This document shows positions 1-37,893 of a DNA stretch of 37,893 nucleotides, piece by piece. Origin of the DNA: Acidobacteriota bacterium (GTDB lineage Bacteria > Acidobacteriota > Terriglobia > Bryobacterales > Bryobacteraceae); NCBI GenBank assembly GCA_025354885.1, contig JANXLY010000393.1, forward strand, positions 1 through 37,893, written 5' to 3'. The stretch's first letter is position 1; every line of letters starts with the position of its first letter. Under the pieces are notes generated by a model that had not been told where the DNA came from, did no database searches, and saw only the letters and a program-made list of their open reading frames with translations. The position numbers and the translations under genes were made by a program.

Positions 1-153
1 TGGGTTAGCATCGCCGCAATATCGTGCCACGCACTTCTGAAATTCCTTACTTGGAGCATGCTCGATGAGTTGCGAGAAAATGGTGCGGCCAGCGTTCATC
101 CCTCATTGTTTCGCAAGCAAAAAGGCAATTTTGTGCCAGGGCGCAAATTTTAG
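1..153 (+). CDS. C-terminal end of an unidentified protein, cut by the window edge
   Basis: A reading frame is open from the first base and ends at a TAG at 151-153, giving about 50 residues that finish in a basic tail (FRKQKGNFVPGRKF). I do not recognise the family. It points toward the broken end of kdpA and stops just before that gene's new stop codon, so it could be the 3' end of a gene carried by whatever DNA interrupted kdpA, for example a transposase. It is short and could also be a chance open frame. Confidence 0.3.
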   Translation, partial: WVSIAAISCHALLKFLTWSMLDELRENGAASVHPSLFRKQKGNFVPGRKF

Positions 154-237
154 AATTTCAAATCGTTCCCGGCGGGATTCCCGGTATATTATTGACCTGG
201 AATGACTTGCACGTCTTCTCGAGAAAATAGCCGGACA
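1..237. mobile_element. Foreign DNA abutting truncated kdpA, possibly an insertion-element end
   Basis: KdpA similarity on the minus strand stops abruptly at about 248. The DNA beyond it is unrelated to kdpA. A CTAG (238-241) sits at the boundary, and reading away from kdpA the new DNA begins TGTCCGGCTATTTTC. Many insertion elements begin with TG and some target CTAG-like sites, but only one end is in the window, so neither a terminal inverted repeat nor a target duplication can be confirmed. A deletion or rearrangement joint would look the same. Confidence 0.3.
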
Positions 238-586
238 CTAGTGAATTCTGCCAATTCGTATTGGTAGCAAAACTTGAGGCAATATTGAAAGCCGTATGAA
301 AAGGCAACGGGGCAAGGCCCTGCGGGTTCCAGGGGTGCCACTGCTGGGTCATCAATATCCCGAGCACCGCCGAAAAGCCCAATGCGTGAAGCCACAGCCA
401 GTGGCTCGCGTACTGCTGCCAACTCTGCTCCTGCAAGGGGTTAACGCCTAAAATCCGGTATATCCAGCCGTCAAAGCGGCTGAACTTTCCTTGATAAACA
501 GCCGCCATGTAGGTACCCAGCGGCTTTACCGCCAAAAGCAGCAGGGCAAAGAAGATGCCAATCTGTATCCATGCATTTGTGCTCAT
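158..586 (-). pseudogene. kdpA: Truncated KdpA, K+-transporting ATPase channel subunit
   Basis: KdpA is the ion-channel subunit of the high-affinity Kdp potassium pump in the inner membrane and normally has about 560-590 residues. Here residues 1-113 are KdpA-like: an N-terminal membrane helix, the region around WQQYASHWLWLHALGFSAVLG, and the diagnostic NIASSFATNTNWQ just before the first selectivity loop. After TNTNWQ the frame runs through about 29 unrelated residues to a TGA, so all selectivity loops and later helices are missing. The start is the ATG at 584-586, which overlaps the kdpF stop as ATGA. The upstream frame that extends to 691 is rejected because it runs through kdpF. No kdpB or kdpC is visible. 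The product cannot be a working channel. Confidence 0.85.
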
Positions 587-666
587 GAAAACCTCTCTGG
601 TTGGATCAGGGCGATGAGCAAATAAATCAAAAGCCCGATCGAGAGGAACAATCCGATCAGTTCCAT
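583..666 (-). CDS. kdpF: KdpF small membrane subunit of the Kdp potassium pump
   Basis: This 27-residue peptide (MELIGLFLSIGLLIYLLIAL followed by IQPERFS) is a single hydrophobic helix ending in the PERF motif typical of KdpF, a lipid-like stabiliser of the KdpABC complex. The ATG is at 664-666 and the stop overlaps the kdpA start by four bases, the usual kdpFA arrangement. Its partner kdpA is truncated, so KdpF probably has no complex to join unless another kdp locus exists. The gene diverges from the kinase gene at 772, leaving about 105 bases that must hold promoters for both directions. Confidence 0.85.
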   Translation of the reverse strand: MELIGLFLSIGLLIYLLIALIQPERFS

Positions 667-771
667 GACCTGATCTTCTGCTGGAACGCATAAATGCCGA
701 ATAAAGATTTCATGGACTCTTTCGCCCTGCCAAGACGCCGTAGAGTAGTGAAATAATAGAGAAGATTTCGT

Positions 772-2460
772 ATGGACCCACAAACTCAGGAATGGCTCAG
801 TCAATTGCTGGCCTACACGGCTCAACTTGCTCCCGAAGAGCGGGAGGCTTCCGTACGCGAAGCTTGTGCAGGCCGCGAGGACCTGCTCGAAGTTGCACTG
901 CAGATGTTGCAGTCGGGACAGTCGCCAACCAAGACCATGGTGCCTAGCCGGACTTCGCAGATGATCGGCCCATACCGGGTATTACGCGAACTTGGCAAAG
1001 GCGGCATGGGCATCGTCTATCTTGCGGTTCGTGATGACGGTGCATTTCGCAAGAACGTGGCGATCAAGCTTTTACGTGGCGACGCAGTAACCGCCGAATT
1101 TGTGGAGCGTTTCCGCAACGAGCGTCAAGTGCTGGCCAACTTTGACCACCCAAACATTGCCCGCATCCTCGATGGCGGCGATACAACAGAAGGCATGCCC
1201 TTCTATGTCATGGAATACGTCGAGGGCCGTCCCATCGATCGTTATTGTGACGAAGACAAGCTCAGCCTCAACGATCGGCTCAAGCTCTTTCAAAAACTCT
1301 GTGGCGCGATCAGCTACCTGCATCAGAATCAGGTGATTCACCGCGACCTGAAGCCTGGCAACATTCTGGTCTCGACCGAAGGCATCGTCAAACTCCTCGA
1401 CTTCGGAATTGCCAAGCAACTGGGCCCTGCGAGCATGGAGCTCACAACAGCCGAGGGCACTCCGCTAACTCCCGCATATGCAAGCCCCGAACAGTTTACG
1501 GGTCGGGCAGACGCCCGCAGCGACATCTACACTCTGGGCGTGATTCTCTATCTGATGCTCACGGGTCGCCTCCCCGATCAAGGCACAATCAAACCACCAA
1601 GCGAGAGTGTGCGTGAGGATTTCCAGCGCACGCAAGAGACAACCAAGCAACTGAAAAAACGCATCATGGGGGACCTCGATCTAGTCGTGCTGAAGGCGAT
1701 GCATCGCGAGTCTCGGATGCGATACGGCACGGCGCAGGAACTTTCTGAAGATCTCGATCGCTTTCTCAGTGGGCAACCTGTGCTCGCCAGATTACGTAAT
1801 GGATTGAGTCAGAAAGCTCTCGGCCTGGCTGCTGCCGCAGTCATCGTTCTCGTCGGCGCTGGAGCGGGAGTTTACTTCCTGGAACATCGGTCAACGCCCA
1901 CACCGGAGCTACAGAAACCAGTGGAAGCACAGGGCGTACCGGCAAAGCAGGAATCGCAAACGCCGGTCCAAAGCACGCCAATCAGCGCAGCGCCTGCAAA
2001 TCCAGCGCCAGAACCGGCCCCCAAGGAGCCAACCCCAGCAGGGAGCAAACCTGTGGCTGTCACTGCCACCGTACCCGCAAAAGTACCCGCAACAGTGCAG
2101 ACAACAGTGCAGACAACAGTGCAGGCAACCAGGCCTGCAACCTTGCCTGTCGCAGTGCCCAAGTCATCGACTGTACCGCCGCCGGTAATACCGGAAGGAC
2201 TCGAAGAGGCACGTGAGAAATTTGCAAGCGTGGCAGGCCACGTAGCTGCCAGCGAACAGATGTTCGCGAGAATTAAGGCCGAGATGGAAGCAAAGGGACT
2301 TTCGATTCGTGCCGACACGCTCTCTCGCGTAACATCAATGAAGCTGAATCTTGAGCAGGCGAAACTCGATCTCGACCGGATGAATGTGGCTGGAGCCATC
2401 AAAAACATGAACGCGGCTGAAGCTCAGGCAGCTCGCGTCAACAAGGAATTTGGCAGATAG
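772..2460 (+). CDS. Transmembrane Ser/Thr protein kinase
   Basis: This 562-residue Hanks-type kinase has its catalytic domain at about residues 67-335. Visible motifs are the glycine loop GKGGMG (75-80), the ATP-binding lysine in VAIK (K99), the catalytic loop HRDLKPGN (190-197, D192), DFG (210-212) and the SPEQ element near 238. One membrane helix (about 349-370) follows, then a Pro/Ala/Thr-rich linker, then a helical domain (about 480-562) on the far side of the membrane. That last domain aligns without gaps to the end of the protein encoded at 3822-4583, with about 27 of 81 residues identical. The gene is first of three in the same direction (28 bases to the next). Inference: the outer domain senses an envelope signal, with the two downstream secreted proteins as partners or ligands. 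Kinase identity is certain; the signal is unknown. Confidence 0.95.
   Translation: MDPQTQEWLSQLLAYTAQLAPEEREASVREACAGREDLLEVALQMLQSGQSPTKTMVPSRTSQMIGPYRVLRELGKGGMGIVYLAVRDDGAFRKNVAIKLLRGDAVTAEFVERFRNERQVLANFDHPNIARILDGGDTTEGMPFYVMEYVEGRPIDRYCDEDKLSLNDRLKLFQKLCGAISYLHQNQVIHRDLKPGNILVSTEGIVKLLDFGIAKQLGPASMELTTAEGTPLTPAYASPEQFTGRADARSDIYTLGVILYLMLTGRLPDQGTIKPPSESVREDFQRTQETTKQLKKRIMGDLDLVVLKAMHRESRMRYGTAQELSEDLDRFLSGQPVLARLRNGLSQKALGLAAAAVIVLVGAGAGVYFLEHRSTPTPELQKPVEAQGVPAKQESQTPVQSTPISAAPANPAPEPAPKEPTPAGSKPVAVTATVPAKVPATVQTTVQTTVQATRPATLPVAVPKSSTVPPPVIPEGLEEAREKFASVAGHVAASEQMFARIKAEMEAKGLSIRADTLSRVTSMKLNLEQAKLDLDRMNVAGAIKNMNAAEAQAARVNKEFGR
2091..2126 (+). repeat. Three tandem 12-bp repeats in the kinase linker
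   Basis: The unit AACAGTGCAGAC occurs three times in a row; the third copy has one mismatch. It encodes the repeated TVQT tract of the low-complexity linker after the kinase membrane helix. The whole-codon unit means copy-number change by slippage would lengthen or shorten the linker without breaking the frame. Confidence 0.85.
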
Positions 2461-2488
2461 TGATATATGAGCAAGAGGAGTTTGTAAA

Positions 2489-3844
2489 ATGCGTTCTCAA
2501 TTAGCCCTGATTCTGGTACTCAGCGTGATTTCGCTGAGTGCTCAAACGCCGACTGTGCCAGCGGTTCCGCCGGCGGCGAAAACTTCAGCCCCCCAGTCTG
2601 CAGTAAAGACGGCCGCCGCAGTCAAGACTGTAGCGAAACCGGTCCAAAGTCAGTTGGGAAAGATCATTCAGATGATCGAGTTGAAACTGCCGGAGGCCGC
2701 TGTACTCAATGCGATCAAAGGGGCTGGCAAATTGAATCCAAGCCCGGACGACTATATTCGCCTGAAGCAGGCTGGCGCAAGTGATGCAGTGTTTGCAGCC
2801 CTCAGCGGCTCGCCATCGCCATCGCCCGCCGCATCTGCCGTAGCGGCCAAGCTGCCGGCGAGAATAGTTGAGAGCAGCATAAATACCGACTTTTCCACGT
2901 TGGCCTGTACGAAACCCAGCTCGTCGGCCAAGCGCGTAATCGCCATCGACGAGTTCGACTTTGGCACCGTGCGCACCGCAGTTGCAGCAATCTTCGGCAC
3001 CCAAGTGGATGTCGGCAAAGGAATCCTGGCGCTCTTGACCAAGCGTCTTGCCGAAGACGGCAAGTACAGGATCGTCGAACGCAAGAACCTCCAGAAGGTT
3101 CTCTCCGAGCAGGACCTTGGAGCGTCGAACCGGGTGAAGCAGGGCACAAATGCCAAGATCGGCCGCGTGCAAGGCGCCGACGCAATCCTGATGGGAACCA
3201 TCACCGTCTTCGGCAATGACACCCGCAGCAACAGCGTCAACACGGGAGCCGTAACACGCGGAAAACTTGGCGGCATCCTTGGCAACGTCAATGTCGGCGG
3301 CCGATCGGACAAAGCGATCGTCGAAATCAGCTATCGGTTGATCGACGCGGAATCCAGCGAAGTAATCGCCGTGGGCGAAGCACGAGGAGAATCGAAACGT
3401 AAATCGAGCGGTATTGGTCTTGCCGGATACGGTAATGGCAGCGGGGGAAATCTTGGGGTGAACATGTCGAGCTCGAATTTCCTTGAGACCGTGATCGGTG
3501 AGGCCACTGTCGATTCCGTGACGAAGTTGGCAGCCATTGCAAACTCCAAGGAACAGAGCATCGCCCGCCGAACCTCAGAGGTTGAAGCAAAGATTGCCGA
3601 GATCGCCGGCAACAAGGTTTATCTTGCCGCCGGATCCAACGACGGCGTACAGCAATGCGACCGTTTTGAAATTTCACGAGTGATCAAGGAAATCAAAGAC
3701 CCTTCGACCGGAGAAGTGCTCGACCTGCAAATTGAAAAGGTAGGAGAGCTGATGGTAATGGAAGTAAGAGACAAAATCTCGATTGCTTATTTCAATGGAT
3801 CGTCCAACCCGAAGGTGGGTTATGTTGCCAAGAAAATCAATTAA
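2489..3844 (+). CDS. Secreted CsgG-like protein
   Basis: A 451-residue exported protein. Residues 1-18 form a signal peptide, followed by an Ala/Lys/Pro-rich stretch. Residues about 58-107 (ending LKQAGASDAVFAAL) resemble a short helical motif seen in many acidobacterial secreted proteins. Residues about 148-345 match the CsgG family: VIAIDEFDFGTV, then LLTKRLAEDGKYRIVERKNLQKVLSEQ, then GADAILMGTITVFG. The last 85 residues (AEIAGNKVYLAAGSNDGVQQ) resemble the C-terminal domain of flagellar FlgT. CsgG proteins of curli systems form outer-membrane pores, but no curlin genes are nearby, so a pore role is not implied. A clear GAGGAG ribosome site precedes the ATG. The 3' end overlaps the next gene by 23 bases, indicating one operon with the upstream kinase. 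Confidence 0.85.
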   Translation: MRSQLALILVLSVISLSAQTPTVPAVPPAAKTSAPQSAVKTAAAVKTVAKPVQSQLGKIIQMIELKLPEAAVLNAIKGAGKLNPSPDDYIRLKQAGASDAVFAALSGSPSPSPAASAVAAKLPARIVESSINTDFSTLACTKPSSSAKRVIAIDEFDFGTVRTAVAAIFGTQVDVGKGILALLTKRLAEDGKYRIVERKNLQKVLSEQDLGASNRVKQGTNAKIGRVQGADAILMGTITVFGNDTRSNSVNTGAVTRGKLGGILGNVNVGGRSDKAIVEISYRLIDAESSEVIAVGEARGESKRKSSGIGLAGYGNGSGGNLGVNMSSSNFLETVIGEATVDSVTKLAAIANSKEQSIARRTSEVEAKIAEIAGNKVYLAAGSNDGVQQCDRFEISRVIKEIKDPSTGEVLDLQIEKVGELMVMEVRDKISIAYFNGSSNPKVGYVAKKIN

Positions 3845-4583
3845 TATCTTTGCCTTTGCGGCGCTGCTTTGTGCCCAGACCGGCAGCCTCGATTCGATGC
3901 TGACCCAATTTGAGGGCCAACTCGCGAAAGGCCAACCCAGCCCCGAGCAGTTGCAGCATAACCTCAACTCGCTGTCAAGCGGGCTCCGTCAGGGCAACTG
4001 GTCCAATCCGAATCAGCGCATTCCCGTTACCAGTCGGGCTGTTGGCTATCTCAACAATGTACAAGGCGTAGCTGGCCGCGACAGAAATCTCGGAATTTCT
4101 ATGTCCGGAATCTACCGTCAGATTGGAGGCCTTGAGACCAACCCCCAAAGCGCGTGGCTGAACTACCGTAACGCCTATCTGATGCTGAACCATTTTCCGG
4201 TTGACAGTCAGATTCGCACCGAGATGCAGCAAATCCGCCGCAGCGTCGAAGTGATCGAAGCCCGAATGCCCGAGCTCCCTAAGCTCGACTGGTCCAGCCT
4301 CGACGCGGCTGGGCAAAAGGAATACGACTCCGTAATGGAGCGCTACATCAGCGTCAGCTCAGCTGCAAGTTCGGCGGAAGTAACTGCTGAAACCATGCGT
4401 CGCTCCATGGCCGATCAGGGGCTGGCAGTGCGACCGGAAATTGTCAGCGGATTGACGCGTATGAAATTGAAGCTCGAAGACGCAAAGCGCCTGATCGAGC
4501 AAAAGAATTATGCGATCGCCAAAGACAGGTTGGCCTCGGCAGAAGCCGAGGCCCAAAAGATCCTGAAGTTGTTTGGTGGTTAG
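3822..4583 (+). CDS. Secreted helical protein sharing a domain with the upstream kinase
   Basis: This 253-residue protein starts at the ATG at 3822, preceded by an AAGGTGG-type ribosome site inside the previous gene. That start yields a good signal peptide (MLPRKSINIFAFAALLCAQ); the longer frame from 3783 does not. The rest is predicted mostly helical. The last 81 residues align without gaps to the outer C-terminal domain of the kinase at 772-2460, sharing the core MKLxLExAK and the terminal FG. I do not recognise a named family. Gene order suggests co-expression with the kinase and the CsgG-like protein; a role as ligand, decoy or partner of the kinase sensor domain is inference only. It converges on rpoD with only three bases between the stop codons. 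Confidence 0.8.
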   Translation: MLPRKSINIFAFAALLCAQTGSLDSMLTQFEGQLAKGQPSPEQLQHNLNSLSSGLRQGNWSNPNQRIPVTSRAVGYLNNVQGVAGRDRNLGISMSGIYRQIGGLETNPQSAWLNYRNAYLMLNHFPVDSQIRTEMQQIRRSVEVIEARMPELPKLDWSSLDAAGQKEYDSVMERYISVSSAASSAEVTAETMRRSMADQGLAVRPEIVSGLTRMKLKLEDAKRLIEQKNYAIAKDRLASAEAEAQKILKLFGG

Positions 4584-4586
4584 GCG

Positions 4587-6125
4587 CTAGCGGGCAGCGA
4601 GCAATGCTCGTAAGTGGCGAGCCCGCTCAGGGCTTCGCAACTGCCGCAAGGCTTTGGCTTCGATTTGACGAATCCGCTCGCGCGTGACGTCAAATTCCTG
4701 GCCAATTTCTTCGAGTGTGTGTTCACGCTCGCAGCCGATGCCGAAACGCAGGCGTATCACCTTCTCCTCTTTCGGAGAAAGAGTCTTGAGGATATTCGCT
4801 GTTTCTTCACGCACGTTGGCATCAATGACAGCGTCGACAGGAGAGCCTACCCAGCGATCTTCGATCAGGTCGCCAAGCGCAGATTCGCCATCGCGGCCAA
4901 CCGGAGTCTCCAACGAAACGGGGTCACGAGAAATAGTCTTGAGCTTCTGGACTTTCTCGACAGGAATGTCCATGCGGCGCGCAATTTCGTCATTCGTCGG
5001 TGCGCGGCCAAGTTCTTTCTCCAATTCGCGAGTAGCGCGGAGGAACTTGTTCATGCTCTCGTTCATGTGAACGGGAATACGGATAGTGCGACTCTGGTCG
5101 GCAATCGCGCGGGTGATTGCCTGCCGAATCCACCAGGTTGCGTAAGTGGAGAACTTGTAGCCGCGGCGGTATTCAAATTTGTCAGCAGCACGCATCAGGC
5201 CGATGTTGCCTTCCTGAATCAAATCGAGCAAGTGCAGGCCACGATTTACGTACTTTTTGGCAACACTGACGACCAGTCGCAGATTGGCTTCGACTAGATC
5301 CTTCTTGGCGCGTTCGGCTTCGCTCTCACCGTTTCGAATGTTGTGGAGCGAAATGCGGAGGTCAGGCAACGAGGCGGCAGCAATCTGCTCACGCTTCTTG
5401 ACTTCACGTTTCAGCTCACGCGCTCTGGCTTGAATGACAGGAGTCTGTTTGCCCGACTCCAGCCTTTCCATCTCTTGCGCGAGATGGTTCATCTCTTCAA
5501 CGGCATGCTCAAGTTTCTTGGTGAACTCTTTCCATCGACGCACATTCCACGGGATCGCGCGAATTCCCAGCGAAAGATCAATCCGGGATCGGTTGTACTT
5601 GCCAAGAGCCTTTTTCTTCAGCTTCTTGTTGGCCCCTGGTACAGCTTCATATTTCGTAAAGAGCGGCTGGAGTTTCCGCTCCAGCAGGACAACCTTGTTG
5701 AACTGCTCAAGAACAATTTTAGCTTTTCTTTCAGTCGCAGCTGCACCTTCTTCGATATCGACACCGAGATCGACGAGTTCATCGAGGTCGGTCTGACCGC
5801 GCTTGACCTCTTCCATCAGGCTCAACACCATCTGATGCACCAGCGGAGACCGGCTCAAAGCTTTATGGGCACGGACCTTCCCGCGCTCCATCTTGCGGGC
5901 AAGCGTAACTTCGCCTTCGCGAGTCAACAGCGGTACAGCACCCATTTCGCGCAGATAAACGCGAACAGGATCGTCCGTGTAAATGGACTCCTCTTGTTGG
6001 GGTTGGCCGTCGTCTTCTTCTTCTTCAGCCGATTCAACCGGGAAAAATCCAGGTTCCTCGTCAAAGGCTACGCCCAGAGTTTCTGGGGCTTCTTCTACTT
6101 GAAATTGATCGTCAAACGTATCCAC
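4587..6125 (-). CDS. rpoD: Primary RNA polymerase sigma factor (RpoD)
   Basis: A 512-residue housekeeping sigma-70 that directs RNA polymerase to -35/-10 promoters. Region 1.2 is seen at [22 protein letters not shown] non-conserved spacer follows, then region 2 ([20 protein letters not shown] to [17 protein letters not shown]), region 3, and region 4 with the helix-turn-helix [28 protein letters not shown]. The N-terminus is a short acidic segment ([13 protein letters not shown]), so the usual region 1.1 is reduced. The start is a GTG at 6123-6125 preceded by GAGGTGAG. The common neighbour dnaG is absent; nrdR lies 270 bases upstream in the same direction. In that gap a weak promoter (TTGTCA at 6303-6308, 17-base spacer, TATTTC, all on the minus strand) is possible. 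Confidence 0.97.
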
Positions 6126-6395
6126 TTGGGCTCACCTCACCATAAACACACAAATCCACAGTCTCTTGAATACGGATCTTTGCATCGACTTGCGCCGACG
6201 AGACCCAAAATGTTGCTGCAGTTTTGGCTAAATAATTGATTTTGAATGACTTGCGTGGTGGGTGGCGTTCCCTGCCGGCGAAATAGATGTAGCACGGCGT
6301 TGTGACAAGGTCATCCAGTCCAGTTTAACATCGAACAGCTTGAATGTTAACCCTCTATTTCAATTGATGCGCTGAAAACAAAATAGTTGCAGCAT

Positions 6396-6860
6396 CTAGG
6401 CCCTGCCCTTGTCCTTGATCAGTCGCCGGATTTCGTTGAAAAAGGCCTCTTCGTCCTGGAAGTCTCTATAAACGCTAGCGAAACGAACGTAGGCGATTTT
6501 GTCCAATTCCCGCAGGCGGGCCATCAGAATCTCTCCGATCGCAGTGGAACTCAGTTCGCGATCGGATTCACCCATCATGGCGCTTTCCACCTGGTCGACC
6601 AGTTCAGCAAGTTGGGGAATGGGTACAGGACGCTTTTCACAAGCCTTGAGCAGCCCATTCAGGATTTTCTGCCGGTCGAATCGTTCTCGGCGGCCGTCTT
6701 TTTTGACAACCATAAACGGAATTTCTTCGATGCGTTCGTAGGTAGTGAAGCGCTTCTGACAGGCCAGGCATTCGCGTCTGCGGCGAATGTTGTTGCCTTC
6801 TTTCGACTCTCGAGAGTCGATCACTTTGTCTTCAAGGTGAGCGCAGAATGGGCACAGCAT
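6396..6860 (-). CDS. nrdR: NrdR, ribonucleotide reductase repressor
   Basis: NrdR is a 150-160-residue regulator that binds ATP/dATP through an ATP-cone and represses ribonucleotide reductase genes. This copy has 154 residues. The zinc ribbon is at the N-terminus (MLCPFC, then RRRRECLACQKRFTTYER), followed by the ATP-cone (VVKKDGRRERFDRQKILNGL onward) and the conserved YVRFASVYRDF near the end. The ATG at 6858-6860 is chosen because the zinc ribbon begins there and GAGGAGA lies about ten bases upstream; the longer frame to 6929 lies inside the neighbouring gene. It starts one base after the upstream membrane-protein gene ends, so the two are likely co-transcribed. No NrdR-box pair was seen in the window, consistent with targets elsewhere. 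Confidence 0.96.
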   Translation of the reverse strand: MLCPFCAHLEDKVIDSRESKEGNNIRRRRECLACQKRFTTYERIEEIPFMVVKKDGRRERFDRQKILNGLLKACEKRPVPIPQLAELVDQVESAMMGESDRELSSTAIGEILMARLRELDKIAYVRFASVYRDFQDEEAFFNEIRRLIKDKGRA

Positions 6861-6861
6861 A

Positions 6862-7956
6862 TCAGGAGGTCTCCTCGCCGATGTGGCGTAATTTGGTGAA
6901 ACTGAGGCCTTCACGAACTGCAAAAGCAATCCCGAGAGGCACGATAAGCGTGAATGAGATCACCCATAGCACAATGGCAAGCGAGGCGGCGTCTTCAAAG
7001 CGGATGCCGAAAAGCTGGGTGAGGACAGCAACAGCGGCTACCTGCATGCCGCCGCCAATCCCGGGGAGCTGCACTACAGCACCAAAGCTGACGAGGCCCA
7101 GAACGGTTGCCACGTCGGCCACTGAAAGCGAGCGGGTGACCGGAAAGGCCTGAAACAGTGCCCAGTAGCAACCAGCGATGATGAGCCATTCAATCACGGT
7201 ATAAAAGATGACGAGCGACTGGAGACGAGGGTCACAGCAGGCAGTCGCACCTACCAGAAAATTGTCGGCAAGCGGTCGAAGTTTGCCAGCAAGCCCGGCC
7301 GGAAGCCTTTCAACCAGACCAACCAGTTTGCGCCGTTGCTGCGGATTTAGAAAACGGAGAGCAAAGATGAAGATGAGGCAAAGTCCGGCACCTGCCAAGG
7401 CCAAAGTGCCGCCACTCGAGACAACCAAGCGAAGCTCCGGGCCAGCCTGCGAGACGATTCCACTCTGGGCCAGATGGATCAACCCAAAGCCGAAAAATAG
7501 AATCACCACTAAAAGGTCATATATGCGTTCAAAGAGCCATACGGCGAGTTGGGCAGAGAAGGAGGTCTTCGATTCGCGAGCAATCCACCACGGGCGGACG
7601 AATTCCCCTGGACGTCCGAGGAGAACGATTGCTGTGAAACCGATTGTGGTCCCGACGAAGAGCCGCCAAAGGCTCGGGGTTGGGCCGAGTGGACGAATCA
7701 TGATTTCCCAACGAAATGCACGCCCCCAATAGCTGAGTATTATGAATAGGATAGCTAGAGCACAGTATTTTGGATCGAGAGAAGCGAGCGTGGCCCGGAA
7801 GCGGGCCCAGTCGAAACTCTGGGAGCCAGCTGTGGCGCGATAGAGAATCAAGCCAATGACCAAGAGAACGAGCAACGCCACCCAGGGAATGTTCGGCCGA
7901 CTGGTCGCTGGACGATGCGACTTTGAAGAAATTGTTCCCACGTGTGAACTTATCAT
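6862..7956 (-). CDS. Flippase-like integral membrane protein (LPG synthase TM / YbhN family)
   Basis: A 364-residue membrane protein with about eight hydrophobic helices. The motifs VGTTIGFTAIVLLGRPGEFVRP and FERIYDLLVV in the first half and FGAVVQLPGIGGGMQVAAVAVL near the end are the hallmarks of the UPF0104/AglD-like family related to the membrane half of lysylphosphatidylglycerol synthase. Members are thought to move lipids or lipid-linked sugars across the membrane; the substrate here cannot be told. A GAGGA site sits seven bases before the ATG at 7956. It appears to be the first gene of a minus-strand unit with nrdR and is divergent from the ECF sigma gene. Confidence 0.85.
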   Translation of the reverse strand: MISSHVGTISSKSHRPATSRPNIPWVALLVLLVIGLILYRATAGSQSFDWARFRATLASLDPKYCALAILFIILSYWGRAFRWEIMIRPLGPTPSLWRLFVGTTIGFTAIVLLGRPGEFVRPWWIARESKTSFSAQLAVWLFERIYDLLVVILFFGFGLIHLAQSGIVSQAGPELRLVVSSGGTLALAGAGLCLIFIFALRFLNPQQRRKLVGLVERLPAGLAGKLRPLADNFLVGATACCDPRLQSLVIFYTVIEWLIIAGCYWALFQAFPVTRSLSVADVATVLGLVSFGAVVQLPGIGGGMQVAAVAVLTQLFGIRFEDAASLAIVLWVISFTLIVPLGIAFAVREGLSFTKLRHIGEETS

Positions 7957-8093
7957 GATAAATCCTCGTTTCTCTAATCAGAAGACAGCTCATGATCCAT
8001 CTGACAAACAATTTGCCCACCGGAACCAATTGGGCTGTGCCGTATTTTCAGACCGGGGCTGGGCAAGAAATCTCTCAAAACTCTCGTTGGGGA

Positions 8094-8666
8094 ATGGCAT
8101 TGGACGCAGATTCAATACTGGTTGAACGCTGCCTGGAGGGCGATCAGGGGTCCTGGGAAGATCTGGTCAAAGTCCACACGCGGCGTGTTTATGCAATTTG
8201 CTACCGCTTCCTCGGCAAGGACGAAGAAGCTCAAGACCTGACCCAGGAAGTGTTTCTGCGGATCTTCAAAACCCTCAAAAGTTTTAGGGCCGGCGAAGGG
8301 AGCTTCACTGTTTGGCTCTCGCGTCTGACGCGCAATCTTTTGATCGACAACTATCGAAGAACCAAAGGGGAACGGATGACCGACTCCCTCGAAACACAAT
8401 TGCCAATGATCGAAGAGACCTCACTGGCAGGTGGCCGCACGGACGGATTGCTAGCCGGCCGGGAGGCCAGTGAGCTCTTGCAGGGCGCCTTGCAAAAGCT
8501 GTCCCCGGAATTGCGTGAGGCTGTGATCCTCCGCGACTTGCAGGAAATGGAATATCGGGAAATCGCTCTGACCCTGAGCGTGCCCGAAGGAACAGTCAAA
8601 AGTCGGTTGAACCGGGGGCGGGCAGAACTGGCTCGTGTCTTGAAGCGGCAGAAGGTTGGGATCTAA
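8094..8666 (+). CDS. ECF-type RNA polymerase sigma factor
   Basis: This is an extracytoplasmic-function sigma factor of about 190 residues, with region 2 (YAICYRFLGKDEEAQDLTQEVFLRIFKTL, then the tryptophan-containing SFTVWLSRLTRNLLIDNYRR) and region 4 (LSPELREAVILRDLQEMEYREIALTLSVPEGTVKSRLNRGRAEL). Three starts are possible: ATG 7992, ATG 8094, or TTG 8100, which has GGGGA six bases upstream. I chose 8094 because family members begin just before the LVERCLEGDQ segment, and because 7992 would leave only 35 bases for two divergent promoters. The anti-sigma gene follows after one base, so the pair is co-translated and probably autoregulated. Confidence 0.92.
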   Translation: MALDADSILVERCLEGDQGSWEDLVKVHTRRVYAICYRFLGKDEEAQDLTQEVFLRIFKTLKSFRAGEGSFTVWLSRLTRNLLIDNYRRTKGERMTDSLETQLPMIEETSLAGGRTDGLLAGREASELLQGALQKLSPELREAVILRDLQEMEYREIALTLSVPEGTVKSRLNRGRAELARVLKRQKVGI

Positions 8667-8667
8667 G

Positions 8668-9246
8668 ATGAGCGAACTAAACTGCCTCGAAATCGACGAA
8701 TTGCTATGCGACTTCTTGGACGGCACGCTGAGTGCAGAACAGAAAACAGCGTTTGAAGCACACACGGCTAAATGCGCGGCCTGCCAGGAACTGGTAGCCG
8801 ACGTAAGCGGCGCGGTGAACTTCATGGAGCGGGCGGCGATGGTTGAGGTACCAAAAGAACTGGTAACGCGAATTTTGTACCATACGCCAAAGCAGGCACC
8901 TTTGCTTGAGGCGATGGCCAGGCAGGACTGGCTGAAGCGATGGGTTGCGCCGTTGATCCAGCCGCAGTTCGCCATGGGCATGGCGATGACGATTTTGAGT
9001 TTTTCGATGCTGGGCAAGTTTGTCGCACCCGTGCGGCAGATCAAGCCGAGCGATCTGGATCCAGTGAAAGTGTGGCGGAATGTCGATGATTCCGCTCACC
9101 GCACCTGGGACCGTTTTGTGAAGTATTACGACAACCTCCGGCTTGTTTACGAAGTCCAGACCGCGATCGACGACATCAAGGGCGAGCCGGAGGAGCAGGC
9201 CGGAGCAGTACAATCCAATACCAAGAAGAGTGGAGAGTCAAAATGA
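8668..9246 (+). CDS. Zinc-finger anti-sigma factor, membrane-anchored
   Basis: A 192-residue partner of the preceding ECF sigma factor. The N-terminal anti-sigma domain shows the zf-HC2 pattern: CLEIDELLCDFLDGTLS followed by HTAKCAAC (HxxxCxxC). A hydrophobic segment near FAMGMAMTILSFSMLGKF probably crosses the membrane, leaving a short tail of about 75 residues outside or at the surface. The ATG at 8668 lies one base after the sigma stop codon; a TTG at 8656 is less likely. The 3' end overlaps the next gene as ATGA, extending the operon. By family knowledge, such proteins hold the sigma factor inactive until a redox or envelope signal releases it; which signal acts here is unknown. Confidence 0.88.
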   Translation: MSELNCLEIDELLCDFLDGTLSAEQKTAFEAHTAKCAACQELVADVSGAVNFMERAAMVEVPKELVTRILYHTPKQAPLLEAMARQDWLKRWVAPLIQPQFAMGMAMTILSFSMLGKFVAPVRQIKPSDLDPVKVWRNVDDSAHRTWDRFVKYYDNLRLVYEVQTAIDDIKGEPEEQAGAVQSNTKKSGESK

Positions 9247-9932
9247 ACCCCACCGAGAATGAAGCACTTCAACCGGAAGAACCCATCTCACCCAGCTCAC
9301 CTATCGTCGGCTATTGCCGTGCGACAGGAAAGGCTTTGACCTCGTCCAATTCCGTCTATGTAAACGGAATCCTGTATTCGAAGGAATACGCAGAACAGAC
9401 AAAACTGACAGCAGAGCCGAAATCACCTTATGCCGATGCGGCCGTGACTGCTCCGAATAACTCGGACGTCTCTCCAGGCTGGGCCTTTGTGCTGGGCTTG
9501 ATCCCTGGCGTTGGGGCGATCTACAACCAGCAGTACGCCAAGGGGCTGTTTCATATCATCGTCTTTGGTTCTTTGATTTCAATACTGGACCGTCCGGGTG
9601 CGGCAGGGCCATTTCTCGGAATCTTGTTGGCGGGATGGTATTTCTACATGCCTTTTGAGGCTTACCACACCGCGCAAAAGCGCCAGCGTGGCGAAGTGGT
9701 GGACGAGATGAGCGGCTTGGTGAATTTGCCACAAGGCATGAAGAAATTGCCGCTGGGGCCTTTTGTCCTGATCGGGTTTGGCTTTGTTTTTCTGCTCGAT
9801 AATCTGGGGCTTTTGCGGATTGACGATATCTTGCGGTTCTGGCCAGTGCTGATGATTGCGGCGGGAGTGATTCTGCTGGTGCAACGCTTTCAGGCAGCAG
9901 AAGCAGTAAAGGAGAACGGAAATGCCAACTAG
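9243..9932 (+). CDS. Membrane protein with LiaF-like (DUF5668-type) C-terminal segment
   Basis: A 229-residue protein. The N-terminal 55 residues look like a degenerate zinc-ribbon or B-box segment (YCRATGKALTSSNSVYVNGILYSKEYA). The middle has hydrophobic helices around WAFVLGLIPGVGAIYNQQYAKG, reminiscent of TM2-type membrane hairpins. The end, from GPFVLIGFGFVFLLDNLGLL to FWPVLMIAAGVILLVQ, is the two-helix unit found in LiaF/LiaI-like envelope-stress proteins. It overlaps the anti-sigma gene by four bases and the next gene by eleven. Position in the sigma/anti-sigma operon suggests a role in the same envelope response, either as a sensor or as an output; this is inference. Confidence 0.75.
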   Translation: MNPTENEALQPEEPISPSSPIVGYCRATGKALTSSNSVYVNGILYSKEYAEQTKLTAEPKSPYADAAVTAPNNSDVSPGWAFVLGLIPGVGAIYNQQYAKGLFHIIVFGSLISILDRPGAAGPFLGILLAGWYFYMPFEAYHTAQKRQRGEVVDEMSGLVNLPQGMKKLPLGPFVLIGFGFVFLLDNLGLLRIDDILRFWPVLMIAAGVILLVQRFQAAEAVKENGNAN

Positions 9933-10101
9933 CATTGGACTTGTAGCCGCAGTGCGTGGACCTGTGATCCTGATTACCCTGGGCACATTGATGGCGATTG
10001 ACCATTCCGGCGGCCTGCGATTTAGCCGGACCTGGCCGATTCTGATCATCATGTTTGGACTTTTGAAACTGGCAGAGTACATGAAAGGAGGGCAGCAGTA
10101 A
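9922..10101 (+). CDS. Small LiaF-like membrane protein, 59 residues
   Basis: This short gene has an ATG at 9922 with GGAGA at proper distance. It encodes MPTSIGLVAAVRGPVILITL and then a second hydrophobic segment (WPILIIMFGLLKLAEY). It is essentially just the two-helix unit that also ends the previous protein and begins the next one: GPxxLI, then WPxLxI, then G-L. The start lies within the end of the preceding gene and the stop overlaps the next ATG as TAATG, so translational coupling on both sides is likely. No separate function is known to me. Confidence 0.8.
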   Translation: MPTSIGLVAAVRGPVILITLGTLMAIDHSGGLRFSRTWPILIIMFGLLKLAEYMKGGQQ

Positions 10102-11534
10102 TGAAGCAGTCATTTGTTGGACCGATCGTACTGATCGGAATTGGCGGGCTTTTCCTCGCTAACAATCTGCGCCCCGAGCTTTCCCCTTGGCGCCTCTTAC
10201 TCGATTACTGGCCCTACCTGCTGATTGTTTGGGGTCTGGTACGGCTTGCTGAAATCGGGTTTCTCGCTTCACGAAACCAGCCCTTGCCCAAGCGCGGTGT
10301 AAGCGGTGGCGAATGGGGATTGATCATCTTCATCACGATTGCCGCCAGCGGGATGTGGTTTGGCATGGACGTGCGTGACCGTATCCGGACTGGCAAAGTA
10401 AATCTGCGGGGATTGCAAATCTTCGGCGAGACCTTTGAGTATCCGGTGAGTGCGAATGCGAACTGCCCCAAGGCACCACGAATCATCGTAGAAAACAGGC
10501 GTGGAAACGTGCGGCTGATTGGAACTGATACAGATCGGATCAACGTAAGCGGGCACAAGACAGTTTTCGGGATGGACAGAGTCGAAGCTGACCGGATCAG
10601 CGAGCGAATGAAGCTGGAACTGACCGTACAAGGCGATCAGGTTGTGATCCGCACGAATCAGGAGAATGCGGCAAGCGACAATAGGGTAGAAGCCGATCTC
10701 GAAGTGCAGATCCCTAAAGGCGCATCGGTGGAATGTCGCGGGACTTATGGCGACTTTGATGTCAGCCAGATCTCCGGCAGCTTTGAAGTGAAATCCGAGA
10801 ATGCCGGAGTGCGTGGACAAGACATTGGCGGCAATGTAAGGATTGATCTGCGGCGGAGCGACGTAATACGGCTGGTGCGTGTAAAAGGCAATGTGGATGT
10901 GAAGGGTGCCCGGGCTGACGATCTTGAAATGGATGAAGTAGCTGGTCAGGTGGTTGTGGATGGGCAGTTCACTGGCAATATCGATTTCCGAAGAATTGAT
11001 AAGAGTCTTCGATTTTCGAGCAAGTCCACAAATCTTACAATCGAGAAGTTGAAAGGCAGAGCTCACCTGTCGGATGGAGACCTCGAAGTCGAAGACATTC
11101 AGGGAGCGCTGCATTTACGAAGCAAGTCGAAAGATGTGCGCGTCAGCGGATTCTCGACACCGGTCGACATCGATCTCGATCGCGGCGATATTGAATTGTC
11201 CCCTGGCAGCGGGACACTCAGCATGATGGTGGCAAAGACGTCGAGCGGCAGAGTAACCCTGCATCTGCCTGAAAATGCCAAGTATGACCTGGATGCAACA
11301 ACGCGGCGGGGCGAAGCGGAAAACGAATTTGGAAGTCCGCTCACAAGCCGTGAGGAAAATCGTGGCGCTACGATTCGAGGCGGCAATGGTGGGCCAAAGA
11401 TCCTGCTCGAGACCGGACGTGGCCGCATGACGATTACTAGAGGCGGAGTGATGAGCAGCCGCGCTGATCGGTCCGTGCCCGCGCCTCCAGCGCCACCCAA
11501 GGTAGCTGCGCCGCCGGCAGTTGTAGATCGCTAG
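10101..11534 (+). CDS. LiaF-like membrane protein with DUF4097 putative adhesin domain
   Basis: A 477-residue protein. Residues 1-55 form the LiaF-like two-helix unit (VGPIVLIGIGGLFLANNL, then YWPYLLIVWGLVRL). A third membrane helix lies near residues 73-90. From about residue 105 a long right-handed beta-rich region follows (ENRRGNVRLIG, GASVECRGTYGDFDVSQISG, GNVDVKGARADDLEMDEVAG), the repeating pattern of the DUF4097 family. The C-terminus is Pro/Ala-rich. Such proteins sit in the envelope and often accompany LiaR- or ECF-type stress regulators. It is the last gene of the sigma operon: a strong terminator follows 32 bases after the stop. Confidence 0.85.
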   Translation: MKQSFVGPIVLIGIGGLFLANNLRPELSPWRLLLDYWPYLLIVWGLVRLAEIGFLASRNQPLPKRGVSGGEWGLIIFITIAASGMWFGMDVRDRIRTGKVNLRGLQIFGETFEYPVSANANCPKAPRIIVENRRGNVRLIGTDTDRINVSGHKTVFGMDRVEADRISERMKLELTVQGDQVVIRTNQENAASDNRVEADLEVQIPKGASVECRGTYGDFDVSQISGSFEVKSENAGVRGQDIGGNVRIDLRRSDVIRLVRVKGNVDVKGARADDLEMDEVAGQVVVDGQFTGNIDFRRIDKSLRFSSKSTNLTIEKLKGRAHLSDGDLEVEDIQGALHLRSKSKDVRVSGFSTPVDIDLDRGDIELSPGSGTLSMMVAKTSSGRVTLHLPENAKYDLDATTRRGEAENEFGSPLTSREENRGATIRGGNGGPKILLETGRGRMTITRGGVMSSRADRSVPAPPAPPKVAAPPAVVDR

Positions 11535-11565
11535 AGGCAAGCAGACAATTTGTATGCTGCAGCGA

Positions 11566-11599
11566 AAGCCAGGTTCTCAGAAAAGAGCCTGGCTTTTTC
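11566..11599 (+). terminator. Rho-independent terminator of the ECF sigma operon
   Basis: A 12-bp stem (AAGCCAGGTTCT paired with AGAGCCTGGCTT, one G-T pair) around a six-base loop is followed by a T run (11593-11597). It sits just after the DUF4097 gene. Its presence also argues against starting the next gene at the TTG-type codon at 11550, which would place the hairpin inside the coding region. Confidence 0.85.
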
Positions 11600-11660
11600 T
11601 ATGCGGCTAATTTTCTGGCGTAAGCTGAAAATACTCAAACAGCAAAGGGGGAGTCAGCAA

Positions 11661-12068
11661 GTGCCAACTCTGAACCGAACCAAAGCCAATCCGTGGTTGC
11701 TGAAGACGGCACCTGGAAGCTCAGAATACACGATGCACATGGACGAAAAGGAGGGCCTGTCGGTGATCGTTTGTGCGGTTGGTAAAACCGTGCTGCTCTA
11801 TGACGCCCGCTGCATCCAGGATTTACACGCGATGCTCAAGTCCGTCGGAGACCGGATGGAACTGGGTGGCGCGGATGAGCAAAAAGCGGCGAAGGAGGGA
11901 ACCATTGAAGCTTGGGGCCGCTTCGGCATGAATCCAGTCGGCGGATGGTACGGCTTAAAAAAAAGGCTTCGGGGTCGATTCGGCGTGTATCTTCCCCCTT
12001 TGATGGAAGAGTTGGGCCTCTGCGAGCTCGAACACAATCCAAAGAACAATCGAATGCGCGCCAGATAA
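11661..12068 (+). CDS. Conserved hypothetical protein, 135 residues
   Basis: The start is taken as the GTG at 11661, eight bases after a strong GGGGGAG ribosome site; the longer frame begins before the terminator. The protein is compact and rich in conserved-looking glycine, tryptophan and aromatic positions: TAPGSSEYTMHMDEKEG, CAVGKTVLLYD, TIEAWGRFGMNPVGGWYGLKK, LRGRFGVYLPPLMEELGL, EHNPKNNRMRAR. I recognise this as a widespread uncharacterised soil-bacterium family but know no function. It has no signal peptide or membrane segment, so it is probably cytoplasmic. The stop overlaps a possible upstream start of the next gene (TAATG at 12066-12070). Confidence 0.75.
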   Translation: MPTLNRTKANPWLLKTAPGSSEYTMHMDEKEGLSVIVCAVGKTVLLYDARCIQDLHAMLKSVGDRMELGGADEQKAAKEGTIEAWGRFGMNPVGGWYGLKKRLRGRFGVYLPPLMEELGLCELEHNPKNNRMRAR

Positions 12069-12127
12069 TGCCCTGCAAGCCATGTTCCTCCCTCAAAGCC
12101 TTCCCGTATGTTAAATTGTCACGAGGA

Positions 12128-12787
12128 ATGCTCTACTCTCGAATTTTTCAAATCCGCGCTTTCGCATTGGGCGTTCTCACTGCTCTGAGCTTGTGCGCAC
12201 AGCCGCCTGTACCGAATGAAGCCCAGGGGATTCCAGTCCGAACCGCCCCCGCAGATTATCAGGCCAAAGTTCAGGTTGGTGCTATCACGATTGCAGGCGA
12301 TTTCGTCGGGCACGCTGTTCCCACTGCCCAAGGGCCACTTTCCACCGAAGATTATGTGGTGATCGAAATCGCTTTCTTTGGCCCTCCAGAAGCTCGGCTC
12401 AAGCTCACGTGGGAAGACTTTTCTGTTCGTATCAATGGAAAGAAGATGGCTACTCCGGGACATCAATTTGGGTTGGTGTTGAAGTCCTTGAAGGACCCGG
12501 AATGGATTCCGCCCACGACGGAAGGAAAAGAATCAAAGGGCAGCATCAACGGCGGTGGGGGCGGCGCACAAGGCGACCCGAAGCCTTTGCCACCCAAGAT
12601 GCCCTTCCCCCTGCGAAGGGCTATGGAACAGAAAGTCCAGAAGGCCTCCCTGGCAGAAGGGGATCGCCCATTGCCGCAGGCTGGACTCATCTTCTTTCCC
12701 TATCGAGGCAAAGATACGTCCATCCGTACTGTTGAATTGATTTACGCCGGTGCGGCCGGCCCGGCAACTTTGACCTTCGAACAATAG
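12128..12787 (+). CDS. Secreted protein of unknown function
   Basis: Starting at the ATG at 12128 gives a clean signal peptide (MLYSRIFQIRAFALGVLTAL, cleaved after LCA) and a mature protein of about 195 residues. An alternative ATG at 12068 would couple it to the previous gene but would bury the signal peptide behind 20 residues. The mature part has a beta-sheet-like segment (YVVIEIAFFGPPEARLKLTWEDFSVRINGKK), a glycine-rich linker (SINGGGGGAQGD) and a proline-rich stretch. It ends with TVELIYAGAAGPATLTFEQ. I do not recognise a named family. Exported, probably periplasmic or cell-surface. Confidence 0.7.
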   Translation: MLYSRIFQIRAFALGVLTALSLCAQPPVPNEAQGIPVRTAPADYQAKVQVGAITIAGDFVGHAVPTAQGPLSTEDYVVIEIAFFGPPEARLKLTWEDFSVRINGKKMATPGHQFGLVLKSLKDPEWIPPTTEGKESKGSINGGGGGAQGDPKPLPPKMPFPLRRAMEQKVQKASLAEGDRPLPQAGLIFFPYRGKDTSIRTVELIYAGAAGPATLTFEQ

Positions 12788-12802
12788 CCCCAATCTGGCT
12801 CT

Positions 12803-13261
12803 CTAGCTGTTGTCGTGAGCTTGCTGCAACCGCTGGATATTGATTTTCGTCATTTGAAGCATCGCATCCATGACTCTTCCCGCTTTCCCTGGGTCGTTGC
12901 CTCGAAGCAACTCCCTTAAGGCGCACGGTATGATTTGCCACGACAACCCAAACTTGTCCTTCAGCCAACCGCAGCGGCCTTCGCTTCCGCCAGCAGCCAG
13001 TTTCATCCACAAATCGTCAACTTCATCTTGAGTTTCGCAATCCACAAAAAGTGAAATCGCCTCGGTGAAGTGAAAGGTTGGCCCACCATTCAAAGCAATA
13101 AACTCCTGTCCCCCAATCTGGAATGTCACGGTAAGGACGGAATCTCCGACACGGTTAACATTCAGGATCTTCGAATTCTTGAAGATGGAAACGTAGTGGT
13201 TGGCGGCTTCTTCGGCGCTGCGATCAAACCACAAAAAAGTCGTGATTTTTTGCTTGGACAT
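12803..13261 (-). CDS. VOC-superfamily (PhnB-like) protein
   Basis: A 152-residue protein of the glyoxalase/dioxygenase fold: KITTFLWFDRSAEEAANHYVSIFKNS at the start, TVTFQIGGQEFIALNGGPTFHFTEAISLFVDCETQDEVDDLW in the middle, and CGWLKDKFGLSWQIIP near the end. This pattern is that of the PhnB-like group often mislabelled as 3-demethylubiquinone methyltransferase. The ATG at 13259-13261 has AAGGAGAG at good distance; the longer frame to 13348 does not. The reaction is unknown. It converges on the preceding plus-strand gene with 15 bases between stops. Confidence 0.88.
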   Translation of the reverse strand: MSKQKITTFLWFDRSAEEAANHYVSIFKNSKILNVNRVGDSVLTVTFQIGGQEFIALNGGPTFHFTEAISLFVDCETQDEVDDLWMKLAAGGSEGRCGWLKDKFGLSWQIIPCALRELLRGNDPGKAGRVMDAMLQMTKINIQRLQQAHDNS

Positions 13262-13374
13262 CTGGGACTCTCCTTTGATACCGGTAGCGTTCAATACGCA
13301 TTCCTGGTTGAGTCGAAGCGCAGAAGACTTTTTCGACATCCCGGTCAAAGTTAATGAAGTCGAAGTAGAAGCGG

Positions 13375-13806
13375 CTAAACCCGATGTGTGTCGGCTCGCC
13401 AGGACTTGACTTGCTCTTTGATCACTTTGGGATCGGTATTTTTGCTGGCAGCGTCCGCGACGAGCGCAGGGAATTCAGCATCAGAGGCGAAGCGGAGCGA
13501 GATGATCTGGTGAATAGAGAGACTCGAGGGCAGGAGCTTGCCGGTGAGTACAAAGTGGCGTAAGTTTTCTTCAGCACGGATGCCCCGGTCTTGCGCCTTG
13601 AGGGCAAAAGTGCGGGCGAAGAACGCGGTGACGAAAACACACAAGGTGAGCACAACGAGAAGCGAAGCGCTGTAAATGCGTTGGTGGTCGCCAATCGAAT
13701 TGGAAAGGTTGACGCAGGCACCGATGAAAGAGAGGAGAAGTACGAAACCGAGCGCGAGAAAAGCAGGAACGCGTTGGGCGTGGTTCTGTAAATTCTGAGT
13801 GGGCAT
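13375..13806 (-). CDS. DUF6526-type membrane protein
   Basis: A 143-residue protein with two membrane helices (about residues 13-32 and 48-66) and a cytoplasmic C-terminal part with the conserved strings RTFALKAQDRGIRAEENLRHFVLTG, QIISLRFASDAEFPALV and IKEQVKSWRADTHRV. I recognise this as the DUF6526 pattern; no function is known. The ATG at 13806 is preferred because family members begin near the QNHAQR segment. It is divergent from the methyltransferase gene at 13862, with 55 bases between. Confidence 0.8.
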   Translation of the reverse strand: MPTQNLQNHAQRVPAFLALGFVLLLSFIGACVNLSNSIGDHQRIYSASLLVVLTLCVFVTAFFARTFALKAQDRGIRAEENLRHFVLTGKLLPSSLSIHQIISLRFASDAEFPALVADAASKNTDPKVIKEQVKSWRADTHRV

Positions 13807-13861
13807 GCGCACTATACTCTCATGTTGCGCGGCAAAGCGCTCGTACAGCAAAATAGAAATC

Positions 13862-14608
13862 ATGAATCCGTTTGCAACCGACCGAATGAGTGAGGGCTAT
13901 GCAGCGGCGCGTCCGCCGGTGCACCGGCGCGTTGTGGATTTGATGGCGCAACGAGGTGCCTTGACAGGAGTAGTGCTGGATGTGGGCTGCGGCTCCGGCC
14001 TCTCGACAAAAGCTCTCGATGGGATTGCCCGTAAGAGAATCGGGGTGGAGCCGGCTGAGGCAATGGTGAGATTGGCGGATGGCGTTTCCCCAGGTGCAGC
14101 GTTCGCTGTGGGACGCGCAGAGGCCTTGCCGTTGCGTGCGGCAAGTGTGGTCTGGATTACTGCTGCGGGCGCTTTGAATTATGTGGATTTACCGGCGTTT
14201 TTTGGAGAGGCTGCAAGGATCTTGAATCCCGCTGGTGGTGTGGCCGTTTATGATTTTTCGCCGGGGAAAGTCATGAGGGGCAGCGATTCGCTCACGAAGT
14301 GGTTTCAACAATTCATAGCCCGCTACCCGTGGGCACCAGCCGAAGCGCTGGCTCTCGATCCGGAAATATTGGGACAACTGGGCATGGGGTTTGGGGTGGA
14401 AAGTGCCGAGCGCTTTGCCGTCGGAATTGAGCTGACTCGCGCATTTTATGTGAGCTACATGATGACGGAATCCAATGTAGCTTATGCCTTGCGGAGGGGA
14501 GTGTATGAGGCAGAAATCCGGAACTGGATTGAATCCACCTTACCCGAGGATGGCTGGGGTGAAATTGTGTTTGAAGGCTACTGGGCCATAATGCAAATGT
14601 GGAACTGA
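13862..14608 (+). CDS. Class I SAM-dependent methyltransferase
   Basis: A 248-residue protein with the methyltransferase signature VVLDVGCGSGLSTKALDG (motif I) followed by the acidic end of strand 2 (IGVEPAEAMV) and VGRAEALPLRAASVVWITAAGALNYVD (motifs II-III). The opening YAAARPPVHRRVVDLM matches the UbiE/Methyltransf_11 group. The substrate cannot be inferred. The start at 13862 avoids a 21-residue extension with no ribosome site. The next gene begins inside its last codons (10-base overlap), suggesting coupled expression with the cupin. Confidence 0.88.
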   Translation: MNPFATDRMSEGYAAARPPVHRRVVDLMAQRGALTGVVLDVGCGSGLSTKALDGIARKRIGVEPAEAMVRLADGVSPGAAFAVGRAEALPLRAASVVWITAAGALNYVDLPAFFGEAARILNPAGGVAVYDFSPGKVMRGSDSLTKWFQQFIARYPWAPAEALALDPEILGQLGMGFGVESAERFAVGIELTRAFYVSYMMTESNVAYALRRGVYEAEIRNWIESTLPEDGWGEIVFEGYWAIMQMWN

Positions 14609-15009
14609 AACGTGGATCGGATCTGAAAGCGACTCGGGGCAACCCGGCTTATTTCGCAGGTGAGGTTTGGATAGAAGCACTAGTGGCCAGCGCCCTGATG
14701 ACGGTAAAGGGGGTGAGAGTGACCTTCACGCCAGGATCTCGAACGGCTTGGCACACACATCCAGCTGGACAGATATTGTTTGTTGCTTCTGGACGCGGAT
14801 GGGTGCAGAAACACGGAGAAGCAGCAATCGCGATGAGTGCTGGAGATACCGTCATCATTGGAGCAGGCGAGAAACACTGGCATGGAGCGGCGTCAGATTG
14901 CCCCATGGTTCACATCGCAGTGCAACCAATTGTGAATGGCGTGGATTCGGAGTGGTTGGAGCAGGTCGGCGAAGCCGAATACCTCAGAGTGCAAATAGCC
15001 GGCACCTGA
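14599..15009 (+). CDS. Cupin-domain protein
   Basis: A 136-residue single-domain cupin starting at a GTG that overlaps the methyltransferase gene by ten bases. Cupin motif 1 is visible as PGSRTAWHTHPAGQILFVASGRGWV, with the metal-binding pair HTH; motif 2 is GAGEKHWHGAASDCPMVHIAV, with a further histidine. The arrangement is like small cupins related to carboxymuconolactone decarboxylase partners. It is likely a metal-dependent enzyme or small-molecule binder in the cytoplasm; the substrate is unknown. Confidence 0.85.
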   Translation: MELKRGSDLKATRGNPAYFAGEVWIEALVASALMTVKGVRVTFTPGSRTAWHTHPAGQILFVASGRGWVQKHGEAAIAMSAGDTVIIGAGEKHWHGAASDCPMVHIAVQPIVNGVDSEWLEQVGEAEYLRVQIAGT

Positions 15010-15021
15010 TAGAATAACGAC

Positions 15022-16299
15022 GTGCTGCACAAGATCACGCTTGAAGGCGTGGGGCCGTCAAATCACTTAGAAGCAACTTTTGCTGAACGACTCAATCTGA
15101 TAACAGGAGATAACGGACTCGGCAAGAGTTTTCTTCTGGAGGTGGCTTGGTGGGCTTTGACTCGCACATGGCCGCACAAAAATCGGCCCGCTTTGCCCCG
15201 CCAAAATGCCCGCAAAGCGGGGATTGACACGGAAGTTTTTGGCAGCGGCAAGAAAGCCGTAAGCAGGAAAATTCCTTTTGATTTCGCAAAACAAAAATGG
15301 ATACAGCCGCAGGCCAGGCCTCAACTACCTGGGCTTGTACTGTTCGCTCAGGTAGATGGTGGATTTGCGGTATGGGATCCGGCACGAAACTACTGGAAAG
15401 ATGAGGATGGCGAGCGGCCTTCGGCTTTCCTGTTTGATTCGGAGCAGGTTTGGACTGGGCTTCAGGAGGACGGTCAATGGCGTTGCAATGGACTGTATCG
15501 GGATTGGGCCTCGTGGCAGCGCGAAAGCGGCAACGAGGCGTTCGCGCAATTAAAGCTTGCGCTGGAGAAGCTTTCGCCGCCTGGAGAAACTCTGAGGCCT
15601 GGATTGTTGCAGCGCATCAGCACGGAAGATTCACAAGATTACCCGACCATCCATATGCCTTACGGAGTGGATGTTCCCCTCATTCATGCATCGGCTGCAA
15701 TCCGCAGAATTTTGGCATTAGCATATTTATTGATCTGGGCATGGAGAGAGCATCTGCGTGCTGCGGAACTGCGGAGGGAAGCCACTGCAAAGAGAATAAT
15801 TCTGTTGATAGACGAAGTGGAAGCTCACCTGCATCCGGCGTGGCAAAAAAAAATCCTGCCGAGTTTGCTCCATGTCGTTGAGGCTTTGACTGGCGCGGGG
15901 AGTGGACCGGCAATTCAAGTGATTTGTTCCACACATTCCCCGCTTGTGTGCGTGTCGATGGAATCGTATTTTGACAGCGAAAGAGATCAGCTTTTCGATT
16001 TAGACCTCGATCCTTTGAATGGTGTAAGGCTGGAGGCCGTTCCATTTCAAAAGATGGGTACTGGGGAGAATTGGCTCCTGAGCCGTCACTTTGATCTGAA
16101 AACAAGTTATTCGGTAGAGGCCGAGAAAGTACTCGCCACAGCCGCGAAGCTTGTCGAAGAGGGTACCAAAAATCCTGCGAGCATTAAAAAGGCCGAGTTC
16201 CTCAGAGTGGATAAAGATCTACGAACGGTTCTGACTGAACTGGATCCATCCTGGGTGAGATGGCGCACGATTGGAGAGAAGCGAGGCTGGTTGGGATGA
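15022..16299 (+). CDS. AAA/ABC-type ATPase, PtuA-like
   Basis: A 425-residue soluble ATPase of the SMC/RecF-like group. Walker A is GDNGLGKS (29-36), the ABC-type signature region is HASAAIRRILALAYLL (222-237), Walker B is IILLIDEVEAHLHP (D264/E265), and the H-loop histidine lies in CSTHSPLV (H305). There is no long coiled coil. The stop codon overlaps the start of the HNH-like gene as ATGA, so the two are translated together. An ATPase of this type directly before an HNH protein is the layout of Septu (PtuA-PtuB) anti-phage systems and of PtuAB effectors in some retrons; no reverse transcriptase is nearby. The start is a GTG twelve bases after the cupin gene. A defence role is inference from this pairing. 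Confidence 0.85.
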   Translation: MLHKITLEGVGPSNHLEATFAERLNLITGDNGLGKSFLLEVAWWALTRTWPHKNRPALPRQNARKAGIDTEVFGSGKKAVSRKIPFDFAKQKWIQPQARPQLPGLVLFAQVDGGFAVWDPARNYWKDEDGERPSAFLFDSEQVWTGLQEDGQWRCNGLYRDWASWQRESGNEAFAQLKLALEKLSPPGETLRPGLLQRISTEDSQDYPTIHMPYGVDVPLIHASAAIRRILALAYLLIWAWREHLRAAELRREATAKRIILLIDEVEAHLHPAWQKKILPSLLHVVEALTGAGSGPAIQVICSTHSPLVCVSMESYFDSERDQLFDLDLDPLNGVRLEAVPFQKMGTGENWLLSRHFDLKTSYSVEAEKVLATAAKLVEEGTKNPASIKKAEFLRVDKDLRTVLTELDPSWVRWRTIGEKRGWLG

Positions 16300-16898
16300 T
16301 CGGTGTGGCCCGTGCGCCGGAACCGGAGAATTTCTCGACAACAGTTGGGGTGAAGGGGCAAAAGTTACTCCGCACTTCCAACCTGAGACCACCAGTCGAA
16401 AGCAAGTTTTGGAAGGGTAAAGAGCATTGGCGGGATGCGCTCGACGAGCTTGGGGATAGCTATAGTTGGGTTTGCGCCTATGCAGCGATGCGGATCGAAC
16501 GGGTGACAGGGTCGCGGAGCGTGGAACATTTCAAGCCAATCAGCATATATCCGAGTTTGGCCTACGATTGGAATAATTTTCGGCTGGTCTGCGGATTGAT
16601 GAATGGGAGGAAAGGAAATTTTGAGGATGTGCTCGACCCTTTCGAGATTGCGGTTACGGAAAGAATTTTTGACCTGAATCCTTTATCAGGGGAAATCAGG
16701 CTACACATCGAGTGCCCCCAAAGATTCAAGAAGTTGGCAAGAACCACAATCCAGCGACTGAAGCTTGACGACGCCCGTTGCAATCAAGCGCGACTGGAGC
16801 ACATCGACAGTATTTTGAAGAAAGACTGGAGTGAGGCAGAATCGAAGCGGCAAAGCCCTTTCGTTTTTGCCCGATTGAGGGAGCAGGGACTGATTTAG
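16296..16898 (+). CDS. HNH-like nuclease, PtuB-like, with incomplete zinc site
   Basis: A 200-residue protein beginning at the ATG that overlaps the ATPase stop. The HNH core lies at residues about 57-108: WVCAYAAMRIE, then SVEHFKPISIYPSLAYDWNN, then FRLVCGLMNGRKGNF. The catalytic histidine (H78 in VEHF), the central asparagine (N93/N94) and the late N103/K106 are present. In canonical relatives two CxxC pairs bind zinc; here they read C60-A-Y-A and C99-G-L-M, so each pair keeps only one cysteine. Related proteins with a CAYxx pattern exist in my recollection, so this may be a natural subfamily rather than a dead copy. Probably the nuclease of a two-gene defence system with the upstream ATPase. 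Confidence 0.75.
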   Translation: MIGVARAPEPENFSTTVGVKGQKLLRTSNLRPPVESKFWKGKEHWRDALDELGDSYSWVCAYAAMRIERVTGSRSVEHFKPISIYPSLAYDWNNFRLVCGLMNGRKGNFEDVLDPFEIAVTERIFDLNPLSGEIRLHIECPQRFKKLARTTIQRLKLDDARCNQARLEHIDSILKKDWSEAESKRQSPFVFARLREQGLI

Positions 16899-17104
16899 CG
16901 GCGCTGGATGAGCCAGATCAGGAAGGATGCCACGAGGCTGAGAATCAGGCAACTCGCAATCGGAAAGTAAATAGTTGTGTTTTTGCCGCGCCAGAGAAAG
17001 TCACCCGGCAATTGGCCAAGCTTGAACGGAATTTTGTCGCCGACCAAAATTAACAGCCCGGCCAGGACCATCACCAGGCCGGCGACAATGAGGACCTTGC
17101 CCAT
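16895..17104 (-). CDS. DUF2905 small membrane protein
   Basis: A 69-residue protein with two membrane helices (residues about 4-21 and 46-65) joined by the family loop KIPFKLGQLPGDFLWRGKNTTIYFPI. This is the DUF2905 pattern; function unknown. Its start codon overlaps the stop of the TonB-dependent receptor gene (TGATG), so it is translated from the same message. Its own stop overlaps the end of the HNH gene on the other strand by four bases. Confidence 0.88.
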   Translation of the reverse strand: MGKVLIVAGLVMVLAGLLILVGDKIPFKLGQLPGDFLWRGKNTTIYFPIASCLILSLVASFLIWLIQRR

Positions 17105-20100
17105 CAGAACTGGATACGTGCTCCCACCTGACCACTACGTCCGGAACCGAAATCGACACCACGCGCACCCGTAATGCGGCCGAAGTTAACGTTGTCGATA
17201 TTCATCACCGGGTCGCCCAGATTAGTGTAGTTGGGGACGTTCGTGAAGGACCCTTCGAGACGAAGTGAAACCTTTTCGGAGATAGCGAATTTCTTCGCCA
17301 TACCAGCGTTCCAGCCGAGTGTAGCCGGACCAACAACGATGCCGACACCAGAGCTGCCGAAACGCCCGATGGGTGCAATGTCGCGCCCGGGAACTACGCC
17401 GACAGCGCAGTTGAATTGAAGAGCGCCAGGCGAGCGGCCGGGGCAGACAAAGTCATTGCGGTCGAGCCAGAGATTTCGGTTGGGAGAATCAAGCGCACCG
17501 TCACCGATGCGGTCTGGACGCTGCGTCCCGCGGCGCGGAGCATTGGTGCCAGAAGGGTCGCCACCAACGAAGGTGGGCGTCATAAAGGGGCCGGATTGCA
17601 AGGTGAAAATACTTGAGATCTGCCAACCACCAAGCACTGCGTCGACGCCTTTGTTTGCAGAGCTCATGAACTTACGACCTTTACCGAATGGAAGTTCATA
17701 TACCAGTGTGTTGACGCTGCGCTGACGGCGAGTTGCGTAAACGTCGCCACGGTCGCCCTTGCGGTTGAAAGAGTCAGTGACGCGGCCACCACCCGTTTCA
17801 CCGGCAAAGCCTGAGGGGTTGGGACCGGCATTGTCTGCCAGGTGCTTGGCAAAGGTGTAGGCAGCAGTGAAGGTGAGTCCGCCAGAGAAGCGGCGGTTCA
17901 ACTCGGCCTGGAAGGAATTGTAGTTCGAGTTGGCACCAGCGTCCCGGCTATAGATCAGGCCCCAGTTGGGAAAGGGGCGATCCGTAAGTGGACGTTGTGT
18001 GAAGAAATTCGTAGAGGACTTTGGCTGATTGAGGTCCGGAGCCCAAGGGAGGTTGGTCGACTTGTTCGCGATATAAGAGACGCGCAGGCCCATCGAATTG
18101 GTGAGTTGGCGGTCAATTGACATACTCCATTGAGCCATCACAGGCGGCCTGAAATCGATCTGATTGGCAGTGCGGAATTCGAAGGTGCCTAGCGAGCCGC
18201 CACGGATGCCGCTGCCCTGGGTCCGAGTTTCAGGAAGCACGAAAACGGGCTTGCCATCAGTGCCGACATTGTTGAAGCTGCGGACGTCAGACTGGACGGT
18301 GCCTGTAAGCGAAAAGAAAACGCTGCCAAGCAAAGTCATGTTGTAAATGCCGAGCCCGCCACGAATCGTGGTCTTGTCATTGAGACGATAGGCAAAGCCA
18401 AGTCGCGGAAGGAACTGGGTGTAGTAGTTGTTCCGCAGCGATTCTGGGATACCAGCGTCTTTGGCCTTGACGAAGGGCGTGCAGGGGACACCGCCGATCG
18501 ATGCGCCTGGGCAAGCGTTGACACTCAGGAGTACGCCAGGGGCGACAAATTCTGTTGCCTTGGGATCAGAGGGGAGAACGACCTGACCGGTTACAGGAAC
18601 ATTGCGATTGAAGTTGGCAATATTGAAGCCTGCGTCTTTGTAGCCTGGCTGCAATTCGTAGCGAAGACCAGCATCGATAGTGAGGCGGGGGCTGACGCGC
18701 CAGGTGTCTTGAACGAAACCACGATAATGCGTTGCTGAGCCATCGTTGTCGAGCTTGACAACAGCGACACTGGTGTTGTTCGGCACACCGAGAAGGAAGT
18801 CGGCGAAGGGTGCGCCCGTGAAGTTGCCGGTGAAGTTGTAGTCGCCGTAATTGTCGCCGCCTGTGAAGCCGAGGTTGGTTTCAGCACGGACTTTGCGGAG
18901 GTCGAAACCAAACTTGAGGGTGTGCTTGCCCTTGATCCAGGTGAGGTTGTCTGTGAACTGGGTGTTCCAACTCGTGCTCCGTCCAGGGCGGCCTTTCGAG
19001 AAGCTTTGGAGGTTGTTGATGGAGAAGTTGGGGAGACCGTTGAAAAAGATGTCCCGCTGGATATCTTTGAGATTCAGGCTGTTGGTGAAAGCGAGGCCGT
19101 CGAAAGGAAACGTTGAGCCAGAGGGAGCATAAGAAATGCCGCCGCGCAATTCATTGAGAAGATTAGGGCGGATGGTCCAGGTGTAGCTGACAAGAGCCTG
19201 CTTGTAATTGTTAAAACCAATGTCCGAAGGGAGCGAGAGGCTATTGAGACCAATAGAGGGATTGCTCTTTTGTGAATATCGTCCAAAGATGATATGACTG
19301 GGGCTAAACTGATGGTCCCCCCGGACATCAAACTGTTTACTCGAGGTAGTGGTGTCGCGGTTTTCAATAAAATTGGAAGCCACTACGCGAGCCCCGGTGC
19401 CCTGATTTGGGTTGGGGAAAAAAGGCAGAATTTTTGTGGCAACCGGGTTGATCAGACTGGCAGGGATCGTGTTGTTAGGGAAGGGCGCTCCAGTGAAAGG
19501 GTTAATGATATTGACGCCTTCGCCGGAAAAATTGCCCGCCTTCATCAGAGCAGTCGGAACAGTATTTTGGATCGTACCCTGACGGGGAAGGCGAAGACTC
19601 TCCCATGTAAAAAAGAAGAAAGTTTTGTTTTTGCCGTTGTAGATTTTCGGAATAACGACGGGGCCACCAATAGTGCCACCGAAGTCATTAGAAATTTTGG
19701 AGGGGAGCGCCGCCTGGCCGAAGCTTCGAGCATCAAAGGCTTTGTTTTGGTGGTACCAGAAGCCGGCACCGTGAAACTCGTTCGAGCCGCCTTTTGAGAT
19801 GGTAGTCACGTCGCCGGGGGCGGCGAATTCGGCATTATTGCCGACACCCTGAACTCGAATTTCCGCGATGGATTCAACAGACGGAAAGAGTGCGCGGTTC
19901 GGGGAATTGCCCGTGACATTGGTAATAGAGATACCGTCTACGCTCGATTCGCTTTGAGCGGGGATACCACCCTGAATCGAATAGCCGCCACCGTTGTCGG
20001 CCTGAACGCCGGGGAGTGTAGTGATGAGGGCGTAAGGAGACGTTGAGACGCCACGCACGTTGCCAGGAAGGTTCAGAACTTTTTCAGCACTAAGACTTGA

Positions 20101-20505
20101 AGAGATCACCGGAGAATCGGTAGCGATGACGCCGGCGTTGGCGCTTACTTCTACCTGCTGCGAGACATCCCCAACCTGAAGCTGGGCATCAATGCGAACT
20201 GTCTGGCGGGCAGCGAGCTGAATGTCTGTGGCAGAGAAGGATCGGAAGCCAGCAACGTTTACCTTAATTGAGTAAGTGCCAGGCTTGACGTTCTGAAATT
20301 CGTAATTGCCTTCCGGGTTTGCTTTCGCGTCTCGCTCTGTGTTTTCGGCGACGTTGATCAGTTTGATGGGAGCATTGGCGACCGATGCGCCAGAAGCGTC
20401 TTTGACTGTGCCAACGACCACTCCAAGAGTGGACTGGGCGGAGGCAATGGAGCTTAGCGCCAGAAGCGTAAGAATCAGATGGCTCGATGTCTTTATGGTT
20501 TTCAT
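17104..20505 (-). CDS. TonB-dependent receptor with carboxypeptidase-regulatory-like domain (Oar-like)
   Basis: A 1133-residue outer-membrane protein. Residues 1-23 are a signal peptide. A carboxypeptidase-regulatory-like beta-sandwich follows (about 25-110: VVVGTVKDASGASVANAPIK, then GNYEFQNVKPGTYSIKV), then a plug domain (about 120-240, with SVDGISITNVTGNS), then a long beta-barrel ending in the aromatic residue of GARIQF, as expected for outer-membrane insertion. This architecture is expanded in Acidobacteriota and is usually linked to uptake of glycans or other large substrates; no substrate-processing enzyme is next to it, so the ligand is open. Not in an obvious SusD-type locus. The small DUF2905 gene is coupled to its 3' end. 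It starts 59 bases downstream of thiC's stop and could be read from the thiC message. Confidence 0.93.
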   Translation of the reverse strand: MKTIKTSSHLILTLLALSSIASAQSTLGVVVGTVKDASGASVANAPIKLINVAENTERDAKANPEGNYEFQNVKPGTYSIKVNVAGFRSFSATDIQLAARQTVRIDAQLQVGDVSQQVEVSANAGVIATDSPVISSSLSAEKVLNLPGNVRGVSTSPYALITTLPGVQADNGGGYSIQGGIPAQSESSVDGISITNVTGNSPNRALFPSVESIAEIRVQGVGNNAEFAAPGDVTTISKGGSNEFHGAGFWYHQNKAFDARSFGQAALPSKISNDFGGTIGGPVVIPKIYNGKNKTFFFFTWESLRLPRQGTIQNTVPTALMKAGNFSGEGVNIINPFTGAPFPNNTIPASLINPVATKILPFFPNPNQGTGARVVASNFIENRDTTTSSKQFDVRGDHQFSPSHIIFGRYSQKSNPSIGLNSLSLPSDIGFNNYKQALVSYTWTIRPNLLNELRGGISYAPSGSTFPFDGLAFTNSLNLKDIQRDIFFNGLPNFSINNLQSFSKGRPGRSTSWNTQFTDNLTWIKGKHTLKFGFDLRKVRAETNLGFTGGDNYGDYNFTGNFTGAPFADFLLGVPNNTSVAVVKLDNDGSATHYRGFVQDTWRVSPRLTIDAGLRYELQPGYKDAGFNIANFNRNVPVTGQVVLPSDPKATEFVAPGVLLSVNACPGASIGGVPCTPFVKAKDAGIPESLRNNYYTQFLPRLGFAYRLNDKTTIRGGLGIYNMTLLGSVFFSLTGTVQSDVRSFNNVGTDGKPVFVLPETRTQGSGIRGGSLGTFEFRTANQIDFRPPVMAQWSMSIDRQLTNSMGLRVSYIANKSTNLPWAPDLNQPKSSTNFFTQRPLTDRPFPNWGLIYSRDAGANSNYNSFQAELNRRFSGGLTFTAAYTFAKHLADNAGPNPSGFAGETGGGRVTDSFNRKGDRGDVYATRRQRSVNTLVYELPFGKGRKFMSSANKGVDAVLGGWQISSIFTLQSGPFMTPTFVGGDPSGTNAPRRGTQRPDRIGDGALDSPNRNLWLDRNDFVCPGRSPGALQFNCAVGVVPGRDIAPIGRFGSSGVGIVVGPATLGWNAGMAKKFAISEKVSLRLEGSFTNVPNYTNLGDPVMNIDNVNFGRITGARGVDFGSGRSGQVGARIQF

Positions 20506-20564
20506 GAACCCTCTAATTTTAGGGCTTTAACGGTTACAGCGCAATGAAATTGTCCGCAGTGAAA

Positions 20565-22310
<1,746 letters not shown>

Positions 22311-22325
22311 TAGCGACCATGATAG

Positions 22326-23615
22326 CTAATCCAGAACGAGCTGTACTTGTGGTTTGAGGCAACTTGCGCTCGCCGTTTTGTCAACGCTGATTCTCGATTC
22401 GGCGAGGCCGAGATGCTGGCTGAGGGCGATGACAGCGATTTCGGGTGCGAGCGGAAAACAGGAGACTTGAAGGGCGCGCTGGTCCTCTGCGGTGCTAAGA
22501 AGTTTGGCATCGCGAATCAGATGTTCCGTGACGTTCGCTCGTTCAACGAACTGGTTGTGCTTGTAGAACCAGATGTAACCGGTGTTCGAAACAAGGTAAA
22601 GGCCGAGAAGTAAGAGAACTGTGCTGCGGCTCTGAAGTAGCGGCCGAACCGCGACAGAAATCAACAGTGCAACCCCGAGGCTGGCGAGATAGACGTGACG
22701 GCTCGGTACACGCGGCATGTAAGAAACGAAGACATATGGGGCGAGGCAGATGGGAATCCATGCGAGGGCAAAAAGAACTATGCGCCATTCGACAGTTTTG
22801 CGGTTGTAGACGAGAAGTGCGATCGCGGCAATGCCCCAAACAGAGAAGAGTCGCGCTGTCGAATTGAAGAGGACAGGAAGAAAATGCCAGCCGATTCGGA
22901 AGGTGCCGTCGTTCCAGTGAAGGTTCGTCGAACGGTCAAGAAAGTTGAATGCAAAATAGGTGATTGAGAGAAAGAAATAGGGTGCGGCAGCATGCAGCAG
23001 CTGCCGGTAGCGTTTTGGTTCGAACAGGAGCGGAAGAACGATAAGAGCGCAAACAGCAACAGCACTTTCTTTGCTTAGAAGCGCCAGGACGAAAGAAGTG
23101 AGGGAAGCCCAGTAGAAGTGCACCTTGCCGTTTTGCCACCACTCAAGCCAGAGCAGCACAGTGAGAATTACGAAGAAAAACACAAGTTGCTCGGGAAGTG
23201 CGGCATACCAGATGACTGCTTCGTGGTGACGTTCATTAAGGCCCCAGAGCAGTGCAGCAGGAATCGAGAGCTGGAAACCAATACGGGACCAGCGACCGAG
23301 AGCGGCAATGAGGCAGACATTTAGCAAGTGAAGGAGCAGGCTCTCGAGTTGGAGTATCGGCTGACTGAATCCGAAGATCGATTCGGTTACGGCAGTGAGC
23401 CAGATGGATGTTGTCCGGCAGCGGTAGAGAGCGTCGGCCGCAAGCTCGGACCATTGAGAGATGGGTCCATAATGGCGGCCAGCCCAGACCTGCAAATAGG
23501 TATCGGAAATCGCCGGCAGAGTAAGCGCCCGCCAATAAGGCAGTGTGCACAACAGGCATACAAATGCCGTCAGTGCAACCAATCGCCCCCTTTGGCGCGG
23601 TTGTACAGCTATCAT
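22326..23615 (-). CDS. Polytopic membrane protein, GT-C-like
   Basis: A 429-residue integral membrane protein with about ten hydrophobic helices. The layout, with a short N-terminal helix, a long first loop (DTYLQVWAGRHYGPISQWSELAADALYRC) and many helices with few polar loops, resembles GT-C-fold glycosyltransferases and other lipid-linked-sugar proteins. No clear catalytic Asp-containing motif was identified, so the assignment is tentative. The C-terminal 70 residues (from HLIRDAKLL) look soluble. It is separated from thiC by the riboswitch, so it is probably a separate transcription unit. Confidence 0.6.
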   Translation of the reverse strand: MIAVQPRQRGRLVALTAFVCLLCTLPYWRALTLPAISDTYLQVWAGRHYGPISQWSELAADALYRCRTTSIWLTAVTESIFGFSQPILQLESLLLHLLNVCLIAALGRWSRIGFQLSIPAALLWGLNERHHEAVIWYAALPEQLVFFFVILTVLLWLEWWQNGKVHFYWASLTSFVLALLSKESAVAVCALIVLPLLFEPKRYRQLLHAAAPYFFLSITYFAFNFLDRSTNLHWNDGTFRIGWHFLPVLFNSTARLFSVWGIAAIALLVYNRKTVEWRIVLFALAWIPICLAPYVFVSYMPRVPSRHVYLASLGVALLISVAVRPLLQSRSTVLLLLGLYLVSNTGYIWFYKHNQFVERANVTEHLIRDAKLLSTAEDQRALQVSCFPLAPEIAVIALSQHLGLAESRISVDKTASASCLKPQVQLVLD

Positions 23616-23680
23616 AATTCACCCCGTTAGCGAAAATCTTATGCAATGCAACAGGCGTGGGTCAATATGCCATTGGATTA

Positions 23681-24358
23681 TCAGGAGTTCATAAAAGAGA
23701 CACGCTGGTGGAAGCGGTCGTGGCGTGCAGCAGCGTCCGGGCCGAGGAATAGGCCGGGGAGAATGTGTCGAATGATCTTATGCGAAGCAATGAAATGGAG
23801 GGATGTAGCGATGAAGTTCTGAAGCTCCACAGAGGATTGCCGGATCTCTTCGCCGAGTTCCGCGCGTCCGTCGATCAGCGACACGATGTCATCGAGATCT
23901 TTACTGACAGCGGGGTCGGATTTGCCGCGCGAATCAAAGGCATCGAGCTTGGTAGCAAGCAGGAGCGGAGCGGTGGGGATGCGAATGCGGAGTCCGTTTG
24001 GAAGACGGAAGCGTTGGGATGTGGCAAGGGCTTGCCGGTACCAGCGGTTTGAGAAGCCAAGTACAGATTCGTCAGTGCTCATGAGGTCCACAATGAGCTG
24101 AGATTTAACGAATCGGCAGATGGGACCTGAGACGTCGTGCGAGAATCCCAGCGCGAGGAGCTTGTCGACCGTCGTCTGGTAGGCAGTGTAGGTGGTAGCT
24201 GCAGTGAGGATGTCGATATCAAGTGTAGGCCGGACGTAGAGGGTAGAAAGATCGGTGATGTAGAGCGGGACAATGGCTCCTCCGATGAAGAGCACTTCCT
24301 CCAGTAGGGGCTGGAGATGAGGGATGGCGTTGTTGAGAAAGGAAAGATCCTTGCTCAT
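23681..24358 (-). CDS. Nucleotidyltransferase-fold protein, AbiEii-like putative toxin
   Basis: A 225-residue protein with the polymerase-beta nucleotidyltransferase signature: FIGGAIVPLY (GG at 26-27) and RPTLDIDIL, carrying the metal-binding DxD (D47, D49). A third acidic residue is likely in QLIVDLMS. The later KLDAFDSRGKSDPAVSKDLDDIVSLIDGR is the pattern seen in AbiEii/MNT-like toxins. The start overlaps the upstream winged-helix gene by four bases (ATGA). By analogy with AbiE, this would be the toxin, transferring nucleotides to an RNA or protein target, and the upstream gene the antitoxin. Catalytic residues are intact. Confidence 0.7.
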   Translation of the reverse strand: MSKDLSFLNNAIPHLQPLLEEVLFIGGAIVPLYITDLSTLYVRPTLDIDILTAATTYTAYQTTVDKLLALGFSHDVSGPICRFVKSQLIVDLMSTDESVLGFSNRWYRQALATSQRFRLPNGLRIRIPTAPLLLATKLDAFDSRGKSDPAVSKDLDDIVSLIDGRAELGEEIRQSSVELQNFIATSLHFIASHKIIRHILPGLFLGPDAAARHDRFHQRVSFMNS

Positions 24359-24885
24359 GCAGCTTGCTCGATGTCGAGAGCTGCCTCGATCCAGCGGCGA
24401 CCTTCGTGAATCAGGCGCGGGCGTCGCAGGCGAAACACTTCCATCCAGGCAAACCAGACGTAGAGGAGCGGATCTTCGGCACTGATTTTTGGGATCGAAG
24501 GATGGATGGCTTCAATCGAAGAAGCGTAATCGGGACCATTGTCGAGTGGCCAGAGGAGGTTGTTTTCGGGAAGATCCGAAGGAGCAAAGATTTTCTGAAG
24601 TGCAGGGGCAGAATAGGCTGCATAGAGCCCATTACGCACAGGCCCGATTTCGATGGGCCAGATATAGGGCAGGCCGTGTTCGATGAAACGGGAATAGACG
24701 ATTGCATTGAGGCGGATTTTGCCATCCAATTTGTAAAGAAATCCCGCCGCCAAACAACGCTGAACCGACGAGTGCGATTCAGAAACGGAGATGTGGAGCT
24801 TGGCCGCAAGTTTTGCGTAGGGCCAAGACTCATTTGGATATGCGGCGAAGAGTGTTGAAACAGCCAAATCCTGAGGCTTGATCAT
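24355..24885 (-). CDS. Winged-helix protein, putative AbiEi-like antitoxin/regulator
   Basis: A 176-residue protein. Residues about 5-60 look like a winged helix (PYAKLAAKLHISVSESHSSVQRCLAAGFLYKLDGKIRLN). The remainder includes IEIGPVRNGLYAAYSAPAL and AEDPLLYVWFAWMEVFRLRRPR, a pattern I associate with regulators encoded next to nucleotidyltransferases. It lies first in a two-gene unit and overlaps the nucleotidyltransferase gene. A palindromic site lies 19-35 bases upstream of its start, fitting autoregulation. Antitoxin function is inferred from context, not from a recognised catalytic or binding motif. Confidence 0.65.
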   Translation of the reverse strand: MIKPQDLAVSTLFAAYPNESWPYAKLAAKLHISVSESHSSVQRCLAAGFLYKLDGKIRLNAIVYSRFIEHGLPYIWPIEIGPVRNGLYAAYSAPALQKIFAPSDLPENNLLWPLDNGPDYASSIEAIHPSIPKISAEDPLLYVWFAWMEVFRLRRPRLIHEGRRWIEAALDIEQAA

Positions 24886-24903
24886 GTTCCTACCATATCA
24901 CAG

Positions 24904-24920
24904 ATTCGCAATTCGCGAAT
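24904..24920 (-). promoter_or_regulatory. Candidate operator of the winged-helix/nucleotidyltransferase pair
   Basis: ATTCGCAATTCGCGAAT contains a 10-base perfect palindrome (ATTCGCGAAT, 24911-24920) plus a second ATTCGC half site seven bases away. It lies directly upstream of the putative antitoxin gene, where an autorepressor would bind. Confidence 0.45.
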
Positions 24921-24931
24921 AGAGAACAGAC

Positions 24932-26167
24932 CTATAAAGAAAAGCTGCGGCCCTTGTGTGCGCCGATCAGAATTTGAAACAGTCGATGCGCAATGAGTTC
25001 ATGAAGGTTCCAAAGTTCCTTATTGGCTTCAAAGATGCTGGTCGCATCCTGACCCGGAGCGATCCCCGAACCATCCCGAAGCGCAGCGGCAGCTTCAGAG
25101 AGAATCGGGTCCGTCATCACCTCGCCAGCCATCTCCCAAAGAGTGATGAAGCGGTCAACGGCAGTGGGGAACGAGATATCAAAGACACCATCGTTCGACG
25201 TAGTGCGGGGCGGTTTGAAGTCGAGATTGAAAGGCCCGTTGTAGTTGTAAGTGCGGAGGAGCACAAGAACGTTGAGCCAGTCGAAGGGGTTAACGAGGCC
25301 AATGGCGATATCGACATCGTGCTTGAGACGGTAGCCATCGTTAATGTCGAAATGGAAAAGCTTATTACAAAGAAGAGCGCGAGCGAGCGAGGCGCGCACG
25401 GAACCGCCCCACATCAGTTCGTGCAGATATTCTGGATTGAGGCCAACCATGTCAGGGTATTTGAGCTGGCCTGAAAAAATCCAGGCAAGCATCGCGTCAG
25501 AAGTGGGGAGCAGAATTTCCGCTTGCGGTTCAAATGGCTTCGCTTCCATGCAGTGCAGCATGGTGGGGCGGCCTTTTGCCTTCGCAATCTCAATATCAGC
25601 TTCACAGGCCGCGTTCATGCCTTCGGCGAACCATTTGAGGGTCTGGACTTCATCAACAATTCCCTGGAATTGATAGCCAAGCGAACCGGGCCAGTACACA
25701 ACATAGGAAGCACCAAGTTCGTGGCCAATGGACACGGTGTTGCGGAGTCGCCACTGCGCGTAATCGCGGACCTCCATCTGTTCCCCGGCAGGGCCACCGG
25801 CGAAGACTGCGTGGTGGAAAGTCTCGGTTGTGACCATCGAACACTTAAGGCCATTTTTCTTGAGACAGGCGTCGATTTGGCCTACAATCGCATGCTGCTT
25901 GTCGTTGCCGAGGGCATCGTAGGGGAGAACGTCGGTATCGTGCGTGGTCCAGTGATTGATGCCGATTTTCGCGAAGTGCTCAATGACGGTTTCAAAGTGA
26001 ACCGGCTTACGCGTTGGAGCATGAAAGATGGCGTGACCTTCGTAAGCAGCTGCCCATTGTGGGCCGGAGATGAAATGCTTGCGACGCTCATCGGGAGAGT
26101 AGGAGCCACCGCAGGCGGCGGTGAGGCGGGCGACGAGTGCGCGTTGCTGATCTGGAGTTAGAGGCAT
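24932..26167 (-). CDS. Xylose-isomerase-like TIM-barrel protein
   Basis: A 411-residue protein with the layout of xylose isomerase: a catalytic-type histidine in HWTTHDTDVLPY (about residue 76), the lysine-bearing MLHCMEAKPFEP (equivalent to the EPKP motif), the metal-binding VGLNPEYLHELMWGG segment, and LFHFDINDGYRLKHDVD followed by FNLDFKPPRTTS (equivalent to the SIDAN and NFDAK segments). It is close to XylA in length, but several motifs differ, so the sugar may be another aldose. It is divergent from the Uma2 gene with 40 bases between. No kinase or transporter for pentoses is adjacent. Confidence 0.8.
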   Translation of the reverse strand: MPLTPDQQRALVARLTAACGGSYSPDERRKHFISGPQWAAAYEGHAIFHAPTRKPVHFETVIEHFAKIGINHWTTHDTDVLPYDALGNDKQHAIVGQIDACLKKNGLKCSMVTTETFHHAVFAGGPAGEQMEVRDYAQWRLRNTVSIGHELGASYVVYWPGSLGYQFQGIVDEVQTLKWFAEGMNAACEADIEIAKAKGRPTMLHCMEAKPFEPQAEILLPTSDAMLAWIFSGQLKYPDMVGLNPEYLHELMWGGSVRASLARALLCNKLFHFDINDGYRLKHDVDIAIGLVNPFDWLNVLVLLRTYNYNGPFNLDFKPPRTTSNDGVFDISFPTAVDRFITLWEMAGEVMTDPILSEAAAALRDGSGIAPGQDATSIFEANKELWNLHELIAHRLFQILIGAHKGRSFSL

Positions 26168-26207
26168 GCGTGTTCAGTTTATCGCGGGGCAGTGCTAGAT
26201 TGAGGCC

Positions 26208-26744
26208 ATGAAGAAAGGAATTGTGGTGAGCGAGCAAGAATACCTGACCAATCCGGCTTATGAGCATTACGAGTATGTGGACGGGGAGGTCGTTGCAAAA
26301 CCGATGGGGACCACGAAGCACGGGCGATTGCAGGTTAGGTTTTGCGTCTTGTTGAACGCATTCGCTGAAAGCAGAGGCATGGATCTAGCCACTGAACTGC
26401 ATTGCCTTTTAACGGTCGGTGGCGAAACTGTGTACCGTTTACCGAATGTCTCGTTGATTGAGGAGGCGAAAATCGACTCAAAAGATCATCTTGTCGGTGG
26501 CCCAACACTGGCCATCGAGATTCGTTCGCCCGAGGATAGAACAAAAGCTTTGCTGCACAAAGCAGAAGAATATTTTGCCAACGGAACGAAGTTGGTTTGG
26601 ATCGTTGATCCAGAGGCCAAAAATGTAATGGTACTGGTGGTGGACCGTGTACCGTGGATTATCGAGTTGGGTGAGGAATTGACGGGATCGCCCTTTTGGC
26701 CTGAACTCAAGGTCGATCTTGAGGCAGCTTTTCGAGGGATCTGA
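26208..26744 (+). CDS. Uma2-family (DUF820) nuclease-fold protein
   Basis: A 178-residue protein of the Uma2 family, restriction-endonuclease fold. Visible are YEYVDGEVVAKPMGTTKHGRLQ at the N-terminus, the YRLPNVSLIEE segment where the family usually has R-x-PD, and LAIEIRSPEDRTKALLHKAEEYFANGTKLVWIVDPEAKNV. In this copy the acidic residue of the PD motif is Asn (LPNV), so catalysis may be impaired. Despite the frequent endonuclease label, the biological role of the family is not established. It precedes acetyl-CoA synthetase by 40 bases. Confidence 0.8.
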   Translation: MKKGIVVSEQEYLTNPAYEHYEYVDGEVVAKPMGTTKHGRLQVRFCVLLNAFAESRGMDLATELHCLLTVGGETVYRLPNVSLIEEAKIDSKDHLVGGPTLAIEIRSPEDRTKALLHKAEEYFANGTKLVWIVDPEAKNVMVLVVDRVPWIIELGEELTGSPFWPELKVDLEAAFRGI

Positions 26745-26784
26745 GACGAACCAGCGGCTTGGTTGATAGAATTGGCAGTTTGTC

Positions 26785-28719
26785 ATGAGCCAAGTCAATG
26801 TATACCCACCCTCCGCTGAATTCGTGAAGCGGGCGAATGTGTCCGGAATGGACGCCTACAAGGCGCTTTACCAGAAAGCGTCCGAAAAGCCCGAAGAGTT
26901 CTGGGGCGACCTCGCCAAAGAAAAGCTCCACTGGTTCGAGCCCTTCTCGCACGTATTTGAATGGGAACCACCCTTTGCCAAATGGTTTGTAGGCGGCAAG
27001 ACGAATGCCTGCTACAACTGTGTGGACCGCCATGTCGAAGCAGGTTTGGGCGACAAGGTCGCGCTTCTGTTTGAGGGCGAACCGGGAGATACCCGCAAGA
27101 TCACCTATTCGGAGCTGCTGGCTGATGTTTCGCGCTTTGCGAACGGCTTGCTGAAACTGGGCATCAAGACCGGCGACCGGGCGATTGTCTACATGCCCAT
27201 GATCCCGGAGGCAGTGGTCGCGATGCTTGCTTGCGCTCGGCTCGGCGTGACCCACAGTGTTGTGTTTGGCGGATTTTCGAGTGAGGCGCTAAAAGCGCGA
27301 ATCCAGGATCTCGGCGCGAAGCTGGTCATTACGGCCGACGGGGGATGGCGTCGCGGCAAAGAGATCAAACTCAAGCCTGCCGTGGATGAAGCGCTGGCGG
27401 ACTGCCCGACTGTCAGCAGCGTTGTAGTGTGCGCAAGGACCAAGGGACAAGTCGAGATGGTACACGGCCGAGATCACTGGTGGCATGCGGTAGAAGCCGG
27501 CCAGAGCGAACATTGCCCTGCCGTGCATCTCGACAGCGAGCATCCACTATTCGTTCTTTACACCTCGGGAACAACAGGCAAGCCGAAGGGCATTCTGCAC
27601 ACAACAGCCGGCTATATGCTGCAGGCGACGATATCGATGGAGTGGGTGTTTGATCTCAAGCCGGATGACGTCTACTGGTGCACAGCCGATATCGGTTGGG
27701 TAACTGGACACAGCTACATCGTCTACGGGCCGCTCTCCAGCGGAGCCACTCAAATCATTTACGAAGGTGCGCCAGATACGCCAAACTTCGATCGTTGGTG
27801 GAAGATCGTCGAACACTTCAAAGCCACGATCTTCTATACTTCACCAACGGCAATTCGGGCCTTGATTCGACAAGGAAACCAGTGGCCGGATGCACACGAT
27901 CTTTCGAGTCTGCGTCTGCTTGGCAGCGTTGGCGAGCCGATCAATCCTGCCGCCTGGGAATGGTATTACACGGTGATCGGCAAGGAGCGTTGCCCGATTG
28001 TTGACACTTGGTGGCAGACCGAAACAGGCACAATTATGATTGCGCCAATGCCAGGAGCAGTACCGCTTAAGCCGGGCAGCGGAACACTGCCGATGCCTGG
28101 AATTATTGCAGATGTCGTGGACCTCGATGGAAAACCTGTAGGAGCAAATCAGGAGGGCTTTCTCATCGTGCGTCGGCCCTGGCCGAGCATGGTGCGCAAT
28201 ATCTGGGGCGATCCAGAGCGTTTTCAGGATCAATACTGGAGCCGCATGCCCGGCAATTACTTTACGGGTGACGCAGCTCGACGGGACGAGGACGGTTACT
28301 TCTGGATTCTGGGCCGCGTGGATGATGTCTTGAACGTCAGCGGCCACCGCTTGAGCACGATGGAAGTCGAGAGTGCGCTGGTCAGACATCCTGCCGTGGC
28401 CGAAGCTGCTGTTGTCGGCAAGCCTCATGAGATCACAGGGCAGTCTGTGTGCTGCTTTGTGACCTTGAAGAAGGGCGAATACGATCACGAGCTGGTTGGC
28501 AAGGAATTGCGACAATGGATCGCCCACGAGATTGGCGCATTTGCCAGGCCAGAAGAAATCCGGTTTAGCGATGCGCTCCCCAAGACGCGTAGTGGCAAGA
28601 TCATGCGGCGCCTGCTGCGTGAACTCGTTACAACTAATACGATCGCTGGCGATGTGACGACGCTCGAAGACTTGGGCGTAATCACAAAACTGGCTGCTCA
28701 GCACGACGACGAAGCCTGA
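26785..28719 (+). CDS. acs: Acetyl-CoA synthetase (AMP-forming)
   Basis: A 644-residue enzyme that activates acetate to acetyl-CoA through acetyl-AMP. Adenylate-forming motifs are present: the phosphate loop [11 protein letters not shown], the DTWWQTETG motif with acetate-pocket tryptophan, the hinge region [15 protein letters not shown], and the acetylatable lysine in [11 protein letters not shown] near residue 610. The N-terminal [25 protein letters not shown] and the length match Acs rather than the propionate or acetoacetate enzymes, though those cannot be fully excluded. The ribosome site is weak. The HAD gene follows after seven bases and is probably co-transcribed. Confidence 0.93.
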
Positions 28720-28726
28720 TCTTTTA

Positions 28727-29347
28727 ATGCAAATGCAGCCTGTGGATGCAGTAGTATTTGACCTGCTCAGCGGGCTGCTCGATTCATGGACACTTTGGGA
28801 CGGCATCGCAGGATCAGAACAAGCTGGTCGCAATTGGCGCAAGTCTTACCTTGAGTTGACCTACGGGACAGGACAGTATCGGCCTTACGAAGATTTGGTG
28901 GTCGAAGCAGCCGAGCGTGTATCTTCCCCTGGAAACTGGGGCATTGAGTTGGTTGCTCGCTGGGGGGAACTGCAGCCTTGGCCAGAAGTGGGCAAAGTGC
29001 TCGCTCGCTTGCGAGGACGGGTAAAAGCTGCAGTGGTGACAAATTGTTCGGAAGCTCTGGGGCGACAGGCAGCGGCAGCAGCCGGCGAGTTTGACGTGGT
29101 TGTGACGGCAGAGCGGGCGGGCTTCTGTAAACCACATGCGCAGCCCTACCTTTTGGCGCTTGAAGAATTAGGCGTTGCAGCTTCGCGGACCCTCTTTGTA
29201 GCGGGTTCGCCCTTCGATTTAGTCGGATGCGCGAATGTGGGCCTTCCGGTCTTTTGGCACAACCGAATTGGGCTTCGCCGAGAGGACTGGATCCCCGCAC
29301 CGCTTGTTGAAAGTCAAGATCTAAAGAGCCTGCCCTACTGGCTATAG
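28727..29347 (+). CDS. HAD-superfamily hydrolase
   Basis: A 206-residue protein resembling type II (2-haloacid dehalogenase-like) HAD enzymes. The nucleophile aspartate is in VVFDLLSGLLDSW; as in dehalogenases, the second Asp of DxD is absent. Motif II is AAVVTNCSEALG, the lysine is in GFCKPHAQPY, and motif IV lies around VAGSPFDLVGCANVGLPVFWHNRIG. The cap domain is the short helical insert at about 20-75. Substrate unknown; dehalogenase, phosphatase or a housecleaning activity are all possible. The start at 28727 could also be 28733. Its 3' end overlaps the convergent sterol desaturase gene by six bases. Confidence 0.82.
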   Translation: MQMQPVDAVVFDLLSGLLDSWTLWDGIAGSEQAGRNWRKSYLELTYGTGQYRPYEDLVVEAAERVSSPGNWGIELVARWGELQPWPEVGKVLARLRGRVKAAVVTNCSEALGRQAAAAAGEFDVVVTAERAGFCKPHAQPYLLALEELGVAASRTLFVAGSPFDLVGCANVGLPVFWHNRIGLRREDWIPAPLVESQDLKSLPYWL

Positions 29348-30067
29348 CGAGATTTCTACTTCGCGTATCCCAAGGCGCTTCGGCGGTTCCGCAGGCAGAT
29401 ACGCAGTATGAAAGAGCCAGTCCCAAAAGCTGAAGGTAATCGCAAAGTTGCGATGCTGTGGACCGTAGTCGGGGTGAACGTGATGCCAGGCGTGGAGTTC
29501 AGGGGAATTGAAGATGTACTTGAAGAAGCCAATGTGTATACGCAGATTGGCATGAGCAAAATGGCCAAAGGCAGTACTGATGACCGCGCAGCCAAAGGCA
29601 GCTTCGCTCGAAAATCCTAGAAGGGTGGCAGGCACATAGAGCACGACCTGATAGACCACAATTTCGATCCAGTGGAATCGCCAGTTGCTGAGCCAGTCCA
29701 TATCCACGGTGCTGTGATGTGTTTTGTGAAATTGCCACAGGGCCGGAACAAGATGCATCAGGTGGTGGACATTCCACTGGATGAAATCCTTCACAAGCAG
29801 CAGCACGAGGGTCTGGATCGCGACAGACTGCTGGGCTAGCCAACCGAGTTGCAGCGTCTCACGGAAAGGAAGGATTACCGATGCCGGGAGATTGTTCGTA
29901 ATCCAGATGGCAACCAGGGCACCCACCACTTCGGCGTTGAAGAAGAGATAGAGCAGGTCGAGAAAAAAGCCACGCCGCACCAGAGGCTGCGGGGTGCGAG
30001 GCCAAAAACGCTCGGCCAGACTGAGCGCGAGTCCCGAAAAAAGCAGGAAGATCGAATAGGAAAACAT
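29342..30067 (-). CDS. Sterol desaturase / fatty acid hydroxylase family protein
   Basis: A 241-residue integral membrane di-iron protein. The eight-histidine signature is visible as HHLMH (about residue 120), HKTHH and HAWHHVHPDYGPQHRN, separated by membrane helices. Such enzymes hydroxylate or desaturate sterols, carotenoids or fatty acids in the membrane. The start at 30067 is chosen because the first helix (MFSYSIFLLFSGLALSLAE) begins there; the frame runs back to 30358 but that part lies over the DinB fragment and marR and is not protein-like. Substrate unknown. Confidence 0.88.
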   Translation of the reverse strand: MFSYSIFLLFSGLALSLAERFWPRTPQPLVRRGFFLDLLYLFFNAEVVGALVAIWITNNLPASVILPFRETLQLGWLAQQSVAIQTLVLLLVKDFIQWNVHHLMHLVPALWQFHKTHHSTVDMDWLSNWRFHWIEIVVYQVVLYVPATLLGFSSEAAFGCAVISTAFGHFAHANLRIHIGFFKYIFNSPELHAWHHVHPDYGPQHRNFAITFSFWDWLFHTAYLPAEPPKRLGIREVEISL

Positions 30068-30140
30068 CAAACGGCCTTGCTTCAAGCCTAGCGGACTTTG
30101 AAACGCCAAAATGGAATGGAGAGGAAACAAAAAAAATACG

Positions 30141-30278
30141 ATGTGGATATCCAAAGAATTGCTGGCCAGACATTTTGAATATTCGCTGTGGGCTTCAATG
30201 CTTGTGCTTGAGGCGGCGGAGAAGCTACCTAAGGAAAAGAATACTTCAGGTACCGCGCTTCTCAGAGTGGGGGATTGA
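30141..30278 (+). pseudogene. Duplicated 5' fragment of a DinB-family gene
   Basis: From 30141 to 30236 the DNA matches the first 32 codons of the DinB gene at 31142, with 87 of 96 bases the same by my count and only two differences (both silent) in the last 66 bases. After codon 32 the match stops and 13 unrelated codons lead to a TGA at 30276-30278, inside the 3' end of marR. The fragment keeps its own ATG but lacks all three metal-binding histidines of DinB except what lies before residue 33, so it cannot encode a working protein. It sits between the sterol desaturase start and the marR stop. It marks a recent duplication or a recombination joint. Confidence 0.88.
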
Positions 30279-30710
30279 AGGGGCATCCGAGAGCAGGCGC
30301 ATGAGTTCGCGCCAAATGGATTCTTTGGCGGGACCGAGTTGAGCAAACACGCCGGCAAAGCGCGCGCGCTGGTCCCCCGAGAGTTTGCCCTCGAATTGCC
30401 TGCCTGCGTGTGTCAGGCTGAGGCGGTGAATGCGGCGGTCTTCAATGTCTGGCGATGCCAGGACGAGCTTTTTGGCGAGCAGAACGTGCAGTGGCTCATT
30501 CAGTGCCTGTTTGGAAATGCCGAGAATTTCGATGAGACCGTTGACACTTATGTCCGGGTTGCGGTGGAGGAAATACAGAATGCGGTGATGGACCCGGGAG
30601 AGGCCCCGGCGCGCCAGCATCTGGTCTGGACGCGCCACGATGGCGCGAAATGCGAAATGGAAAAGTTCGAGTGCCTCGTCGAGCTGGGCCTCCCGGCTTA
30701 GGTCAATCAT
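30246..30710 (-). CDS. MarR-family transcriptional regulator
   Basis: A 154-residue winged-helix regulator. The recognition segment is VHHRILYFLHRNPDISVNGLIEILGISKQALNEPLHVLLAKKLV and the wing is SPDIEDRRIHRLSLTHAG, with the DxRxxR pattern typical of MarR. The start codon (30708-30710) is the centre of the palindrome GTCAAT-CAT-ATTGAC, and a second palindrome lies 42 bases away, so it very probably represses both itself and the divergent NTF2-like/DinB pair. The ligand is unknown. Its 3' end abuts the DinB fragment. Confidence 0.9.
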   Translation of the reverse strand: MIDLSREAQLDEALELFHFAFRAIVARPDQMLARRGLSRVHHRILYFLHRNPDISVNGLIEILGISKQALNEPLHVLLAKKLVLASPDIEDRRIHRLSLTHAGRQFEGKLSGDQRARFAGVFAQLGPAKESIWRELMRLLSDAPSIPHSEKRGT

Positions 30711-30716
30711 ATTGAC
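30702..30716. promoter_or_regulatory. MarR operator 1
   Basis: GTCAATCATATTGAC is a perfect inverted repeat with a three-base centre. It covers the marR start codon and overlaps the -35 hexamer of the divergent promoter, so a bound dimer would block both genes. Confidence 0.7.
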
Positions 30717-30740
30717 TTATCTTTGGATTGGTCGCATAAT
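30712..30740 (+). promoter_or_regulatory. Sigma-70 promoter of the NTF2-like/DinB genes
   Basis: TTGACT (30712-30717), a 17-base spacer and CATAAT (30735-30740) form a near-consensus promoter pointing to the gene at 30780. The -35 lies inside operator 1, and operator 2 lies just beyond the -10, near the expected transcription start. Confidence 0.65.
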
Positions 30741-30743
30741 TGG

Positions 30744-30758
30744 GTCAATCTAGTTGAC
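30744..30758. promoter_or_regulatory. MarR operator 2
   Basis: GTCAATCTAGTTGAC repeats operator 1 with one changed base in the right arm. Centres of the two sites are 42 bases apart, about four helical turns, which would place two dimers on the same face of the DNA. Confidence 0.65.
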
Positions 30759-30779
30759 TTATTCTAGCAGGAGGCCCGT

Positions 30780-31139
30780 GTGACGCGCGAGGAAGTTGTG
30801 GCATACGCCGAGAAGTGGATTGCGGATTTTAACCGCGGAGATGTCGAAGCGGTGTTGGAGAGCTTTGCGGAGGACGTAGTATTCCTGAGTCCGATTGCTG
30901 GCGAAGCGCTTCAGGGCAAGGCGGGTTTGCGCGCCTACTGGTTGGAGGCGGTGGCTGGAATTGGTCGAATTGAATTTACCCTGGGCGATGTGGTCTGGGA
31001 TTCGGTAACTCGGCGGTTGATTGTGTTGTATCAGGCCGATTTGGGGCAGCGCTCCATGCGAGCCATGGAGCTGTTTGTGTTTGACTCAGAAGGAGTCGTG
31101 ATAGAGGGGGAAGCGATGTATGGTCTGGCGAGGAAATAA
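30780..31139 (+). CDS. NTF2-like / SnoaL-family protein
   Basis: A 119-residue single-domain alpha+beta barrel protein. The opening EKWIADFNRGDVEAVLESFAEDVVFLSPIAG and the later LQGKAGLRAYWLEAV are typical of SnoaL-like members, which include small isomerases, hydrolases and binding proteins. The start is a GTG preceded by a strong AGGAGG at 30769-30774. It is controlled by the promoter and twin operators upstream and is followed after two bases by the DinB gene, so the pair is probably one MarR-regulated operon. Confidence 0.85.
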   Translation: MTREEVVAYAEKWIADFNRGDVEAVLESFAEDVVFLSPIAGEALQGKAGLRAYWLEAVAGIGRIEFTLGDVVWDSVTRRLIVLYQADLGQRSMRAMELFVFDSEGVVIEGEAMYGLARK

Positions 31140-31141
31140 AT

Positions 31142-31636
31142 ATGCGGATTGACAAAGAACTCCTGGCCAGTCATTTTGAATATTCGCTGTGGGCTTCGAT
31201 GCTTGTGCTTGAGGCGGCGGAGAAGCTACCCAAGGAAACTGTGGAGTTGGACCGGGGGAACAGCTTTGGAGGAATCCTCGAAACACTTTCCCATATTTTC
31301 AAGGCAGACCGGGTCTGGATGAAACGTTTCACGGGAGATCGCTACTCCACTTTCGCGCAAGCTGGAGACGACTTCGACCTCGCGGCTTTGAAGCAGGCGT
31401 GGCCACCTCTGATGGGTGAGTTTGTGGCATGGATTCGAGCACAGGAGGAGACGAAGTTCGAAGAGCACCTCGAGTGGCGAAACCTGAATGGCGAAGACAA
31501 AAGTGAAGTGATCTACAAGCTCCTCTTGCATGTCGTGAACCATGGCAGCTACCACCGTGGGCAAGTCATCACGATGATCAAACAGGTGGGTGGTGAAGTG
31601 GTATCGACCGATCTGCTTTTTTATCCCGGGATGTGA
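31142..31636 (+). CDS. DinB-family metal-binding protein
   Basis: A 164-residue four-helix-bundle protein of the DinB/YfiT-like superfamily. The metal triad is visible: H51 in LETLSHIFKADRVWMKR and H134/H138 in LLHVVNHGSYHRGQV. Members include thiol-dependent transferases using bacillithiol or similar cofactors, and many of unknown activity. It starts two bases after the NTF2-like gene. The first 96 bases have a diverged duplicate at 30141-30236, about 1 kb upstream. Confidence 0.9.
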   Translation: MRIDKELLASHFEYSLWASMLVLEAAEKLPKETVELDRGNSFGGILETLSHIFKADRVWMKRFTGDRYSTFAQAGDDFDLAALKQAWPPLMGEFVAWIRAQEETKFEEHLEWRNLNGEDKSEVIYKLLLHVVNHGSYHRGQVITMIKQVGGEVVSTDLLFYPGM

Positions 31637-31967
31637 GTCGCCATCGATTGGATGGCAAGCTTGGGATGCGGTGAAACCATGCGTTGCCGCAACGGCATCA
31701 CCTGTCACTTTGTAAATTATTTGGCGTAGAACTTTGCGCGATATCTGGCGTATGCGCCATTGCTACAAGCCGTTGCGGAAACCTGTCTTCATACAAGGAA
31801 GTTTCGCAATACGGTTTCGCAACGGCACGGCGACGAGGCCAGTACTACTTTGCGGATGCCTGCGCCGTTGATCGTTGCCCAATGGCATCCAGGTCGCAAG
31901 GTGGCATCTCCACCGGCTCACCGTTTGCCTTTTCGCCAGCTTCAAAAAACTCAGATAACATGAAGAC
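31637..31967. other. 331-base gap without a recognisable gene
   Basis: Several short frames are open, but none shows a family pattern, a ribosome site or a protein-like composition. A six-base-pair hairpin (GCCATC/GATGGC, 31640-31656) lies just after the DinB stop without a T-run, and a larger inverted repeat lies at 31770-31825. The stretch looks like decayed or non-coding DNA leading into the damaged hicB. Confidence 0.5.
31770..31825. repeat. Imperfect inverted repeat, 13-bp arms
   Basis: CCGTTGCGGAAACC (31770-31783) and GGTTTCGCAACGG (31813-31825) are inverted copies apart from one extra G, separated by 29 bases. A third related string (GTTTCGCAAT) lies at 31801. No T-run follows, so a terminator is unlikely; it could be a relic of a small mobile element or an RNA hairpin. 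Confidence 0.5.
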
Positions 31968-32177
31968 ATGCGCCTGCTCATCACACTCGAACGGGACGAA
32001 ACTGGCATGATTGTCGCGGAGTGTCCGTCCCTGCCCGGATGTATTTCGCAAGGCGAAACCGAAGTGGCAGCGATCGAAAACGTGCCATAGGCGATCCAGG
32101 GATGCTTGGCGGCCCGCAAAGCCAATAACCTGCCTTTGGCAGTAGAGGTCCGCGAAGTCGAAGTGGAAGTCGCGTAG
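31968..32177 (+). pseudogene. hicB: HicB-type antitoxin gene interrupted by an amber codon
   Basis: Read in one frame from the ATG at 31968 to the TAG at 32175-32177, the sequence encodes a full-size HicB (69 positions): MRLLITLERDETGMIVAECP, then SLPGCISQGETEVAAIENV, then AIQGCLAARKANNLPLAVEV and a final EVEVEVA. The frame is broken only at codon 41 by TAG (32088-32090), where relatives usually have Glu; GAG to TAG is a one-base change. The rest of the gene, including its overlap with hicA, is intact. Either the antitoxin is lost, or the codon is read through, or it is a sequencing error. Confidence 0.85.
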
Positions 32178-32395
32178 TGCCTCTGCCAGTGATCTCTGGC
32201 GAACGAACGGTGCGAGCGTTTCTCAGATCTGGTTGGACTCGGGGCCGGCAAGTGGGCAGTCATGTGATCCTCGTGAAGCACGGTCACCCTGCAGTGTTAT
32301 CGGTTCCCCTACACCGCGAAATCGCGCCCGGTGCATTGCGGGCACTGATTCGCGTGTCTGGCATGTCAGTCCAGCAGTTTCAAGACGTCCTCTAG
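32177..32395 (+). CDS. hicA: HicA-type mRNA interferase toxin
   Basis: A 72-residue HicA/YcfA protein, an RNase that cleaves mRNA and is normally held inactive by HicB. Family features are MPLPVISGERTVRAFLRSGW, the catalytic histidine in VGSHVILV (H29), and VPLHREIAPGALRALIRVSGMSVQQF. It starts at a GTG that overlaps the hicB stop (TAGTG), the usual coupled arrangement with the antitoxin first. The toxin frame is intact although hicB carries an internal stop, which is unexpected for an active pair. Confidence 0.9.
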   Translation: MPLPVISGERTVRAFLRSGWTRGRQVGSHVILVKHGHPAVLSVPLHREIAPGALRALIRVSGMSVQQFQDVL

Positions 32396-32461
32396 TCGCC
32401 ACGCCTTTATCTCTTTTGCTGATCGGCAGAACTCATTTCCGAATCGATGCAGACGGTGATG

Positions 32462-33083
32462 TTAGGCTCCGACGGGTCTGGTCCAAACGAGAGAATGACG
32501 ACTGTAGAACTGTCGTATGTAGTAGTGGACACCCGGAAGAATTCCACGGGCGAGTCGTTTCAATTCCCGGTAGCTCGCAGGTCGGGGTCATGCCATTGGT
32601 GCAGAGTGTTCCCAATAGCCGCGACTGACGCTGGCCATAGGACGCATTAACTGGCCTCCCGCCGCGCATCGTAGGTCCCACCAGTCGTTTGCTGCCAGGC
32701 CGATGACGCCAACTACGCAGCGAGGTCGAGCCAATTCAGCGAGAAGGGTCAATCCGGCTGCGGCATCCATCTGTTGAAGAGTAGCGACCGAAAGAACATC
32801 GTGTTATGGGCGCTGTGGTCGCGAATCCAAGCTGAGAATGTCGCCATGTATACTCGATCGGCAAGCCGGAAAAGCGAGTCCTCGTGGGCTCTATAACGCT
32901 TGCATGCGTGTAGACGCCAACAACAGATTTGACGCCTTGCTGTAGTAGCTCTGCGCGCAGAATGCCGTTTCCGCATCCAACGTCGATCACTCGCTTGGCT
33001 CCATCCGGGATGGCTCGAAGAAGCAGATGGTGGTATTGGACATTGGTGTTCCACGGTTTCTCGGGGACCGTGTGAGTCAGCAT
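32462..33083 (-). pseudogene. Decayed SAM-dependent methyltransferase gene
   Basis: The minus strand reads as a class I methyltransferase from the ATG at 33083 (PWNTNVQYHHLLLRAIPDGA, then RVIDVGCGNGILRAELLQQG) to a TAA at 32462-32464 (ending LARGILPGVHYYIRQFYSRH, then SLVWTRPVGA). It carries three lesions: a frameshift near 32850 (after GLPIEY, continuing as HGDILSLDS in another frame), a TAA at 32804-32806 just before HDVLSVATLQQMDAAAGL, and a TGA at 32588-32590 replacing an expected Trp after YWEHSAPMA. The acidic SAM-ribose residue after VVGV is also lost (Tyr). The intact original would have had about 205 residues. Confidence 0.85.
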
Positions 33084-33228
33084 ATCTCGCGTTAAGTCGC
33101 GCAGTGTAGAGCTTAGCAGTACGCGCCACATCGCATTGCCAGGCGTCCAGCCCTCCCGGGCCAAAAAATTTGCACAGCAATGCATAACCCAATCGGGGAC
33201 TCTCTCTTGACCGACAGCAGAGTATCGA

Positions 33229-34017
33229 CTACGGCAGATAGATTTCGTTTTTCGAGTACAGCACAGCATGGCCGCCAATCTTGACCCTGTCGCCGGCAAA
33301 CGTGCAAAACAGATCGCCACCACGCTCAGAGATCTGCTTTGCGAGCATCTTCGTCTTATTCAGGCGCTTAGCCCAATACGGAATGAGTGTGGAATGCGCG
33401 CTTCCGGTGACGGGATCTTCGGGAATGCCTTGCGAAGGCGCAAAGAATCGACTCACAAAATCGATCCCGGGTTCATCGCCAGGGGCAGTCGCGATCACGG
33501 CAAAACGATGAATTCTCGCAAGTGACATCATGTCCGGCGCAAGATCGCGCACCTGCTGTGCCGTCTCGTAAATGGCAAAGTAGTCGCGCGCGGCTAGAAT
33601 TTCACTGGCGGGAATGTTGAGTCCGGCAAGTAGATGCTCGTCCGGGCTGCTTGCCGTAGGAGGGCGAGACGGGAAATCCAGCGTATAAATTTCGTCGCTG
33701 ATTTCAACGCCGAGCGGGCCGGACTTGGACTGGAACCGGATAGACGTGGCAAGCGGATCCAGAAACTGTTCGATCACAAAACCGGCGGCCAGAGTGGCGT
33801 GACCACAGAGATCGACCTCCGTCTTGGGGGTGAACCATCGAATATCGTAGCCATCGGGAGTCTCAACAAAATAGACCGTCTCAGCGAGGTTGTGCTCGGC
33901 AGCCATCGATTGCAGCAGATCATCCGGGAGCCAGTTTTCGAGAGGCACGACGGCAGCAGGGTTTCCATGAAAAGGCTCTCGAGTGAATGCATCGACGACG
34001 TAGCAGCTAAGCATCAT
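33229..34017 (-). CDS. PhzF-family isomerase/epimerase-like protein
   Basis: A 262-residue protein of the PhzF family, which share the diaminopimelate epimerase fold. Family strings are VVDAFTREPFHGNPAAVV at the start, the catalytic glutamate in HNLAETVYF (E46), FTPKTEVDLCGHATLAAGFVI, and EDPVTGSAHSTLIPYWAKRL near the end. True phenazine synthesis needs other phz genes, which are absent, so it is likely one of the many PhzF relatives with an unknown small substrate. The start is 34017 or the adjacent ATG at 34014. It follows the 34028-34303 gene by ten bases and may be co-transcribed. Confidence 0.9.
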   Translation of the reverse strand: MMLSCYVVDAFTREPFHGNPAAVVPLENWLPDDLLQSMAAEHNLAETVYFVETPDGYDIRWFTPKTEVDLCGHATLAAGFVIEQFLDPLATSIRFQSKSGPLGVEISDEIYTLDFPSRPPTASSPDEHLLAGLNIPASEILAARDYFAIYETAQQVRDLAPDMMSLARIHRFAVIATAPGDEPGIDFVSRFFAPSQGIPEDPVTGSAHSTLIPYWAKRLNKTKMLAKQISERGGDLFCTFAGDRVKIGGHAVLYSKNEIYLP

Positions 34018-34027
34018 ACTGACGCTA

Positions 34028-34303
34028 TTATTGCAGGCGCTGACGGGTTTTTTCGTTCATCACGAGTTCATCAAAGATGGCGAGAACTTTTTTGCGATAG
34101 CTGTAAACCCGTTTGAGATTATCGCGAAAATTAGCCGCATAGCGAGAGGTCCCCAACCACTTCTCGAGCGTATCCTTTGGAACATCAATGTCGCGACGGA
34201 GGTCATCGGGAGAATGACCACGCAGAAAAAGGCCATAAAACATGGCTGCCTCCCGTTGGGGGGCTAGAGGATCCGCTTCTTCCCTGAACTGCATGGGTTC
34301 CAC
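34028..34303 (-). CDS. Small conserved hypothetical protein, 91 residues
   Basis: A short basic protein with REAAMFYGLFLRGHSPDDLRRDIDVPKDTLEKWL, which looks like a helix-turn-helix, followed by FRDNLKRVYSYRKKVLAIFDELV. I recall similar small proteins in acidobacterial genomes but know no function; DNA binding is possible. The start is a GTG at 34303 or the ATG at 34294; neither has a strong ribosome site. It precedes the PhzF gene in the same direction. Confidence 0.65.
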   Translation of the reverse strand: MEPMQFREEADPLAPQREAAMFYGLFLRGHSPDDLRRDIDVPKDTLEKWLGTSRYAANFRDNLKRVYSYRKKVLAIFDELVMNEKTRQRLQ

Positions 34304-34412
34304 TCTTCTTCTTTATCGGATGCGCGCCAGAGAAACTGTGCGCGAAAAATTGAGTATAGGGATGGAAGTGAAAACTGGCAAGTGCCTCGAAGAAATTACC
34401 TGGAAGAAATTG

Positions 34413-34880
34413 TTAGCGAAGTGCTACTTCGATCTGGTCGAGTGCCGAACTTTCCTCCTCAGTCACCTGTGTGCCGCCGAAACCCAGAAAACCGCCCTCT
34501 TTGGCGGCTTCAGCCACTTTGCGGGCAAGGCTTGTCAGCCAGCATTTGAATTCCACAGCCTCTTCCGGATTGGCCTTCTCGCGCAACAGTGTTGCCACTG
34601 CTCGACAAGCCGCCAGCCCTTTGGCGCGAATTTCGTCTGGATCCCGCGACTGCAGCTGGTGTACCGTCAGATTCTGCTTCAGGTCTTCGGCAAGGACTTT
34701 CATCAGCTCGGTCTGAGTGTTGTCGAGGCCTGTGCGAAGCATCTCTGAGGCGGCTGCCGACTCCTGGATTACTCCGATAGGCCCACTTGGGCTGGCACCC
34801 ATGACGACGAGAGTGGTGAAGAATGGAACATTGCGAAAAAGATCCCATTCGTCAGCGGTGAAATTCGATTTGTTGGCCAC
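34413..34880 (-). CDS. Conserved hypothetical protein, 155 residues
   Basis: Starting at the GTG at 34880, the protein reads VANKSNFTADEWDLFRNVPF and continues with PSGPIGVIQESAAASEML, a helical middle, and CWLTSLARKVAEAAKEGGFLGFGGTQVTEEE near the end. The composition is that of a soluble helical protein; no signal peptide, membrane segment or catalytic motif is visible. The frame continues upstream to 35279, but that part runs antiparallel through the aquaporin gene in the wrong frame and is not used. The family is familiar from soil bacteria, function unknown. Confidence 0.7.
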   Translation of the reverse strand: MANKSNFTADEWDLFRNVPFFTTLVVMGASPSGPIGVIQESAAASEMLRTGLDNTQTELMKVLAEDLKQNLTVHQLQSRDPDEIRAKGLAACRAVATLLREKANPEEAVEFKCWLTSLARKVAEAAKEGGFLGFGGTQVTEEESSALDQIEVALR

Positions 34881-34897
34881 GCTGTGATTGTAGCGGT

Positions 34898-35589
34898 TCA
34901 ATCCGGGTCGAGCCAATTGTAGACAAGTGCACCAAGTGCAGCACCAATCAGTGGCGCCAGCCAAAACAGCCACAGTTGCTCCAGCGCCCAGCCGCCGACG
35001 AACACCGCCGGACCGGTCGAACGGGCCGGGTTGACCGAGAGGTTCGTGACCGGAATACCAATCAGGTGGATCAGCGTAAGGCAGAGACCGATTGCAATAG
35101 GTGCGAATCCAGCCGCAGCTTTCTTGGAGGTAGAACCCAGAATCACGATCAGAAAAGCATGGTGAGAACGATTTCGGCGATGAGCGCTGCGGCCATTGTG
35201 TAGCCGCCAGGGGAATGCTCGCCAAAGCCGTTCGAAGCAAAACCGCCAGCCAGACTGAAATCGGATTTGCCCCTTGCAATCAGGTAAAGCGTACCAGCGC
35301 CAGCGATTGCACCCAGTACCTGCGCCACCCAATACGGAAGGATTTCATTGGCCGGAAAACGCTTGCCAATAAAAAGCCCGAGAGTGACGGCTGGATTGAG
35401 GTGACAGCCGGAAATATGACCAATGGCGTAAGCCATAGTAAGAACCGTCAGACCGAAGGCGAAGGAGACGCCAGTAAGACCGATTCCAACATTTGGAAAA
35501 GCGGCAGCGAGAACTGCTCTACCGCAGCCTCCAAAAGTTAACCAGATGGTGCCGAAGAATTCTGCGCCGCAGCGTTTTGACATTTGCAT
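34898..35589 (-). pseudogene. aqpZ: Aquaporin Z gene with a one-base frameshift
   Basis: Two adjacent frames together give a complete aquaporin of about 230 residues. The first (from 35589) holds [20 protein letters not shown], the first NPA loop in [19 protein letters not shown], and ends EIVLTMLF at a TGA at 35149-35151. The second continues directly as [20 protein letters not shown] with the second loop [17 protein letters not shown], ending at 34898. Restoring one base in the AAAA run at 35153-35156 would rejoin them. Both NPA motifs and the AqpZ-type [12 protein letters not shown] are intact, so the lesion is recent or an error in a homopolymer. If real, the channel lacks its last third. 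Confidence 0.88.
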
Positions 35590-35643
35590 AGGACTCTCTC
35601 TTTTTCTAAAACAGTTCTTGCATTACAATGAGATCTGGAGACG

Positions 35644-35964
35644 ATGCAAATGAAAAAATTTCTCGGGATGACGCTGCTGGTATCTGCAGCTGCCTTTGGC
35701 GAATCGTGGACAGGCACGATCGTTGACACCAATTGCAAAACAAAAGATCTGGCGAGCCACGCCAAGAGTTGCTTGATGGGCTGCGCAAAGAGCGGCCTTG
35801 GCATCGTATTGAGCGATGGCAAGTTCGTCAAGTTTGACGAAGAAGGCAACGTAAAAGCACTTGCCGCTTTGAAGGCCAGTTCGAAAGACAAGGACCTCAA
35901 GGGCAAAGTGACCGGCACACTCGATGGCGATGTGTTGAAGGTTGCCACCGTCGAAATCATGTAA
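35644..35964 (+). CDS. Small secreted protein, 106 residues
   Basis: A signal peptide (MQMKKFLGMTLLVSAAAFG) precedes a compact mature domain with WTGTIVDTNCKTKD, three further cysteine positions (CLMGCAKSG) and VTGTLDGDVLKVATVEIM, an OB- or SH3-like beta pattern common in small secreted acidobacterial proteins. No function is known. The ATG at 35644 has GGAG five bases upstream; 35650 is an alternative. It diverges from the frameshifted aquaporin gene and is followed by a strong terminator. Confidence 0.75.
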   Translation: MQMKKFLGMTLLVSAAAFGESWTGTIVDTNCKTKDLASHAKSCLMGCAKSGLGIVLSDGKFVKFDEEGNVKALAALKASSKDKDLKGKVTGTLDGDVLKVATVEIM

Positions 35965-35991
35965 TTTTCCAACTGATCCTTGGGATTGAAG

Positions 35992-36028
35992 ACGCCGCTG
36001 ACCTAAAGGTTAGCGGCGTTTTGTTTTT
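35992..36028 (+). terminator. Rho-independent terminator after the small secreted protein gene
   Basis: A 12-bp stem (ACGCCGCTGACC with GGTTAGCGGCGT, one G-T pair) with loop TAAA is followed by TTTTGTTTTT. The right arm overlaps the last codons of the convergent gene at 36003-36416. Confidence 0.88.
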
Positions 36029-36416
36029 GGAGCTTGCTCCAGAGTGGGTAGATTCTCGGGTTTTCCAGCCAGGTATTCAGGTGCACCAGCACGAGTTTGC
36101 GCCAGGGATCCTGTGGATTGCGGCCTAACGCGAGGGCGGCGTGGCCCTTCGATTCGAGTACGATCGCCCTAGTCTGCTTCGGTTGGGTCGGGTAGAGATC
36201 GGCCAGCGCATAGAGGGTTCTGATGAAATTTTCAGGGTGATCCTGCCGCACCCCTTCGACGAGCGGATGAAGTTTTATGGGCTGCTCGCGCAAGAGTTTC
36301 CGCAAATAAGATTCGCTGGCGCCCGTCTGGCTCAGGAGAAGGCTGAACAACTCTGGGCTCACCTCGCTTACACCGCTGAGAAGATCTGGCACTTGCTGCT
36401 TAATGTTTTTGGCCAC
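36003..36416 (-). CDS. Hypothetical protein downstream of mltG
   Basis: A helical, soluble-looking protein (VAKNIKQQVPDLLSGVSEVS, then ELFSLLLSQTGASESYLRKLL, ending WLENPRIYPLWSKLQKQNAANL). I take the GTG at 36416 as start because it overlaps mltG by only 17 bases and has GAGG nine bases upstream, giving 137 residues; a start at 36485 would overlap mltG by 86 bases. No family is recognised. It is third in the minus-strand series ruvX-mltG-this gene. Confidence 0.65.
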   Translation of the reverse strand: MAKNIKQQVPDLLSGVSEVSPELFSLLLSQTGASESYLRKLLREQPIKLHPLVEGVRQDHPENFIRTLYALADLYPTQPKQTRAIVLESKGHAALALGRNPQDPWRKLVLVHLNTWLENPRIYPLWSKLQKQNAANL

Positions 36417-37383
36417 GGCGATAAGCCTCGACAGCGTTGGTGTGATCCCGAAGTGATTTCGAGAAGACATGCTGACCTGTAGCACCCGGTTGAGCGACGA
36501 AGAAGATGTCCTCTGTCTCGGCTGGATTCAGTGCTGCCTTGAGTGATTCAAGACCTGGATTCGCAATGGGCCCGGGCGGGAGTCCAATGTGCTGGTAGGT
36601 GTTGTAGGGACTCTGATTTGCGAGGTCGGATTTGTAGATCGTCCCGCGATAGCGATTCTCTACGAGCGCTGCATAAATGACAGTAGGATCACATTCGAGC
36701 TTCATGGATTTCTTCAGTCGATTCGAGAATAGCCCCGCTATGCGGGGGCGCTCTTCAGAGATTGCAGATTCTTTCTCAACAAGACTGGCTAGCGTGACGA
36801 TGTCGTGGGCAGGCACCGCAGGGTGCAGCGAGCGCCAAACTTCTCGGAACTGCTTGGTGAGTCGCAGGCAGAGCCCTTGCGCAGTGATCTTGTGAGGAAG
36901 TCGGTAGGTAGAGGGGAAAAGATAGCCCTCAAGAGTGGGAGCTTGAGGGTCAAGGTCACGGATTATCGTTGGGTCTTTGGCGGCAGTGATGAATTCAGAA
37001 GCCGACAAGAGTTTTTGCTCTTCGAGAATGCGGGCGATGTCGTAAAGGGAAGAGCCCTCGGGAATGGTGAGTTCCCCGAAGTAAACGTCGCCGCGCGCAA
37101 TCTTGTTCAATACAGCATCAGCGTTGTTTTCCTTACGAAAACGATATTCTCCGGCCTGGAATTTTGTGCGGGGATGAAAGAGCCGCCAGGCTGCGGCTTG
37201 CAGCGGACTGCGCAAAAGTCCAGCAGTCTCAAGGATTTCGCCAATTTTGAGAGTGGAAGCACCACGGGGGATCTCGATAAATTTATCTTCGCCATACGGG
37301 AGAATCGGTTGCCGGAGAATCGTATAGAGGATACCGGCCGGGATAAGTACCAGCAAGAATAAGGCGAACATCATTTTCTTCAT
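36400..37383 (-). CDS. mltG: Endolytic murein transglycosylase MltG (YceG family)
   Basis: A 327-residue protein with an N-terminal membrane helix (MFALFLLVLIPAGILYTILR) and the YceG domain: a LysM-like part (FIEIPRGASTLKIGEILETAG) and the catalytic region TLASLVEKESAISEERPRIAGLFSNRL with the general-acid glutamate, then MKLECDPTVIYA and NTYQHIGLPPGPIANPGLESLKAAL. It cleaves nascent glycan strands to end peptidoglycan synthesis. It overlaps ruvX by four bases, a gene pair common in bacteria. Confidence 0.96.
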   Translation of the reverse strand: MKKMMFALFLLVLIPAGILYTILRQPILPYGEDKFIEIPRGASTLKIGEILETAGLLRSPLQAAAWRLFHPRTKFQAGEYRFRKENNADAVLNKIARGDVYFGELTIPEGSSLYDIARILEEQKLLSASEFITAAKDPTIIRDLDPQAPTLEGYLFPSTYRLPHKITAQGLCLRLTKQFREVWRSLHPAVPAHDIVTLASLVEKESAISEERPRIAGLFSNRLKKSMKLECDPTVIYAALVENRYRGTIYKSDLANQSPYNTYQHIGLPPGPIANPGLESLKAALNPAETEDIFFVAQPGATGQHVFSKSLRDHTNAVEAYRRGQKH

Positions 37384-37811
37384 TGGAGTTCAAGAGAATG
37401 CAGGTAGCCTTCGAGAATCAGGGTGGCGGCAAGTTGATCGACTTTACCCTTGCGCTGTTCCCGGTTAAGGCCGTATTCGTCGAGCACGCGGTGAGCCTGA
37501 GAGGAGGTAAGCCTTTCGTCCCAGAAAACGATGGGGATTCGGCTGAACTGTTCCAGGCGTTCGGCGAATTCTTTGACTGCCTTGGACTGTTGAGATGGAT
37601 CGCCCGACATGTACTTGGGGTCGCCAAAGACGAACACACTAACCTCTCGTTCGCGGGCGAAATTGGCAAGGTAGGCGATGTCTTCGCGAACACGTACTCG
37701 CATGTAGGTGGGAAGGGGGAGGGCCGTGTAGCCCAGAGCATCGGAAATTGCAAGGCCGATGCGTCTTTTGCCAAAATCTAGTGCCAATATGTGACCGGTG
37801 GGTTGAGCCAT
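37380..37811 (-). CDS. ruvX: RuvX / YqgF, Holliday junction resolvase-like RNase H-fold protein
   Basis: A 143-residue RNase H-fold protein. LALDFGKRRIGLAISD holds the first catalytic Asp, VFVFGDPKYMSGDPSQQS the glycine loop, and FWDERLTSSQAHRVL the second acidic group; KVDQLAATLILEGYL ends the fold with the last Asp. YqgF proteins act in 16S rRNA processing in E. coli and as putative Holliday-junction nucleases elsewhere. The ATG at 37811 is the only good start. The 82 bases beyond it contain no recognisable gene; an ATG at 37881 on the plus strand runs off the window and cannot be judged. Confidence 0.95.
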   Translation of the reverse strand: MAQPTGHILALDFGKRRIGLAISDALGYTALPLPTYMRVRVREDIAYLANFAREREVSVFVFGDPKYMSGDPSQQSKAVKEFAERLEQFSRIPIVFWDERLTSSQAHRVLDEYGLNREQRKGKVDQLAATLILEGYLHSLELQ

Positions 37812-37893
37812 CGTGGAGACTCTTCTAGTATGGAGTAACGGGATCGGGAGTGTCAGCTAAAACCTCAGTCAGTAATCCGAATGAAACAAGGAG

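Follow-up and report, generated by a model that had tools for sequence, protein, structure and literature searches.

Across the class Terriglobia, a small helical domain that forms the extracytoplasmic tail of a Hanks-type Ser/Thr kinase is encoded almost exclusively in genomes that have a secreted CsgG-like protein, and by gene content it is this tail, rather than the kinase, that keeps to the CsgG-like protein. We would put even weight for and against the view that the tail docks on the CsgG-like protein in the periplasm, in which case a linker would span the periplasm, the state of docking would set kinase activity, and a free secreted protein with its own copy of the tail (P3) would tune it. 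Two of the parts are known ones, the Hanks kinase and the CsgG domain. The three-gene layout considered here represents, in a single lineage, a variant of a more widespread unit of two genes, one for a CsgG-like protein and one for a tail-bearing protein. It lies in the window (the whole 37,893-nucleotide stretch of acidobacterial DNA that was analysed) at positions 772-4583, where a sequence-only reading had correctly placed a kinase, a CsgG-like protein and a secreted protein:

772-2460, + strand: Hanks-type Ser/Thr kinase (562 aa), with a cytoplasmic kinase domain, one membrane helix, a Pro-rich linker and the tail domain
1804-1860, + strand: kinase transmembrane helix, residues about 345-363 (hydropathy scan)
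1879-2199, + strand: Pro-rich extracytoplasmic linker of the kinase, ~106 residues, 22% Pro, weakly conserved
2200-2457, + strand: tail domain of the kinase, residues 477-562
2489-3844, + strand: CsgG-like periplasmic protein (451 aa) with an SPase I-type signal; small N-terminal helical domain (~55-105), CsgG domain (143-348) and a C-terminal domain resembling TsaP/FlgT_C
3822-4583, + strand: free secreted protein P3 (253 aa) with a signal peptide; TPR-like helical domain (~23-150) and tail domain (~165-252)
4314-4580, + strand: tail domain of P3, three helices in the structure model (165-198, 205-226, 230-252)

The mechanical open reading frame of P3 begins at a TTG at 3783; relatives back an ATG start at 3822, which gives P3 an overlap of 23 nt with the CsgG gene, and the genes overlap alike in the relatives L003 and L037. 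The kinase, the CsgG-like gene and P3 occur together in every relative of the genus that has a complete locus, so the expectation, on which the sequence-only reading had staked itself, that relatives retain the three genes jointly is borne out there. Within the genus the order of P3 is conserved, and its start overlaps the csgG stop in the relatives checked. Two relatives encode a further kinase, with a TPR-like ectodomain and no tail, a few kb upstream of the cluster (L037:256-2424 and L039:14021-16204).

The kinase matches Pfam Pkinase (E=6.3e-42), and K99, HRD (190-192) and DFG (210-212) are invariant in relatives (alignment A2), as in Hanks-type kinases. A hydropathy scan finds one membrane helix, at about residues 345-363 and C-terminal to the kinase domain, which places the tail outside the membrane as originally proposed. 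Like the PASTA kinases PknB and StkP, the protein combines a cytoplasmic Hanks kinase, a single membrane helix and an extracytoplasmic C-terminal part, but Pfam detects no PASTA domain in it, and its C-terminus is an unnamed helical tail preceded by a long Pro-rich linker. Its score against the PASTA-kinase model NF033483 is 244.6 bits, below the cut-off of 450, and the match is confined to residues 67-340. PADLOC matches to PD-T4-6 and other anti-phage kinase systems are driven by the kinase region alone, while the CsgG-like protein and P3 match nothing in PADLOC; a defence-system reading was not favoured. The window comes from a genome of Bryobacteraceae type (class Terriglobia, Acidobacteriota), and the closest loci that carry a name are those of Bryobacter and Bryobacteraceae. 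This 6.6-Mb genome has 43 Pkinase matches at E≤1e-15, and the only tail-bearing kinase among them is the neighbour of the genome's one strong CsgG gene.

The last 81 residues of the kinase and of P3 align without gaps with exactly 27 identities (about 27 had been estimated), against 6.7±2.4 and a maximum of 20 in 20,000 shuffles. The similarity extends over about 85-89 residues, longer than the 81 reported earlier, and BLASTP aligns the two tails at E=2e-8. When the kinase tail was searched against the whole genome, it matched only itself and P3, with no third copy. A profile of kinase tails from outside the genus finds the window's P3 at E=4.5e-19 (best unrelated open reading frame among the 1261 compared, E=0.15; best of 4000 shuffles, 0.028), and the reverse profile, built from free tails of other genera, finds the window's kinase at 1.8e-15. 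The shuffles and the specificity of the profiles rule out generic helical composition as the source of the similarity. Shuffles, BLASTP and cross-genus profiles thus agree with the sequence-only reading that one homologous domain serves as the ectodomain of the kinase and recurs in a free protein, and the profile comparison it had proposed gives a significant link between the tails beyond generic helical composition.

Using a profile built from 31 tails (A1), we found the tail in 88 of 299 sampled Terriglobia genomes, spread across the class, and most genomes have a single tail gene. Whole or partial matches to P3 were present in 94 of 257 genomes of the order to which the window's organism belongs. 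In a phylum-wide sample of Acidobacteriota, 12 of 396 genomes match the tail, mostly Terriglobia; convincing matches outside this class number two (G724 and G692). The tail has no model in Pfam or NCBIfam. A Pfam scan of the 31 tails gave scattered weak matches, none common to more than eight members (best listed E 1.7e-4), and a profile search of the PDB gave nothing convincing (best E 0.0072). Based on the PDB result and the inconsistent Pfam matches, identity with a known domain was rejected. The near-invariant positions of the tail are Gly and Ala, and conserved polar residues are few. Both copies are under purifying selection, with dN/dS of about 0.08-0.09 (kinase tail 0.075, P3 tail 0.09), values that are rough because synonymous sites are near saturation.

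The CsgG-like gene and the tail are strongly associated. A strong CsgG gene is present in 83 of the 88 sampled tail-bearing genomes, and 190 of the 299 genomes have neither (Fisher p=4.7e-47, a value that ignores the relatedness of the genomes). The two lie within 6 kb of each other in 64 genomes, usually as adjacent genes, with median intergenic gaps of 15 bp where the kinase precedes CsgG and 21 bp where CsgG precedes the kinase. In the family of the window's organism, every one of the 45 tail-bearing genomes has CsgG, which lies within 6 kb of the tail in 42, and no genome is discordant. In 19 genomes both are present and unlinked or on other contigs, and five genomes have a tail and no CsgG match, some of these assemblies being incomplete. 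Conversely, 21 sampled genomes carry a CsgG-like gene with no detected tail, and in the readable neighbourhoods no kinase adjoins it, which indicates that the CsgG-like protein has a function of its own.

Two forms of the locus were recognised. In form 1, which includes the window, the CsgG-like protein has the extra N-terminal helical domain, the kinases have an N-terminal extension, and free tail proteins occur. In form 2, a shorter CsgG gene lies mostly upstream of a shorter kinase. The tail tree splits broadly by these forms (90/98), although the tree is based on few columns and its deeper forks are unsure. Within the window's genus, the kinase tails form one clade (99/99) and the free tails another (100/98), which means that both copies predate the genus and have been kept in parallel.

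Tail and CsgG-like protein also diverge together. For 45 CsgG-kinase pairs, distances between tails track those between CsgG-like proteins (r 0.82) more closely than those between kinase domains (0.69). With GyrB distances as the species control, the partial correlation between tail and CsgG across 30 form-2 loci is 0.555 given GyrB and the kinase domain (p≤0.0005, permutation), compared with 0.087 (p=0.25) between the tail and the kinase domain of the same polypeptide given GyrB and CsgG. When genomes are left out one at a time, the tail-CsgG correlation given GyrB stays at 0.53-0.61. This is evidence for a functional pairing between the tail and the CsgG-like protein, short of proof of contact; correlated distances can also reflect joint inheritance without contact. 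The CsgG-like protein had been offered as a partner only with a "perhaps", and gene linkage, co-occurrence and correlated evolution together make the link likely and, of the points in the sequence-only reading, the one with the strongest support.

Beside CsgG, the tail is also found on other types of protein. It is carried by a secreted caspase-like protein (L092:5649-7792; Peptidase_C14 E=1.5e-41) and by kinase-cyclase proteins (L097 and L102, and L099 by similarity to L097). Directly after CsgG, L111:7415-8155 encodes a membrane anchor, a linker and the tail with no recognised cytoplasmic domain.

Several further observations concern these proteins. The L111 protein resembles the tether alone. 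The L092 caspase-like gene directly follows the CsgG-like gene, and no kinase of the tail family was seen there. L091:2842-3987 encodes another secreted caspase-like protein (Peptidase_C14) with a C-terminal tail domain. In the same clusters, L055:11330-12172 and L056:12031-12882 encode proteins that are predicted to have four membrane helices and whose tail domain is divergent; the L056 protein has no Pfam match.

Across 60 proteins that lack the TPR-like part, the linker between membrane helix and tail is 72-166 residues long (median 119, 5-95% 87-147) and 20% Pro. In extended form, about 119 residues would be longer than a periplasm is wide. In the window's genus, dN/dS is about 0.6 for the linker, compared with 0.035 for the kinase domain and 0.075 for the tail, estimates that share the roughness noted above. 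By its constant length, its composition and its fast evolution, the linker has the pattern of a tether and is predicted to be long enough to cross the periplasm. TonB-type proteins have a similar layout, with an inner-membrane anchor, a long Pro-rich linker, a small C-terminal domain and a putative envelope partner, but here the tail is helical and the cytoplasmic output is a kinase; the analogy is one of layout and no homology is claimed.

The CsgG-like protein matches Pfam CsgG (PF03783) at E=2.6e-27 (96 bits; cut-off 20.8) and FlgT_C weakly. Its family profile finds E. coli CsgG (1.3e-3) and TsaP (2.1e-8) in the PDB. The CsgG-like proteins carry signal peptides and are thus extracytoplasmic, and nearly all lack a lipobox. 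The lipobox Cys is absent from the window protein and its close relatives, which have SPase I-like signals instead; the four lipobox-pattern matches elsewhere in the family are scattered and not conserved. Gly-rich segments occupy the places expected for the two transmembrane hairpins that each subunit of the nonameric CsgG pore has, but the structure model (pLDDT 41, from three close sequences) is of low confidence. The protein resembles the curli channel CsgG of Escherichia coli in its secretion and in its CsgG domain, recognised by Pfam and by profile match to solved structures. It differs in the missing lipobox, the extra C-terminal TsaP/FlgT-like domain and the neighbouring kinase, and without a lipid anchor it may not form an outer-membrane pore. 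TsaP and FlgT_C are parts of envelope rings. In its C-terminal domain the CsgG-like protein is similar to TsaP (E=2.1e-8) and, weakly, to FlgT_C, but no flagellar, pilus or LysM part was detected in it and its gene neighbourhood is a different one.

P3 has no Pfam or NCBIfam match at E≤1, and its helical repeats match no Pfam TPR motif. Its N-terminal helical domain is also common to other kinases of the tail family. Residues 18-151 match a 749-aa kinase frame of G149 at 7.9e-8, followed co-linearly by the tail (2.1e-4), and profiles find the same arrangement of TPR-like part and tail in L047, L054, L055, L056, L063, L084, L087 and L095. Based on these co-linear matches, P3 is the counterpart of the whole ectodomain (TPR-like part and tail) of the longer kinases. 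Its AlphaFold model (mean pLDDT 80), made like the other from a shallow alignment, is all helical with an alpha-alpha repeat before the tail. Foldseek found no match to the model at E≤0.001. With VIA-align, designed helical repeats rank first for the N-terminal part (Z 11.4, 138 residues, rmsd 3.7), a match that would indicate only an alpha-alpha repeat, which is a common arrangement. The dN/dS of P3 is 0.15, again a rough value, and similar free proteins occur in other genera (g22 and g62).

From these comparisons we infer a model that includes physical binding, a ring, an outer-membrane location, kinase regulation and a role for P3. The kinase would sit in the inner membrane, its Pro-rich linker would span the periplasm, and its tail would engage the CsgG-like protein. 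That protein probably assembles, as a ring or otherwise, close to the outer membrane, and whether the assembly is present, absent or occupied would set the clustering and activity of the kinase. P3 could act as a soluble second ligand, its docking tail behind a TPR-like adaptor occupying or bridging the same sites and so tuning or reporting the signal. A precedent is the E. coli pair QseG-QseE, where a sensor kinase has its state controlled by a periplasmic protein that interacts with its periplasmic part (PMC6075780). The likeness is that of a periplasmic partner to a sensor kinase; QseE, however, is a two-component histidine kinase, and neither a CsgG domain nor a common tail domain is described for the pair (PMC6075780).

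Two other readings of the tail were weighed against docking. The tail, together with the TPR-like part where there is one, could be a sensor of some ligand in the periplasm, for example a fragment of the cell wall or an exported product, with no direct CsgG contact; the CsgG-like protein would then belong to an export or envelope machinery regulated by the kinase. Linkage and co-occurrence fit any shared pathway, and single-pass kinases with extracytoplasmic sensor domains are common (PASTA kinases). We nevertheless regard this as unlikely, since a small bundle of helices in which few polar residues are conserved and Gly and Ala are near-invariant is unlike a ligand pocket, the tail also occurs on proteins that are secreted and soluble, in which sensing would have no output of its own, and the correlated divergence points to protein-protein contact. 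The tail could instead be a dimerisation or oligomerisation module that activates the kinase, with P3 as competitor or cross-linker and CsgG merely a co-regulated neighbour. The long helices of the tail model fit this, as does the retention of two adjacent tail copies in the window's genus, where each group forms a clade of its own. However, most genomes have one tail gene, and self-association leaves unexplained the dependence on CsgG (83 of 88 genomes), the joint divergence of tail and CsgG, and the caspase and anchor-only versions beside CsgG; we consider it quite unlikely.

A separate alternative concerns P3, which could be an evolutionary leftover, a kinase ectodomain severed by gene duplication and functionless alone. 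It does correspond to the full ectodomain of long kinases in the same family. Against this, P3 is kept in all genus relatives with a complete locus, in unchanged order and overlapping csgG where checked, the low dN/dS values (0.15 for P3, 0.09 for its tail) indicate constraint, and comparable free proteins are retained in other genera (g22, g62). A mere remnant is thus very improbable.

The docking reading can be extended, tentatively and with less confidence than docking itself, to a trans-envelope signalling hub that uses a single docking domain to connect exchangeable outputs (kinase, kinase-cyclase, caspase-like protease, TPR-like adaptor) with a CsgG-like ring. If so, Acidobacteria would use a tether that crosses the periplasm to read directly what state an envelope assembly is in. 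These bacteria are abundant in soil and rich in Ser/Thr kinases, and the tail points to a concrete candidate partner for one sub-family of these kinases, in a unit that is conserved across the class Terriglobia. The large group of CsgG-like proteins without a lipid anchor would also gain a role, and the unnamed tail domain can now be annotated with a defined profile. In the open-access literature (full text), we found no description of the tail domain, its coupling to CsgG or the exchange of outputs, and searches for CsgG with Ser/Thr kinases or in Acidobacteria returned no account of a tail-CsgG system.

At the start of the window (1-691, - strand) there is a KdpA frame preceded by a KdpF-like open reading frame. 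The similarity to KdpA seems to end some 150 residues in, close to position 240; the + strand there has the sequence CACTAGTGAATTC, which contains SpeI and EcoRI sites in tandem, as in cloning vectors. Judged by eye, this is possibly a broken KdpA gene or a chimeric contig start.
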